A stretch of DNA of 64,000 nucleotides from Rickettsia canadensis str. McKiel (GTDB lineage Bacteria; Pseudomonadota; Alphaproteobacteria; Rickettsiales; Rickettsiaceae): positions 511,501 through 575,500 of the forward strand of contig NC_009879.1 in assembly GCF_000014345.1 (NCBI RefSeq). The letters are read 5' to 3'. The notes beneath the pieces are model-generated. The model did not search any database. It was not told where the DNA came from and was given only the letters and a program-made list of their open reading frames with translations. Position 1 is the first letter of the stretch; each line of letters starts with the position of its first letter. Below, piece after piece: positions 1 through 64,000 of this stretch. The translations under genes were made by a program, and so were the position numbers.

Positions 1-1
1 T

Positions 2-634
2 AATATTGACCTTGCCAGTATCTCAGGACATAAAATTTACGGTCCAAAAGGAGTAGGTGCATTATATGTAAGGAAAAAGCCTCGTATACGTGTTACACCC
101 CTTATAAATGGTGGTGGTCAAGAACGTGGTATGCGTTCAGGTACGCTGCCGACTCCTTTAATCGTAGGGCTTGGCATGGCTGCTGAAATAGCGTATAATG
201 AGATGGAAAAAGATAATAAGCATGTAAGTTACTTATTTGACAGATTTTTAAACAATATAAAACAAAAAATTTCGGAAGTTTATTTAAACGGTGATAAAGA
301 TCAAAGATATAAAGGTAATTTAAATTTAAGCTTTGCTGGAGTAGAGGGGGAGTCAATTATTCTTGCCATTAAAGATTTAGCAGTTTCGTCCGGTTCTGCT
401 TGTACTTCTGCGTCACTTGAACCGTCATATGTTTTACGTTCAATGGGAATCGGTGAAGAACTTGCCCATACTTCAATTAGGTTCGGCATAGGTAAATTTA
501 CTACCGAACAGGAAATTGATTATGCAGTAGATTTAATATGTTCAAAAATCGATAAACTAAGAGAATTAAGCCCTCTTTGGGAAATGATGCAACAGGGTAT
601 TGATTTAAAGAAAATAAAATGGGCATCTCATTAA
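2..634 (+). CDS. iscS: Cysteine desulfurase IscS, 3' part (5' end outside window)
   Basis: PLP enzyme that takes sulfur from cysteine and passes it to IscU for Fe-S cluster assembly in the cytosol. The frame is open from the first bases, so the gene starts upstream; only about the last 210 residues are here. The PLP-lysine segment [15 protein letters not shown] is near the start of the visible part, and the mobile-loop cysteine lies in [16 protein letters not shown], with the C-terminal [16 protein letters not shown] typical of group I desulfurases. It is followed by iscU after 88 bases holding a fragment of a palindromic repeat, and then iscA, so it belongs to an isc cluster. Confidence 0.95.
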
Positions 635-722
635 AGTCCTTAATGTTCATTCCTGCTTCTAGCTAGGAATGACATATACAACGGGGAATGACACATTAAA
701 AATTAAATTTTAGAGAATAACA

Positions 723-1124
723 ATGGCTTATAGCAAAAAAGTGATAGATCATTATGAAAATCCTCGTAATGTCGGGTCGCTTAATAAAGAGAGTCAAAAT
801 GTCGGTACGGGACTTGTTGGAGCTCCTGCTTGCGGTGACGTTATGAAGTTACAAATCGAAGTTGATGATAATGGTATTATTACAGATGCTAAATTTAAAA
901 CATTCGGCTGTGGTTCGGCTATTGCTTCAAGTTCTTTAGTAACGGAATGGGTTAAAGGAAGATCGATAAATGATGCTGAAACTATTAAAAATACTGAAAT
1001 AGCAAAAGAATTATCGCTGCCGCCGGTAAAATTACATTGTTCACTACTTGCAGAAGATGCAATAAAAGCAGCTATAGCTGATTATAAACAGAAAAAGCAA
1101 GCAAAAAATACTCTTAAAACATGA
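723..1124 (+). CDS. iscU: Fe-S cluster scaffold protein IscU
   Basis: Scaffold on which the [2Fe-2S] cluster is built with sulfur from IscS. The 133-residue length is normal. The three conserved cluster ligands are visible: Cys in GAPACGDVM (about residue 37), Cys in FKTFGCGSAIASSS (about 63) and Cys in VKLHCSLLAEDAI (about 106). The LPPVKLHC stretch is the usual chaperone (HscA) recognition motif LPPVK, although no hscA is in this window. The stop overlaps the start of iscA by four bases (ATGA), which indicates translational coupling. Confidence 0.96.
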   Translation: MAYSKKVIDHYENPRNVGSLNKESQNVGTGLVGAPACGDVMKLQIEVDDNGIITDAKFKTFGCGSAIASSSLVTEWVKGRSINDAETIKNTEIAKELSLPPVKLHCSLLAEDAIKAAIADYKQKKQAKNTLKT

Positions 1125-1453
1125 AAAATGTTATTTCATTAACCGATTCTGCTGCAAAGCAAATAAAGTTGCTAATAGCAAAACGAGACAAGCCTACCTT
1201 TGGTATTAGGGTAGGGGTTAAGTCAGGCGGTTGTGCAGGTCAAACTTATTACGTTGAATATGCAGATAGTAAAAATCAATTCGATGAAATAGTTGAAGCA
1301 AAAGGTGTGCGGATACTAATTGATCCAAAAGCGTTAATGTATATTCTAGGTTCTAAAATGGATTATGTAGAGACTAAATTCAAATCTCAATTTACTTTCA
1401 CCAATCCGAATGAGAAAGGTAATTGTGGCTGCGGCAAATCTTTTAGTGTGTGA
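1121..1453 (+). CDS. iscA: Fe-S cluster assembly protein IscA (A-type carrier)
   Basis: A-type Fe-S carrier of 110 residues, acting late in cluster delivery. The three conserved cysteines are visible: one in GVKSGGCAGQTYY (about residue 38) and the pair in the C-terminal GNCGCGKSFSV. The start overlaps the iscU stop. Assignment to IscA rather than ErpA rests on the position in the isc cluster; the family call itself is secure. Confidence 0.94.
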   Translation: MKNVISLTDSAAKQIKLLIAKRDKPTFGIRVGVKSGGCAGQTYYVEYADSKNQFDEIVEAKGVRILIDPKALMYILGSKMDYVETKFKSQFTFTNPNEKGNCGCGKSFSV

Positions 1454-1582
1454 TAATCCCGCTTGATTGATTGTATTATTCTAGTTTTAGTTTAGCAATT
1501 ACAGCACATCCATAATTTTAAAGTTGCATAAAATCGTTTTGATAGCTATATTAAAGCCAATTAAAATTAAAACAAAAAATAT

Positions 1583-2899
1583 ATGTCGCAAAAATTAGGT
1601 TTCTGGGCGGTATTTGCTTTAGTGACTGGAAGTCAAATTGGTACTAGCGTTTTTATATTGCCGTTAAGTTTAGCTCCATTCGGTGTATATAGCATTTGGG
1701 GTTGGGTGCTGTCACTATTTGGTGCTATGAGTATAGCACTTGTATTCTCGTGTTTATGTGCAAAATTCCCTAAAACGGGTGGTCCTCACGTTTATGTATG
1801 GGCAAGTTTTGGGGATAAAATAGCCTTCTTTACCGGTTGGACTTACTGGGTTATATCCTTTGTTAGTACAAGTATCGTTGTTATCTCAGCGATAGGTTAC
1901 CTAACACCTTTTTTTAAATCACAAGCGGTTTTGGATTTAATATTACAGATAATATTATTAAGTGCTATTTTGGTTTTAAATTTAAAAGGTCCTGAAGTAG
2001 CAGGAAAAGTAGAGTTTTATTTAACTCTCTTAAAATTTGTTCCACTGCTTGTAGTAGGTTTAGCTGCATTATCTCATTTTAATATAGATAATATTGCTAT
2101 AGCTGAAGAAGTAGAGAATTTAAGTATTCCAACTATAATGGGTAGAGTTGCACTTCTTACTTTTTGGGGATTTATTGGGGTTGAGTGTGCCACTACTACG
2201 GCAGGGGCGGTAACAGATCCGGCAAAGACCATTCCAAGAGCCATAATGCTCGGCACTCTCTGCGTAGCGGCGTTATATATTATAAATAGTATAGGTATAA
2301 TGGGATTAATTCCCGCTGCTAAACTTATTGGTTCTAAAGCTCCTTATGCTGATGCTGCCACATTATTATTCGGCGGTAAATGGTCAAGCGTTATTGCAGT
2401 TATAGCCTCGATTATATGTATAGGTACACTCAATGCTTGGGTACTAACTAGTGGACAGATTGCTCTTGGTCTCGCTGAAGATGGATTACTACCAAAATTT
2501 TTTGCTAAGAAAAACAGTAATAATGCCCCAACTTACGGAATTATTGTAAGCTGCCTTGGTATTGTGCCGTTATTAGTCTTTACGGCAAATGATAATTTGG
2601 CTGCGCAGATCACACAAATAATAGATTTCTCGGTAATAGCATTTTTATTTGTTTATTTAATTTGTAGTTTAGCTTTTTTAAAAGTAATTCTTAGTTCAAA
2701 AGAAAAATGTTCTTATTATTATGTACTTATAGCTATAATATCTATTATCTTTTGTAGTTGGGTCATCTATACAACGCCTGTTAAAACTATAATTATAGCT
2801 ACCTCCTTTACTATCCTTGGTATTCCTTTATATTACATGTGGTATAGAAGTAGTAAACAGTACGTTGCAAAGTCCTCAGTGTCACCTCCCGTGACTTGA
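1583..2899 (+). CDS. APC-family amino acid permease/antiporter
   Basis: Inner-membrane transporter of the amino acid-polyamine-organocation family, 438 residues with about twelve hydrophobic segments. The N-terminal helix carries the unwound substrate-binding motif GSQIGTSVFILP, typical of basic amino acid/agmatine-type antiporters (AdiC, PotE, CadB group). The exact substrate cannot be read from the sequence; uptake of a host amino acid is a reasonable inference in an obligate intracellular parasite. The last residues, after AKSS, come from a palindromic repeat that begins at 2881 and supplies the stop codon, so the natural C-terminus was probably slightly different. Confidence 0.85.
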   Translation: MSQKLGFWAVFALVTGSQIGTSVFILPLSLAPFGVYSIWGWVLSLFGAMSIALVFSCLCAKFPKTGGPHVYVWASFGDKIAFFTGWTYWVISFVSTSIVVISAIGYLTPFFKSQAVLDLILQIILLSAILVLNLKGPEVAGKVEFYLTLLKFVPLLVVGLAALSHFNIDNIAIAEEVENLSIPTIMGRVALLTFWGFIGVECATTTAGAVTDPAKTIPRAIMLGTLCVAALYIINSIGIMGLIPAAKLIGSKAPYADAATLLFGGKWSSVIAVIASIICIGTLNAWVLTSGQIALGLAEDGLLPKFFAKKNSNNAPTYGIIVSCLGIVPLLVFTANDNLAAQITQIIDFSVIAFLFVYLICSLAFLKVILSSKEKCSYYYVLIAIISIIFCSWVIYTTPVKTIIIATSFTILGIPLYYMWYRSSKQYVAKSSVSPPVT

Positions 2900-2971
2900 A
2901 TCACGGGGGGCGCGTTTTTCTCCCCCCTTAGTTATTTTATGGATACCATGGTCATTAAGCCACGGTATGAC
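2881..2971. repeat. Rickettsia palindromic element (RPE)
   Basis: Starts with gtcacctcccgtgac and ends with cacggtatgac, with an internal hairpin of cccgtgact/aatcacggg. It has the usual gtca...tgac ends of rickettsial palindromic repeats. It provides the stop codon of the permease and lies just before the aminopeptidase gene. Confidence 0.7.
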
Positions 2972-2979
2972 AGGTAAAC

Positions 2980-4857
2980 ATGATAAAAGAGAGAATTACT
3001 CTACTTAGAAGCTTGTTCACAGAATATAATATAGACGGTTATATAATCCCGTCTAATGATAAATATATGAGTGAATATGTACCGGATTATGCTAAAAGAC
3101 TTGAATATATTACAGGTTTTACCGGCTCAAACGGTATGGTTATCATATGTAAGGATGTAGCATTATTTTTTACGGACGGTCGCTATTTAGAGCAAGCAAA
3201 CAAAGAACTTGATTTAGAGCTTTTTAAGATTTTTGATTTAAAAGATATATCCACATTAAATAAAGATAATTCAGAAAGGTTTAGGCAAGACCTACAAAAT
3301 TCGCTTGTATCAAGCTTTCTAAATTATGTTGTAGGTTATGATTCTGAATTATTTACTTATCCTGCTATATCAAATTTAAAGTTCAAGTTTCAGAAAATTA
3401 ACGGTAATTTAGTTGATAAGATTTGGCATAATCAGCTGCTAGAGCCAAATTCTAAGGTATATTTACATGATATTGAATTTGCCGGTAGTAGTCATCTAGA
3501 GAAAATAAAGCAGTGTCGTAAAACTTTGGATTCCCTCTGTCGTGTTAATGACAATAAACAGGGCTGGCATCATACCACTGTATCAGCCTTGGTCATTCTC
3601 GATAGCTCTTCTATATGCTGGTTACTAAATTTGCGGTCTAGTGACGTTGCTTATACACCTTTAATGTTTGCTAAAGTTATACTCACTTCTACAAAATTAT
3701 ATCTATTTATCGCTCCATCAAGAATTGATGCTGACATTATTAATGCACGCCCTGAAATAACAATTTTACCTGAAAAAGAATTTGAAAAGATTTTAAGAGA
3801 TAGTGAGAATATTTTTATTGATGCTAATATAGCTTCTGTGTATATCATGGACTTAATAAGTGATAAAAAAGTACACAAAATTACTGACCCCTGCCTAATA
3901 CAAAAAGCCTGTAAAAATGAGATCGAAATTAAGTATGCAATCGACTTTCATATTAAAGATGCAGTAGCTTTGTGCGAATTTTTTGCTGATTTTTTTCAAT
4001 GTCATCCCTGTGAAAGCGTGGATCCAGGAAAAGATAGTATGGATTACCGCTTGTGCGGGAATGACATAGGGGAAAACTGGAATGATTCAATAACAGAATA
4101 CACCATCGGGTTAAAACTTACAGAGTATCGAGCTAGACAAGAGGGTTATGTTTCGGATAGTTTTCCTACTATTTGCGGGTTTCAGGAAAATAGTGCAATT
4201 ATTCATTATAGAGCTGACCCAAAAACTGCTAAAAAAATTATAGAGCAGGGGATATTACTCATAGATTCCGGTGGTCAATATAGAGGAGCTACCACCGATA
4301 TAACTAGAACGATCGTAATAGGTACACCAACCGATGAGCAGAAAAAGCGTTATACGCAAGTACTTAAAGGACATATTGCTTTAGCAAGAGCAAAATTCCC
4401 TAAAAATATCGTTGTAGGAGCTAATCTTGATATACTAGCTCGGCAATATTTATGGCAAGAAATGCTAGATTATCCGCACAGTACAGGGCATGGGGTAGGG
4501 AGCTTCTTGAGTGTTCATGAAGGACCGCAAAGTATAAATCTTCGTAATAAAACCGTACTTAAAGCAGGTATGATCTTATCTAATGAACCGGGTTTTTATA
4601 TTCCTGGAAAATACGGAATTAGAATTGAAAATTTAATGTATGTAAAAGAAAATAGCGGATGGCTTGAATTTGAGACCTTAAGCTTAGTGCCTTATGCTAG
4701 TAAATTAATTGATGTGAAACTACTTAATATTGATGAAATAAACTATATCAAAGAATATTATAATAAAATTAGAGATAAAATTTATGATTTATTATCTACG
4801 CAAGCGAGGAATTGGCTTAATAATGAAATAAATTTATTTTTACAATCATTATTGTAA
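2980..4857 (+). CDS. pepP: Xaa-Pro aminopeptidase (M24B, aminopeptidase P), with palindromic inserts
   Basis: Cytosolic metallopeptidase releasing N-terminal residues next to proline. At 625 residues it resembles the eukaryotic-like APP1 form: two creatinase-like N-terminal domains (SNDKYMSEYVP, TGSNGMV, FFTDGRYLEQA) and a C-terminal pita-bread domain. Metal ligands are visible: Asp in LLIDSGGQYRGATTDITRT, His in HSTGHGVGSFLSVHEGP, Glu in LSNEPGFY and Glu in IRIENLMYV. Two stretches do not fit the family. Residues about 187-203 separate QCRKTLDSL from ALVILDSSS. Residues about 341-364 are encoded by a palindromic repeat at 4001-4066. Both keep the frame, so the protein is probably made with surface insertions. 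Confidence 0.9.
   Translation: MIKERITLLRSLFTEYNIDGYIIPSNDKYMSEYVPDYAKRLEYITGFTGSNGMVIICKDVALFFTDGRYLEQANKELDLELFKIFDLKDISTLNKDNSERFRQDLQNSLVSSFLNYVVGYDSELFTYPAISNLKFKFQKINGNLVDKIWHNQLLEPNSKVYLHDIEFAGSSHLEKIKQCRKTLDSLCRVNDNKQGWHHTTVSALVILDSSSICWLLNLRSSDVAYTPLMFAKVILTSTKLYLFIAPSRIDADIINARPEITILPEKEFEKILRDSENIFIDANIASVYIMDLISDKKVHKITDPCLIQKACKNEIEIKYAIDFHIKDAVALCEFFADFFQCHPCESVDPGKDSMDYRLCGNDIGENWNDSITEYTIGLKLTEYRARQEGYVSDSFPTICGFQENSAIIHYRADPKTAKKIIEQGILLIDSGGQYRGATTDITRTIVIGTPTDEQKKRYTQVLKGHIALARAKFPKNIVVGANLDILARQYLWQEMLDYPHSTGHGVGSFLSVHEGPQSINLRNKTVLKAGMILSNEPGFYIPGKYGIRIENLMYVKENSGWLEFETLSLVPYASKLIDVKLLNIDEINYIKEYYNKIRDKIYDLLSTQARNWLNNEINLFLQSLL
4001..4066. repeat. Palindromic element inserted in frame in pepP
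   Basis: Begins gtcatccctgtgaaagcg and ends gcttgtgcgggaatgacat, the typical ends of a rickettsial palindromic element. It is translated in frame into a Cys-rich, charged insert between DFFQ and the tail before SITEYTIG, at a position where the peptidase family has no residues. Confidence 0.8.
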
Positions 4858-4948
4858 TTGACGTTTCCACTATTTATTGATATAAAGTCTATACAAAGTT
4901 AATGTCATACTTCTGCTTGATCAAAGTCATGGGATGATGCAGTCAATA

Positions 4949-5023
4949 TGGGACGTCGCCAAGTGGTAAGGCAACGGTTTTTGGTATCGTCATCCGGAGG
5001 TTCGAATCCTCCCGTCCCAGCCA
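4949..5023 (+). tRNA. tRNA-Gln (anticodon TTG)
   Basis: Seventy-five bases including an encoded CCA. The acceptor arms TGGGACG and CGTCCCA pair fully, the T arm has GGTTCGAATCC, and the anticodon loop TTTTGGT gives anticodon TTG. Confidence 0.96.
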
Positions 5024-5140
5024 TTTTTTAATTTCCGATGCTTTAAGTTTAAATCAATTCAATAATTCAATGCAAGAAAGGAAACTCTCTTGCAATAAAA
5101 AGTTCTATAATCCATATTATGGAAAATAATATATATTGAG

Positions 5141-5217
5141 TGGTGCATTCGATTGGATTTGAACCAACGACCTTTGCCTTCGGAGGGCAATGCTCTATCC
5201 AGCTGAGCTACGAATGC
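5141..5217 (-). tRNA. tRNA-Arg (anticodon CCG)
   Basis: Read on the minus strand: acceptor GCATTCG pairs with CGAATGC, followed by A and CCA. The anticodon stem TTGCC/GGCAA closes the loop CTCCGAA, giving anticodon CCG. It is convergent with the tRNA-Gln just upstream. Confidence 0.96.
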
Positions 5218-5243
5218 AAAAAGCTTTCCTTGCAATGACGATT

Positions 5244-6227
5244 TTAATAAGAACGATCTAAAATAAATCTCATAATTGAAAACAAATAATCTTTATAAAT
5301 ATTCTGAACCGGAATTTTATTTAATAACTTATTTGTTTCATTTTCTAAGTTACTCAAATAATTAACTGTTTCATTGTAAATTTCATGCTCAATCATCAAA
5401 TTACGTACTTTAATAAACTCTTCATTAGTACGCTTATCGCATTTAATTACATTTTGAAGCCAAAGCTGCTTATCTTGCTCTAACGTATTATATAAAAAGA
5501 TCAACGGTAATGTCACTTTTCCTTCTAAGAAATCATCACCGATATTTTTGCCTACCTGTTTGTCATCACCTAAATAATCAAGTAAATCATCTATAACCTG
5601 AAATATTGTTCCGAGTAATTTTCCAAAGTCCTGCATATCTTTAGAAACATGGTCTACCTGCTCTGCTATAATTGCCCCGACTTTGCAAGAAGCTCCAAAT
5701 AGTTCGGCAGTTTTAGATTTAACTATTTGCTGATATTCGTCTATAGTTATAATACGTCGCTCATTTAACTTAACTAGCTGCACTACCTCTCCTTCGGAGA
5801 TAATCGCCGAAGCTTTAGCTAAAATATTCATAGCTTTAATAGAGCCGGCAGCAACCATCAACTTGAAAGACTGACTAAATAGGAAGTCCCCAACTAAAAT
5901 ACTTGTTTTACTTCCCCAAATAACGTTAGCCGTAGGTTTGAATCTTCTTAAAGTACTGTCGTCTACCACATCATCATGAAGCAATGTAGCGGTATGAATG
6001 AATTCAACAGCACTTGCAAGCTTTATATGATTATCGCCTTTATAATCAAACATTTTAGCGGTTATTATAGTTAAAAGCGGACGAATTCTTTTACCTCCTG
6101 CTTCCAGTAAATATTTACCGACTATTTCTATTAATCCTTCATCACTTTTTAAACAGCTAATAATCAGATTATTTAACTTAGTTACTTCCTCTTTTAAATC
6201 TTGCTGTATTTTTACTATAATATTCAT
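5244..6227 (-). CDS. ispB: Polyprenyl (octaprenyl-type) diphosphate synthase
   Basis: Trans-prenyltransferase that extends allylic diphosphate with IPP to make the ubiquinone side chain. The 327 residues include GGKRIRPLL, the first aspartate-rich motif in LLHDDVVDDSTLRR (about residue 88), GDFLFSQSF, and the second motif in QVIDDLLDYLGD (about residue 211). With fni at 37.9 kb it is one of two isoprenoid enzymes in the window, and both need IPP or DMAPP from elsewhere. Product chain length is not certain from sequence. Confidence 0.92.
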   Translation of the reverse strand: MNIIVKIQQDLKEEVTKLNNLIISCLKSDEGLIEIVGKYLLEAGGKRIRPLLTIITAKMFDYKGDNHIKLASAVEFIHTATLLHDDVVDDSTLRRFKPTANVIWGSKTSILVGDFLFSQSFKLMVAAGSIKAMNILAKASAIISEGEVVQLVKLNERRIITIDEYQQIVKSKTAELFGASCKVGAIIAEQVDHVSKDMQDFGKLLGTIFQVIDDLLDYLGDDKQVGKNIGDDFLEGKVTLPLIFLYNTLEQDKQLWLQNVIKCDKRTNEEFIKVRNLMIEHEIYNETVNYLSNLENETNKLLNKIPVQNIYKDYLFSIMRFILDRSY

Positions 6228-6247
6228 GGTATCTTTTAATTGCGATT

Positions 6248-6325
6248 GTCATCCCGCCACTTGGTCGTGGGATCCAGTCTTTTTAAAGTTTTTCTGGATA
6301 CCGTGATTAAGCCACAGTATGATAC
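6248..6325. repeat. Rickettsia palindromic element
   Basis: Begins gtcatcccgccacttggtcg and ends with gccacagtatgat; the two ends are imperfect inverted repeats around a short AT-rich centre. It fills the space between ispB and the following gene. Confidence 0.75.
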
Positions 6326-6338
6326 CGAAAAATAATTT

Positions 6339-8000
6339 TTAAAGTTCAAGTTCATCGAGTATACATTGTTCTAATATTTTTTGATTAGCATTAGGAATTA
6401 ATTCCATAATTTTGTCTTTTATATTTTCTCCTGGTTTCACTTTTTTTGCTGCCGCTTGATATAAAGATAAATAATATAAAGGTATAAGTTTATTTATATC
6501 ATCTATAGTACCTATTTTAGCTTTGTTTAAGTCAGATAAATCAAATACATACTCAATGCTAGCATCAATTAAATTAGATGAATTCGGGTGATCGGAAATA
6601 GTTTTTAAAAATGATTTTAAAGTATCGCCGTATACTTTCTTACTCTCTTCCGAAAAGTTTTTAAAATTCCCTACCCCATATATATATGGGCTTATAACAT
6701 CTATTATTTTAGCATAGTTATTAATTATTATTACGCCTTTACTGTAAGAATCTTTAAGAGCATTGATGATAGTTTCATTTGTTATATTAAATCCCGATGC
6801 GTTTGAATATAGACTTAAGCTATTTATCTGTGCTCTAGTTAATTTGTTTAATTCAGTAACTAAATTAATATTTAAATGAAAATTATATTGCCTATCTTCA
6901 AGGATACTAAAATTATATTGTTTATTATTATTCAAAATATAGCTTAGTTCATTATGCAAACCTTGATATATCTTATTATCAGAAATTTTAAACAAATAGT
7001 CCTGCTTATCATAATATTTCTTTATAACCTCTAATAAGCCAATTATAAAACCATGTTTTAGCTTAAATTTCGTATCTAATAAAAGATCAATATTATTATT
7101 GCCGAAATCGTTTAACTTACCTTTATATAATAAATTAATATTGTTTTCAAAACCATTACTATTTATTTTTGCATTGGTAACTTCAATTATTAAATCTTTA
7201 GCAATATCTTTAAAATGCAAACTACTAGTACTAATCAGGAAATTACCGGAAAATTTGAAATTATTATTCCAAGCAAGCCTATATAATAATAAGCCGGCAG
7301 GTATTATTCTATCTTCAAGGTTGCTTTGTATTATTTCGGTTTCATAGTAAATTTCTAATTTTTGTGGTATGTTTTCAAGAAAATCCTGTTTATTTGTATA
7401 ATATTTACTCTTGTCAAATAACATAGTAAATATAGTATGACCTTCTTCATATAATTTTTGATTATCGACTAAGTCAAAAATTTCTGTTTTACCCGAATTA
7501 AATGTAATTTTTTTAATAAAATTTATGATTTCAAATAAATTTTTTTTTGACCACACTATTTTAAATAATTTAAAATTTAACGGTATTTTTGCTGATAATA
7601 TGCAGTTATCATTATAAAATCTTACTCCAAATCCTCTTTGAACCGGCTTAAATCTTCCGAATGCTTCTCCAGAAAAATGTATAAATAAATTCTGCTTAAG
7701 TAAATTATAACCGATATTTATCGGGGAGGTAAATTCAATAGCTCTATTAATACTCTCTTCTTGCCAATTAATTACCGAAATACCCCATTTAAAAGGAAAA
7801 CCATAGGGCTGAACTTTAGAAAATTTAATAAGATATTGCTGATTAGGATTATTATCAGCCTCTTCTATATTAAGATCGGTACCGGCATATTTTTGGTTTA
7901 TAGAGTGTGATACAGAGAGCATAATAGCAAACCACAGTCCACTATATGCGAGTATAATAAAGATAGATATAAATAATATTATTTTAAAAGTTTTTTTCAT
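6339..8000 (-). CDS. Conserved anchored protein, possibly DUF2125-like
   Basis: A 553-residue protein with one N-terminal hydrophobic segment (KTFKIILFISIFIILAYSGL), followed by a long soluble region that would lie in the periplasm. The stretch VQPYGFPFKWGISVINW near residues 64-80 resembles the GFPFrw motif of alphaproteobacterial DUF2125 proteins, which is the only family hint seen. There is no catalytic motif and no known function. The gene has a full open frame and rickettsial base composition, and lies between ispB and the nucleotide translocase, both also on the minus strand. Confidence 0.7.
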   Translation of the reverse strand: MKKTFKIILFISIFIILAYSGLWFAIMLSVSHSINQKYAGTDLNIEEADNNPNQQYLIKFSKVQPYGFPFKWGISVINWQEESINRAIEFTSPINIGYNLLKQNLFIHFSGEAFGRFKPVQRGFGVRFYNDNCILSAKIPLNFKLFKIVWSKKNLFEIINFIKKITFNSGKTEIFDLVDNQKLYEEGHTIFTMLFDKSKYYTNKQDFLENIPQKLEIYYETEIIQSNLEDRIIPAGLLLYRLAWNNNFKFSGNFLISTSSLHFKDIAKDLIIEVTNAKINSNGFENNINLLYKGKLNDFGNNNIDLLLDTKFKLKHGFIIGLLEVIKKYYDKQDYLFKISDNKIYQGLHNELSYILNNNKQYNFSILEDRQYNFHLNINLVTELNKLTRAQINSLSLYSNASGFNITNETIINALKDSYSKGVIIINNYAKIIDVISPYIYGVGNFKNFSEESKKVYGDTLKSFLKTISDHPNSSNLIDASIEYVFDLSDLNKAKIGTIDDINKLIPLYYLSLYQAAAKKVKPGENIKDKIMELIPNANQKILEQCILDELEL

Positions 8001-8031
8001 TTTAAATCGGCATTATTGTGTGATTTTCTAA

Positions 8032-8153
8032 GTCATCATTGCGAGCGACTGAAAGGAGCGTGGCAATCCAGCAAAAAATTAAAAAATGCTAATCTTTCGC
8101 ATTTTTTACTGGATTGCTTTGTCAATTATTTACGTAATTTTCTCGCAATGATG
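8032..8153. repeat. Rickettsia palindromic element with long stem
   Basis: The left end gtcatcattgcgagcgac is matched inverted by the right end tttctcgcaatgatg. Internally, tggcaatccagc and ctggattgctt pair, as do aaaaaatgc and gcattttt. It therefore forms a nested hairpin of about 120 bases between two minus-strand genes. Confidence 0.8.
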
Positions 8154-8159
8154 TTTTTC

Positions 8160-9671
8160 TCATGTACATAATTCTATATATTCCTTATTCAATTTTATAA
8201 CGTTCCAAATCCATAAACTCATCATAACTATAAAAATTACTAATAAATATATTATAATAGAATCAAAGGTAGCATTCGGAATAATAATAAATATCAAAGA
8301 CTGGATAAATGCTCCAAGCGATTTACCGAATTTAGTACCTATTACTTCTACGGCAGCTTTACCCTTAGTTCTAAGCTCTAAAGATAAAGGAATATACGCA
8401 ATTTCTTTTGTTGAATCAAATAATGAATATTTGGATGATTTACTAAGTATATTCTGAATCGCTCCAACAATAATCGCTGCATATAGAAGATTAAAATCAC
8501 CGACACCGAAATATGAGGGTATTTCTTCAATAAATATTATAAAGATAAAAAATATTAAGCCGGTAATAGACAACATAATAGGAGTTAATAATGCAGAAAT
8601 AAGCCAACCGAGTCTTCTAAGAATATTGCTGCCTATTACCATGAAAGTAACGCATGATATTCCCATCCAAATATTAAACCTACCCATAAAATTAACATAG
8701 TCCACGGTATTTGGATATAGTGCTTTTATTTTGGCTTTCCACGGTCCTTCGACTATATTTATTAATAATCCATAACAAATTATTAATAAAGCAATACGAC
8801 CTATATATTTTGATTGAATTACTAATTTGATACTTTCAATTACCGAAAGTTTGGTTTTCGTTTTAGCCGTAACTTTTTTTACATCTAAAACATTTATGGA
8901 ATCTGTTAAAATCAATCTATTTATTATCCTAAATAGAAGAATAGCAATTATTCCTGCAGTAACAATAATTGACATGATCGGCTGAAGCATTATAGCATTT
9001 TGATAAGATGAATTAAAAGAATCCGGTAATAATTCTGAATCAATAATGCCATGACCGCTTGAGAAAAAGACAAGTACACTGCCTGCTATTATAAGACCGA
9101 TATTGCCGACCATACCAAGAACAGGATAGAATCTTTTAGCTTTAGACGTATCAAAAATGTGATTGGCAAACTGCCAAAACATTAAGTTTATTACTACTGC
9201 ACTCCATAATTCTGAGAAAATATACATCAGTGCATAACTCCATTTACTACCTATCTTAATGAACCATTTAAAATTAGGGTATGAAGCAATTAAATTATTT
9301 ATCATTTCATCATTAGGATGGTAAATATCTTGATTTGGATAAATAATATAGGCAAATAATAAGAAAAATAGTAGAAAACTGCCTACTATAACATAGAAAA
9401 TATATTCAAAATTTAATTTATTACTAAGCTTAACGTAAAGTATGGTAAAGATTACACATGAGGGTAATACTAACCATAATTTTAAGAAGCTAATAATTTC
9501 AGCACCCATAGATGGCACTACTAAACTATCTTTGATAGATCTTAAAGCCCCAAAATTAAAAAGAATACATAACATCATTAAAGCCATAGGTATAAATAGC
9601 TTTAATTCGTTCCTTTCTATAGGCCAAATGATCTCTTTAACTTTTTCAAAAAAGATTTTGGGCGATAACAT
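8160..9671 (-). CDS. tlcD: ATP/ADP translocase-family nucleotide transporter (Tlc4-like)
   Basis: Non-mitochondrial nucleotide translocase of 503 residues and about twelve membrane segments, used by Rickettsia to import host nucleotides. Family signatures include WPIERNELKLFIPMALMML, LRSIKDSLVVP, YPNFKWFIKIGSKWSYALMY, NIVEGPWKAKIKALYP, SKSSKYSLFDSTKEIAYIPL and GKAAVEVIGTKFGKSLGAF. Rickettsia have five paralogs. The neighbourhood (isc cluster, ispB) suggests the fourth, which is reported to carry nucleotides other than ATP/ADP. The paralog number is inferred from gene order recalled for R. prowazekii and needs a tree. Confidence 0.9.
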   Translation of the reverse strand: MLSPKIFFEKVKEIIWPIERNELKLFIPMALMMLCILFNFGALRSIKDSLVVPSMGAEIISFLKLWLVLPSCVIFTILYVKLSNKLNFEYIFYVIVGSFLLFFLLFAYIIYPNQDIYHPNDEMINNLIASYPNFKWFIKIGSKWSYALMYIFSELWSAVVINLMFWQFANHIFDTSKAKRFYPVLGMVGNIGLIIAGSVLVFFSSGHGIIDSELLPDSFNSSYQNAIMLQPIMSIIVTAGIIAILLFRIINRLILTDSINVLDVKKVTAKTKTKLSVIESIKLVIQSKYIGRIALLIICYGLLINIVEGPWKAKIKALYPNTVDYVNFMGRFNIWMGISCVTFMVIGSNILRRLGWLISALLTPIMLSITGLIFFIFIIFIEEIPSYFGVGDFNLLYAAIIVGAIQNILSKSSKYSLFDSTKEIAYIPLSLELRTKGKAAVEVIGTKFGKSLGAFIQSLIFIIIPNATFDSIIIYLLVIFIVMMSLWIWNVIKLNKEYIELCT

Positions 9672-9889
9672 TTTTATTATAACATTACATAAAAATTAAA
9701 ATTTTTAAATCTCTTAAGTGCTAAAGTCAATTAAAATAATCAATTTATATTACTTCAAGGCGTTATTCTCTATATCACCAGTAATATTTTGTGATTTGAT
9801 CTAACTTGTCCTGGTTTGTCTCCCATACTTTTATAATATTTTATGAAATCATCATTTTTTATTTCTAATATTTCTTTTACTTGCCCTTA

Positions 9890-10490
9890 ATGACAAAACT
9901 ATCAAAACTGATTGGATAATTAGCCTAAATTAACTGAAGCTTTTTTTCGTACAAGACATTTGCATGTTAAAAAATTAATATTAGTAGTCATTACTGGTTC
10001 ATGAGCATCAGTATGTCTATTAATATATTCATTAATCATGTCATCAGTCACATTACCACTAGTCGCACTAAAGTATTCTCTTACCACCCATAAATGTCTA
10101 CCCCAATACTTTTTTCTTAATATTGGAAATTCTTCTTGTATTTTTTTTGATGATCTCCCTTTGGCTTTTTGCACAAATTCACTCACTTTAATATGAGGTG
10201 GTATATTGGCAAATATATGTATATGATCGCTTGATATTACTCTATTTTCTATTTTAACATTGAGTTCTTCTACAACTACTGCAATAATTTCTCTCACTCG
10301 CTTTTTGATGTCATAGGTTAATACCTTGTATCGATATTTTGTAATCCACACTATATGTGGATATCGATGATAGTAAACGGTGCGTGATTTGTTGCTATAT
10401 TGAGTCATGGGGCTTATGATGCTAACACATCATGGCTCAACATGGCAAGCTAAAGCTTTCCCATCTGGAAGATGGAGGTTTTAACCACCA
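9890..10490 (-). mobile_element. IS200/IS605-type insertion sequence
   Basis: A single-gene IS200-like element lies between the translocase and ampG. The transposase frame is intact. Outside its start, at about 10466-10480, sits the small hairpin cccatctggaagatgg expected near an IS200 end, and a related hairpin recurs with the decayed copy at 57.4-57.8 kb. Exact ends are not certain, since these elements make no target duplication. Confidence 0.7.
9920..10408 (-). CDS. tnpA: IS200-type transposase TnpA (Y1 HUH family)
   Basis: Single-strand transposase of 162 residues that cuts and joins at end hairpins. It begins with the typical SRTVYYHRYPHIVWITKYRYKV. It has the metal-binding HUH motif in SSDHIHIFANIPP (about residues 60-72) and the nucleophilic tyrosine in VVREYFSATSGNVTDDMI (about residue 112). 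The C-terminal tail INFLTCKCLVRKKASVNLG is slightly longer than the family norm. The frame is intact, so the element may still be mobile. A decayed relative lies at 57.4-57.8 kb. Confidence 0.9.
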   Translation of the reverse strand: MTQYSNKSRTVYYHRYPHIVWITKYRYKVLTYDIKKRVREIIAVVVEELNVKIENRVISSDHIHIFANIPPHIKVSEFVQKAKGRSSKKIQEEFPILRKKYWGRHLWVVREYFSATSGNVTDDMINEYINRHTDAHEPVMTTNINFLTCKCLVRKKASVNLG

Positions 10491-10556
10491 AAGGGACTAT
10501 AAAAAGAGTAATAATTATATTAGATTCTTTGCTTATCTTCAGTTATTATAGGATTT

Positions 10557-11807
10557 ATGTTAAATAATTCTTGTTTATGTATTATTTGGTTGTTTGGATT
10601 TATTAGCGGTTTTAATCTAATGATTACTGGTAATACTTTAAATTATTGGCTTGCTAGAGAAAATATAGCCCTGCAAACAATCGGTATATTATCGTTCATA
10701 ACGCTTCCCTACTCTATTAATTTTTTATTAGCACCGGTTTTTGATGCTCTGCAAATTAAATATTTGAATAAAATATTCGGTCATAGATTATCTTGGATTT
10801 GCTTAACTAGTAGTGCATTAGTATTTCTTGTGTATATTTTTAGTTTTTTAGATCCTCGTACTAATCTATTATTATTTGCTTTCACAGCTTTAATTATCTC
10901 TTTTTTTAGTGCCGTACAAGATACTATATTAAGTGCTTTAAGAACGGAAATAGTACCTAAAGAATCGCTTGTGTTTACTTCAGGAATATATATATGCGGT
11001 TATCGGGTCGGTATGCTTCTTGCAGGTTCTGGAGCTATTTATTTATCTATTTATTTAACATTTAATGCAATATATAAAATCTTTGCCGGTTTAGTATTTA
11101 TTTATTTAATTTTATTGATTGTAGGAATTAAGTATTGTTATTTAAATGAGAATAATATACAGATAATCAAGAATGATATAAAAAATAATCAAAATAAAAA
11201 GAACATCATAAATTTTATATATAATGCGTTACAACCTATAGGTTCTGTTTATTTCATTATTCTTATATTAATTTTCCTAGTATTATATAGATTACCTGAT
11301 AACTTAATTAATGTTATGATTAATCCGTTTTTGCTTCATCTTGGATATGATGCTTTTGAAATAGCAAGTGTTGGAAAGTTTTGGGGTGTTGTAGGAGCTA
11401 TAATCGGCGGATTAGTCGGCGGTGTTATTATGAAACATAAAAATATATTAAATAGTATATTGTTATTTGGTATTATTCACGCTTTAGGACATATTGTATT
11501 TATTTTTCTTGAAATAAACGGTAAAAGTTCTTTATTATTATTTATTACAATAGGAATAGAAAGTATTACCGGCGGTATGACAATGACTACTTATATCGCT
11601 TTTATTTCTTCGCTTTGCCAAGGTAAGTTTCGCGCTACTCAATATTCTTTTCTTTCATCAATGATGGGGATTTCACGCTCAATTTTTCCTATAATTTCAG
11701 GCTATATAGTAGTAAATTTTGGTTGGCAAAATTTCTTTTTATTTACTACAATTATTACTATTCCCTCTTTGCTAATATTATTGAAATTAAAAACTAAACT
11801 ACAATGA
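10557..11807 (+). CDS. ampG: AmpG-like MFS muropeptide transporter
   Basis: Inner-membrane MFS transporter of 416 residues with about twelve helices. N-terminal features match AmpG permeases, which import anhydromuropeptides for cell-wall recycling: LNYWLARENIALQTIGILSF, then LPYSINFLLAPVFDAL and GHRLSWICLT. Rickettsia carry several ampG paralogs and some may carry other substrates, so the substrate is inferred from family only. The gene starts 66 bases after the probable IS200 end. Confidence 0.82.
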   Translation: MLNNSCLCIIWLFGFISGFNLMITGNTLNYWLARENIALQTIGILSFITLPYSINFLLAPVFDALQIKYLNKIFGHRLSWICLTSSALVFLVYIFSFLDPRTNLLLFAFTALIISFFSAVQDTILSALRTEIVPKESLVFTSGIYICGYRVGMLLAGSGAIYLSIYLTFNAIYKIFAGLVFIYLILLIVGIKYCYLNENNIQIIKNDIKNNQNKKNIINFIYNALQPIGSVYFIILILIFLVLYRLPDNLINVMINPFLLHLGYDAFEIASVGKFWGVVGAIIGGLVGGVIMKHKNILNSILLFGIIHALGHIVFIFLEINGKSSLLLFITIGIESITGGMTMTTYIAFISSLCQGKFRATQYSFLSSMMGISRSIFPIISGYIVVNFGWQNFFLFTTIITIPSLLILLKLKTKLQ

Positions 11808-11902
11808 ATGATGTCTTCAATACTTTTTTACATATAATATTTTAATACGATATTTGGCTATTGTATTTCATTATATACCGAGTATTTTTTATATTAAATT
11901 AA

Positions 11903-12076
11903 AGTGCAAAATATCGTAGTATTAAGAAAGTTCTACCAAGTGTAAGTACTGCTTGGGCGTGTATGTTATCGTTTTATTATACGTATGGTCGCTACCACAG
12001 GTTTATAGCCATTATTGTGGCTATCACACTTATTATAGGAATCGTTGCACTTATTTTTTATTTAGATGAGATATAA
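11903..12076 (+). pseudogene. Remnant of a membrane protein C-terminus
   Basis: The only coding-like signal in the 465 bases between ampG and the LysE-type gene. An open frame of 57 codons without a good start reads KKVLPSVSTAWACML, then a clear hydrophobic helix HRFIAIIVAITLIIGIVAL, ending YLDEI. It looks like the tail of a transporter gene that lost its 5' part, but no family can be named. The rest of the gap (12077-12272) shows nothing recognisable. Confidence 0.35.
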
Positions 12077-12272
12077 TTTTAGTTTCTATATTGATATCAA
12101 TATTATCTGCTTAAATTCGTATAGAATGTTATATATTTATTTTGGTAAATATCACTCAAATAACATTGGAATTCTAATATATTCATAGGTATATGGTTTT
12201 GATCATTGGCAATGAATGAGCGGTTCTAATATTAGAAAATGTTATTATATTAAAAATAATTAATAAAATAGA

Positions 12273-12914
12273 ATGAATAACGATATATTAAGTGCTTTTT
12301 TACATGGCATTGTTTTAGCGCTTGGTTTAATAGTGCCACTCGGAGTACAAAATATTTTTATATTTAATCAAGGAGCAAAACAGCCAAAGTTTAGTAAGGT
12401 TTTACCTAGCATAATTGCGGCCTCAATATGCGATACTATTCTTATATGTATGGCAGTGCTTGGTATATCTTTGTTAATTCTTGAAATTTCTTGGTTAAAA
12501 TTATTTATATTTATTGTTGGATTTATTTTTTTAATTTATATAGGATATAATACTTGGAATCAACTTCCTATTGATCTTACAACGAATTCTCAAGCTTTTT
12601 CAACTAAAAAACAAATTTTGTTTGCTATATCGGTGTCAATATTAAATCCCCATGCAATTATGGATACGATTGTAATAATAGGTACTAGTGCTTTAAAGTA
12701 TAACGGTAGTGCAAAAATTATATTCACCTTAACTTGCATACTTATATCTTGGATATGGTTTTTTTCTTTAGCAGTTGCAGGTTATAATATTACCAAATTA
12801 AATAAAAGTAGTACGATTTTAATTATGATTAATAAAATAGCGGCTATTATTATTTGGGTAGTTGCTGTCTATATAGGAGTGCAGTTATTGCATGAAATCG
12901 GTTTTATTAACTAG
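12273..12914 (+). CDS. LysE/ArgO-family amino acid exporter
   Basis: Inner-membrane exporter of 213 residues with six predicted helices. The family signature LGLIVPLGVQNIFIFNQGA is at residues 15-34, and the mid-protein motif is SVSILNPHAIMDTIVIIGTSA. The closest named members export lysine or arginine; the substrate here is inferred. Its last 23 bases overlap hemD, so the two are probably co-transcribed. Confidence 0.85.
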   Translation: MNNDILSAFLHGIVLALGLIVPLGVQNIFIFNQGAKQPKFSKVLPSIIAASICDTILICMAVLGISLLILEISWLKLFIFIVGFIFLIYIGYNTWNQLPIDLTTNSQAFSTKKQILFAISVSILNPHAIMDTIVIIGTSALKYNGSAKIIFTLTCILISWIWFFSLAVAGYNITKLNKSSTILIMINKIAAIIIWVVAVYIGVQLLHEIGFIN

Positions 12915-13572
12915 AAGCTTAGAAGAAAATAGGAAAATTATTAAAGAAATGAGTAAATCTAATTTAGATTTACATTATATTCATTGTCCTTTAATTAAAT
13001 ATAAAATATTAGATTTTAATGTTAATATTTTAGCTAATTACTCAAATATAATAATCACTAGTAAATATGCTGCTATAATTATTACAAAACATTACATCAA
13101 TCAAAATATTTGGGTAGTAGGTAACACATCAAAAAAATTGTTAGAAAACAAAGGTTTAAAAGTAACTTATACCGCTAAAAACTTGGAAGATTTGATTGAG
13201 CATTTTCCACCTAAGTTATATGAGCAGACTATATATTTATCTTCAAATGAAATTACTAAAGATTTACCTAATGAAATAGCTAGACATATCATTTATAGTG
13301 TAGAATATTTAAATGAGCTACCCGTATCTATTATAAAAGAATTTGAAAAAAATATTGATTTCATATTATGTTATTCTCAGAATAGTGCTAAAACTTTAGT
13401 AAAATTATTACTTCAGAATAATTTACTCCAATATGTACAAGAGAGTTTAGTTGTAGCTATAAGTTTGAAAGTCGCAAATATAGTGAGACCTTTTACAAAA
13501 AATGTGGTTTATTGTGATGATCAAAACCCTAACGATATAATCAAGTTATTATCTGACAATGCAAAAATTTAA
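12892..13572 (+). CDS. hemD: Uroporphyrinogen-III synthase
   Basis: Cyclises hydroxymethylbilane, the product of HemC, in heme synthesis. The 226 residues are divergent, as is usual for HemD. Supporting features are NIIITSKYAAIIITKHY, the NIWVVGNTSKKLLENKGL stretch corresponding to the conserved ...VG..Ta..l...G region, and a C-terminal half ending with VVAISLKVANIV. Context agrees: the next genes match the hemD-mitofilin-hemY order of alphaproteobacteria. It overlaps both neighbours. Confidence 0.82.
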   Translation: MKSVLLTRSLEENRKIIKEMSKSNLDLHYIHCPLIKYKILDFNVNILANYSNIIITSKYAAIIITKHYINQNIWVVGNTSKKLLENKGLKVTYTAKNLEDLIEHFPPKLYEQTIYLSSNEITKDLPNEIARHIIYSVEYLNELPVSIIKEFEKNIDFILCYSQNSAKTLVKLLLQNNLLQYVQESLVVAISLKVANIVRPFTKNVVYCDDQNPNDIIKLLSDNAKI

Positions 13573-14341
13573 TAGTTTATTTAAAAGTAAAAATATCTTT
13601 TTTACAGCAATAGTAATATTTGTCTTATCTTTTTCTACTTTTTATCATAATAGAGCCGATATTTTAAAATTATTTAAAAGTGATGCCAAAGATTTAAGCC
13701 AAACGTTTTATACGGTAGAAGAAAGTAAATTAAATATTAGTGAAGAAAAAAATGAAGCGCCGCTATTATCTACTCAGTCTCTTTTAAATTATGTAAGTTC
13801 TTTAAAATTCCCTGAAGCATTATTGCCCAAACAGAAAATAGAAACTATAGTTAATGCAGCCTTATCCGGATACAAGGAACAAGGAGCAAAGCCTATAACT
13901 AATAGAAAAGTGACGAATGGCACAATAGGTATGCTCAAATCAATTGACTATACCGCAGATACTTCAAAAATATATACTATAGGTTATATTCATTACTTAT
14001 TAAACGTAAATTTATTAGTATATAATTTTATGCAAGATAAAGATTATAGTAAAGAACTAAGAATAGTAAAATCCCATCTACTACCTCAAGATATAAGGAA
14101 TATTTTAAATAACTTAGAAGCATATAATAACAATTATCTTTTCTCTAAATCAAGTAGTACGCAAGTAATTTTTCCTACACATCATAAATGGCTGGAAAAA
14201 TTTATCAAAATTGAGAAAAAATCTTCTGTTATGATAATAAAAGAACAAGATAAAAATCTAATTTTAGAGAAATTAAACTATCTAATTGATTTTCTTTATT
14301 CAGAAAAATTTATGCAGGAGTTCATAAATCAAGATGTTTAG
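13559..14341 (+). CDS. Membrane-anchored protein in mitofilin/Mic60 position of the hem cluster
   Basis: A 260-residue protein with one N-terminal membrane helix (NIFFTAIVIFVLSFSTFYH) and a soluble, largely helical, lysine-rich remainder. No sequence motif is recognised. It overlaps hemD by 14 bases and the hemY-like gene by 8. In other alphaproteobacteria this slot is held by the Mic60/mitofilin-related protein, so it may be a reduced version. That is positional inference, not homology seen here. Confidence 0.6.
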   Translation: MQKFNSLFKSKNIFFTAIVIFVLSFSTFYHNRADILKLFKSDAKDLSQTFYTVEESKLNISEEKNEAPLLSTQSLLNYVSSLKFPEALLPKQKIETIVNAALSGYKEQGAKPITNRKVTNGTIGMLKSIDYTADTSKIYTIGYIHYLLNVNLLVYNFMQDKDYSKELRIVKSHLLPQDIRNILNNLEAYNNNYLFSKSSSTQVIFPTHHKWLEKFIKIEKKSSVMIIKEQDKNLILEKLNYLIDFLYSEKFMQEFINQDV

Positions 14342-15347
14342 GTTATTATTAATATGTGCTACTTTTTTACTATTTTATTTTGGGTTTACTTTAATAGAGA
14401 GCTTTGATTCAAAAGTTTTTATTAGTTTGTACGATTATAATATTGAAACTACTTTGTTCTTTAATCTTATTTTAGGGCTTGTATTACTAATTTCTTGTTT
14501 TATTGTCATTAGATTTCTAATATTAATTATCGAGTTACCGTCTAAAATACATAATATTTTTCATAAACGAAAAGTTAATCATGATAGGTATGCTTTAATT
14601 TTAGCTTTTGCAGAATATATTATGAGTAATAAAGCTAAATCTGCTTCTATTGCCCGCACAAATTTATCTTCTGAAGATCTAAAAGACTCACAAGAATTTC
14701 ATAATTTAATCTTAGCTGTAACTGAAGAGGATATAGATACAAAAATTTCTTATTTTCAAAAACTTATGAAATCTAAAGAATTCGCTTTTTACGGTAGCAA
14801 AAACCTAGCAAAACTTTATTATGATAAATCTTTGTATGAGGAAGCACAAAATTATGCAATAAAGGCTTATAATTTAAATGAACTTGATAGTGACAATTTA
14901 ATTACTTTAATGCATTGTTACGGAAAGCTTTCTCTATGGACCAAATTTACTTTTATAACGAATAAACTCACAAAATTTCATAAATATGACTCTATAAAAC
15001 AAATGCACGCAATTGTCGAGTATTACTTACTCGCAGCGAAGCAAGAAGTAGAAAGTAATAATATTGCTCATGCTATAGATTATTTGGAAACAGCTATAGA
15101 TTTAAATTTTTATAATGGCGAGTTGTTAGAATTTTATTTTACTTTAAATAATAAGCTTAATGTTAATAAAAAGACCAAAATATTAAAAGATGCTTTTCGT
15201 ATTGTTCCCTCTTTAAAGTTAGTACAGCTATTTAAAAAATTTACATCTCTATCAGATAGGCAAATTTACAAAGAATTAACTCAAGAGTTAGATGCTAAAA
15301 AAGATGAAATATTAATTTTGGCAATAGAAGCTTATTTAGAATTGTAG
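14334..15347 (+). CDS. hemY: HemY-like membrane protein with TPR-type C-terminus
   Basis: A 337-residue protein with two N-terminal membrane segments (LLLICATFLLFYFGFTLI and TTLFFNLILGLVLLISCFIVIRFLILIIELP), the layout of the HemY N-terminal domain. It is followed by helical repeats such as FYGSKNLAKLYYDKSLYEEA that look like TPRs. Proteins of this kind sit in hem operons of proteobacteria and are unrelated to protoporphyrinogen oxidase, despite the shared name. Its role is unclear; the position after hemD supports the call. Confidence 0.75.
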   Translation: MFRLLLICATFLLFYFGFTLIESFDSKVFISLYDYNIETTLFFNLILGLVLLISCFIVIRFLILIIELPSKIHNIFHKRKVNHDRYALILAFAEYIMSNKAKSASIARTNLSSEDLKDSQEFHNLILAVTEEDIDTKISYFQKLMKSKEFAFYGSKNLAKLYYDKSLYEEAQNYAIKAYNLNELDSDNLITLMHCYGKLSLWTKFTFITNKLTKFHKYDSIKQMHAIVEYYLLAAKQEVESNNIAHAIDYLETAIDLNFYNGELLEFYFTLNNKLNVNKKTKILKDAFRIVPSLKLVQLFKKFTSLSDRQIYKELTQELDAKKDEILILAIEAYLEL

Positions 15348-15363
15348 GTGTTGTTACATCCAC

Positions 15364-15510
15364 GTCATTCCCGCAAAAGCTGGAATCCAGAAAACTATAA
15401 TAAAAAACTTGTTTTTTATTATATCAAATAATGTAAATTACCTATATTAAGGTTATTTTTTTGGATTCCTACGATCAACGGAATGATAACCGTCCTGTGT
15501 TCCAAGTCAT
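15364..15510. repeat. Rickettsia palindromic element (composite)
   Basis: Begins gtcattcccgcaaaagctgg and contains the inverted counterpart ggattcctacgatcaacgg followed by gaatgataacc, then a further gtgttccaagtcat. Probably one element with an extra partial copy. It separates the convergent hemY-like and hydrolase genes. Confidence 0.65.
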
Positions 15511-15520
15511 ACAACAAAAA

Positions 15521-16240
15521 CTAATATAAAAATAGTTTTTTTTGATTCTTACTAGTTTCTTCATTTATATTATTATTATGATGATGATAATTAGATTGGA
15601 TTGTTATTAAATAATCCTTTATTGCTTTAGCAAATTCTTCAGTTTTATAACGAAAGAAATGGTCAGCACCGGTGATAATTTTATAATCAACTTTAATATG
15701 GGATTGTTGTTTAGATAATCTATTTGCTAGATTTTTTACATCATCTGCCGATACTATACTATCATTATCTCCCTGTAATATAAACCCTGGGATAGGACAA
15801 GGTGAAAGGAATGAAAAATCATATTTATGAATTGTATTAACTGGTGGTGAAATAGCAATAAAGTGATTTATTTCAGGACGTCGCATTACAAGCTGCATAG
15901 CTATCCATGCTCCGAACGAAAATCCTAATATTAGACTAGACTGAGCATTTGGGTTATTCTGCTGTAACCAATCGAGAGCTGCACCCGCATCAACAACTTC
16001 ACCGACTCCATTATCAAATTTACCTTGCGATCCCCCTACTCCTCTAAAATTAATACGTAAGACGGTATAACCGTTATCTGCTAAAATTTTATAGGCATTA
16101 TAAACTACTTTATTATTCATATTACCCTCATATAAAGGATGAGGATGAAGCACTAATGCAATAGGGGCATTAGGCGAGGTAGCTTTTGCATATCTTCCTT
16201 CAATTCGTCCTTCCGGACCATTAAAATAAACTTGCGGCAT
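15521..16240 (-). CDS. Alpha/beta hydrolase (COG2945-like)
   Basis: Cytosolic alpha/beta-hydrolase of 239 residues. Visible elements are LVLHPHPLYEGNMNNKVVY, FRGVGGSQGKFDNGVGEV, the nucleophile elbow LILGFSFGAWIAMQL (Ser at about residue 108), the acid in ILQGDNDSIVSADDV, and the catalytic His in ITGADHFFRYK. The HPHP/MNNKVV motif marks a bacterial family without a settled substrate. The C-terminal tail is rich in Asn/His (NYHHHNNNINEE). Confidence 0.87.
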   Translation of the reverse strand: MPQVYFNGPEGRIEGRYAKATSPNAPIALVLHPHPLYEGNMNNKVVYNAYKILADNGYTVLRINFRGVGGSQGKFDNGVGEVVDAGAALDWLQQNNPNAQSSLILGFSFGAWIAMQLVMRRPEINHFIAISPPVNTIHKYDFSFLSPCPIPGFILQGDNDSIVSADDVKNLANRLSKQQSHIKVDYKIITGADHFFRYKTEEFAKAIKDYLITIQSNYHHHNNNINEETSKNQKKLFLY

Positions 16241-16360
16241 AATTATTCATAATATTTAATTTGTTCGATATTGATATTTTACCACTTTTTCTTATTAGTG
16301 CAACTATTCTTATATTTTAAGCCACTAGCATTAAAATACGATTTATTGACGTACGCTGCC

Positions 16361-16602
16361 ATGTATACTAAAATAAATTCTTTTGATATAAAAATCGTAA
16401 TTACAAGAGGTCAAGGTTTTAAAAAGCTTATCGAATTATTATCTACTAAAAGCCCTTTTGTAAAATATAGAGATCATAACTTAATTGGCAATTTTTGGGT
16501 ATAAGAATGTCATATAGAGAGCCTGATTAGCTCTTAATTTATAAAATTGATGAAGATTTAATTATTTTTGAGCGTACCGGGACTCATTCAGATTTATTTT
16601 AA
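16361..16602 (+). pseudogene. Decayed YafQ-type (RelE superfamily) toxin
   Basis: The open part reads ITRGQGFKKLIELL...PFVKYRDHNLIGNF, matching the YafQ core with its dHxLxGn motif. It stops where the family continues. After a stop and a frame change the remaining family core follows: ECHIE, then PD-stop-LLIYKIDED and IIFERTGTHSDLF, ending at the expected C-terminus. The conserved W of the PDW motif is a stop codon. No antitoxin gene is seen upstream, so this is a dead half of a toxin-antitoxin pair. Confidence 0.75.
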
Positions 16603-16658
16603 ACCATATTTATAGCACCAGTAGCAAATTACTTTTGTAATTTGCTATTTACTATGAT

Positions 16659-17099
16659 CTAAGCAAATACTGCTCGCTCAACTGCATCTACGCTATGTTG
16701 TACTAAACCCTTAGCGATTTCTTTAGTAATCATCTTTTTTAAACCGTTTTTTAGTTCTTGTCTAATACATCCAAGTATTTGCGGTTCTGCTACAATAATC
16801 AATTCCTTATATTTAGCTTGATTATTCCTTGCTATTTTTTCTAAATGCTTAATAACACTTTTTGCTGCTTCTTTATGTTCTATTTCTCTGAGAGAAGTAT
16901 GAGGCTCAAATAATGATCCTGGTGTTGATTTATTTTGGTAAAAGCTTTGTCTTTTTTTTCTATGGTGGTGATGTTCCTCTAAATATAAAGATAATTTTAA
17001 AGGTTTATTAGTAGTAATTTTCACTCCTTGAGCGTCGTAAAGCATCATGTGCTTACTATCGATAACCGCAATTAATTTTAACGGTGCTGTAATTACCAT
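16659..17099 (-). CDS. Host attachment family protein (AtsC/PF10116-like)
   Basis: A 146-residue cytosolic protein of the family named for Agrobacterium attachment to plant cells. Supporting motifs are LIAVIDSKHMMLYDAQG at the N-terminus and LIIVAEPQILGCIRQEL plus ITKEIAKGLVQHSVDAVE at the C-terminus. An ATG four codons further upstream is also in frame, but the sequence ggaggtattt directly before the second ATG is an unusually good ribosome binding site, so the second ATG (MVITAPLKL) is chosen. The molecular role is not established; the name should not be read as proven adhesion. Confidence 0.8.
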   Translation of the reverse strand: MVITAPLKLIAVIDSKHMMLYDAQGVKITTNKPLKLSLYLEEHHHHRKKRQSFYQNKSTPGSLFEPHTSLREIEHKEAAKSVIKHLEKIARNNQAKYKELIIVAEPQILGCIRQELKNGLKKMITKEIAKGLVQHSVDAVERAVFA

Positions 17100-17140
17100 A
17101 AATACCTCCATAAAAACTAGTTAGTAGTTTTATGATAATA

Positions 17141-17878
17141 CTAATTATTTTTAAAACCTAATAATTTTTGTTTTTCACTATTAATTATTTGTTCAACCTT
17201 ATCATTAAGTATACGTACATCTGTTTGCTCCACCTCTTCTTTTGCTATTACGCCAATAATTTTTACCTTTATAGTTCCAGGTTGCTTAAACCAAAAACCT
17301 CTAGGCCAAAATAAACCGGCATTATGAGCCATCATCACAATTGGAACTTTAGTAATTGAAGCAAGCTTTACAGCACTTGGCTTAAATTTTACTATTCTAT
17401 CAGGCGGGACTTTGGTTGATTCTGGAAATATTATTAACCATAATCCTTCTTTTATTTTTTCCTGACCTTCTCTTAAAATCTGAGCAACCGAGCTATTAGT
17501 ACCTCGATCCACCGCAATCGGTTTTACCATACGAAGCCCCCAACCAAGCAAGGGTATATTAAATAATTCACGCTTTAATACCCAAGAATGTTTAGGAATA
17601 ATCAACTGCATAAACATTTGATCCCAAAAGGATTGGTGATTAGATACAACTATTGAGATTGTTGTCGGTAATTTCTCCAGCCCCTCTACTTCATATTTAA
17701 GACCGCAACAAATTTTTGCAAGCCACACAAAAGCATAAGAGAAGATAAGGGCAATTTTATATCTTATTTGATAGTTGACATTGAAATATGTTACTGGTAT
17801 GTAGCATATAAGAAAGACAATAAATGTAAATAACGATAATAATCCATAAAATGATAAAATTCTTAAACGCCAAAGCAT
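17141..17878 (-). CDS. plsC: 1-acyl-sn-glycerol-3-phosphate acyltransferase
   Basis: Converts lysophosphatidate to phosphatidate in phospholipid synthesis at the inner membrane. The 245 residues start with a hydrophobic anchor. The acyltransferase motif I NHX4D is seen as VVSNHQSFWDQMFM (about residues 78-91), followed by GWGLRMVKPIAVDRG and motif III FPESTKVPP (in place of the usual FPEGTR). The downstream PIVMMAHNAGLFWPRG also fits the family. It lies 30 bases beyond the host-attachment-family gene start, on the same strand. Confidence 0.9.
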   Translation of the reverse strand: MLWRLRILSFYGLLSLFTFIVFLICYIPVTYFNVNYQIRYKIALIFSYAFVWLAKICCGLKYEVEGLEKLPTTISIVVSNHQSFWDQMFMQLIIPKHSWVLKRELFNIPLLGWGLRMVKPIAVDRGTNSSVAQILREGQEKIKEGLWLIIFPESTKVPPDRIVKFKPSAVKLASITKVPIVMMAHNAGLFWPRGFWFKQPGTIKVKIIGVIAKEEVEQTDVRILNDKVEQIINSEKQKLLGFKNN

Positions 17879-17955
17879 AATTATTAAAATAATTATATTA
17901 ATTAAAATGGTACTTATAACATAATTTTACAATGAGTAAAATAAAAAGGCATTAA

Positions 17956-18948
17956 ATGAAAAAAACTGTTCTTTCCGGTGTGCAAGCAACCGGTTCTTTG
18001 CATCTTGGTAACTATTTAGGTTCAATTAGAAACTGGGTTAAAATGCAAGAAGAATATAATTGTTTTTTCTTCTTAGCAGATTTGCATTCTATCACAGTTG
18101 ATATTAAGCCGTCAGAACTTAATAATTCAATTATGGAGGTTATTGCACTCTATATAGCAGCAGGGTTAGAGGCCGATAAAGTAACAATTTTTGCACAAAG
18201 TATGGTAAAAGAGCATAGTGAGCTTGCTTGGCTACTAAGCTGCGTTACATCGCTTGGCTGGTTAAAGCGAATGATACAATTTAAAGATAAAGCAGGTAGC
18301 GATCAAGAAAAAGCTTGCCTTGGATTATTTTCCTATCCGGTACTTATGGCAGCGGATATTTTAATATATAAAGCTGATATAGTGCCTGTCGGTGAAGATC
18401 AAAAACAGCATCTAGAGTTAACAAGAGATATTGCAGGTATGATAAATAGGAAATTTAACAAAGAAATTCTAAAAGTACCTGAACCGCTAATTAATGGCTC
18501 AGGCACAAGGATCATGAGTTTGCGGGACGGGTTAAAGAAAATGAGTAAATCTGATATTTCGGATTTTTCGCGTATAAATTTGAAAGATGATAACGATCTT
18601 ATTCATCAAAAAATAAAAAAAGCTAAAACTGATCATTTAAGCTTTGTGAGCTATGATAAAGAGACAAGACCTGAAATTAGTAATTTATTAGATATTTATA
18701 GAAGTTTATCCAAAGAAAGTTTGGAAAAAATAATCGCTAATTATCAAAATCAAGGATTCGCAAAATTTAAAGAAGATTTAGCAGAAATTATTATTACAAA
18801 TCTACAACCGATACGTGATAAATATTTAGAATTAATGAATAATAAAGAGTATTTATTAAAAATACTTCACAAGGGAGCAGAAAAGGCAAGAATTAGAGCC
18901 TCTGAAACGGTAAATGAAGTGAAAGAACAATTTGGATTTATAATTTAA
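17956..18948 (+). CDS. trpS: Tryptophanyl-tRNA synthetase
   Basis: Class I synthetase of 330 residues. The HIGH-like signature is SGVQATGSLHLGNYLGSIRNW at the N-terminus, the KMSKS signature is LKKMSKSDISD (about residue 194), and GEDQKQHLELTRDIA is the usual tryptophan/ATP pocket segment. Length is normal. It is divergent from plsC with 77 bases between, and followed after 59 bases by tRNA-Ser(TGA). Confidence 0.97.
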   Translation: MKKTVLSGVQATGSLHLGNYLGSIRNWVKMQEEYNCFFFLADLHSITVDIKPSELNNSIMEVIALYIAAGLEADKVTIFAQSMVKEHSELAWLLSCVTSLGWLKRMIQFKDKAGSDQEKACLGLFSYPVLMAADILIYKADIVPVGEDQKQHLELTRDIAGMINRKFNKEILKVPEPLINGSGTRIMSLRDGLKKMSKSDISDFSRINLKDDNDLIHQKIKKAKTDHLSFVSYDKETRPEISNLLDIYRSLSKESLEKIIANYQNQGFAKFKEDLAEIIITNLQPIRDKYLELMNNKEYLLKILHKGAEKARIRASETVNEVKEQFGFII

Positions 18949-19007
18949 ATTTATATATTTCAAGATTTCCATTGAAATATACAAGATTATTTGCTATGAA
19001 TCTTCTT

Positions 19008-19097
19008 GGATAGGTGGCCGAGCGGTTTAAGGCACTAGTCTTGAAAACTGGCGTACGGGGAACCGTACCGTGGGTTCGAATCCCACCCTATCCGCCA
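19008..19097 (+). tRNA. tRNA-Ser (anticodon TGA)
   Basis: Ninety bases with encoded CCA and the long variable arm of class II tRNAs (GTACGGGGAACCGTAC). The acceptor GGATAGG pairs with CCTATCC; the anticodon loop CTTGAAA gives TGA. Confidence 0.96.
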
Positions 19098-19668
19098 GCT
19101 CATATTCTGCTTAAAATCAAGTTACTTCCAAAAAAGTATAAACAGTAATAACTTAGTATAAAGTATTTATAGTGATATTATATCTGTAATATTGCTAAAA
19201 AGTTATTCTGATGAATAAAGAAGATTGATTGTACATTTAAAATACTAGAATTACAAATTAAAGATACTAAATCTAAAGTTATAACAAGTAAAACTAGGTT
19301 ATTACTGACATGATAGAGAAAAAAGCTTTAGAATCCAAGCTTTTGACAGTTCTAAAAAGAATAACAAAATATAACTTTATTCCTCATATTAATTCAGGTG
19401 ATTCACTTTTTATTTGGAGAAGGAAATTTAAGCTTTTCTATTAGCTTAATGAAAAAATTATAACAACTACTCAGGTGTATTATTACTTCTACATATGAAG
19501 ATTATGGTGATGAAGCCGCTTAATTACATGCATATAAACTTAGAAAAGTTGTATTACATATAATGTAAATGCAACTAAATTACATAAAACTTTTAATCAC
19601 AATTTTTTCCGCTATCTTATTGTTGCCTTGCTTAATGTATTGATACTAATTCTCATTCTATATTACCC
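19098..19668. other. Gene-poor stretch after tRNA-Ser
   Basis: No convincing gene. The only modest open frame is 44 codons from 19310 (start MIEKKALESKLLTVLKR), too short and unlike any family known to me. Base composition is very AT-rich and the stretch looks like old neutral sequence. Confidence 0.4.
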
Positions 19669-19711
19669 AATTTAATGATGCTAAACTAAATTAGTTTAGC
19701 ATCATTAAATT
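19669..19711. repeat. 43-bp perfect palindrome
   Basis: Two 21-base arms, 19669-19689 and 19691-19711, are exact inverted copies around a single central A; the inner part reads gatgctaaactaa. No U-tract follows, so it is not a classical intrinsic terminator. Confidence 0.85.
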
Positions 19712-19899
19712 TGAGAAACTGCCCTGCTACTATATTTGCATAATTAGGAATTATAGTAGGAGTAGTATATGGAGTCAACTCTTCCTCATGCCCGTTGAAT
19801 ATTTTATCACTTCTTACAAAGAATTTATTTACTTATATAGTTTATATATATCATTCATTGCCTGATTAAGGTTAATATATATACCTGCTCCAGTAATAA

Positions 19900-20697
19900 A
19901 TTTGTACCTATAGTAACTTTGCTTGAAGATTCATCTCAAATCATTACTACGCTAGATTTAAACTTTCTAAGGCTGCTCCTCAATAACTTTAAATACACTT
20001 TTTCTCCAAATACAAAATGTTCAAATATTGGGTTTACTCCTTCTGATTTAACCCTATCTAAGAATTTTTGATTAACTTTATCTAATTGATCTTCTTTTTT
20101 ATGTACCGAAAGTTTTTCTTTAGTTTCCGGATTATATTGACAAGTATCATATTTTGATCTTTATGTACTTGTGCATTAGTATATCGTCTGTCAAACAAGT
20201 AATTATACAACCGTTAGAAAAAAGAGGAATTTTTTATCATTTTTTAAATTATTATAATCTTTTATACATTCTGCTTTTGTAAGATTATGAGGTATAGCTG
20301 TAGTGTCTATTAATTTCATTTCGGGGTTTGCATATTTAATTTGTTTTCTTTGCTCTTAGTAAATTTGCCTTTACTTCCGTTGGTAGCTGATGCCCACTCC
20401 AAATAAATTGACTACTGTTTTTCATTGATTTTAAAATGTATCCTTTAATCCTATCAATCACTGCACCTATAAAATGACTTGCTTTTGTATCTGATTAGTA
20501 TTTATTTGACTATGACTTAATTCTTCAATGTTTATATCAGCATTCTCAACTTTCAAGCCTTCTTTTTCATAGTCTTTCTGCAATGCTACTCTAATTCCCA
20601 ATGTATTACTGTTGTCACCGATACATTAAAAACTAAGCAATGCTACAAGTCAATTGTTTTCATATAATTCCTCAATTAATTTAGATATTATTTGCTA
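19900..20697 (-). pseudogene. Decayed protein gene of unknown family
   Basis: Reading the minus strand downstream of hemC gives a run of protein-like segments in shifting frames: DNSNTLGIRVALQKDYEKEG, ADINIEELSHSQINTNQ, HFIGAVIDRIKGYILKSM, then PEMKLIDTTAIPHNLTKAE, YNPETKEKLSVHKKEDQLDK and GVNPIFEHFVFGEKVYLKLL. At least four frame changes and several stops separate them. The order is consistent with one dead gene of more than 250 codons. I do not recognise the family. Confidence 0.5.
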
Positions 20698-21603
20698 TTA
20701 TCGTTCTAATTCACTCAACATTATTTTAGCAGCTTTTATGCCTGCTTCTTTTGAGGTTTTTATATTAGTAGTTTCAGTATGGAAAGTTATTTTACTACTT
20801 TCAAGGTTACCGAGCATGAAATCGGTTTCTATATTATCTTTATCTAAATATTTAGAGTAAGCAGCAATCGGCGTGCGACAATTAGCATCTAGATATTCTA
20901 AAAATGCTCTTTCAGGCTTTATTAATTCAAAGGTAGTAAGATGATTAATTTGGTTGCATGTCTCAAGCATAGCATTATCGTCTTTTCTAATCTCAACTGC
21001 AATGACTCCCTGCCCTATACACGGCAACATCTGTGAATACTCTATCAAATGACAATATTGAGGATTAAATGCATTAAGTCTTTTTAACCCTGCATATGCT
21101 AAAATCGTTGCATCAACTTCACCATTCATTAGCTTTTTTATTCTTGAGTCAACGTTCCCTCTAAAAACTGTTACCTTTAAATCAGATCTTATTTTTTCGA
21201 TAAATGTTTTTCTTCGTACTGCCGAGCTACCTATTATGGCATTTTGCGGCAGCTCTTCTATAGATTTATATTTTAGACAAACAAAAACATCTCTAGGGTC
21301 TTCACGCTCTAAAACGGCAGCAATTATTAAATCTTCAGGAATCCTTCCAGGCACATCCTTTAAAGAATGAACAGCTAAGTCAATTTTTTTATCAAGTAAA
21401 GCTTGCTCTATTTCCTTTAAAAATAAGGCTTTACCGCCTATATCGTATAAGGGTTTATTTTGGATTAAATCACCGCTAGTAGTAATAGGCACTATTTTAT
21501 AATTAATATCAGGAACAAATTGTTTAATTTGCTGAATAACTAAATTAGTTTGAATTAAAGCAAGTGGACTTTTTCTTGTACCTATTCTGATAGAATGTGT
21601 CAT
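20698..21603 (-). CDS. hemC: Porphobilinogen deaminase (hydroxymethylbilane synthase)
   Basis: Polymerises four porphobilinogens in heme synthesis, feeding HemD (12.9 kb). The 301 residues start [16 protein letters not shown]. Other family segments are [49 protein letters not shown] and [12 protein letters not shown]. The cofactor-binding cysteine lies in [13 protein letters not shown]; the usual GGC is here ANC, but Cys is kept. The ATG overlaps the stop of a small upstream frame by four bases. Confidence 0.95.
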
Positions 21604-21824
21604 TTATTTTCTATTATTTCAAAAGGACTAGTAAAACTTAAAACACTATCGCTTATCGTTACGTCATGATTCATAATAATTGGATGATTTATTTCGCTAT
21701 GCCCTATTCCTTCAGCTGTATAAGCTTCTATATTTTGGATATGCTTTAAGCAAAAATCTTTTATAATCAGCCCTATTATTTTACCTGTTATATTTCCTCC
21801 ACTAACTTTACTTATATTCACCAT
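21600..21824 (-). CDS. Small protein of unknown function upstream of hemC
   Basis: A 74-residue frame whose stop overlaps the hemC start (ATGA), so it would be translationally coupled. It has no membrane segment and no recognised motif; the start reads [17 protein letters not shown]. It may be the last piece of a longer gene lost upstream, since 21825-22430 holds no continuation that I can follow. Confidence 0.35.
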
Positions 21825-22429
21825 TATTGCCTTTAAAAATATTTATTATAGGTGTAATAGCCTGCACTGAACTGTGAATAGTTGGGATATTATAGTGGTT
21901 GTTTAGTAATAAATATAAAACGGTAATATTGCTATAGTCTATCAGGATTTTATTCTATTTTTGTTTTATATTAAAACAATTTTCTACAAATTCACCGTAA
22001 CTGTATCCACTGTTACCAGTCCAAATTATTTTAACCTGTGCCTTTTCCAAGGCTTTCTTTAAAGATGCTCTCCCTTTCTGCTTTTGTATCGACAAAAAAT
22101 GCTAATGCTATCACCTGAAAAACATCGACTAAAGTTTTAAATCTTTGTAAAGGTAACATTAATAGCTTCCTTTAATTTATCCTGTGCATCATCCGGATAA
22201 CCCTGACCGTAGGAGTTATTATCTGCTTCCGTTAACTCTCCATTAAGCATTTGTCGGTTATCATGTCTTATGGCATAATCTATAGCATTCAATAGATATT
22301 AAATCTTTTTAATGTTGTTTGTTAAAAATAATTATTTTCATAGATAAGGATGCTAATTTATGGTTTGATTTTACGTCATTGCAAGGAAAAATTGTAAATT
22401 TTGACGAAGCAAGGAAGAATAAAAATGCT

Positions 22430-24720
22430 AATTTAGCATTGTTTGATTTTTTTAGATAATCAGTAAATGCTGTAACAAAAAGTACTATATACTTACTGTT
22501 CCTGCTTATCGTTTTCTGCCCAAATTTTTCCAGCATACAGTTCTATTATTATTTTCTTATATAATGCAAGCCCTACCCCTCTCTGCCTCCTGCCGGTGTG
22601 CGTACGTGTTTTAGAGCTTACAACAAATACACCGATATAGGTTGTAATTCTTCCTTTGGTACTCCTATGCCATTGTCCTTTATAGTGAAAATATTATCTT
22701 CCTGTATGTATAGATCAATTTTTATTATTCCTGACTACAATAGTTTATAGCATTAATAATTCAATTATTGAATGTGTGTTTAATATAATGAGGATTACAG
22801 TTAAATATTATATTTTCTTCAATATTAGGTGTAAAATTTAGGGTTTTACTGTTTAGATATAGTTTCTTAGATATTTGAATTCTTTTGTATAGCAATTTGC
22901 TTAAGTTTATATTTTCTTTATAATTCAGACTGGATAATTTTGAAAAATCTAGAATATTATTTATTAAGCTATTTAATCTAATAGAGCTTGTAGCTATAAT
23001 TTCTAGTGTATTGCAACGCTGATCTTCATTAAATCTTATCATAATTATCCCATAAGGTTTCACAAAGGCTAATAATACCCGGTTATCGGTGTATTTATTT
23101 CATGGTTTATTTTACGTAAAAATTCATGTTTCAACTCAAGTAATTTTTCAAGTTCTTTGTTCTCGATAATTAACTCTAGTGCCTCTAAATGAGCATTGTA
23201 CAGCTTTAATTAATCTTTCTTGCTCTTGCCTTGGTTTTAAGAATACTATAAAAAAAGACTACTAAATAATGTTAAGAAATATCTTACTTTTAAATGGAAG
23301 CTATATATACTAATTAATAACTTATCATCCATAAAATAATTTATAAAACTTTGCAAGTATAACTTTGCAATTATAAGTAAGTTAATTATCAAACTCATTA
23401 ATTGCAACTGATCAAAACTACTTGATTTAATAAGTAAATTACTAATAACAAACGTAGCAATAAACCAAGATAAAGATATAATATAATTCTTTTTAAATTT
23501 TAAAGACCATAAAGGATATTAATATTGTGGTAGTTATAAGTGTGGTATGGTAATAAATGTTATATATCTCCAAATGGTTCCTTATTCTATATAAGGATGA
23601 GAACATTGATATTAAAATAAAACCGACCTAAGTAAAGTCACAAATGTTCTTTTTCTCTCTTTCCTAATTTATTTTAACTGCTAACGGTTCTTTTAAAGAA
23701 CTCAAACCACCTAGTTACTTTAAAATATAATAACTTCCAAGGAAAAAGTAAATTTACGATAGCGGTTAATATTCGATTAATACTTAAAACCACTCTTAAA
23801 GAAAATATTTGCCACAATATAATAAATAGTTAATATTGCAGCAATTATACCAATAAAAAAACTTTTTGATATTTGTTTTGTATTTTTGCCATCAATATTC
23901 TTTGCAAGATTGAAGGACTAAGTGACGTAAAATATATAAAAAATAAAATATCCCAAATTTAGGACTATTATAGTGAAACAATCCTTGTAAATCAGTTAGA
24001 CGAGTTTGTATATTTGAGTCTAGAATATGTTGGTCGCTAAAAATATGCAATACAATAATTCCTATTACCGGAATAACGCTACTATAGGTAAAAAACTGTA
24101 CCTTTTTAGTAAAAGTAACCGATTTTACACCACCAAAAAAGCAGAATAGCTTATTATTACGGTGGTTATATATAAATCTATGTAGAATTTGCAATATTAA
24201 ATGAATAGCTATAATATTAAGCTTGCTACATGGAATTGCATAGCAATCATCCTACCTATAGTTATTAATATACTAACTTTGTGGCCCGGGGTACGCCCTT
24301 CCCTATTATTTCCGCTGCCGATAAGCTACCCAAAAAATTCTCAAAACTAGGAGTTATAAAGTAACTAATTAATTCCCAACTAACGACGTTACCAAATATA
24401 CTAGGTAATAAAGTAAAACAAGCAATCCGTATATATTCTTAAATTATCAATTAAAAAAGTACTAGTAACGATCGAAGTAGCAATAAGAGTTGCAACTATT
24501 GTAACTGTGGCAAAATCACTTTGCCCTAATCTATATATTCACAAATATTGTTTATATTTAGAAGTCCAACTAGCACATTAATCACTAAAAGCTAGTAAAA
24601 ACAATGATATCTATATTTGGCATAGAATTAAGTTATCAGGTAGCAATAAAGATAAATGATAATAAAGATAAAAAACAAACAATATTTTTGTAAAGTTAAA
24701 GAATATAGGCTTTGTTGCAT
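22430..24720 (-). pseudogene. Decayed sodium:solute symporter/sensor histidine kinase fusion
   Basis: Minus-strand fragments in changing frames follow the order of an SSF-type sensor kinase (CbrA-like). The membrane part at 24.4-23.9 kb has VVSWELISYFITPSFENFLG, SLSAAEIIGKG and VQFFTYSSVIPVIGIIVLHIF. Near 23110 is the H-box-like KINHEINTPITG with its His kept, then SSIRLNSLINNILDFSKL at 22.9 kb. Near 22.75-22.45 kb come the ATP-binding boxes NAINYCSQ, IKDNGIGVPKEEL, GVGLALYKKIIIELYAGKIW. Stops and frameshifts throughout make it non-functional. The next few hundred bases toward hemC (21825-22430) hold no clear gene. Confidence 0.7.
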
Positions 24721-25013
24721 GACTTGTTTTATGTCATTCATTTCCGCCTAGGCAGGAAGAAAAACTTTATATATATTTATTTTATCAAATTAATAAACCT
24801 TAACATCATTAATATTACTTCCGTTTAATATAGCCAGCCGGTATTTGCTGTATGTTTTGTATATTTCCTGAATTTAGTAATTGAAAAGGTGTATACATAA
24901 AAAAAGCTCCAAAATTTATATTATATTTTACAATAAAATTACCATGAAACATGGTTTTTCATTTACGCTTTTAAAATATATAAAAAGTTACTAATATCAA
25001 TAAATTATTAAAT
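24721..25013. other. Intergenic, with a palindromic-element fragment
   Basis: Contains a short RPE-like piece near 24733-24760 (tgtcattcatttccgcctaggc) and otherwise AT-rich sequence with nothing coding. Confidence 0.4.
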
Positions 25014-25844
25014 TTAATACCAAGGTGCTAATGATAGCTCTATGCTAATCCCTTTAACGCTAATACTAGATTCTTTAACGGCAAGATATTTTTCTACTCT
25101 AATTAAAGCAATTGCTTTATTATGGTAACTTGAACATATTATACCGATTGTATCGTTATCTGCAAGTATTTCTTCATCTTTAACTAATGAGGATAAATCT
25201 TCATCTGCTATAACTTTATATATCTTTCTTCTTATAATCCCTTGATATTTAGCTCTTGAAATGACTTCTTGTCCTACATAACAACCTTTATAGTAGCTAA
25301 TCCCGTTTAATTCTTCACCGCCATATAAAATTGGGATAGATTTATTGAAAGATAAATCTTCTACACCGTCTATTATTGCAAAATTATATTTATCTTCTAG
25401 ATATATTGGATTCTTGTCTTCACGGGAATGACATAAAGGGTCGAGAGTATCTTTTAATGTTCTATTTACTATTGAACGAAAACCAAGCTTAGTATAGCGA
25501 GGATCACGAGATGTCACTAGTGTGTCTATATCTAATTTTTGATGTGAGTAGATAACTTTATATTTGTCATGGCAGTCTATTATTTGTATTTTGGAACGAA
25601 ATTTATAGAAATTTAAATGATCTATTAAAGTAGCTTTATTACTTTTATCAATATCAAGGTAAAGTTCCTCAAAGTTATGAATATACACAAAAAAATCAAA
25701 TAGGTATTTTCCTTTATTGTTAAGTAAATAAGTATAACAGTATTTACTTTTCTTTATATCATTAGTAACAAGATTTTGTAGGAATTTTACAGAATCTAAA
25801 CCTATTATTTTAATAACCTCTCTATCACTTAATATTTCATACAT
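25014..25844 (-). CDS. ygfZ: YgfZ/GcvT-type folate-binding protein, with palindromic insert
   Basis: Folate-dependent protein (276 residues) that supports Fe-S enzyme maturation, related to the T protein of glycine cleavage. The defining motif KGCYVGQEVISRAKYQG is at about residues 188-205. The N-terminus DREVIKIIGLDSVKFLQNLVTND also fits. Residues about 132-149 (DTLDPLCHSREDKNPIYLE region) are encoded by a palindromic element and are absent from the family; the frame is kept. It adds to the Fe-S theme of isc genes in this window. Confidence 0.9.
   Translation of the reverse strand: MYEILSDREVIKIIGLDSVKFLQNLVTNDIKKSKYCYTYLLNNKGKYLFDFFVYIHNFEELYLDIDKSNKATLIDHLNFYKFRSKIQIIDCHDKYKVIYSHQKLDIDTLVTSRDPRYTKLGFRSIVNRTLKDTLDPLCHSREDKNPIYLEDKYNFAIIDGVEDLSFNKSIPILYGGEELNGISYYKGCYVGQEVISRAKYQGIIRRKIYKVIADEDLSSLVKDEEILADNDTIGIICSSYHNKAIALIRVEKYLAVKESSISVKGISIELSLAPWY
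25408..25450. repeat. Palindromic element fragment inside ygfZ
   Basis: The stretch ggattcttgtcttcacggga followed by atgacataaaggg carries the usual RPE end. It is translated in frame as an extra loop of about 18 residues. Confidence 0.7.
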
Positions 25845-25920
25845 AGTTATAATATTATTGACTTTATACGTTCCTATAACTACTATACTCTAAATTTATA
25901 TTAAATTAAACTTAATAATC

Positions 25921-26751
25921 ATGAGATGTTCATCTTACTGTACTTCTACCGAATATAAGATGATTGATCTAGTTACTAATTTAAAAAAGATTGGTCTTGA
26001 ACCTCAACATTTTGACGATGTTTTATATATTCGGAAAGAGATAAATAAAGATTCTGATTTTATAGAGATATTTTTCTTTCCGTTTGGTTGTGTAACTATT
26101 TGGGGCGATGATGAAATTCAAGAAAAAATAATTTTAAGTGATACTGATTTAGTAACAGTAAATAAGCTTAAAGAACCGGTATCAGATTATATTTATTGTG
26201 AATATAATACGGAGGTTGAAAAAACCTTTATTGATGAAGAAAAAAATAAAATTATCTTAGCTGATAAATCGATTTTTGTTAAACTCTCTATTTCTTATGC
26301 TCTTGCACAATCAGTTAAACTTAGCGTTCTTGAGCAATCTGTTAGTAACTTGATTATTCAGACAACTCCTATACAGCAGGAACTCGCTAGAACCGGTAGC
26401 GTATCACTTTCTAAAAAGGAAATATTACAGCAAATAGGTATATTATTTAACGAACGTTATTCAATTAGTCTGCATAGTGATATATTCGATACTCCGGAAT
26501 TCTTTTGGCGTCGCCCGAGCTATGAGCCTCTATATCTTATGACGGCAGAGTTTCAAGACATAGAAATACGGCAAAATATAATGAATCATCGTCTTAATAT
26601 GATTCATGAGCTTTTGAATATTCTTTCAAACGATCTTAATTATAAACATTCTACCAAACTTGAGTGGATCATTATTATTTTAATCGGTCTTGAAGTTGTT
26701 TTATCTTTATCTCATACTAATCTTTTCTTAAAAATTATCGGAGCTTTATAG
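25921..26751 (+). CDS. RMND1/Sif2-Sif3 family (DUF155) protein
   Basis: A 276-residue protein of the family that includes mitochondrial RMND1. Conserved features are the N-terminal FFFPFGCVTIWGDDEI (about 42-57), the central ALAQSVKLSVLEQ, the FDTPEFFWRRPSYEPLY motif (about 197-213), and one C-terminal membrane helix (KLEWIIIILIGLEVVLSL), so it is a tail-anchored-like membrane protein. In mitochondria the family supports translation; the bacterial role is not known. Divergent from ygfZ, followed at 10 bases by rnd. Confidence 0.85.
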   Translation: MRCSSYCTSTEYKMIDLVTNLKKIGLEPQHFDDVLYIRKEINKDSDFIEIFFFPFGCVTIWGDDEIQEKIILSDTDLVTVNKLKEPVSDYIYCEYNTEVEKTFIDEEKNKIILADKSIFVKLSISYALAQSVKLSVLEQSVSNLIIQTTPIQQELARTGSVSLSKKEILQQIGILFNERYSISLHSDIFDTPEFFWRRPSYEPLYLMTAEFQDIEIRQNIMNHRLNMIHELLNILSNDLNYKHSTKLEWIIIILIGLEVVLSLSHTNLFLKIIGAL

Positions 26752-26761
26752 AATCCCTTCT

Positions 26762-27616
26762 ATGCAAATGATCGATAATCAAAAAACATTAGAAGAAGTT
26801 TGTAAACAGTTAGCAAGTAAGACATGCTTAAGCATAGATACAGAATTTGAGCGTCGCTATACTTATTATGCTCAGCTTAGTATAATTCAAGTTAAAGCAG
26901 AAAATTATTGCGGAATAATTGATGCATTAAGCAATGTGGATCTAAATATTTTTAATAAGCTGCTTGCAGACAATAATATTACTAAAATATTTCATGCTCC
27001 TCGTGAAGATTTAGAGATTTTCTATAACTTGTTTAAAACACTACCTTCTAATGTTTTTGATATACAAATTGCAGCGAATATTTGTGGATTCGGTAAACAA
27101 CTAAGCTATGATGATCTTTGTTATAAACTATTCGGTATTGCTATTGATAAAACTCATCAAAAATCTAACTGGTTAAAACGTCCTATTACTAGTGATATGT
27201 TAAATTATGCTATGTTAGACGTTGAGTATTTATATAAGATATATAAAGAGTTAAATAATATAATTATTAGAAGTAATTTAGTTAATAAATATCAAACTAC
27301 TCTTGGCTCTTTATTAGATGTTAGAAATTATAAGGTTGAGCCAAAAGATGCTTGGAAAAAAATAAAATATAGAAGTGATGATAAGAGCTTTAACCGTAGA
27401 ATTCAAATACTTGCAGCTTATCGCGAAAAGAATGCACAAACTATAGATATTCCTCGTAAGCATTTTATTTTAGATGAAGATTTAATAAAGTTGTGTAAAT
27501 ACTCGCCGGTAACAAATAAAGATTTTAAAAATCTAAATTTAAAAAGCAAATATTTGTATAAACAAAAATATAAAGATGAAATAATAAGTTTGTGTAATAA
27601 CTTTTTTATGTTATAA
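26762..27616 (+). CDS. rnd: Ribonuclease D
   Basis: 3'-5' exoribonuclease of the DEDD family, acting in tRNA 3' maturation. The 284 residues include ExoI with Asp and Glu in LSIDTEFERRYTYYAQL, ExoII in IFHAPREDLEIF with Asp, and ExoIII in LNYAMLDVEYLYKIY with Tyr and Asp. A partial HRDC-like C-terminus follows; it is shorter than the 375 residues of E. coli RNase D, as is common in alphaproteobacteria. Confidence 0.92.
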   Translation: MQMIDNQKTLEEVCKQLASKTCLSIDTEFERRYTYYAQLSIIQVKAENYCGIIDALSNVDLNIFNKLLADNNITKIFHAPREDLEIFYNLFKTLPSNVFDIQIAANICGFGKQLSYDDLCYKLFGIAIDKTHQKSNWLKRPITSDMLNYAMLDVEYLYKIYKELNNIIIRSNLVNKYQTTLGSLLDVRNYKVEPKDAWKKIKYRSDDKSFNRRIQILAAYREKNAQTIDIPRKHFILDEDLIKLCKYSPVTNKDFKNLNLKSKYLYKQKYKDEIISLCNNFFML

Positions 27617-27648
27617 TATTATTATAGCCCTTATTGTAGGGCTTCTAT

Positions 27649-27676
27649 GTCATTCCCACTTTGCCGGTATGACATA
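27649..27676. repeat. Short palindromic element copy
   Basis: The sequence gtcattcccactttgccggt followed by atgacata has matching gtcat/atgac ends; it is a minimal or decayed copy between convergent rnd and 5-FCL genes. Confidence 0.5.
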
Positions 27677-27711
27677 GAGAGCATTGTTCAAGCCATGCCA
27701 CATATTATAAA

Positions 27712-28233
27712 TCATACCGAGATCACAAATTTAAGCTTAATATCATGAGATTCAACTGGAAAATTATTGATTAATTGTTCTTTTAAACAAACTCCGGCGG
27801 TTAATATATTTGGGTTATTATTTAAATATTGATCAAAATGTCCTTTGCCGTATCCAAGCCTATAACCATCACTACTAAATGCAAGACCTGGGATAATAAC
27901 TAACTCAGGAATAAAAAGATCATTATTGATAGGCTCAAAAGTTTTAAAATTACCTAAAGCTAATGAGTCCTTATAATGATAAGGACAATATTGTATCTCA
28001 TTTTTTATAATTTTTGGTAGGAAAAATTTTATTTCAGGATGTAAGTTTGTTATTTCAAGTAAATTAATTTCATATTTTAGAGGGTAATAGAGACCAACGG
28101 TTTGGATTTCTAACTTCTTTAATAAATGGCTAATTTTACTTATTAAGGAGTGTCTGACCAAGCCGGAAGTAATTTTTTCTTGGGTTTTTATTAAAAGATC
28201 TTTGAAATAAATACGCAGTTCTTGCTTGTTCAT
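27712..28233 (-). CDS. 5-formyltetrahydrofolate cyclo-ligase
   Basis: Converts 5-formyl-THF to 5,10-methenyl-THF with ATP. The signature is YRLGYGKGHFDQYL (about residues 129-142 of the protein), with GLYYPLKYEINLLEI and FLPKI earlier. The frame can be extended six codons upstream (MGMTVI), but that part falls in palindromic-repeat-like sequence, so the start MNKQELR, which matches the family N-terminus, is preferred. It starts about 50 bases from the end of lpdA. Confidence 0.88.
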   Translation of the reverse strand: MNKQELRIYFKDLLIKTQEKITSGLVRHSLISKISHLLKKLEIQTVGLYYPLKYEINLLEITNLHPEIKFFLPKIIKNEIQYCPYHYKDSLALGNFKTFEPINNDLFIPELVIIPGLAFSSDGYRLGYGKGHFDQYLNNNPNILTAGVCLKEQLINNFPVESHDIKLKFVISV

Positions 28234-28283
28234 TATTACTGTCATGCCCATACTCTTCTATGCCCCAGCTTTTGCGAGAATTA

Positions 28284-29663
28284 TCACATATTGATCGTTC
28301 TTTTATCCACACTAAGAGCTGCTTCTTTTATAGCTTCGCTTAATGTTGGGTGGGCGTGGCAGGTTCGTGCTATATCTTCCGCTGCTGCTCCGAATTCCAT
28401 ATAAGCGGTAAGCTCGGCAATTAATGTACCTGCATCTGCTCCTATAATATGTGCTCCTAATACCTTATCGGTTTTACTATCGGCAAGAATTTTTACCATA
28501 CCTTCTGTACTACCGATCACTCTTGCTCTACTATTTGCTAAAAACGGAAACTTACCTACTGTATAATTAATGCCTTTTTCTTTTAGCTGCTCTTCCGTTT
28601 CACCGACACTTGCTACTTCAGGATAAGTATATATCACGCTTGGAATCAAATTATAATTCACATGCCCTGTGTGCCCTGCAATAATTTCCACGGCAGCTAC
28701 TGCCTCTTCTTCGGCTTTATGAGCAAGCATCGCTCCTTTTACAACATCACCGACTGCATAAATATTTGAAACAGTTGTTTGGAAATGATTATTAATCTCA
28801 ATTCTACCTTGCTTATCTGTAATAATACCAACAGACTCAAGCCCCAAATTTTGCGTATAGGCTTTTCTGCCTACTGCTATTAATACCACATCGCTCGTTA
28901 TTACCACGTTTTTACCACCCTCCTCTATTGTCAGATTTACTTTTCCTGATTTTACTTCTGCAGACAATACTTTAGTATTTAGTTTAAACTGTATACCCTG
29001 TTTTTGCTGTAACTTCATAAATTGCATAGCAATTTCTTTATCAAGCATAGGTACAATACTTGCTGCATACTCAACAACTATTACTTTAGCTCCTAGGCGA
29101 CGCCAAACTGAACCAAGTTCTAATCCTATATACCCCCCACCGACTACTATTAAGTTCTCAGGTACTTTAGAAAGCTTCAAAGCACCGGTAGATGAAACAA
29201 TAAATTCCTCATCAATTTTAATATTCGGTATTTCTATGATGCTAGAGCCTGTAGTAATTAAGATATTTTTAGCTTTAATTTGCTCATTATTTACTTCAAC
29301 GATGTTGTTAGAGATAATTTTAGCTTCACCTTTTATTCTAGTAACCTTATTCTTGGCAAATAGGCTTTCTATACCTTTTGTAAGATTAAGGACTAACTTA
29401 TCTTTATTAACAAGCATTTTTTGTAAGTCTAATTTTATCTCTGCAGTAATACCGATACTTTCAAAATGCTTTAAAGCTTCTTCATATTTTTTAGAGGAAT
29501 GAAGTAAAGCTTTTGATGGTATGCATCCTATATTTAAACAAGTGCCGCCAAGAGCATCGTTTTTCTCAATGCACGCTACTTTCATATTGAGCTGAGCAGC
29601 TCTAATACTGCCTGTATAACCTGCTGGACCGCTACCTATTACCACTAAATCAAATTCTTGCAT
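28284..29663 (-). CDS. lpdA: Dihydrolipoamide dehydrogenase (E3)
   Basis: Flavoprotein disulfide reductase of 459 residues, E3 of the pyruvate and 2-oxoglutarate dehydrogenase complexes. The FAD-binding GSGPAGYTGSIRAAQ is at residues 10-24. The redox-active cysteines lie in GGTCLNIGCIPSKALLHSS (about 39-57), the NAD-binding site is VVGGGYIGLELGSVW, FAD contact is IYAVGDV, and the C-terminal catalytic His-Glu is in CHAHPTLSEAIKEA. Confidence 0.97.
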   Translation of the reverse strand: MQEFDLVVIGSGPAGYTGSIRAAQLNMKVACIEKNDALGGTCLNIGCIPSKALLHSSKKYEEALKHFESIGITAEIKLDLQKMLVNKDKLVLNLTKGIESLFAKNKVTRIKGEAKIISNNIVEVNNEQIKAKNILITTGSSIIEIPNIKIDEEFIVSSTGALKLSKVPENLIVVGGGYIGLELGSVWRRLGAKVIVVEYAASIVPMLDKEIAMQFMKLQQKQGIQFKLNTKVLSAEVKSGKVNLTIEEGGKNVVITSDVVLIAVGRKAYTQNLGLESVGIITDKQGRIEINNHFQTTVSNIYAVGDVVKGAMLAHKAEEEAVAAVEIIAGHTGHVNYNLIPSVIYTYPEVASVGETEEQLKEKGINYTVGKFPFLANSRARVIGSTEGMVKILADSKTDKVLGAHIIGADAGTLIAELTAYMEFGAAAEDIARTCHAHPTLSEAIKEAALSVDKRTINM

Positions 29664-29690
29664 ACTTGTACCTTATATTATTATCAATTT

Positions 29691-29800
29691 GTCATACCGT
29701 GGCTTTGACAACGGTATCCAAAAAAATTAAAAAAACTCGATCCTGCGATCAAGTTGCGGATTGATAAATTGTATTTTCTCAGTTACACGGGAAATGAAAT
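29691..29800. repeat. Rickettsia palindromic element
   Basis: Begins gtcataccgtggctttgaca with the internal gatcctgcgatcaagttgcg and ends cacgggaaatga. It lies between the methyltransferase remnant and lpdA. Confidence 0.65.
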
Positions 29801-29822
29801 AAATCATACACCACTATTACCT

Positions 29823-30620
29823 CTATAACAACTTTAATCTTATACTATTCTTATTTGGTGAAGCAATAAAACTAATTAAATTAATATTATCTTTAAAAAA
29901 GTTTGTATAATTTTGTAGTAAAAAGAACATCTTTTTAGAAATAGTGTAATTATGACGAAGATTTAGTGAATTTGACTCACCAATATTTTTTATTTCTCTC
30001 ATTAAAGCTAAAGGATTATCAAACTCAAGGCTAATATTTTCATAATCAACAATTACTTCGGCAAATCCTGTCTGTGAAAATAAAATCGGAACATGATCAA
30101 AATGAATAAAAGGAGAAATATGAGGAGAATGTGCAAAATTACTCATTATTTCTGCCTCTATCAAAACTTTACGTAAGTTTTTTAGACTATCACCACCGAC
30201 AAAATTACCGATAAAAATGCCCTCAGGTTTTAAAAATGTTCTAATATTAGATAGAAAACGTTGTACATCATTTATCCAGTGTAATCCTAATGAATAAACA
30301 ATTAAATCAAAAGAATTTGAAGGAAATTCTAAATCTTCATCATCAATTAATAACTTACGATCATGATTAAATGAATCAAGCAACAAAGGAGACATATCTA
30401 TTGCGGTAATATCGGCATTTCGATAAGTATCTTTTAGTAAACCTGTAAGATAACCGCACTTTGCAGATATTTCTAGAATATCAGAAAAATTGTTATTAAT
30501 CAGCTTTAACCTATCAATTAGGTCACCCTCTGCATATTTGATAAATAAGCTGTTACTTATTCCCTCTACTGCATTATTTCGGTGATTTTTTAGTTTTGAT
30601 CTGTTGAATATATAATTCTC
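29823..30620 (-). pseudogene. BioC/NDUFAF5-like SAM methyltransferase, start lost
   Basis: The frame is open for 265 codons but directly preceded by a TGA, and no usable ATG precedes the N-terminal NYIFNRSKLKNHRNNAVEGI, which resembles the start of NDUFAF5-type methyltransferases (ubiquinone or complex I related). The first ATG lies at 30395, beyond motif I. Motif I itself is degenerate (ILEISAKCGYLTGLL instead of LDLGCGTG). Downstream parts are well kept: LIVYSLGLHWINDVQRFL, NFVGGDSLKNLRKVLIEAE, SPHISPF and IKNIGESNSLN. Either a rare start codon is used or the gene is freshly inactivated. Confidence 0.65.
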
Positions 30621-30725
30621 TCAATTTATAAGTTTTCTTTCTTTTTCTATATTACTCGATTCCCTGGGAGCTTTATATAACTACTTATACACAATAATAC
30701 TAATATAAATTAAATAATATATGAA

Positions 30726-31364
30726 TCAAGCATTGAAATTATTTCTAATGATATCATTCTTATATTTCTTTCGATAATATATTTTATAATTCTCATTCTG
30801 CATATCATTAAACCACTGCTCTTGTTGTTTTTTAATATGATAATTTAAGGAATTAGATTTGCTATTACTAGTTTGGAAATTATCTTTACAAAATTTTAAA
30901 AAACCTGAAATTAACGTTTCTACTGCATTAGTCTCAGATTTTTTCTCAAGAAATTGCATAGAAAAATTAGCACGATTATTATGTTTTAAATAAAATTGTT
31001 TATATTTCTCATGAATTTTCTTTTCTTTTTTTATTTGTTGTTCTGAAAAAGATAATTTTTCTTCTAATAATTTATGAATTTTGGTACAATCACTCCAAGG
31101 TAATTTTATTATTACCTGCGCTTCTTGACATTCAAAATTTTCCTGAATATTGTTAAAATCAGCATTTGCTACTGTACTTACTAATATTAAAAAACATACT
31201 ATTAACTTAGGTTCTATGAACAAAAATTTTAAATAATCTATTTTAGCTCTTTTTAGCTGCAAATTATAAGATTTTTTTGAAATAGAAATAACTCTTCCTG
31301 TAAAAACCTTATTAATTTTTGCATAACAATATCTTAATATATAAATATTAAAATTTTTGTTCAT
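30726..31364 (-). CDS. Secreted protein of unknown function with an inverted-repeat insertion at its N-terminus
   Basis: A 212-residue frame. Residues about 49-68 (KLIVCFLILVSTVANADF) look like a signal peptide ending in an AnA-type cleavage site, but it is preceded by about 45 residues encoded by an element flanked by 26-base inverted repeats (31207-31373). The original start was probably just at the signal peptide. The mature part is Lys/Gln rich with predicted coiled coil (LLEEKLSFSEQQIKKEKKI) and three cysteines. Family unknown. It lies 20 bases beyond the lytic transglycosylase end. Confidence 0.5.
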   Translation of the reverse strand: MNKNFNIYILRYCYAKINKVFTGRVISISKKSYNLQLKRAKIDYLKFLFIEPKLIVCFLILVSTVANADFNNIQENFECQEAQVIIKLPWSDCTKIHKLLEEKLSFSEQQIKKEKKIHEKYKQFYLKHNNRANFSMQFLEKKSETNAVETLISGFLKFCKDNFQTSNSKSNSLNYHIKKQQEQWFNDMQNENYKIYYRKKYKNDIIRNNFNA

Positions 31365-31373
31365 AGAACCTAA
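31207..31373. repeat. 167-bp element with 26-bp perfect terminal inverted repeats
   Basis: The segment 31207-31232 is an exact inverted copy of 31348-31373 (core ggttctatgaacaaaaattt). The interior of about 115 bases is translated in frame by the overlapping gene. It does not show the gtcat...atgac ends of the other palindromic elements here, so it is a different family. Confidence 0.8.
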
Positions 31374-31384
31374 TATTCATAAAT

Positions 31385-32152
31385 TTAATTAATTTTAGCA
31401 GGAATCGGTATCATAATACTACTTCTGTATCTTTGATTGCTACTAAAAAGTGACTTTTTTTGAACTTTGTTATTATTTACCGAAATTTTGTTTTCTACAA
31501 CTACTTCATTATTCTTTAGATAACTATGTAAGGATGCTTTATAAAGTGCCATGTTACTTGCTATTTTAACTACATCTTGCTTATATTGAAACCCTAAAGA
31601 ATAATTGGCTGAGTGGTAATGTGCTATCGCTTTGTGCCAGCTACCTAGTTGGTCATATTTTGAACGCAAAAATTTTGCACCATAACGAATGTTATGATTT
31701 GGATCAAATGCCTGTTCAAGAGAATTAAAAGCCTCTAAATGATGTCTTAAGTTAATCTGCATGCATCCGACGTCAATACTCTCGTTCCCTTTTATAAGCT
31801 CTATTCTAACAAAACGTACAGCTTCTCTTTTATTGTTAAAATAATAGCCTTTCCCTCGGACATTTACTGTCCAAGGCCATACTACTCTAATTTTATGGGT
31901 TGTATGTTGTTTACCCGATTCTTTTAAAGCTATTGAATGTAGTGTATTAGATGGGATATTAAATTTTTTTTCAAAATAAGGAAAAAGCTTAGAGCATTTA
32001 AAAGATTCAGCTATTTCAGGATCAGCAATAGCCGGCTTAGAAAAGAAAATAAAGGAAAATAATAGAATTAGTATGATTATTGTGTCATGCACCCATTTTC
32101 TTACATTATTCCTCACCTCTCTTATGTCATCCCCGCGTAAGCCGGAATCCAA
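31385..32152 (-). CDS. Lytic transglycosylase (SLT-like) with palindromic-element N-terminus
   Basis: Secreted murein hydrolase of 255 residues. The catalytic domain shows HSIALKESGKQ with the catalytic Glu (about residue 78), VWPWTVNVRGKGYYF, SIDVGCMQINLRHH, FDPNHNIRYGAKFL and WHKAIAHYHSANY, a VirB1/SLT arrangement. A signal-type helix TIIILILLFSFIFFSKPAIA comes before it. The first residues, DSGLRGDDIRE, are encoded by the RPE at 32126-32217, so the present start lies inside a repeat. Wall remodelling or a secretion-linked role is possible. Confidence 0.85.
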   Translation of the reverse strand: MDSGLRGDDIREVRNNVRKWVHDTIIILILLFSFIFFSKPAIADPEIAESFKCSKLFPYFEKKFNIPSNTLHSIALKESGKQHTTHKIRVVWPWTVNVRGKGYYFNNKREAVRFVRIELIKGNESIDVGCMQINLRHHLEAFNSLEQAFDPNHNIRYGAKFLRSKYDQLGSWHKAIAHYHSANYSLGFQYKQDVVKIASNMALYKASLHSYLKNNEVVVENKISVNNNKVQKKSLFSSNQRYRSSIMIPIPAKIN

Positions 32153-32217
32153 AAAAAAAATAATATATTTTGCTTTGACGTTTTTGTTGGATCCTGTAGC
32201 CCCGCCACGGGGATGAC
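32126..32217. repeat. Rickettsia palindromic element overlapping a gene start
   Basis: Complete copy: gtcatccccgcgtaagccgg at one end and gccccgccacggggatgac at the other, with ggaatcc/ggatcc inner repeats. The minus-strand lytic transglycosylase starts inside it. Confidence 0.85.
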
Positions 32218-32299
32218 CTATTGTTTTTCCAAATCATACCGGCAACGCTAAAATAACTTAAATTAAGATAAATTAGCGTATCATAACTTATCTTATGAG

Positions 32300-33787
32300 A
32301 CAAGGAAAGTTATAATATTATTAGGTTAGATCGTTAATATCATAATTATTTTCAGCAATACCTAACATTTTAATATATTCATTTATAACTTCCGTAAAAT
32401 ATTTTGATATTGATTTATTTTGCTGAAAAAATATTTCATCTTACATCAATTTCTTTAAGCCATTGATATGTATGTCGTCATTATTTCTATAATAAATCAA
32501 TACAATCGTTTAGTAACGCCTGCAATATTGTTGCTTTTAATAGATCACTTTTAGTTGCCAGTAAATTTGGGGCAAGTATAACTCTAATATTTCCTTACCT
32601 TTTATAATAGCTTCATTCTTATTTTTTGCTTCTTGTGAAACTGTTCTAAGGATAATAAACCTTTCTCAATAAAATATGTGTTTTGAATTTTTGAAAACGG
32701 AAATATATAGAATTAGTAAAATAAAATATAAGATTTTGTGTAGAAATTATTAATTTTTTTTAAGAAAAAAATAAGCTATCATAACTCCTCTTATGAAATC
32801 AGACGAGTTATGATATTTAAGATGTAAAGACTTAATCTAAATTTGAACTAAAATCTTCAAAAATTGTTTCAGCTGCTACAAAGTCAATTTCTCTGTTAAC
32901 TACAAACCGGAGTAGGATTTACTTATTAATTGTATTAATACTTGCCTTAACCCACTCTACTAGAGCTAGCAGTATTCGAACTAGTAGAAGGTTGTTCACC
33001 TCATAAGGGTCGTTGCTTGATTAAATAAAGCGGTAAGTTGCTCAGGATTATTAAGGTCTATATATTTTGGCATTCCTGTAGGTGGAGTAAAATCATTATA
33101 AGAAATATTTGATTTTTCATCAAATTTGAATGTTCAGTAGGCTTATGCTATTCTAGCTAACTCCAAAAGCTCATCATCAACAAATTCTTGATGTTTTGCA
33201 GTTGCATATTGTGTACATTTGGATTATTTTATAATTACCTGGAATAGCATATAAACCGTATTCTCCTTGATTTGCTTCTTCTAATACGAGATTAAATATT
33301 TCTGATTTAATTTCATATTTTTTGTTGCCTATAAATTGTTCTCTAGAAGTTTCAGTATCCCTTGTGCTGTATCTTAATTTTTTAGTCTCTTTTTAAAACT
33401 ACAAAAATCTATAATTGATGTTTTAGCATGCTCTAATACGGCTTTTATAGCTTTTCATTGATTATTAGCTTTTTCATAGTGTTTTTTACATTGTCCTTAA
33501 CTTAGCATTTTATTTTTACATTGCTGCTCATCTTTAATAGCATTCTCAGCCTATTTAGCAAGTTGAGTATATGGTTCTAGGTCTCCTACTGCATTAAATA
33601 TGGATACATGTTTACCTAGATAATCTACTTTTATCATTATTTCAGATAGATCAAATTTTTGCACTAATTTCGGTAATGCAACAAAAAATTCATCATAATA
33701 TGGTTTTTCTAAATTCCATTCACTTGCATTTTGTTTGATTTCATTTATAGTGTCTTGACTAAAGTTATATAATGAATATTTATTCAT
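32300..33787 (-). pseudogene. Long decayed gene of unknown family
   Basis: The best-preserved part is the 5' end, a 78-codon open frame at 33551-33787 (MNKYSLYNFSQDTINEIKQN ... GDLEPYTQLAK). Downstream on the same strand follow fragments in other frames, such as KAIKAVLEHAKTSIIDFC, EFVDDELLELARIA and FTPPTGMPKYIDLNNPEQL, over about 1.4 kb. I recognise no domain. The many stops show it is dead; the short open 5' piece is probably not a functional protein. Confidence 0.5.
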
Positions 33788-33869
33788 AATTTGACCACTT
33801 TGTAATTATTGGTTTAATTTATATTTAAAAACCACAAAATGTGGTATTGTTTTAAAATGCTTTAAATAC

Positions 33870-33923
33870 TGATAATAAACATTTTTTGATAATTGACTGA
33901 ATAAATAAAAATGTTTATTATCA
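33870..33923. terminator. Hairpin between dead gene and rpmJ
   Basis: Two 17-base arms, 33870-33886 and 33907-33923 (gataataaacattttt and its inverse), are exact inverted repeats with a 20-base loop. All pairs but a few are A-T. It could end transcription on either strand or be an old repeat; placement 31 bases before rpmJ also allows a 5'-leader role. Confidence 0.45.
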
Positions 33924-33953
33924 ATTAAAATTAATATGTAATAAGTATATTTT

Positions 33954-34079
33954 ATGAAAGTCGTTAGCTCATTAAAATCATTAAAAAAACGTGATAAAGA
34001 TTGTCAGATCGTTAAAAGAAGAGGAAAAATTTTTGTGATAAATAAAAAGAAAAAAAGATTTAAAGCAAAACAAGGTTAA
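33954..34079 (+). CDS. rpmJ: Ribosomal protein L36 (bL36)
   Basis: A 41-residue, very basic protein. The start [20 protein letters not shown] and the following [20 protein letters not shown] match the alphaproteobacterial bL36 pattern. It is the longer, zinc-ligand-poor form with a single Cys. Lone rpmJ genes away from the spc operon are normal in this group. Confidence 0.93.
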
Positions 34080-34194
34080 TACTATGTATATTTAAAATTT
34101 AAAGAGTTATTGTTGCATTTTATTATGGATTAGTGTACTCACCAATCAAAATAAAATCTAATTCCTAAAATATACACAATATAATAATAGCAAA

Positions 34195-34953
34195 ATGGCC
34201 GGTCACTCAAAGTTCAAAAATATTCAGTATCGTAAAGGTGCTCAAGATAAAAAAAGAGCAAAAATTTTCACTAAATTAATTCGTGAAATAGTTACTGCAG
34301 CTAAAACCGGTTCTTCTAATAACCCTGAAAATAATCCACGTCTTAGGAATGCTTTAACTGCTGCACGTAGTCAAAATCTCCCAAAAGAAAGAATCGACAA
34401 AGCTATTAATAGTGCTAATGATGCTTCTAATACTGAAAATTATATGGAAATTAGATATGAAGGTTACGCACCTAGCGGTATTGCTATAATAGTTGAAGCT
34501 TTAACCGATAATAAAAACCGTACTGCTGCTGAGGTACGCTCTAGTTTTACTAAATATGGTGGGAGTTTAGGTGAAACCGGTAGTGTTAATTATTTATTTA
34601 AACATTGCGGCGTTATTCAATATCTAAGTAATATAGTATCGAGTGAAAATATTTTAGAAGCGGTTATGGAAGTAGATGTAGACGATATTACATCTGATGA
34701 TACCATCCATACAATCTATACGGATATTGAAAATTTTTCTAAAGTTCTAGAATTTTTAACTGGCAAATATGGCATACCTGAAGACTCTTATATAGGCTGG
34801 ATTCCATTAAATACAATAATTATAGATGATAAGGAAAAAGCTGAAAAGTTACTAAAGCTTGTGGAAGTTTTAGAAGAAAGCGACGATGTGCAAAGAGTTT
34901 TCAGTAATTATGAGCTATCTGATGATGTTTACGCAATAATACAAGGAGCATAA
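34195..34953 (+). CDS. yebC: YebC/PmpR-family protein
   Basis: A 252-residue member of the YebC family. It starts with the hallmark [20 protein letters not shown] and has [32 protein letters not shown] and [16 protein letters not shown]. Members have been described as transcription regulators and, more recently, as helping ribosomes through proline stretches. Its last base overlaps the next start (TAATG), so it is co-translated with glmU. Confidence 0.95.
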
Positions 34954-35699
34954 TGACTTATAACAATGCAAATTATCAAATAATTATTTTAGCAGCCGGT
35001 AAAGGCACTAGAATGGAGTCCAGTTTACCGAAAGTAATGCATAAAGTCGGTGGAGTTCCAATGCTTGAAACGGTATTACAGAATTCGCTCGAAGTAACAA
35101 ATAATGTAGTTATAGTTTATTCAGAGGAACTTAAAAAATATTTAACGCCCTATGAGAATATGTGTCGCTTTGTACTGCAAAAAGAACCTAAAGGTACAGC
35201 TCATGCTACTTATGCAGCAATAGATTTAATTGATGAAAATAAAATAATATTAGTTTTATATGGTGATCATCCCCTTATTACTCCAAAACTTATGCATGAA
35301 TTAATAGCTTATTTAAACCTTACTAATTCTGCATTAGTGACTTTAAGTTTTGAGAGCAAAAATCCTACTTGGTATGGTAGAATAGTTACTGATAAAAACG
35401 GTGATTTTTTAGAAATAATCGAGTATAAAAATGCAAACGAAGAAGAGAAAAAAATAAAGCTTTGTAATTCGGGTATTATGGCTTTCAGTAGAGGCATTTT
35501 AAATCAATACTTACCTTTGTTTGCTACTAATACTACCGGTAATAAGGAAGTTTATTTAACTGAAATAGTAAAAGTATGTAAAAATCACGGTGAAAAAGTT
35601 TCATATTTATTATCTACTGATCATGATTTAATTGTTGGTGTTAATAATAAAAATGAGCTAGAGAAAGCCAATAATATTTTTTCTAAAAATAATTGTTAA
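34953..35699 (+). CDS. glmU: GlmU-type UDP-GlcNAc pyrophosphorylase domain only
   Basis: Nucleotidyltransferase of 248 residues. The signature IILAAGKGTRMESSLPKVMH is at the N-terminus; LQKEPKGTAHATYAA, VLYGDHPLITP, YGRIVTDKNGDFLEIIEYKN and LCNSGIMAF also match the uridylyltransferase half of GlmU. Full GlmU has about 450 residues with a left-handed beta-helix acetyltransferase half, which is missing here. It should make UDP-GlcNAc from GlcNAc-1-P, for wall and LPS precursors; the acetyl step must be elsewhere or absent. Confidence 0.88.
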   Translation: MTYNNANYQIIILAAGKGTRMESSLPKVMHKVGGVPMLETVLQNSLEVTNNVVIVYSEELKKYLTPYENMCRFVLQKEPKGTAHATYAAIDLIDENKIILVLYGDHPLITPKLMHELIAYLNLTNSALVTLSFESKNPTWYGRIVTDKNGDFLEIIEYKNANEEEKKIKLCNSGIMAFSRGILNQYLPLFATNTTGNKEVYLTEIVKVCKNHGEKVSYLLSTDHDLIVGVNNKNELEKANNIFSKNNC

Positions 35700-35722
35700 A
35701 AAAGTCTTAAAAAGTGTTCTAT

Positions 35723-35876
35723 GTCATTTCTGTGGAAGCAGGAAGCCAGCATTTGTTTTTGTGTCATCACGTGTGGGCTTGACCACAAGGATTTCGCATC
35801 ACATGCTGTGTCCTAAGATACCGCGATCAAGTCGCGTGTGATGTAATTGGATTTTCACTTTAGCGGGAATGATATA
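35723..35876. repeat. Composite palindromic element
   Basis: From gtcatttctgtggaagcagg to tttagcgggaatgatat, with an inner second unit (gtcatcacgtgtgggcttga ... gatcaagtcgcgtgtgatg). It is a nested pair of RPE-like units between glmU and tRNA-Ser. Confidence 0.7.
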
Positions 35877-35904
35877 GAAGCCATGCAACAACACCACAAA
35901 TCTT

Positions 35905-35992
35905 GGAGAGATGGCCGAGCGGTTTAAGGCGCATGCCTGGAAAGCGTGTTCACGACAACGTGTCGGGGGTTCGAATCCCCCTCTCTCCGCCA
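35905..35992 (+). tRNA. tRNA-Ser (anticodon GGA)
   Basis: Eighty-eight bases with encoded CCA and a long variable arm. The acceptor GGAGAGA pairs with TCTCTCC; the anticodon loop CTGGAAA gives GGA. Confidence 0.96.
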
Positions 35993-36054
35993 ACTCTAGA
36001 AAAAGTTTGTCACTTCTTGCAGTTTATCGAACGGAAACGCCAAGGAAGGAGTAA

Positions 36055-36300
36055 TCAAGGTGTCCGCCTCTCGAACTTAGGTTCATAAAATATAAAATTT
36101 AAACATTCTCTTTTTTTGTCCATTGTCCATTGTCCAACCTGTAAAGGTTTCATCACATTTGTCGTTACATGTATAAAATCTAAAAGCTTCTTAGAAAGCT
36201 TATCATTTATAACGTCATAACTACTCATTAATTGATTCAACTCATATTGACGATCTTTTAGCTCTGTTTTTATAATAAAAATAGTTGTATTATTATCCAT
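36055..36300 (-). CDS. Hypothetical 81-residue frame
   Basis: Open frame starting DNNTTIFIIKTELKDRQYEL, ending in FERRTP within a repeat-like region near 36055-36090. A tandem gtccattgtccattgtcc is included. No family is recognised, and the C-terminus appears to be repeat-derived. It could be a gene remnant. Confidence 0.3.
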   Translation of the reverse strand: MDNNTTIFIIKTELKDRQYELNQLMSSYDVINDKLSKKLLDFIHVTTNVMKPLQVGQWTMDKKRECLNFIFYEPKFERRTP

Positions 36301-36390
36301 TTCTCTATTATAGCTACAATTTTATCTAATATAACAGATAATCAACTAATCTATATAAGCTATGGTTATGATGTGTAATAAGTGGAAATA

Positions 36391-36889
36391 AACTAAATGA
36401 ATTATTTATTAAGTTAAAGAGTAGCAATTATAAATATTATGGTGACACTGGTTTTGATTTATTTTGTCCTATATGTACTCATAAAGATAACTTTAGTTGT
36501 TCATGTGATAATTGCAAGAAAGCTATAAAACTGCAAAAACAAACTAAAGAAAAAATAAAAGAAACCTTATTAAAGGTCTTGTAGTAATTAGTTCTTCAAG
36601 TCCTCTTGATACCTTTAAGTTTTATGAAAAACAAGAATTACAAATATATTCCATAGAAAAAATAGTATGGGAGCTTTTACCGTACATAAATATTAAGGCA
36701 AAGCAACAATATTTAGATGATGTAAAAAATCTTGTTAAAGGTGAGTGGTCTTTATCATGGACAAATGGTATTGCTGAGATGTGGCAACCAATTGCTAGCT
36801 ATAATAGGAATGATTATATTTCTGCAAAAAGAATAAATTACTCGCATGAAAGAAATATGTTTATTGGCAGTATTTTAAAGAAAAGCTAA
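36391..36889 (+). pseudogene. Zinc-ribbon-containing gene broken by a frameshift
   Basis: Two adjoining frames read as one protein. The first has a Cys cluster, FDLFCPICTHKDNFSCSCDNCKKA, likely a zinc ribbon, and runs to KEKIKETLLK. A frame change near 36570 continues VISSSSPLDTFKFYEKQELQ ... WELLPYINIKAKQQYLDDVKNL ... MWQPIASYNRNDYISAKRI. One frameshift is enough to join them, so inactivation is recent. The family is not recognised. The start is not visible. Confidence 0.45.
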
Positions 36890-37064
36890 TAAAGCAATTG
36901 CAGAAGATTTGATAATCTAATTTAGAATTAGGAGATGAATATTATGAAAATGTTATGTCGACTGAGTATAGTAAATGATTATAATAAATATTCTTTTTTT
37001 ATTTTTTATTAGTTATCTCTTTTACTTCTTTCCAAAGTTGCAATATAAACTCTACTGATTAACC

Positions 37065-37328
37065 TTACAGATTTGGTAGGTGATGCTTTTCGGTAAGCAT
37101 TTTTATTGCTTTCATACGCTTACTAAATTTTTCATTTGTTAGCTTAAGCGTTTCTTCTACGTCAAACCCTGAAAAATACATAGTAAAATTGTCGTATGGA
37201 ACATCGCCTATTTTCTTCCTATACTCTTTCCAGTGATTCGGCTCTTTTATCTCTTTGCACTCATTTATCACCTGCTCTAATTTTAATATTATATCATAAT
37301 CAGACCAATCAAAACCATGTAGCCCCAT
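37065..37328 (-). CDS. Hypothetical 87-residue protein
   Basis: Open frame starting MGLHGFDWSDYDIILKLEQV, acidic/aromatic in the first half and basic at the end (KFSKRMKAIKMLTEKHHLPN). No membrane segment, no known motif. It stands alone among decayed sequence, so it may be the remainder of a longer gene. Confidence 0.4.
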   Translation of the reverse strand: MGLHGFDWSDYDIILKLEQVINECKEIKEPNHWKEYRKKIGDVPYDNFTMYFSGFDVEETLKLTNEKFSKRMKAIKMLTEKHHLPNL

Positions 37329-37424
37329 GCATCTTTTTCAAGCAGAATTTTGTATAGGAAAAAATTGATAAAATTATATTGGAATAATCAGGTTTAAAAT
37401 AATTAAACGTAAAAGTTGGAATAA

Positions 37425-37605
37425 TGGGGAGTAAAAGTTATAGAAAATTTTTCTAAAGATTTATAAAAAGAATTACCTGAAATGAAAGGATTATATTATC
37501 AAAATATTTCTTATATGAGGCAATTTGTTGAAGAATATCAAGAACAGTAAAGCCTCCAACAGGCTGTTGGAGCAATTTCTTGGGGACATAATATAAACAC
37601 ATGAA
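37425..37605 (+). pseudogene. Fragment of a DUF1016/YhcG-type PDDEXK nuclease
   Basis: The translation runs LIENFSKDL-stop-KELPEMKGLYYQNISYMRQF, then VEEYQEQ-stop-SLQQAVGAISWGHNIN. This is the N-terminal DUF1016 signature (LskDL..efP.mkG.s..NL.yMr.F...y ... qqava.l.WgHn). Two stops and no nuclease domain afterwards show that it is dead. The family is often linked to mobile elements and restriction systems. Confidence 0.65.
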
Positions 37606-37893
37606 AAGCACAACATTAGTTTAGCAACTCTCAGTAATATCACAAATATTTTACCTTTGATGACTTAACTTGAGCCTTCTAGTTTAGAAGAATAAATAGT
37701 ACGTTTTAAGAATTTTATATATGATATATATGTCAACGTTATTGTGGTTTTGCAGCAGATGAATATGATGAGGCGTTGCAGCAAGATGGTTTATATGAAG
37801 CTGATAATTATCGTGAAGAAGTTAAACTTGTTCAAGTGAGTGATTATAAAGCCGAAAGAATTATTTTTGAGTTTAGTACTTAAATATACACTA
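37606..37893 (+). pseudogene. Tail of an unidentified gene
   Basis: From about 37730 a frame reads CQRYCGFAADEYDEALQQDG followed by LYEADNYREEVKLVQVSDYK and ends IIFEFST at 37882. Acidic, protein-like, without an upstream start in frame. Family unknown. The 120 bases before it contain nothing recognisable. Confidence 0.3.
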
Positions 37894-38931
37894 CTACAAC
37901 TTTATCTCGGCTTTTGTTAGGTCTTTTAAAGTACGCGATCCAGTGCATAGCATGGTAATCTTAAGCTGCTTAATTATTAATTGTATCTCTTCGGACACTA
38001 AGTATTCCGAATTATCTACCGCTTTTAATAATTGACCGGCAAGTCCAAAAATATTAGCTCCCATACGAATTGCTTTTGCACCGTCAATACCCGATTTTAA
38101 TCCACCGCTAGCAATAATTGAAACATTTTTTGAAATTTCCCGTACCATCTTAAGAGAATCTAAAGTCGGGATTCCCCAGTTAATAAAGCTACTAGCAATA
38201 CGGTTCTGTAATGAATTTTTAGCACGATAAGCCTCAACTTGACTCCAGGACGTTCCTCCGCTCCCTGCAATGTCAAGAGTTTTAACTCCTACATCAATAA
38301 GGCTTTTAGCAACTTGTTTAGATAAACCGTATCCTACTTCTTTAACAATTACAGGGACAGAGAGGTAATTAATCACTTCTCTTATCTTAGGTAAAAGATT
38401 TGCCCAATTTCTATTACCTTCTGGCTGAGTTAGCTCCTGCAATACGTTCAGATGCAGGATTAAGGCATCGGCTTTGGTCGCATCAACTAAATACTGACAT
38501 TCTTTCGGTGTTACTCCATAATTAAGCTGTACTGCTCCGATATTGGCTAATAAAAGGATATCAGGAGCAATATGCCTTACTGCAAATGTCTTGATCGTAT
38601 CTGCTGCTGCTAACAGAACCCTCATAGAACCGAGTCCCATAGCAATACCGGCTTTTTGGGCTGCTTCTGCAAGTCGATAGTTAATATCTCTAGCTCTAGC
38701 CGTGCCTCCAGTCATACTAGAAATGAGAATAGGTGCTTGTAAAGCTTTTCCGAGGAAAGTAGTAGTCGTATCTATATTATCGTAGTTAATTTCCGGTAAT
38801 GCGTTGTGAATAAATTGAATAGATTCAAAACCGCTTTTAAGTGTAGATTCAATGTTTTTTGTAAGATTAATTTCAATATGCTCTTGTTTTCTTTCTATGT
38901 CTAAATCCTGATTTTTTAGCATTTTACTCAC
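37894..38931 (-). CDS. fni: Isopentenyl-diphosphate delta-isomerase, type 2
   Basis: FMN- and NADPH-dependent isomerase of 345 residues that interconverts IPP and DMAPP. Family segments are [102 protein letters not shown] and [20 protein letters not shown]. No isoprenoid precursor pathway is in this window, which fits import of host IPP or DMAPP followed by isomerisation here and chain extension by IspB. Confidence 0.95.
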
Positions 38932-39004
38932 TAATTCTTTTTTATATTTAATCTATATTAATATATCTAGTTTTGCAAAATATATTTGATATTACCTAAA
39001 AAAA

Positions 39005-39370
39005 TGTGGTTTTATAGATTTATTACTTTATCCTTAGCAACTAGTTTTGCTTTATCAATAATCTTATTGACTAATAATGGTAGATTAAATTTCTTTAACT
39101 CTATAGAATAAAGGTCTGTACTACTATGTAAATTTTACTTAATTTAATAACTTAGCAGGCTTTGTGTATTATCTATATAATTCTTTTTTTGCAAGTCATC
39201 CTCTTAACTTATGCAGTACTGCTACTAATGCACAGATTGTATTAAAGGGTATCTTTAAATTATATACTATATTTTGTATGAGATTATTATTAATGTATTC
39301 CACTTGGCTTAACTTATCTGTTGTGTTTTGTAGTTTTGCTTTACACCTATATTGTATCATAATAATTTCC
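39005..39370 (-). pseudogene. Remnant of a histidine kinase (mobile-element cargo)
   Basis: Minus-strand pieces read KLQNTTDKLSQVEYINNNLI, QNIVYNLKIPFNTICALVAV (compare the H-box SHELRTPLNTI, with His replaced by Tyr), then YSIELKKFNLPLLVNKII and DKAKLVAKDKVINL, the stretch that follows the H-box in HisKA proteins. Separated by stops and frame changes. Kinases of this sort are known RAGE cargo; the call rests on short motifs. Confidence 0.5.
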
Positions 39371-39883
39371 TGCTAAATGGTTTATGTCATCTTTCTTATT
39401 AGATTCTGATACAAATGATGGCATTAATGTAACAGATATTGGTGATAATTGGATTTGCCAATTATGTTTGCGAGTATTCTCAAGCTGATTGTTATCTTGT
39501 GTTTGATCTTTGTTATCAATTATTATAATGTACCCCTTGCTATTTTGGTTATAAAAATGTTAGCATAGAGGTTAAATGTTGGGATTTCATAGTTTTAACT
39601 TAATCTCTATGCTTGATACTATACTTATGTAACATCACCTAACAGATATCCTAACTATTTTTGGAAGTACAGAGGATCTAAGAGCTTTTTTAACAGATTT
39701 TTATACAATTGGGGTAAACAGCTGCATAACTAAGACACTCCTAAATTACACTGTGTTGGTTCAACTCTTGATCCAAAGTAGTATTAATTACAAGACATCA
39801 TAAATACCTTTGAATACAGCATTGTGTTGGCATTTAAGCCTACTTTTTGATATAATTTTTAGTAGAAATAAAAAGATAAATTA
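39371..39883. other. Decayed sequence between kinase and methylase remnants
   Basis: No gene can be followed. A few short protein-like stretches occur on both strands, for example minus-strand HQYLLH and plus-strand STEDLRAFLTDFYTIGVN near 39660, but none that I can assign. Confidence 0.4.
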
Positions 39884-40352
39884 ATGATTATATCAATAAA
39901 GAATTTATATAAACCATAACCATTCTTGCAATGGGTTGGTGGTAAAAATCGTTGATCAACTAGTTAAATTTATTCCTGCGAATTAAGTAACTACTATGCA
40001 CCATGCCTTGGTGGTGGAATGGCCTTATGCTTTCACATTAGGGATAAGTTTAAACAATGCTATTTACCTGATATTAATCTAGAGCTAGTTACCAGCTACA
40101 ACATGATAAAGAAGAATCCTGATGAAATTAGTAAATTACTAGACTCCCATAAAGAACGACATTCTAAAAAGCATTATTACCAGGTTAGAAGTAACAATGA
40201 TAGTAATGATCCAGTAACCACTACTACAAGATTTATATTTATCTATCTTAATAGATATTCATTTTAAAGGCATTTACCAGGTTCATATCAACGGGAAACC
40301 AGCTCAAACTGTCTCTGGCAGGAATTATAGTAAATTTGATATTGCTTCTGTG
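39884..40352 (+). pseudogene. D12-class (Dam-like) adenine DNA methyltransferase, decayed
   Basis: Plus-strand reading gives IISIKNLYKP-stop-PFLQWVGGKNR, the PFLKWAGGK SAM-binding signature of D12 methylases. It continues NYYAPCLGGGMALCFHIRDK, CYLPDINLELVTSYNMIKKN, RSNNDSNDPVTTTTRFIFIY, LNRYSF and GKPAQTVSGRNYSKF. Stops and frame changes occur, and the catalytic DPPY region is missing because the sequence passes into the next remnant. It was carried as mobile-element cargo. Confidence 0.75.
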
Positions 40353-40815
40353 GATGATGGTAGCTCATCTTGATCAATTTTGTTAAAAATTTCACTAGAT
40401 CTAGATTTATTAGATATACCTTTATCATCTATATATATTATATATATTTTGTCATCCAAATTTTTTTGGGGTTGACACCAAATTTCTTTGGGCTTTACCC
40501 TAAACTTTCTTGGAGCTAAAAAAATCTTTATCATTTCCGTGTGGTATTTTGCTAGCAGCAGCTTGAAAATTTCTAACTAGCTTAATATAAGAAGTATTAT
40601 AGCATTTAATGCCATATTTATAACTATCGTCGCTCTCCTTTGTACACTTCAATAAAAAGCCACTCTTTTTAACTAGTAAGCATTGTCTTACAGACATACT
40701 CCTAGAGACTCTTTAAAGAACTGATATGTTTCTTGGAGTTCAGCGATACTATTGTTTTAATAGATTTACATGTGAAAGAGTATTAGAGATAGAAGCTGCC
40801 TTAAGGATTACTTAA
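40325..40815 (-). pseudogene. Replication-initiator-like gene remnant, copy 1
   Basis: Minus-strand fragments ECTKESDDSYKYGIKCYN, TSYIKLVRNFQAAASKIPHG, KKFGVNPKKIW and ISNKSRSSE align part by part with the plus-strand gene at 44.9-45.3 kb (KYGIKCRNNPCIKLARNFQP, ASNKIPSKNEK). DNA identity also extends upstream of the coding part (cagcttctatctctaata). It starts about 60 bases 3' of tRNA-Ala and reads away from it. A DnaA N-terminal-domain-type replication protein is suspected, from the better copy. Confidence 0.6.
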
Positions 40816-40873
40816 TATCTACCATTATGAGATGCAAGATAACCCCATTCAGTGGAGATAAGGTTATTTCATG

Positions 40874-40949
40874 TGGTGGAGCCAGGGGGGATCGAACCCC
40901 CGACCTCTTGAATGCCATTCAAACACTCTACCAACTGAGCTATGACCCC
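40874..40949 (-). tRNA. tRNA-Ala (anticodon GGC)
   Basis: Seventy-six bases with encoded CCA on the minus strand. The acceptor GGGGTCA pairs with TGGCTCC using two G-T pairs; the anticodon loop ATGGCAT gives GGC. Mobile-element remnants begin just beyond its 3' end. Confidence 0.95.
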
Positions 40950-41123
40950 AATAACAGATTAATTGCCTTATACCATAATAATCAAATTAAATCTATAATA
41001 TTTTTTGTAAAATCTAATTTTGACCTTTTAATATGGGACTATTAATAATTGATAATTAAAGAGATTTATAGACAAAAATTAGTAAGATGTTTGCAGCTAA
41101 AAAGCATGTAATTAACTTTAAAA

Positions 41124-41729
41124 TTATTTTGTTAATAATCCCGTAGCATTTCTAGAAGAAATTATATTATCTACTATTCCAAATTTTTTTGCTTCTTCCG
41201 GTGACATGAAATTATCGCGTTCCATGCTTTTTTCGATATGTTTTACATCTTGTCCGGTATGTTTACTGTATAATTCGTTAAGTAACCTTTTGATTTTTAG
41301 GGTTTCTTGAGCATGAATTTCTATATCGGTAGCTTGTCCTTGATAACCTCCTGACGGTTGATGGATCATAATACGGCTGTGAGGTAAACTATAACGCATT
41401 CCCTTTTCGCCCCCGCAAAGTAAAAATGAACCCATAGAACAAGCTTGACCTATGCATAGTGTAGCCACTTTAGGCTTTATATATTGCATTGTGTCATAAA
41501 TAGCAAGACCTGCGGTTACAACGCCTCCAGGGGAATTGATATACATATATATATCTTTTTTAGGATTTTCTGCTTCAAGAAACAGTAATTGTGCAACGAT
41601 TAAGTTTGCCATATGATCTTCAACAGTACTACATACAAAGATTATACGCTCTTTTAACAATCTTGAATATATATCATAAGCACGTTCACCACGTGATGTT
41701 TGTTCAATTACTATCGGTACATACGACAT
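41124..41729 (-). CDS. clpP: ATP-dependent Clp protease proteolytic subunit
   Basis: Serine peptidase of 201 residues forming the 14-subunit chamber used with ClpX/ClpA. The catalytic Ser is in [15 protein letters not shown] (about residue 98) and the catalytic His in [20 protein letters not shown] (about 123). Asp lies further along, in the [20 protein letters not shown] region. Normal length. It lies 138 bases from rpsA with a palindromic element between. Confidence 0.97.
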
Positions 41730-41770
41730 TAATATTTTCTCCTGAAATTGATGAGTTAAATTAAAAGTGT

Positions 41771-41847
41771 GTCATATCGTGATTTATTCACAGGATTCAA
41801 AGAAAGATTAAACAAAACTGGATACTGTGCTCAATCCACAGTATGAC
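41771..41847. repeat. Rickettsia palindromic element
   Basis: Begins gtcatatcgtgatttattca and ends gctcaatccacagtatgac; the gtcata/tatgac ends and the inner ggattc/aatcc pair invertedly. Located between rpsA and clpP. Confidence 0.7.
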
Positions 41848-41866
41848 AAATTGGACAAAAAAGCTT

Positions 41867-43573
41867 CTACTTCTTATCTTCTAAAACATTAGCAAGTATA
41901 TCTCCCATATTGGTAGTATTATCACTGGAACCATATTCTTTGAGAACTGTTTGACGTTCTGCTATTTTATGAGCTTTTACCGATAATAAAATTCTATCGG
42001 TTGATTTCTCGATAGAAATAACTTTTGCTTCTATTTCTTCATCTACTTTAAACATTTCAGGTTTCTGCTCATCTTTTTCATCTGATAATTCAGTACTTTT
42101 AATAAAACCTGCTACTTCATTGTTTAATAGTACTTCGAGTCCATCATCTTTAATTGCTGTTATCAAACCTTTAACTATTGTGCCTTTCTTATATTTGTCA
42201 CTGATTTCTTGATATGGATTTTGTGACAATTGTTTTATACCTAAACTTACTTGTTCTTTTTCAATATTAATAGCTAAAACTTTGCATTCTATTTCATCAC
42301 CTTTCTTATATGATTTTAGCAGGTCCATTCCCTTATTGTCCCAGCTAATATCACCTTCATGAATCATGCCGTCCATATTATTACCAAGTGCAACAAAAAT
42401 ACCGAAATCCGTAATATTTCTAATCGGTGCTTTAATTACAGTACCGACAGGATTATTTTCGGCAAATTTTATTAAAGGATTTTCTTGGCATTGTTTAATA
42501 CTTAAAGAAACACGATGCTTTTCAGTATCAACCTCTAAAACTACAAATTCTACTTCTTGTCCTATAGTTAGAGTTTTTCTAGGATTTTGATTACATTTTA
42601 ACCAACTAATTTCACTTGAATGTACAAGCCCTTCAAGTCCGTCTTTTAATTCTATAAATACGCCGTAATCAGCAAAATTTGTAACTTTACCGGTCATTTT
42701 TTTACCGACAGGGAATTCTTCTTTAATTACTTCCCATGGATTAGAATCAAGTTGTTTTATACCAAGTGATATCCTTTTGGTTTTTTCATCAAACTTAATA
42801 ACCATTACTTTAACCTTTTGATTAAATTCTAACACTTCTGAAGGATGGTTAACCCTTCCCCAAGAAATATCGGTTAAATGTAATAAACCGTCAACGCTGC
42901 CAAGATCGATAAATGCACCGTAATCAGTAATATTTTTTACGGTTCCTTCTAAAATCATTCCTTCTTTAATTTTAGACAACATCTCGTCTCTAGCTTCAGC
43001 ACGTGACTCTTCTAATATGGCTCTTCTAGAAACGACTATATTACCAAGCTTTTTATCCATGCTTAAAATTTTAAACGGTTGCTTGATATGCATTATAGAA
43101 GTAGGATCTTTAATAGGTCTCACGTCAACTTGGCTTCCCGGTAAAAATGCTACTACACCGGATAAATCTACGGTAAACCCTCCTTTCACGCGACCGAAAA
43201 TCGTACCATCGACAAACTCGCCCTTAGAACACATAATTTCTAGTTGTCCCCATAATTCTTCTTTAACTGCTTTTTCACGGCTCAATATTGTTTTACCGTT
43301 ACGTCCCTCAATTTTCTCGATGTAAACTTCCACTACGTCCCCAACTTCAGGTAAAGATAGAAATTCAGACTTAAGTATTCTACCTTCATTCTTTAATCCA
43401 ACGTCAACAATAACCATATCGTTTTTTATTTCGATTACTTGACCTTTAACTACCGTTTTTTCTTTTATATGACTTGTATCAACGGTTTCAAGCATTTTAG
43501 ACAAATCTTCTGCAAATTCGTAGTTAATTGCTGCAAGTTGTGGAACAAATCGTTGTTTTAGTTTTATTGACAT
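41867..43573 (-). CDS. rpsA: 30S ribosomal protein S1
   Basis: mRNA-binding ribosomal protein of 568 residues with six S1 (OB-fold) repeats. Clear examples are [40 protein letters not shown] and [20 protein letters not shown]. Each is followed by a [18 protein letters not shown] end. Length is normal for alphaproteobacteria. The order cmk-rpsA is the widespread bacterial arrangement and suggests co-transcription from cmk, with a gap of about 150 bases. Confidence 0.97.
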
Positions 43574-43725
43574 ATTTTTCTCGTAATATTAGCTAAAGTG
43601 CTAAACTAATACAAATTTTTAAAAAGGTTAATAAAATGATATTGTAAAATAAATAATGACTATAATATATAATTTATTTGGCAATACCAATAAAATTGAA
43701 TAAAACAACCTAGCACTTTTTCAAG

Positions 43726-44382
43726 TTATTTTATTATTTGCATATAATGAGTTATTTCTTCTACGACTTCTATAGCTGAAAGCTTTGAAGTATCGATAAT
43801 TAAAGCATCTGAAGCTGGTAATAACGGTGCTACTTTTCGTTCTTTATCTCTTTTATCCCGCAAAATGATTTGCTGTAAAATCTCATCGAGTATACATGCT
43901 TTTCCTTTTGCTTGCAACTGCTTATATCGTCTTTCAGCCCTGATGTCCGGATTTGCAGTTATAAAAATTTTTAAATCGGCATCAGGTGCAACAACGGTTC
44001 CTATATCCCTACCCTCCATAATAATTCTTGGCGTTGTTTTTACTAGATTAATCAGATATTTGTTTAGATTATTTCTAACTTCACTTATTACGGCAATTTG
44101 CGATGCTATATCTCCTATATTCTCGTTCTCTAAATCAAGATTATTATCGAGTTTTAATCTTTTAGATAAAGCAATTACTGCATCGATATCAGTGATATCT
44201 ATTTTTTGACTAATACAGTCAAAAGTAAGCTGCCTATAAACAATACTTGATTGAAAATATTTAAGAGAAAATTTCTTTGCAAGCATTAAACCGATAGTCC
44301 CTTTACCTGAAGCAGCAGGACCATCAAGAGAAATAGTAAAATTTTGAGAAATATCAAAGGCTTTAGTTTTTAAATCCATCAT
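43726..44382 (-). CDS. cmk: Cytidylate kinase
   Basis: Phosphorylates CMP/dCMP. The 219 residues carry the P-loop [33 protein letters not shown] and [12 protein letters not shown], with [20 protein letters not shown] near the C-terminus. An in-frame ATG ten codons upstream gives [10 protein letters not shown], which is hydrophobic and does not match the family. The internal ATG-ATG, giving [11 protein letters not shown], is preferred as start. No strong ribosome binding site is visible for either. Confidence 0.93.
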
Positions 44383-44628
44383 AAAATTATAGGCTATCCA
44401 CACCAATGGCAAATTATATTTGTTAATTTGCTACCACATAAAAATTGTAAAAATTGTGGGTTGATACTAGTCTTTATCCCGATTTCAAAATAATATATTA
44501 ATATTCAATATTTTAATCGAATAGCGCATTATTGCATAATCCACTATTCACATAAATTCAATTCAATAATAAAATATTATAAGTAAAGCTTGAAATCTAG
44601 TACATTATGCAATAAATATAGAATTTAA

Positions 44629-44705
44629 GGGTGATTAGCTTAGTTGGTTAGAGCATTACGTTGACATCGTAAAGGTCAGAGGTTCAATCCCTCTATCGCC
44701 CACCA
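44629..44705 (+). tRNA. tRNA-Val (anticodon GAC)
   Basis: Seventy-seven bases with encoded CCA. The acceptor GGGTGAT pairs with ATCGCCC; the anticodon stem TTACG/CGTAA closes loop TTGACAT, giving GAC. Conjugative-element remnants begin on its 3' side, as expected if this tRNA served as an attachment site. Confidence 0.96.
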
Positions 44706-44859
44706 CCTTATCTCCTAGCTTTTTTTAATATACCGATTTTGCCTCCATACTCCTTATGCTCACTATATGCTCATCGCATTTTACTAATGATTGTGCAACA
44801 CATAATTTTGATTATCAAAAGCAAATAATTTTCTATAATTTTGTTGGCAATTTTATTCC

Positions 44860-46192
44860 TCCTGAATGGAGTAATCTCTCATATCATAACGGAAAAATAT
44901 TAAGTAAAACTGCAGACAGCTTCTATCTCTAATAGTCTTTCGCTTGCAAATCTATCATAATAATAGCATTGATGAACTTAAGGAAACTTATCATTTCTTT
45001 CAAGAAGAACACTTAGGTGTTTGTCAAGAACGTGTAAGACAATATATATTTGAGTTACAAAAAAGTGGCTTTATTCAAGTTTACAACGCAACAGTTGTTA
45101 AATATGGCATTAAATGCCGTAATAATCCTTGTATTAAGCTAGCTCGAAATTTCCAACCTGCTTCTAATAAAATACCATCTAAAAATGAAAAAATTTTGAC
45201 TCAACCCCAAAAAAGTTTGGACCACTCTCTATATATAGATAATAATAAAAATATATCTAATAAATCTAGATATACTGAATCTACAATTTTGCAAAATGAA
45301 AAAGATAAATGCAGTCAAAATGCAGAAAATTAGTTACAACAACAAAAACTTGAAGCAAATTCACAATGTAATAGCATAAAACCAGTACACGATGAACAAC
45401 AAGGCGATAATATTAGTGCATATCTAGAGCACTGATAGCATACCAGGAGCTACACAAATTAACACTACACTGCAAGTAGTTATTGATAAAATCTCTAAAC
45501 AATATAATTCTACTTCTACAGAATCAAGCACTAATAATAATGCTGGTTCAAAAGACAAAAATTAATAGATTTTTATCCATTAAGTCGTCAATAAGATGGC
45601 AATTTACTCTAGATAAAATCAAATAGAGCATTTAATCTTGATTCTATCAATCAATTGCTCTTAAAGCTTGCAGGAAAATATTCTCATCATCATTTTGGTC
45701 ATAAGAAAGTCCTGATGGATTATATGGCTAAGGCGTTATTGCAAACAAGCACAACTGAAACGTAAAATAATCGGCGTTTTTGATTCTGATATAGCTTATG
45801 AATTACTAAGCTCTTGCTGCTTTATTGGCATAGTTGATAATTAATATAAGATAAAACTGTTAAACATATTAAGCTTTCAGAAAATACACAAGATCAGATA
45901 CTACAGCAAGTACAAATGATCTATGGCAATAGTATTGGAAAGTTGCACATTATAGCATTTACTGAGCTTGAGGCAAAGCAGAATAATACTGAAGATGAAA
46001 CGCAAAATTATTTATCACAGCTCAGTAAACAATTTAATCCTGATACAATATGGTACAGGGTGCGGTATTCAGTGTTATAACAAACATATTGATTCTAGTG
46101 TATTCAGTAAATTAGTAGTGACAGAAGAAGATATAGATAATAAGAAACTAATCCTTAAATTTCCACATCAGCTTTCTATGATTACTATGTGA
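44860..46192 (+). pseudogene. Replication-initiator-like gene, copy 2 (DnaA N-terminal-domain type?)
   Basis: Starts with IPPEWSNLSYHNGKILSKTA, then a 129-codon open part (44944-45333) with HTH-like CQERVRQYIFELQKSGFIQV and KYGIKCRNNPCIKLARNFQP. It continues in broken frames with FNLDSINQLLLKLAGKYSHH, LSQLSKQFNPDTIWYRVRYS and EEDIDNKKLILKFPHQLSMI, which resembles the end of a DnaA N-terminal domain. Several stops and frameshifts. It lies 3' of tRNA-Val and reads away from it. The homolog at 40.3-40.8 kb has the same relation to tRNA-Ala. The stretch 44706-44860 between tRNA and gene shows nothing else. Confidence 0.6.
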
Positions 46193-46328
46193 GAAATAAT
46201 TGTATGCAGGATTTAGATAAGGCTTTTAAGGCTCAAGTTTTTACTTTTGAATTGATGAAATTTCAAAATAATTAAAGCTGTTTTATAATTTAGAAAATAA
46301 TAATAGCTAACTGATTGAGTTATGGTAG

Positions 46329-46709
46329 ATTTCAGTACTTACAGATAGAGGAACAGAATATTGTGGAAAGGTAGAACGTCATGCTTTTGAGTTATATTTG
46401 GCTATAGAAAATATTGATCATACTAAAACTAAAGCTCGTTCCCCTCAAACTAATGGAATATGCGAAAGATTACATAGAACTTTGAAAGATGAGTTTTATG
46501 ATATTGCATTCTGTAAAAAGATTTATAACTCATTAGAGGATTTACAGATTGACTTAGATCAATATTTAAACAAATATAACAATACTAGACCTCATTCTGG
46601 AAAGTTCTGTTACGGAAAAACTCCTATGCAAACTTTTAAGGATAGCATCAAAATTGCTAAAGATAAGTCTATTAATTCTTACTTATCTGACAGCTCTTTT
46701 GCTGCTTAA
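46329..46709 (+). pseudogene. 3' part of an rve-type (DDE) transposase
   Basis: Open frame without a start reads SVLTDRGTEYCGKVERHAFE, with the second catalytic Asp. It continues ARSPQTNGICERLHRTLKDE, with the catalytic Glu, then LDQYLNKYNNTRPHSGKFCY and GKTPMQTF, the usual end of IS481/IS3-like transposases. The N-terminal half with the HTH and first Asp is missing, so it is a truncated insertion sequence. Confidence 0.8.
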
Positions 46710-46738
46710 TCAATCCGTGTCTATCAGATCAAGTATAT

Positions 46739-46876
46739 GGGCTGTTGAAAAGTATTGTTATACCCATATTTTCCATAGTTCATCACTGAATTTTGCTAAA
46801 TAAACTCATGTTAATATAAAACAAGAGTTTATGTTTTATAATACATTTAAATCATTTTAGAGTTTTTCAACAGTCC
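46739..46876. repeat. Short inverted-repeat element (MITE-like)
   Basis: Ends GGGCTGTTGAAAA (46739-46751) and TTTTCAACAGTCC (46864-46876) are inverted copies with one mismatch, enclosing about 110 AT-rich bases without a gene. Ends of this kind are common in insertion sequences, so it is likely a non-autonomous derivative or a solo IS remnant. Confidence 0.6.
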
Positions 46877-47470
46877 GTATAGTGTTTTACACATTATACT
46901 TGATTACTAATGATTTAAACTTAGAAGCTTCATGTTTCTACGAACTATACCAAGTTTTAGGAGTAAGATTCTTTCAAATTATCTATGTGAGTACTTTAGT
47001 AAAAAGTACATTGATAGTAGAATTTTAGTTGTTGCTAAACAAAATATCAAATTGGCTTAATTAATCCTTGAATTTACCTTTTAGATAATGGTAAAACAAA
47101 GATTGATAACAATGTTATGTTGCTGAACAAGCACAGTGGTAGGTATGAAGTACTAGCTTTTGTTTGGTGGGTCATACGGTGGTGGGAAAATCACAGATGA
47201 TATATATTATATATCGAAAGATATAGTATTACTTAGGAGTCTGTCTTGGCAGTAGATTGATAACAAAAATAATGCACTAATTCATAACATGAAGTTTAAA
47301 ATCTACATCCAAAAACAGTAATTTTTTCTAAAACTTATAAATTTTTAGACATTAAATACCTCAAAAGTGACATGTTTAAGTACTATCTAATTATTCAATT
47401 AGTCTTTTAAGACAGGTTCTTAGAAAATTTAGGTAAAAAGTATTAAAAATAATTAAGGTTGATAATTATT
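46877..47470. other. Gap before the SpoT-like gene
   Basis: Contains a short plus-strand stretch DLNLEASCFYELYQVLGVRF near 46910 and another, GGKTKIDNN, near 47095, but no gene can be traced. Presumably decayed mobile-element sequence; the last 60 bases must hold the promoter of the intact gene at 47471. Confidence 0.4.
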
Positions 47471-48178
47471 ATGAAAGATTTAAAAAATTGGCAAGATGAG
47501 TTTGAGGTATGTATTTATGCTAAGAAGCTACTGGATAAAGTAATATATTTAAATAGTATAGTAAAAGTACCACCAGTGGATGTGTTGGAGGTAAAGAAAG
47601 CTATATACTATGCAAGGAAATATCATGGCGGTCAAATGCGTCAATCAGGAGAGCTATTTTACTCACATCCGATAGAAGTAGCATATATGGTATCTGATTA
47701 CTTATTTAGAACAGATATATTAGTAACTAGTATATTGCATGATACTATAGAGGATACAGAACTTACCAAGGAGAAAATATTACAAGAATTTGGAAAGAAT
47801 ATAGCCAATCAAGTAATGGATTTAACGAGGATTAAGGAGAATGGTATAAAGATTAGTTCTGCTGAAATGGTAGAGATGTTATACAAAGAGAAGAAACATG
47901 ATGTACTTCTGATTAAGCTATTTGATAGACTGCATAACATACAGACAATAGGTGCTAAATCTCCTGAAAAAGCTAAGAAAATTGTAAATGAAACTTTAAT
48001 AAGTTTTATTGTTTTGATGCCTTACCTTGGAATTCCATCATTAGAAAAACACTTTTATCGATTATGTTTACATGCTACACATAAAAATAGATTAAAGGAA
48101 AATACATTATTTACTAATAATCTTAGAAAATTTTGGAGTTATTTTAAACACAACACTGAATCTATAAATATAATTTAG
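47471..48178 (+). CDS. Hydrolase-only SpoT/RelA-like HD protein
   Basis: A 235-residue HD-domain protein similar to the (p)ppGpp hydrolase half of SpoT. Residues seen: YARKYHGGQMRQSGELFYSH with PIEVAYMV, the metal-binding HD with ED in TSILHDTIEDTEL, and KLFDRLHNIQTI. No synthetase domain follows, so it should degrade alarmone only. The ATG (MKDLKNWQ) is preferred to an in-frame TTG four codons earlier. Fragmented spoT genes are typical cargo of rickettsial conjugative elements, but this one is intact over its domain. Confidence 0.82.
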   Translation: MKDLKNWQDEFEVCIYAKKLLDKVIYLNSIVKVPPVDVLEVKKAIYYARKYHGGQMRQSGELFYSHPIEVAYMVSDYLFRTDILVTSILHDTIEDTELTKEKILQEFGKNIANQVMDLTRIKENGIKISSAEMVEMLYKEKKHDVLLIKLFDRLHNIQTIGAKSPEKAKKIVNETLISFIVLMPYLGIPSLEKHFYRLCLHATHKNRLKENTLFTNNLRKFWSYFKHNTESINII

Positions 48179-48206
48179 CATACTACTTGATTATTTATAG
48201 AGTAGA

Positions 48207-49298
48207 TTATTTTGGTAGCAATTGAAATACTTTATGCTTTAGGTTAATTCTATTAAACGTATATATTACATGAATTTCATTGTTATCAGGACTCATAATA
48301 ATAGCAGGATATGAATATTCTTCAGACAGGATGTTACTATATTCTATATCCCCTTCAGGATAGATAGAATTTCTAATAGTGATAGGGCGCCAATTCAACC
48401 CCTCATCATAGGATGTAGCTACACTTAATATATTTCGTGATTTATGATTATTGATTACTCGATTATATGCAAGTAGCAATACGTCACTACTTAAATTAAT
48501 AGTATCAATAGCACTATCAGGATTTAATAAATTTACTGGTTCTAAATTACTCCAATATATTCCTTTATTTATAGATATTGATCTGTGTATGTAAGTAGAA
48601 ATTAAGGAATCAGTTTTTCTAGGTCTTACTAACATTATGATTTTATTTGGTAAATTACTACTAACTAAAGTTGGTTGTATAAAACCTCTGTAACCTTTTT
48701 GAAAAATTTGAGGGTTGAATGGTAATATAGGATTACTTAAATTCCATGTATGTAAATCTGATGAATATTCTATATATGAAAAGTCATCAATACAACTTTC
48801 TCGAGAACATGGAGATAAAATATTATTTTCATAAATTAGTGGTTTATTACGTGCTGGTCCTAGAATACCATGTAATAGTTCTGGTTTTTGCCATGTTAAT
48901 CCTCGATCATAAGAACGAGATAGTATTCCACTCCATGTTCTTGGATAAGGTCCGATTTTACTAAAAATTAGCAACTGATTATTAAAGAAAGTTATTACTG
49001 GATTTCCACAACTGATTATCCCATTATCTTGTTTAAGAGGAATATGATGATCACGAAAATATTGCGGTGAAATAATTCTTTCTGGAGTAGTCCATTGATA
49101 ATGATTTTTCTTTTTAAATCCTAAACTAATCCAAATACTGTTATTTTCTTCTGACTTACCTGATTCAGATTGTGTTTTACCAAAAAATGATATTATTAAT
49201 TTTTGATCGTCAAAAGCAAATATGGTTGCAGCATGAACATCTTTTAGATCTGAATTATTTAAAATAAATTCTTCTATTTTTGTTTCTAAAATAAACAT
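48207..49298 (-). CDS. BNR/Asp-box sialidase-family protein
   Basis: A 363-residue beta-propeller enzyme of the sialidase superfamily (BNR type). The N-terminal VHAATIFAFDDQKLIISFFG and ENNSIWISLG, then the arginine-containing GPARNKPLIYENNILSPCSR, match the conserved blades. Asp-boxes are SYDRGLTW (about 129-136), SINKGIYW and SYDEGLNW. No signal peptide is visible, so it would act in the cytosol unless exported otherwise. It starts six bases after the MFS gene stop, so the two form an operon. Activity on sialic acid is inferred; other glycosidase or lyase roles exist in this superfamily. Confidence 0.82.
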   Translation of the reverse strand: MFILETKIEEFILNNSDLKDVHAATIFAFDDQKLIISFFGKTQSESGKSEENNSIWISLGFKKKNHYQWTTPERIISPQYFRDHHIPLKQDNGIISCGNPVITFFNNQLLIFSKIGPYPRTWSGILSRSYDRGLTWQKPELLHGILGPARNKPLIYENNILSPCSRESCIDDFSYIEYSSDLHTWNLSNPILPFNPQIFQKGYRGFIQPTLVSSNLPNKIIMLVRPRKTDSLISTYIHRSISINKGIYWSNLEPVNLLNPDSAIDTINLSSDVLLLAYNRVINNHKSRNILSVATSYDEGLNWRPITIRNSIYPEGDIEYSNILSEEYSYPAIIMSPDNNEIHVIYTFNRINLKHKVFQLLPK

Positions 49299-49304
49299 GA
49301 TGTT

Positions 49305-50615
49305 TTATTTTTTTTCTAAATTATTGAAATAATTTAATCCAAGTGTAAATCCTATTATTATTGGGAATAGTATAATTTGCATTCCCCAATGGCTAAAATA
49401 TTTTGTTAAATATACAAGACCAAAAGATATAATAATATTCATGGAAACAGTCGATAAAGCAAAAATTATACTTGCTGTTCTAAAGCGTTTAAAAACTGGA
49501 AAATGTTTTAGAAAAATTGGCATAGCTGGATTTGCACTAAGAAAAAATAACATTACAAATGATTGAATTAAGAATAAATGAACAGAAGTAGTAATATTAT
49601 TTAGTAAATAAGGACAAATGAGAGCAAAAATAAAAAATATTACTAATTTAATCTTAAGAATTCTTAATGGGTATATAATATAACTTAAATAAGTTAATAT
49701 TAAATAAGCACAAAAATTTACTATTGCTACAATAAAATTGTTATGAATAACTGCTTCTGCTGTAAAATTAAAAGAATTTTTTAAAATTTCACCACAATAA
49801 ATATAAGTAAAATAAAAACATATTGGCCAACCACATGATATTAATAATAAAAAGAAGAATGTTTTTAGATTGACCCTTTCATTGTAAATAAGATTATCTT
49901 TTAATGGATTATCTGTAGTTTTTTGTATTAAAGTGATATTTTTCTTAACACGACGTTTTGCATCAGCAAATTCAGGAGTTTCCCGTAAAGCAGTTCTGGC
50001 AACTGCTCCAACAATTGCTATTATAGTTCCAAGCCAAAACGCTATACGCCAATTAAATCCAAATGAGGTGACTAAAGATGCAACAGCTAAGGCTATCATT
50101 CCTCCTAAATTAGCAAATACTGATGTCATTAAAACAATAGGATATTGTATAGGAGGTTTTGTTATTTCTAGTAAGTATAGTTGTGCTCCAACTATTTCAC
50201 CCATAGAAGATAGACCTTGAATAATACGGCATGTTATAACTATCACAGTAGCAATGAGTCCTTTTTCAGCATAAGTTGGGACAAGGGCCATTGCAAGACA
50301 CGAAGACGACATTAAGAATGTAGTAATAATTACAGTTGCTTTACGACCAATTATGTCACCAACTAAGCCAAAAATTATGGCTCCAACAGGCCTCATCACA
50401 TAAGTAGAACAAAATGCAAAAGCAGAGTAAATAGCTTGAGTATGCGGGTCTGCCTTAGGAAAAAATAATTCATTCAGTAAAACTGTCATATGAACATATA
50501 GCATCAGATCAAAATATTCTAAAAATGTTCCAATTGATAATAATCCTACAGCTTTTTTTTGTTCTGTTGTTAATGAAGTAAATGTTCCTTCATTATGTTT
50601 AGTATATTCTATCAT
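49305..50615 (-). CDS. MFS transporter, metabolite:H+ symporter (ProP-like)
   Basis: A 436-residue inner-membrane transporter with twelve predicted helices. Signatures of the metabolite:H+ symporter group are GTFLEYFDLMLYVHMTVLLN, YVMRPVGAIIFGLVGDIIGRK, RIIQGLSSMGEIVGAQLYLL and ARTALRETPEFADAKRR. Rickettsia have many ProP-type paralogs with undefined substrates. It is the first gene of a two-gene unit with the sialidase-like protein, so transport of a sugar or sugar acid is an attractive, unproven idea. Confidence 0.85.
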   Translation of the reverse strand: MIEYTKHNEGTFTSLTTEQKKAVGLLSIGTFLEYFDLMLYVHMTVLLNELFFPKADPHTQAIYSAFAFCSTYVMRPVGAIIFGLVGDIIGRKATVIITTFLMSSSCLAMALVPTYAEKGLIATVIVITCRIIQGLSSMGEIVGAQLYLLEITKPPIQYPIVLMTSVFANLGGMIALAVASLVTSFGFNWRIAFWLGTIIAIVGAVARTALRETPEFADAKRRVKKNITLIQKTTDNPLKDNLIYNERVNLKTFFFLLLISCGWPICFYFTYIYCGEILKNSFNFTAEAVIHNNFIVAIVNFCAYLILTYLSYIIYPLRILKIKLVIFFIFALICPYLLNNITTSVHLFLIQSFVMLFFLSANPAMPIFLKHFPVFKRFRTASIIFALSTVSMNIIISFGLVYLTKYFSHWGMQIILFPIIIGFTLGLNYFNNLEKK

Positions 50616-50713
50616 TACTTGACCGTTTTAAATACCATATAATAGTATCAGATGATATACAATTTATCTACTCTTAAATATTAAAAATTTTTATATATGA
50701 TATTAATATTAAA

Positions 50714-50935
50714 TTATCTTAATTCGTGATTATCAAAAATATTTTTGCCGATTTGAGTCCATTGATCTTGTATACTTGGGTTTTCAGTCAATTCACTTTG
50801 CAGAGAAACCAAAGCTCCAAGTAAGCTACTAGTTGGTAAACAGTCAAGTTTTACTTTTACAACTAAACCTCCCATTTCAATCAAATGACGAGTACGAGTT
50901 TTCCTTTCCTGAATTTTAAGTTTAGCCTCTTCCAT
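50714..50935 (-). CDS. traD: TraD of Ti-type conjugation systems (small)
   Basis: A 73-residue protein. The core RKTRTRHLIEMGGLVVKVKL matches the small TraD family found beside traA in Ti-type and RAGE transfer regions (RK.dtR.kI.lGgLv.KA.L), followed by LLGALVSLQSEL. It lies divergent to the traA remnant at 51.4 kb, the usual layout. It is open and normal in length although its partner is broken. Not the same protein as the F-type coupling ATPase also called TraD. Confidence 0.75.
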   Translation of the reverse strand: MEEAKLKIQERKTRTRHLIEMGGLVVKVKLDCLPTSSLLGALVSLQSELTENPSIQDQWTQIGKNIFDNHELR

Positions 50936-51425
50936 AACTACTTTAGCTTTTTTTGTTCTAATTTTAATCTTTGTTTTATGACATTATCCATATAAATAGT
51001 TTTAACTTTTTATTGTTACAATCATCATGAATGCTCAATAAATTTTGGGAGTCAACTGCTTAATTATAAGTGCTAAGGAATTCTGCAAATTTTTTCTTGA
51101 ACAGATCAATATTGGATACAACTTTTAAGTTTGCAAAGTCTAGTATAATGGTGAAATAGAAAGCTATTCAAAATCAAAATATCCCCATACCTACTAAGAT
51201 CAATAAAAAAACAAATAAAGATGATTACCATTGATCAAGCTTGAATTATAAGGAACGTACAACAAAGGTTTAACCCAGCTCTTTAGAGTGATGTTAACGC
51301 AGCATATAAACCTAAAGGTTTATTTTTTGCTTTCTGTTTCAAGTAATTCTGGATTTCTGTGGATGATTTTAAGATTGCATGGGTAATGTCAATGATGGAT
51401 TAAACATTGTTACAATTAACAAACC
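50936..51425. promoter_or_regulatory. Intergenic region between traD and traA: candidate oriT
   Basis: In Ti-type systems the transfer origin lies between the divergent tra genes at this place. The heptamer TAAGTGC at 51067-51073 is the start of the RSF1010/Ti-type nic core, but the following bases (taaggaat) do not match the rest. Plus-strand pieces near 51220-51330 (NYKERTTKV, DVNAAYKPKGLFFAF) suggest that part of the interval also holds a small decayed gene. Confidence 0.3.
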
Positions 51426-53700
51426 ATGGTGATACAGTTTGCAAGAATAGAAATAGTAAGTAGGAGTTCAGGAGGAAATGCTTGTCTGAAAGCTTCTTAT
51501 AATGTAAGGATAGTTATAAAAGATAAGAGGAGCAATTCTACTTACAACTTTAGGAAGAAAGGAGATATACCATACAGTATTGTTGCCTGCTCATGTAGAT
51601 CAAAAATTCAAAGCCCAAAGGGTTTTGATGAATAAAGTAGAACGTCTAGAGACAAGAAAAAATAGTCAATTATTAAAAGATGTAGTTTATAGCACTACCT
51701 GATGATAAAATTGGATTTAGATGATAGAATAGCAATTACTCATGAAATCATTGAAGAGATGGGGTGGGTAAAGAATGGACTTGGAGTTCAAATTGATATT
51801 CACCAGCTACATGATGGAGAAAAGAATTGGCATGCCCATGTGCTTGTTACTACCAGAAGATTCACAAAAGATGTAAGGCAGTAGATTTAAATCCTAAATT
51901 TGCCAAAGTTAAGGGCAAAGCGTTCATTATCCCAGAAGATCAGATAATTCATGAGAGAGCTCAAGAAGTAAATATTTTGTTAAGTTAGGCTTAGAAATTC
52001 GAATAGACCTGATAAGTTTTATGCCTCAGCAGCATGTCGGTCCTACTAGAATAAGAAGTATTATCAATGCAATATCTGAGCAAAATAAAATATGCAGGCT
52101 TGCCCATCTTGAAATCATCAAAGGAACAGATGGGGTACTTGATTGCATTATTCATCATCAAGCTATTTTTACTAAATTGGATATAGAAAAAGCAGTCAAA
52201 GAGATGCTAGCAGAAGCAGAAAAGTCAAAACTAATAAGGGAGGTATTAAATTCTGATAGATTAATCAAACTATAATAATGAAGATGGCACGAATACTAAA
52301 TACTATATTACTAAAGGTGTGCAAGCAGAAGAGTTAAGGATACTTAGAATAGCAGCTAAGATCAATAGCTAGATTCATTTTAATAAAGTGCTATCGATAA
52401 TCTTGCAAGTGTTAATGAAACACAAAGAGAAAGTCTAACATCATATTTTAATTAATAATCAAGGGATTAGGATCTTACGAGGTAGAGCCGGCACTGGTAA
52501 GTCACAAGTACTTGCTGAGACTTTTATAAAGTTGTCACTAATCATGGACGAAATATTATAGGACTCTCGCTCCTACTCATAAAGCAGCATCAGATCTTAA
52601 AAGTAAAGGCTACCAGCAATGTCATACAGTAAAAGGGTTTTTATTTAAATTGTATAATGGCAAAGCTGAGCTACCAAGAAATACTACGCTAGTAGTAGAT
52701 GAAGCAGGGATGGTAGGTAATAGTGATTATTTAGAATTATTGAAAGTAGCAAGGAGTAACAATTGTAATGTGATACTGGCTGGAGGTGAGAGATAACTCA
52801 CTTCAGTTGAGCGAAGAGGAATATTTGCAGTATTTGCAAGTAGGTTTGGCTCAAGTAACATTAGAAGACAAAGCAAGGTATGAGCAAAAGAAATGGCTTC
52901 ATGCTTTGCAAAATCAGATATTATTGGGTGGTCTGTAGTTACTAGAACAGCATAACGGTTTAAAGATTGGTCATACGCTAGAAGAATCAATGGCAAGATT
53001 AATTAATGATTGAAGTAACAGCAAATTTGCTCTAAATGAGCGTTTAATAATTACCATGCATAATATTGAAGTAGATAGTATTAATCAAGGAATCAGGAAG
53101 TTACTAAAAGCTAAAGCCTTACTCACTGGTCAAGAATATAGACGCTATGTATCGCCTAAGAAGTATGAAGATTATATGGCAGGAGATCGTATTTTGTTTA
53201 ATATAACTAATAAAGATTTACAAATAGAAAATGGCGAATTTGCAACGATAACTTCAGTAAGTAATGATAAGTTTGTTGCTAAAAGATAGCGGAAAAGAAA
53301 TAGAATTTATCTTCAAGATGTAAGCTTTAAACATGGCTATGCTTCTACAGTGTATAAAGGCACAAGGAGCCTCAATTAAAGATGTCTATGTATTAACATA
53401 ATCTAGGAGGAAATAGCAGCAATTCCTATGTTGCAATGACTAGACACATATAGAAGAGGTAAAACTCTGCTATAGTAGGGAGGTTACCAGGAGGAATATA
53501 GCAAGTTTAATATCGCAACTTAGCAAAATAGATAGTAGGCTATCTAGCATTAATTTTAAAACTTTAGAAGAATTAGTAGCGATTCAAGATCAAGAAAATA
53601 CGAGTCCTAATATTATAAATAAAGTAGATAATTGGTTTAAAGGGGTAATAGAAGATATTCAGGATAGATTATATCAATGATAACTATTACCGTTTAAGAG
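51426..53700 (+). pseudogene. traA: Ti-type TraA relaxase-helicase, heavily broken
   Basis: Successive frames give the full domain order. First is the MobA/MobL relaxase N-terminus (MVIQFARIEIVSRSSGGNAC, KASYN, FRKKGDIPYS) with the HxH-type metal motif in KNWHAHVLVTTRRF. Then comes a RecD-like helicase: Walker A in RILRGRAGTGKSQVLAETF near 52485, APTHKAASDLKSKGYQQCH, Walker B in TTLVVDEAGMVG. Motifs near the end are YMAGDRILFNITNKDLQIEN, KHGYASTVYK and SYVAMTR. At least eight frameshifts or stops interrupt it. The nicking Tyr region is not resolved. This is the relaxase of a RAGE-type element. Confidence 0.85.
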
Positions 53701-53904
53701 TCAAATTAGAACCAGTTGAAATAATAAAGTCAGAACCACCTGCAACAGTTAGCAGCAATTGTTAGAAACGCCAGTGTAAATCCTGCAACAAGCCATCAAA
53801 GTCAAGAAGAGCAAAAAAGCTCTGCTGATAACCTCAAGAATTATAATAAACAAGATACAATAATAGGTGTTACATTACAAGAGCAGGTGATGGCAAAGAA
53901 TTAA

Positions 53905-54927
53905 ATAGATTATCATGCTATTAACAAACAAGAGACAGTAGAATTAAAGCAAAAATTATCATTTAAGGCTGCAGAAATAGGTATAAACTTACTAGGCAGT
54001 CCAAATAAGCATTTATCAAATAGCCAGTTACTCCGCTGGGAGAAAGATAGTAAAATAGCAATGAAGATCAACGGTAATAAAGCTGGCATCTGGCATGATT
54101 TTAGTACAGGAAATGGAGGAGATTTATTTACCTTAGTACAAAGAGAAACAAATTGTGATTTTGTAGAAGCTAAGAAATATTTACAAGATATGGTTGGTAT
54201 ATCATCAACCAACAAAAGTAAAGATATAGCAGTAAATTTAGCAGCAAATAAAAATCAACAAATTAAAACCCCAGCAGCGCAAGGTGATAAAATAGTAAAA
54301 ATTAAGAGAGCAGAAATATTATATGAAAAATCAGATGCTTTAAAATATGTCATGCCAAGTCATGTAGCAAAAAGATATTTATCAGAACATTGTGAAATTA
54401 AAGAAGTATTGACAAGATACCAACTAAGCTTTGATCTTAGCACCAATATGATGTGGGACAGTCATAGCAAACAATATTATCCTGTCTTAATTGCTTTTGC
54501 TAGAAATAAAGATGGTAATATTACTGCTGGACAATCAATTTATTTAAACAAAGACACAAATAATAAAGCTGATATTGATGTTAATAAACGTTCATTTGGT
54601 AGAATCAGAGGTTCTTTTGTCGAGATTAATAAAAATAACGAACAGCAGAACGTACAAATCAGTAAAGATGGTAGCAATTCAACAAATAATGTAACGATTA
54701 TAGCCGAAGGGTTAGAGACGGCTTTAAGCATTGTGGAAGCTGGTATTAAAGGCAAAATTCTTTGTAGTTTAGGTGTAAGTAACATCAGGAACTATAAACC
54801 TCTCAAAGGTGAGAGAATAATAATTGCTGCCGATAATGATGCTAAAGAAGCAGTATCAGTTTATACCATAATTAAGGCTCAGGACGAATTAATTAGCAAA
54901 GGAGCAGCGGTAGCAATAATATATTAG
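53905..54927 (+). pseudogene. Toprim-domain (primase-like) protein, copy 1, truncated
   Basis: Open for 340 codons but without the proper start and cut at the 3' end. The N-terminal part TVELKQKLSFKAAEIGINLL and GIWHDFSTGNGGDLFTLVQ resembles the DNA-binding region of plasmid primase-like proteins. The C-terminal part has the toprim core: TIIAEGLETALSIVEAG with Glu and ERIIIAADNDAKEAVSVY with the DxD. The first ATG is at 54061. Compared with copy 2 (58.7-59.4 kb) it lacks the tail PPNKGDFNDVL and ends where an inverted traD_F fragment begins. It may still yield a folded toprim protein. Confidence 0.7.
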
Positions 54928-55519
54928 TTTTACTGCTACCAGTAGTGCCAGTAATAAGAATGTGTGTTCTTTCGCTATCTTTAAGAAGCGGCAAACCAGA
55001 AAAACAAATATTAGAAGCTTTGTTATTTTTATAAACCATTTTTGCTAAAGCTTTAGCTTCTATAAGATTTGCTCCTCTGATCTTATCTTTTATAATCGCT
55101 TACTTAACTCGATAAATAAAAAAGATAATAACTGTAAATATTCCGATAGTAAAAGCGACCACAGCTTCTTGCAAGGCTGGATGCAATAAAAATTGCTCAA
55201 ATTCATTTATATTATGCGAATGCAGTGTAACATGCCAGAATTTATGAATAAATTCCTTAGCATTACGGTAACCCCAAGCTTTTTGTTCTATATAATAAAA
55301 TTTGATTCCTATTTGCTCTAATGGATAAAAATACTGTCCTATCGCAAGTTTTAATTGTACATATCGCTCTATAATAAAATAATATAGACTTAGCAAAGAT
55401 AATTTCTGAAATGTACGCAACATCAACCACGCTAAAACAGATACCACGCCAATCATTAAAGTATTAATACATGCCTTACACGAGCATTCTCCTCTGATGA
55501 GCAAAAATTTGTGAACCAC
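54913..55519 (-). pseudogene. traD_F: F-type TraD coupling protein, N-terminal half
   Basis: The first 139 codons (55100-55519) are open: KFLLIRGECSCKACINTLMI and two membrane helices, the last being VVAFTIGIFTVIIFFIYRVK. After a stop the frame continues GANLIEAKALAKMVYKN, FSGLPLLKDSERTHILITGT and TGSSKTNILL, the Walker A of type IV coupling ATPases. The last residue but one of GSGKT is Ser-Ser-Lys here. It ends abruptly against the toprim gene. The missing C-terminal half is at 62.3-62.7 kb. Confidence 0.78.
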
Positions 55520-55614
55520 GAGTAAAATTATTTTGGTTTTTGTAGCTCATGAGTAATTAACTATAGTAAAAATTATTGCTAACACTAACAAAAATAATCT
55601 TCATTTATTTCAAC

Positions 55615-56093
55615 CTATAAATAATTCTTTAGTATTTTTAATTTTTCTTCAAATTCATTAGCCCTCAGATTATTACCAAGTTTTCTTAGAGCATTAATTA
55701 TTGCTTCATATTCTACTATAAGATTTGGTTTGTATTTAAGAGCTAAGTTAAAATTTTCTTTAGCCTCTTTATGTTTATTTAAATTCACTACAGTAATAGC
55801 TTTTTCTAAGTAACTATTAGGCATAATCTTGTTTATATTTAATTGCTAGATTTAAATTTCTTATTGCTTCCTCGTATTTACCTAATTTATATAACGATTT
55901 ACCAATATTAAAATATTCTTCAGCTAAAAATATTTGGATCTTGAATTTTACTCTGTGGATCTATTTGTGGTTGCTTATTAACAGAATTAGTTGAGTTGGC
56001 TGCAGAAGCAATGTTAAAAAACATTAATGGTAAAATAAATAAAACTGCTGATTTTTTAATGTTTTGCATAAATTGCTTCTCAATTATTTTCAT
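55615..56093 (-). pseudogene. Secreted TPR protein gene, frameshifted
   Basis: Starts MKIIEKQFMQNIKKSAVLFI with a signal peptide (LPLMFFNIASAA). A frameshift occurs near 55940 (PNIF/LAEEYFNIGKSLYKL). One TPR follows (GKYEEAIRNLNLAIKYKQDY), and a second frame change leads to the 69-codon open part with NSYLEKAITVVNLNKHKEAK and ENFNLALKYKPNLI, another TPR. Located between traG and traD_F, where RAGE elements commonly carry a TPR gene. Confidence 0.7.
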
Positions 56094-56094
56094 T

Positions 56095-57381
56095 TTTATA
56101 GCATAGTAATTTAATATTTCTTTTCTTTATGGCATTATCACTCATACCAATATTATCTGCTACTTGCTTGCCAGTTCTTACAATTGTTGATTCAGGAATA
56201 TTATCAAATTCATCTTTAATTTCCTCTTCTTATCCTTTACTGTAGCAGATAACTGATCAAGCAGCTTTACTTTTTCTACCTCATTATTATCTACGCGCTG
56301 AATTAGCATGTGTTCTACATTTTTATCAGCAATATCATTTTTGCTGTTATTATTACTATAGCAGCTTGATCATTTAATTGTTTGTGATTTTGATCAAAAC
56401 TTGATCTCAAGCTTTCTTTAGATGGGATATTGATATTACTAGCAGAATTTAAGCGTTGCGGTTATAGTGTTATTAATTTTAGCTACGCTCTGCCTCTTCT
56501 TAATGAGAACTAAGCCCATATAGATGCTTGCTCTTTACACTACTTACGCCAGGAAATTTTTAGCAACTATTGCGTTTAATACTGGTTCGTTTAAATTTCG
56601 ATCAATAGATGTGGAATTTTGTAATATATAATTCATGTTATAACTTAACTGCTCCATATTTTGTTTGGTTCTAGCTATTTCTTGTCCAATGGATTCTCAG
56701 AAAAATTACTATTTAGATTGTTGCTCAATGATTGTACGTTGCTGCTTGCATTACTTAATCTACCATCTTTAGTAGCAGTTGTTAATTTAGATAATGCTTC
56801 ATTATATGATTGTTGTTGATTAACTGATGTTCCTTGTTCTTTGCCTTGATCATTTATCTGCTCGTACTGTTAACTTCGCCTATACTAGGTATCTTTAAGC
56901 CTATATTTGCACTAGTACCAGTGTTTTTCTTAATTTCAGTTGCTATAGAATTACCTGTAGTAGTTAAATCACTGTATCGATTATTTAATGAGTCAAGATA
57001 ACTTTGTAAGCTCATAAACTGAGATTGATAACTATTATCCTGCAATAATTTAGAAGAGCGGTAATTATTAATCAGCGAGTTAGCTGCTTGAGTAAGTACC
57101 TGCCTACCACTCATACCTCCAGCATCAATAATTCCGCCTACCATTTGCAATGTTGGGGCAAGATTCTGCTGAGCAATAGATCTATTACCGATACTATAAT
57201 TATCCATAGCAAGGTTATTATCAGTAATACTTGCCCCGATATTACTTGCAACTGGTACCAGAGAAAATTGATTAGCTAAAGTAGTTGTTGCATATGCGCA
57301 CAAGCCTTTAATACTTGCCAATATTAGCAATAGAAGTTGTCTAATGAGCTTTTCTATGTGGTTATTAATGTATTCATTCAT
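56095..57381 (-). pseudogene. traG: F-type TraG, C-terminal region remnant
   Basis: A 175-codon open part (56854-57381) includes TTTLANQFSLVPVASNIGAS, NYSIGNRSIAQQNLAPTLQM and GMSGRQVLTQAANSLINNYR, like the repetitive Asn-rich C-terminal half of F-type TraG (mating-pair stabilisation/entry exclusion). Further fragments downstream, such as KVKLLDQLSATVKD and DEFDNIPESTIVRTGKQVAD, NIGMSDNAIKKRN, run to the TPR gene. The N-terminal membrane part is lost; an IS200 remnant abuts the 5' end. Confidence 0.65.
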
Positions 57382-57394
57382 TACTAAATATGAT

Positions 57395-57790
57395 CACTCG
57401 TTTTACTAAAATAGCCTCTTCCCAAAAAATGTTGTCCCCAGTATCTCTCGTTTTCAGTTCAAAAAATTCCTTTTATATCCTTCTTGACGATCTACCTTTC
57501 GCTCTTTGTACAAACTCACTTTACTATTCGGATATTCATTTCTTCTGCAACTTGAGCTATTATTTCTCGAACCATCTGTTTTATAAGTTTTTTAAATACT
57601 TTGTATCGGTATTTTGTTATCAATACTATTGGTACCTATGACAATATACCGTATCTTTCCTTTCACATATTTTGTTATAGTCATCATATACAATAAGTAT
57701 TCTTACTTATTGTATACTGGATGACTATGACTTGATTAAACTAAAGTTTGTCCATCTGAAGATGGATGCTACAACCATCTGATCGATAGT
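57395..57790 (-). pseudogene. Decayed IS200-type element
   Basis: Minus-strand sequence parallels the intact IS200 at 9.9-10.5 kb: the stretches tctacctttcgctctttgta and tttgtatcggtattttgtta correspond to the transposase gene there, with stops and deletions. The end hairpin tccatctgaagatgga near 57752 matches that of the intact copy. A further 13-base inverted repeat (57687-57699 and 57704-57716, tatacaataagta and its inverse) lies next to the transposase start. Confidence 0.7.
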
Positions 57791-58211
57791 AAAGAGCAGC
57801 AAGAGGAATGAGTATAATTTGTTGCTTAGAAATTACCAGATAACTAAAGACTGATGTCTTAACAATGTCATAGACTATCAGTATGCTTGTGCTATTTAAA
57901 AAAGCATTGGCTGTAGACATTATGAGTACTCTACAATCACTATTCCTTTTGTATCAATATTCAAATAATTGGCAACAAAATATATCAATATCATGTTAGG
58001 ATTGAGACCTGATGCTTTGGCTTTGACAACAAAGCCTTCTCATTAGTTTTGGTTCTTAGAGAATAAATTATATTGCTATACTTCCTCTTTAAATTATCCT
58101 CCACAGATGATTCTCTATGGTAAAAATAATCTCAAAACTTCTGCGACTCTATTCTCAGTGAGAATCTTCCTTAATCAAAGCATCATGTTTTAATTTCTTT
58201 ATCATTTTACT
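57791..58211. other. Unassigned stretch beyond the IS200 remnant
   Basis: No open frame of note and no recognised motif on either strand. AT-rich, presumably decayed element sequence. Confidence 0.4.
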
Positions 58212-58460
58212 CTATACTCTTATTTCTTGATTTATCTTCATCTCAGAACATTTATTTATCTTACTTTTATAGCTTTGCCTATTTCTGAGCTTGGGCTTAT
58301 AATACTGCATTACTTGTTTCTCTTTTCCTATAGCTGCTAAATAATCTTCTGGCATAGCATGGATTCTTCCCTTTAAAATCCTCAACCAATATATCACAAA
58401 ATAGTTTATTACCATAATTATAATTAGGATCAAATTTATTATGTATGATTTGTACATCAT
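58212..58460 (-). CDS. Small membrane-anchored frame, unknown
   Basis: An 82-residue frame with one N-terminal helix (INLILIIIMVINYFVIYWLR) followed by KGRIHAMPEDYLAAIGKEKQ and a basic tail. It lies downstream of the second toprim copy on the same strand, with no clear ribosome binding site. The part after the helix looks like genuine protein sequence, so it may be the end of a longer dead gene. Confidence 0.3.
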   Translation of the reverse strand: MMYKSYIINLILIIIMVINYFVIYWLRILKGRIHAMPEDYLAAIGKEKQVMQYYKPKLRNRQSYKSKINKCSEMKINQEIRV

Positions 58461-58709
58461 CTTATATCTTCTTCTTTATTCTTGTAGAACAAGCCTATGT
58501 ACTACTATAACTAATCAAAGACTCTATACCTTTTGTTTTATGTATTTGTATTACAGTCCTGATATCTTCTCCTTACTTCCAAGTCGTATTAGTGCTTTTA
58601 TTGCATTTTGTACTTCCTGTAATATTATATATTATAAGTATCACTAGTCCTAATATTACTGATATCACTATCATGACTAATACTCACCTGTTGCAAATTT
58701 AACTATCTA

Positions 58710-59376
58710 TTATCTATTCAATTTTGCTATTTCAGGCTCTATAAGTTTTCTTACTGATTTTGCTCACTTGCTTTTTAACACATCATTAAAATCTCCTTTA
58801 TTAGGTGGCATCACTACCGATACTATTTCTCCCTTATCAATTAAAATTTATCCTTAGTTTTCATGATGTTATTAGGGTATTGCTGCTTCTTTGCCATCAT
58901 TATCAGCTGCAATGATAATTTTTTTTCTCCACTTTTGCAGAGGGATATATTATTAATGCCTAAACTACACAGAATGCTTCCTTTTATATCATTCTGTAGC
59001 TTTCGTAATTTTAACTTTTTTCAGTTTTTTGTTGCTTATTTAGTTGTAAATCTAGATTTATCACTTCTTTCTCATTGTTACTGAAAAATGTTTCTTGCAA
59101 ATATTTTTTAGCTTCAGCAAAATTATAATTTTTGCTCTATGTACTCAAGTAAACAAATCTTCTCCTTTAATAAAATCACACCATTTGTCTATATGATTTT
59201 CTTTTATTCCCATTACTATTTGTTCATCTTCTTCCCCAGTGCAGGTAATAATTATTTGATAAACTATCATTTGGCCTACCAAGAAGAGCAGTACCTATTT
59301 CCGTAGCCTTGTAAGATAATTTTTTCTTTAATGCAGTAATATCTTGCTTACTATAAATCTTGTTTTGATCATTCAT
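58710..59376 (-). pseudogene. Toprim-domain protein, copy 2, frameshifted
   Basis: The start is intact: gaggaagct precedes the ATG of MNDQNKIYSKQDITALKKKL, then SYKATEIGTALLGRPN, clearly homologous to copy 1 (TVELKQKLSFKAAEIGINLL). Stops follow after HWGRR. Later fragments are KYLQETFFSNNEKEVINLDL, KKIIIAADNDGKEAA (toprim DxD) and the true C-terminus GDFNDVLKS ... SVRKLIEPEIAKLNR. The middle of the protein is deleted. It is inverted relative to copy 1. Confidence 0.75.
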
Positions 59377-59464
59377 AGCTTCCTCTTTCAACTTTATTGT
59401 TGTATTTCCTACTAAACTATAGTATATTTTTTTATATATCATTGTTTAAAATAAGTTTTATTTA

Positions 59465-59497
59465 TAATAATTAATACTACAGTAGTATTAATTATTA
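59465..59497. promoter_or_regulatory. 33-bp palindrome, candidate operator
   Basis: Arms 59465-59480 and 59482-59497 are exact inverted copies about a single A; the inner part reads taatactacagtagtatta. It lies between the divergent starts of the toprim copy 2 and the 198-residue membrane protein, 22 bases before the latter's ATG and just upstream of its ribosome binding site (aagaggtaa). Confidence 0.6.
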
Positions 59498-59519
59498 AAT
59501 TAATCTAAGAGGTAATGTT

Positions 59520-60116
59520 ATGAGTAAAATTTTAAATAACGATAGGCTGTATTTATTATTAACTTTTGTGTTATTTGTATTAACATTATTACTTAACTTT
59601 TACAGTAAGATATCTTACTGTTCTTTAATATTTACTTTTTTAGCGTTTACGGTAAACATTATATCAGAATCACAAGGTTATAAAAAAGCAATCAAAAGTG
59701 TAATACTATGCACCAGTGCCAGCTTTGCTTTTGCTATACTATATAACATGAAATACTACATTTACGGTGAGCCATTAACAGGCTTAATATTTGCTTCTCT
59801 ATTATCAGTATTTATATCTTCATATATTAGCTTAATTTTTTTTCTAAAGCGCAAATTACAACATAGCTTCTTAACAAGGAATTTTAAAAGTTTGTTATCA
59901 CATGCTTTTATTGATGGTTTAGTAATGTCAATATTTTTCACAAGTAAGTTTCCTATGCATAGAGTGCTGTCTATTTTTTATAAAGAAACAGCGTATAAAT
60001 TGGTTTATTCATGCTTATTGCATTTGTTTATACTAACGACATTTTACTTACTGAAGCAAGTTAAAGTGTCTAGAGAATATCTTAGTGGTTTAAATATAAC
60101 GCAACTAAATAACTAA
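59520..60116 (+). CDS. Six-helix membrane protein, possible queuosine-precursor (VUT) transporter
   Basis: A 198-residue protein that is largely hydrophobic with about six helices. Features shared with the VUT/YhhQ family are an early acidic-Gly segment FTVNIISESQGYKKAIKSVI, the loop TRNFKSLLSHAFIDGLVMSI with R...S....iD, and a late ETAYKLVYSCLLHLFIL resembling the YK(L/V) segment near the end of YhhQ. VUT proteins import queuosine precursors. The match is by pattern only. The gene is intact, with a strong ribosome binding site and a palindrome upstream, in a region where nearly everything else is dead. Confidence 0.55.
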   Translation: MSKILNNDRLYLLLTFVLFVLTLLLNFYSKISYCSLIFTFLAFTVNIISESQGYKKAIKSVILCTSASFAFAILYNMKYYIYGEPLTGLIFASLLSVFISSYISLIFFLKRKLQHSFLTRNFKSLLSHAFIDGLVMSIFFTSKFPMHRVLSIFYKETAYKLVYSCLLHLFILTTFYLLKQVKVSREYLSGLNITQLNN

Positions 60117-60394
60117 AATATGTAATAATGTTAATATATCAGTGATGGAGTAAATATGAGTCTTCCATAGATAGTTCTGGAACATGCCCTATCTTGTTTT
60201 GGTATAATTATTATTTACCAAGGAAAATATGCTGTGGCTATGATAGCAAATCATATCAGCATAATCACCAAAATTAGGTAATAGTTTATGATATTAATGC
60301 TCCATATGTTCTCTTGTTGGCATAAGTTATGAGTATATGTTAATAAGTGACAGGTCATTCAAGTTTAACTACATTGAGGTTATTCCTGCACACA
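60117..60394. other. Short gap after the membrane protein gene
   Basis: No gene seen. The minus-strand NTPase remnant may have extended into this stretch, but no frame can be followed. Confidence 0.4.
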
Positions 60395-61680
60395 TTAGAG
60401 AGTTAGAGCTATGAATAATAAGGGTTGCATCAAGCATGTGGTATCTGAATCAGATTCTAACCATAAGTTAATTATATCATCAATCTTAATATTAGAAGAA
60501 TTAGTCCTGCCGATTGTTGATATATGATCTTTTAGATCAGCGCTTATTACCCAATATGATTGAAACATTGATTTGACTTCAGACCATAAATCGTATTGTA
60601 ACGTACATAATTTTGTTAAACTAGTAATTTGCCCATACCCTCTTGGATCATCTGCGATGATGGTAGTCTCTTTATCCTTTATATCGTTAATAAAATCCTT
60701 TTCTAAAGTTTGTTTGATACTTTTTTCATGATCGATATGTTTACACAAATTATCTAATGTACCACGAGATTTAATCAACACTATCTGCATATTACCATTA
60801 TTTTGTTATATATTTAACCAATGAATAAGTTTTTTATATTGTGTGCTACTAATTGATCAAACTGTGATTCTCTATTACTCTCGTTTGCTATTATTACACT
60901 TGTATAATAACCATCCATATTTTGTGTGTTAATGTTCTGTTATATGCTGGAAAAGCTTTAACAAATCGTCTTGGTTATCCACACCAGTAAATAAAAATAT
61001 ATCACTCTTTGGTTGTAATTTATATCATCTTTAATAATTTTTTAAATGATTAAATTGTCTATCTACATAAAAATCAGGATTATAAATTTGTTGTAAAAGA
61101 AATTGTGATGCATTATCACTGCAATCTTTTAGACTTAGACTAATCCAATAAATTTTCTTATTTGAATTCACTCGACATAGTTGTTTAAAATGCTTGTCTT
61201 GCAATTGATCATCATCTAGTAATATTCTGGTATTATGTTTAGTATCTGGATGAAAATCACTTATCTGATTTTGGTCGATATTATGAACCTGTAGCCCTGT
61301 ATCAAAAAATGATTTGAGTTTATCAATAAAACTTTTACTTTTCTCCGATCCATTTGTTAATCAATTTTTCTATATTAATATCTTGATATAATTGTGCATA
61401 TGCCCCTGCTAAATCACTTGTGTCTGGTGCTGCGACTTCCTATCGTAACTTCTTCATTCTTAATAAGTTGTACTAATGTTTCTATAGGGATTATTTGATT
61501 TATGTTATCTTGGTTTTGTACTCTAATACATTGTTCTAGATCACTAATGCCCACTAACTCATATTAATTTGTCTAAAAATTCGTCAATATCTTTTTCTAA
61601 TTCACTATCACCTAAGTGACATAATGTAGTTAATTTAACTTAATTATCTATTTTGATGCAGCTTTAAACACTTTTATTAG
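60395..61680 (-). pseudogene. Decayed large protein, possibly NACHT-type NTPase
   Basis: The last part (60395-60790) is open for 131 codons: ETTIIADDPRGYGQITSLTK followed by LCTLQYDLWSEV and YWVISADLKDHIS. The layout resembles a NACHT Walker A region (DPGxGKTT..L..l ... l.i.L), but the P-loop is GYGQIT, lacking the Lys. Upstream on the minus strand are pieces from at least three frames: LEQCIRVQNQDNINQIIPIE, HNTRILLDDDQLQDKHFKQL and KKIYWISLSLKDCSDNASQF. These suggest a protein of more than 400 residues. The NACHT call is a hypothesis. Confidence 0.4.
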
Positions 61681-62326
61681 TTCATTTTTTATATTACTAT
61701 GAGGTTTATATAATTTTCTATTACCAATTAGGTAAAATTTTATGAATTATAGAGTTCATCTGCTCAACTAATGCTTTTTGTCTTGGTCTAATGGATCACA
61801 GAAGAATATTTTAAATCAAGGATAAAACATTCTGCTAACAATAAGCTTTAAACTAAGGTTTTTAGTGATATTGACTGTGGGTATAACGTGTAGGGGAAGT
61901 CAAGATTTGCTATACAATCTTCATATCTTACTATGATGATGAATCAGTCGTATATCTAATACAATTATATCCTAATTATTTTTCTGATATGCTGTGTTGA
62001 TATATTAAGCAATATTCATTACACCATTTTTAACACATTATGTTGCCTACTAGATATGTTAATCTAACATTTTAAAAGTTTTTATTAGTTCTTTAGAGTA
62101 AACAATATTTCTTGTAAATTGTAAAATTTACTGTGCTATTTAGAAATTTATATAAAAATTCTGAAATAGTAAAAAAATTTATTACATACTACTTACATGC
62201 AAAACTTATAATCCTCAATGAGCGATTTTAAGGGGTATTATAATAAGATTTTTCGTATTTAGTTAAATTCTTTTAAAATCTTTTAAAAGTGCTATTAAAA
62301 TAGCTTTTTATATTTTTGCATTAAAA
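61681..62326. other. Unassigned decayed stretch
   Basis: Very AT-rich, short frames only. No motif found on either strand. It separates the NTPase remnant from the traD_F 3' fragment. Confidence 0.4.
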
Positions 62327-62712
62327 TCAAGTTTGTAGATTTATTTGTAATTTAGTAATCGGAACATTACCTGCAAGGTTTACATAACATGTAAGATCTG
62401 GTAAATTCATAATTTCAGATGGCATGACTAATAATTTTCTTCTCTCTAGGTGATTCATATTAACTCCATCACGCATGGAGGTTAGTTCCGTATGAGATGA
62501 TTTTTCTTGGGTTTCAATAATTTCTTGCTTACCAAGCATTAAAGCTGATTTATGAGCTGTTTGCTGGTCACTTACACTCGGAAGATAAATTTACTGTCAA
62601 ATAGATCAAGCATTAAATTACTTCCTGGAAAACCATATATTTCATCTAACTGATAAATATTCTGCACGGCAACAACAAAACAACCACCATATTTTTTTCC
62701 GCTAAGGGTACA
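62327..62712 (-). pseudogene. traD_F: F-type TraD coupling protein, C-terminal part
   Basis: Reading from about 62700: KKYGGCFVVAVQNIYQLDEI, GFPGSNLMLDLFDSKFIFRV, then (frame change) QTAHKSALMLGKQEIIETQE and an open 70-codon end with MRDGVNMNHLERRKLLVMPS, EIMNLPDLTCYVNLAGNVPI, TKLQI. These are the late motor-domain motifs of TraD/TraG-like coupling ATPases (lrkyGg...vQ..~Ql...yG, and LPSEI..Lpdl..Yl...G..P). The N-terminal half is missing here; the sequence upstream is traB. Confidence 0.78.
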
Positions 62713-63110
62713 CCCCTGCTTTTAATGCGTACTGAGCTTTGAGAGCATTTTGTTGACCGGGGTCATTGACGATATTGGAAAAATACCATTAGTTGCTTGA
62801 TTCTGAAAAAACTGAGCTATGCTGCCAAGTACCCCATTAAGTACTGCCATTCTTGCGATATCTGAGGAATTTATCAACTACTATGCCCTTTACCATATCT
62901 TCTCCCTATTAGCCAGCCTTCTACATTCTTTTTTATAATCTCTCCCTTATTATTTATAAACGATACTGTCTCTAAGTAACATTTAGCACGCTCTGATGAA
63001 ATATCTCCACTACATGAACCAATTAATATTACTTCTTTTATTTGCTTTGTTTTATAACGTTTAGAAAAATTTGCCGTATCAACAAGCCTGATCATGTAGT
63101 ATTTATACCG
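62713..63110 (-). pseudogene. traB: F-type TraB remnant joined to traD_F
   Basis: The open part (62874-63095) has TKQIKEVILIGSCSGDISSE, RAKCYLETVSFINNKGEI and NVEGWLIGRRYGKG, the C-terminal periplasmic core of TraB/VirB10 proteins (gdlSSERa...l.tis....G......v.Gy..G.dGk.G). In another frame it continues ARMAVLNGVLGSIAQFFQNQ and PVNKMLSKL, then passes directly into traD_F sequence near 62700. The genes that normally lie between traB and traD_F are absent. Confidence 0.72.
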
Positions 63111-63320
63111 ATTGTTGATAGTTTTCTGTTTCTATTTTCTTTTAAATGAACATTAACTAGTTGATATTTAAGTTTATTTAGATTTATTACAGATGAATTA
63201 TTAATGCTAAATTGAGTAAAGATTTATTTTCATGCCTAGCAAGGACGTTATTAATATAATCCATGATTTCATCATACCAAAAAGCTTGTTAAATTTATTT
63301 CATTTAGAAATATAAGAGAA
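63111..63320 (-). pseudogene. Further upstream traB-side fragments
   Basis: Minus-strand pieces such as NNLNKLKYQLVNVHLKENRN and INNVLARHENKSLLNLAL are protein-like but too short to place. They probably belong to the 5' part of traB or its upstream neighbour. Confidence 0.3.
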
Positions 63321-63441
63321 GTTACAGCGTCATCTCAATCACTTGATATAGGTGAATTTTGCAAAACAAGCCTGTGGTTCCACCACACAAGCCTTACCTT
63401 TTAATTTATCTTGTCTAAAGTGATTGAGATTTAGCTGTAAC
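63321..63441. repeat. 121-bp inverted-repeat element
   Basis: Ends 63321-63344 (gttacagc...atctcaatcactt) and 63418-63441 are inverted copies, 21 of 24 bases matching. Inside lies a second GC-richer hairpin around cctgtggttccaccacacaa. It is inserted between the traB remnant and a lipoprotein frame and looks like a small non-autonomous mobile element. Confidence 0.7.
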
Positions 63442-63464
63442 CCTAAAAAGCTAACGACTCAAAA

Positions 63465-63680
63465 TTAAGAGATAATAAAAAGCCTTCCTATGCTAACTGG
63501 AGTACTTGGAATCTGTGAAGTAGTATTATAAATATTTCTATTAGTATTATCTATTGTTTTCATAATTAAATAGTTTGGATCACCGTCAAGTTCTACTACT
63601 TCTTTTGATTGAGTAGTTTTTTGACCGTTACAGCCAATTAAAGCTATAGAAACAAATAAAACTATTAAATATCTTATCAT
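63465..63680 (-). CDS. Small lipoprotein, probably truncated
   Basis: A 71-residue frame with a type II signal peptide: IRYLIVLFVSIALIGC, with lipobox LIGC placing the lipidated Cys at residue 17. The mature part QKTTQSKEVVELDGDPNYLI has no known motif. The last dozen residues (PVSIGRLFIIS) run into sequence next to the inverted-repeat element and may be fortuitous. Not TraV by position, since TraV would lie on the other side of traB. Confidence 0.45.
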   Translation of the reverse strand: MIRYLIVLFVSIALIGCNGQKTTQSKEVVELDGDPNYLIMKTIDNTNRNIYNTTSQIPSTPVSIGRLFIIS

Positions 63681-64000
63681 AAATTACCCTATTTTAATTT
63701 TATACTTATAAGATATTTACCTATTAGTATAATGTCAAGTGAGATGTAAATTTTATTGCCCTATATAAACCTCTAAGTAATAATCTAAAGACTCTTAATA
63801 AAAATTCAATTTGGCATAATTTAAATTAAGTCCATCTTCGCTTCTTTCTATTTTAGCCTTTTAGACTTATCATAATTCTAAAGTGTCTTAATATCCCCCT
63901 CTACGTAGAGGTTGATCATTAGATCGTTTTTTTTAAATATCTTCTCAATATAGCATATACTTCTTGATAAAAACGATAGTATTCACCCATACTTTTTGTT
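63681..64000. other. End of window, no gene seen
   Basis: Short frames only on both strands. The minus-strand lipoprotein promoter would lie here. A gcatatacttcttgataaaa stretch near the end shows nothing recognisable. Confidence 0.4.

What the first reader, a model, noticed from the sequence alone, without database searches (positions are those of the whole stretch)
48207..50615. Intact sialidase-like enzyme and MFS transporter in a dead mobile-element region
A full-length BNR sialidase-superfamily protein lies six bases after an MFS symporter gene. Both frames are undamaged while the neighbouring conjugation genes are wrecked, which suggests selection. Such a pair could process and import a host sugar or sialic acid, a capacity not usually attributed to Rickettsia. 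The enzyme has no visible signal peptide, so the substrate would be met in the cytosol, or it may not be a secreted glycosidase at all.
Basis: partly seen in the sequence, partly recalled or inferred. Interest (0 to 1): 0.75.

Follow-up and report, generated by a model that had tools for sequence, protein, structure and literature searches.

The report
Mobile importer plus sialidase-fold enzyme pair
A broken conjugative element in a Rickettsia genome carries two intact genes, a small-molecule importer and an enzyme shaped like a sialidase but with a changed active site, so it probably acts on some other acidic sugar; the pair has recently moved between distant Rickettsia.

The parts
48207..49298 (-). 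BNR_2 enzyme, 363 aa, sialidase fold; aligned active-site positions His22, Gln208, Arg225, Arg288, Tyr330; Asp-boxes at residues 129-136 and 296-303, a degenerate one at 242-249
49305..50615 (-). MFS transporter, 436 aa, nearest NCBIfam model metabolite/H+ symporter TIGR00883 (165.5 bits, below its 443.45 cut-off)
47459..48178 (+). RelA/SpoT-type HD hydrolase domain protein, 239 aa, converging on the BNR gene; adjacent in all 11 genomes with a BNR match
50714..50935 (-). TraD (Ti-type), 73 aa, directly upstream of the MFS gene
51426..53289 (+). remains of the TraA relaxase/helicase in several short ORFs (MobA_MobL piece at 51702; weak RecD-like SH3 piece at 53056)
54061..54927 (+). Toprim/DUF7146 primase-like element gene, 288 aa
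44629..44705 (+). tRNA-Val(gac), beside cmk: the kind of site at which RAGEs are reported to insert
   Evidence: passage of PMC9111745; cmk at 43726-44412

Best explanation
An import-and-process cassette carried as cargo by a Rickettsiales Amplified Genetic Element. The MFS symporter brings a small acidic compound from the host cytosol into the cell, and the cytosolic sialidase-fold enzyme cuts it. Two conserved arginines hold a carboxylate; the His/Gln/Tyr site differs from sialidases and cuts an acidic-sugar bond other than an ordinary sialoside, either as a hydrolase of a 2-keto-3-deoxy acid such as Kdo or its kin, or as a beta-eliminating lyase of a uronate. Shown: genes, fold, residue swaps, linkage, recent transfer, constraint. 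Inferred: uptake direction, chemistry, substrate.
Against: No substrate, expression or activity data. MFS alone is not significant on the window branch (4 and 4, P 0.08), and that branch may include time before the element decayed. In G021 and G148 the BNR gene is intact while the MFS is broken, so the enzyme may not need this transporter. One of 7 plasmid contexts (Pandoraea) shows neither pattern. The genome has no visible sugar-acid catabolic partner apart from dapA. The rows in the residue count were all picked as relatives.
Confidence: 0.5

Rival explanations
1. A true cytosolic sialidase plus sialate importer that lets Rickettsia use host sialic acid.
For: Sialidase fold with human cytosolic Neu2 as top match; Tyr330, Arg225, Arg288 and Asp-boxes conserved; transporter beside it.
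Against: First triad Arg is His and the catalytic Glu is Gln in this protein and nearly all aligned relatives; no NanE; only DapA in the DHDPS family; MFS far below the sialate symporter cut-off.
Confidence: 0.07
2. Selfish or neutral RAGE cargo: the pair is kept open mainly because the element spread recently, and is drifting in each host chromosome.
For: Very recent spread; damage in 4 of 11 genomes, a broken second copy in G006, and a fused remnant in R. peacockii (P0008).
Against: BNR changes on the window branch are mostly synonymous (P 0.002) and pairwise dN/dS against the window is 0.15-0.19; trio order is kept across two genera at about 70% identity.
Confidence: 0.25
3. The enzyme trims the bacterium's own envelope sugar, like the KdoH1/KdoH2 Kdo hydrolase, with the membrane partner serving the enzyme rather than importing food.
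For: KdoH1 acts with KdoH2 in removing Kdo from lipid A in H. pylori (passages of PMC3245313); KdoH1 is related to sialidases (recalled). The genome has a Kdo transferase family gene, PF04413, 176.9 bits.
Against: No signal or membrane anchor on the BNR protein; the partner is an ordinary MFS of a large Rickettsia family; most Rickettsia genomes sampled (14 of 23) have no match. KdoH1 itself was not compared.
Confidence: 0.08
4. A non-catalytic sugar-binding propeller that senses or carries the imported compound, perhaps tied to the neighbouring SpoT hydrolase.
For: Loss of the Glu that activates the Tyr nucleophile; SpoT hydrolase adjacent in 11 of 11 genomes.
Against: Tyr330, two Arg and other pocket-type residues invariant in 230 of 230 rows; SpoT genes are common RAGE cargo (passages of PMC10732058); fusion to a GH78 glycosidase in Bacteroides finegoldii.
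Confidence: 0.1

Closest known systems
GH33 sialidases (human Neu2, Micromonospora viridifaciens sialidase)
   Same: six-bladed Asp-box propeller, two of three triad arginines, nucleophile Tyr
   Different: His22 for the first Arg, Gln208 for the catalytic Glu; acid Asp unresolved; about 15-17% identity over the structural match
BNR_2 'exo-alpha-sialidase' / 'predicted neuraminidase' proteins of Bacteroidota and Proteobacteria
   Same: same family by Pfam and by the His/Gln/Arg/Arg/Tyr pattern
   Different: Bacteroidota members sit in glycan loci and look exported by eye; the Rickettsia form is cytosolic and element-borne; nearest non-Rickettsiales-like hits about 34% identical except P0009 at 48%
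Klebsiella plasmid pRHBSTW-00867_2 operon (L077)
   Same: BNR gene next to an MFS near the metabolite/H+ symporter family
   Different: order BNR then MFS, plus FGGY kinase, DHDPS-family gene and LacI regulator; MFS only 25% identical
RAGE cargo of Rickettsiaceae
   Same: lies between TraD/TraA and a SpoT hydrolase near cmk and a tRNA
   Different: a sialidase-fold enzyme was not named as cargo in the three RAGE papers whose text was searched for it (PMC6300072, PMC10732058: sialidase and BNR 0; PMC9111745: neuraminidase 0)
PL25 ulvan lyases
   Same: propeller of the sialidase superfamily using His, Tyr and Arg for beta-elimination (passages of PMC13193363)
   Different: seven blades and Pfam BNR_4; no BNR_4 match here; residue geometry not compared

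Membership tests
GH33 sialidase | six-bladed sialidase fold | tested here: met
   (second look at Foldseek's ranking, not a free search)
GH33 sialidase | three-arginine triad | tested here: not met
   His22 at the first Arg; Arg225 and Arg288 kept
GH33 sialidase | nucleophile Tyr with activating Glu | tested here: not met
   Tyr330 kept, Glu replaced by Gln208
GH33 sialidase | acid/base Asp | tested here: inconclusive
   loop aligned differently; a Glu near the turn in 218 of 230 rows by pattern
GH33 sialidase | Asp-boxes S-x-D-x-G-x-T-W | tested here: met
   SYDRGLTW exact, SYDEGLNW near, SINKGIYW degenerate
GH33 sialidase | release of sialic acid | not testable with these tools
   needs an assay
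Pfam BNR_2 (PF13088) | score above gathering cut-off | tested here: met
   135.2 against 31.4 bits
metabolite/H+ symporter TIGR00883 | score above curated cut-off | tested here: not met
   165.5 against 443.45 bits, best NCBIfam match all the same
sialate:H+ symporter TIGR00891 | score above curated cut-off | tested here: not met
   62.9 against 552.9 bits
RAGE cargo module | linkage to Tra genes and SpoT near a tRNA/cmk site | tested here: met
   site type from a passage of PMC9111745
RAGE cargo module | intact element around it | tested here: not met
   relaxase in pieces
PL25 lyase | BNR_4 domain | tested here: not met
   no PF15892 match at E 0.1
PL25 lyase | His/Tyr/Arg elimination site | tested here: inconclusive
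   such residues are invariant but geometry was not compared
KdoH1/KdoH2 Kdo hydrolase | sequence kinship to KdoH1 and a KdoH2 partner | not tested
   KdoH sequences were not fetched

The most novel reading that the evidence does not exclude
A large 'sialidase' family with a His/Gln/Arg/Arg/Tyr site is a separate enzyme kind acting on acidic plant or bacterial sugars (Kdo-like or uronate), and a conjugative element has carried it with a dedicated importer through Rickettsiaceae, giving obligate intracellular bacteria a portable sugar-acid import trait.
Probability: 0.35. Interest if true: 0.7.

Novelty: new variant of a known kind. Interest (0 to 1): 0.42.

Why it matters
It shows a catabolic-looking enzyme with its own importer moving between distant Rickettsia on a conjugative element, in a group whose metabolism is usually seen only as loss. 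It also gives a concrete reason to doubt thousands of 'exo-alpha-sialidase' annotations (6423 of the 7996 candidates scored matched the family profile; the active-site columns were examined in 230 rows) and a simple residue test for them.

Tried and rejected
Sialic acid use: rejected on residues and missing pathway genes. Curated name for the BNR protein: no NCBIfam match at E 0.1. Close solved relatives by single sequence: none meaningful; profiles find GH33 sialidases. PL25 and other lyases do not appear among the 50 entries shown, which excludes nothing. E. coli relatives of the Klebsiella gene: no match at DNA level, although the E. coli control genome has some BNR_2 match. Promoter and terminator scans: 26 promoter-like sites against 30.5 expected, no terminators, so uninformative. 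Paper searches for Rickettsia with sialidase, neuraminidase or BNR found nothing on point in the listings seen: of which only 15 of 283 and 15 of 2,514 were listed. Paper searches for the free-living family gave only the suggestion that plant GH33 may act on KDO or DHA (passages of PMC6852159); two searches gave no characterised member.

Full report
Setting. The window lies in a single-contig genome of 1,159,772 bases. Relatives with names are Rickettsia: an endosymbiont of Oxypoda opaca and R. tamurae, R. peacockii and an endosymbiont of Labidopullus appendiculatus. The genome length is that of R. canadensis McKiel as I recall it; no call names the species.

Observation. Two intact minus-strand genes, MFS 49305-50615 and BNR_2 48207-49298, are six bases apart. 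A SpoT-type HD hydrolase (47459-48178, +) converges on the BNR gene, TraD lies just upstream of the MFS gene, and the relaxase beyond is in short ORFs. rpsA, cmk and tRNA-Val(gac) lie to the left; [quoted passage not shown]

Distribution. In the genus, 9 of 23 genomes have a BNR match; in an even sample of the order, 11 of 261, in two genera only. BNR is open and full length in 9 of these 11 (G000, G006, G008, G017, G019, G020, G021, G099, G148). The pair is intact in 7 of 11: G021 has a broken MFS, G148 has its MFS split around another ORF, G004 has a split BNR and a partial MFS, and G005 keeps only a BNR tail with no MFS at the locus. G006 has a second, broken copy, and R. peacockii has a fused remnant. 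The SpoT hydrolase is adjacent in 11 of 11. TraD is adjacent in 7 of the 9 genus loci.

Coupling. In the genus search the MFS relatives outside the cassette reach at most 63% identity, and about 60% when full length, against 96-98% for the intact linked ones. In a tree of 30 rows (the loci held that passed a length filter, plus G099 and a Klebsiella outgroup) the seven BNR-linked proteins form one clade with 100/100 support. The G099 pair is 78% (MFS) and 70% (BNR) identical to the window's, so the linkage is old.

Transfer and selection. Between G019 and G017 or G020, BNR dS is 0-0.0045 and MFS dS 0.0103, while S1 dS is 1.37-1.38: the cassette moved recently. Against G008 the window's cassette is as diverged as S1 (BNR 0.181, MFS 0.162, S1 0.181). 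Pairwise BNR dN/dS is 0.15-0.19 against the window and 0.23-0.33 among most others, with higher or undefined values for near-identical pairs. Polarised with G099 and G148 (G099 only for MFS), the window branch has 7 synonymous and 4 nonsynonymous BNR changes and 4 and 4 for MFS; binomial P 0.002, 0.08 and 0.0006 for both together. The branch may include time before the element decayed.

Context elsewhere. Of 17 plasmid records with a match I opened 8; one has no annotation. Of the other 7, four look like pectin or plant-glycan loci (Rufibacter, Croceibacterium, Bacteroides finegoldii with a GH78 fusion beside GH140, Monoglobus), two have a DHDPS-family gene and a transporter (Martelella, Klebsiella), and Pandoraea shows neither. 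The Klebsiella MFS scores 443.4 bits to TIGR00883, a hair under its cut-off, and is 25% identical to the Rickettsia MFS. RG-II side chains carry Kdo capped by rhamnose and Dha (passage of PMC12282258), so a GH78-BNR fusion acting on rhamnose and then Kdo is a natural guess, not a result.

Own pathway. PF00701 finds one gene, dapA; PF04131 (NanE) none; a Kdo transferase family gene is present.

Conclusion. The pair is real, mobile and, for the enzyme, constrained. It is a member of the BNR_2 family but not of GH33 by active site. It most likely imports and cuts an acidic sugar; hydrolase or lyase chemistry is open. PL25 lyases show that His/Tyr/Arg sites in this superfamily can eliminate (passages of PMC13193363).

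Noticed in passing
L084:5652-8162: In G148 the MFS gene is split, with a 364-aa ORF between its two parts; an ORF with the same start recurs at 17300-18394 of the same locus, as a mobile element would.
   Followed up: partly
P0008 (R. peacockii): A 434-aa protein joins MFS and BNR parts, a fused remnant of the same cassette, annotated as MFS transporter.
   Followed up: partly
window 47459-48178: A small SpoT-type hydrolase sits 28 bases from the BNR gene, tail to tail, and is adjacent in all 11 genomes with a BNR match; whether it belongs to the cassette or is ordinary RAGE cargo is open.
   Followed up: partly
L077:3771-11672: Plasmid-borne Klebsiella operon of FGGY kinase, unnamed protein, DHDPS-family gene, BNR, MFS and LacI regulator, flanked by IS genes.
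   Followed up: partly
P0009: A 391-aa relative 48% identical, with the same insertions as the Rickettsia proteins, from an unnamed 51-kb contig; its start looks by eye like the end of a signal peptide.
   Followed up: partly
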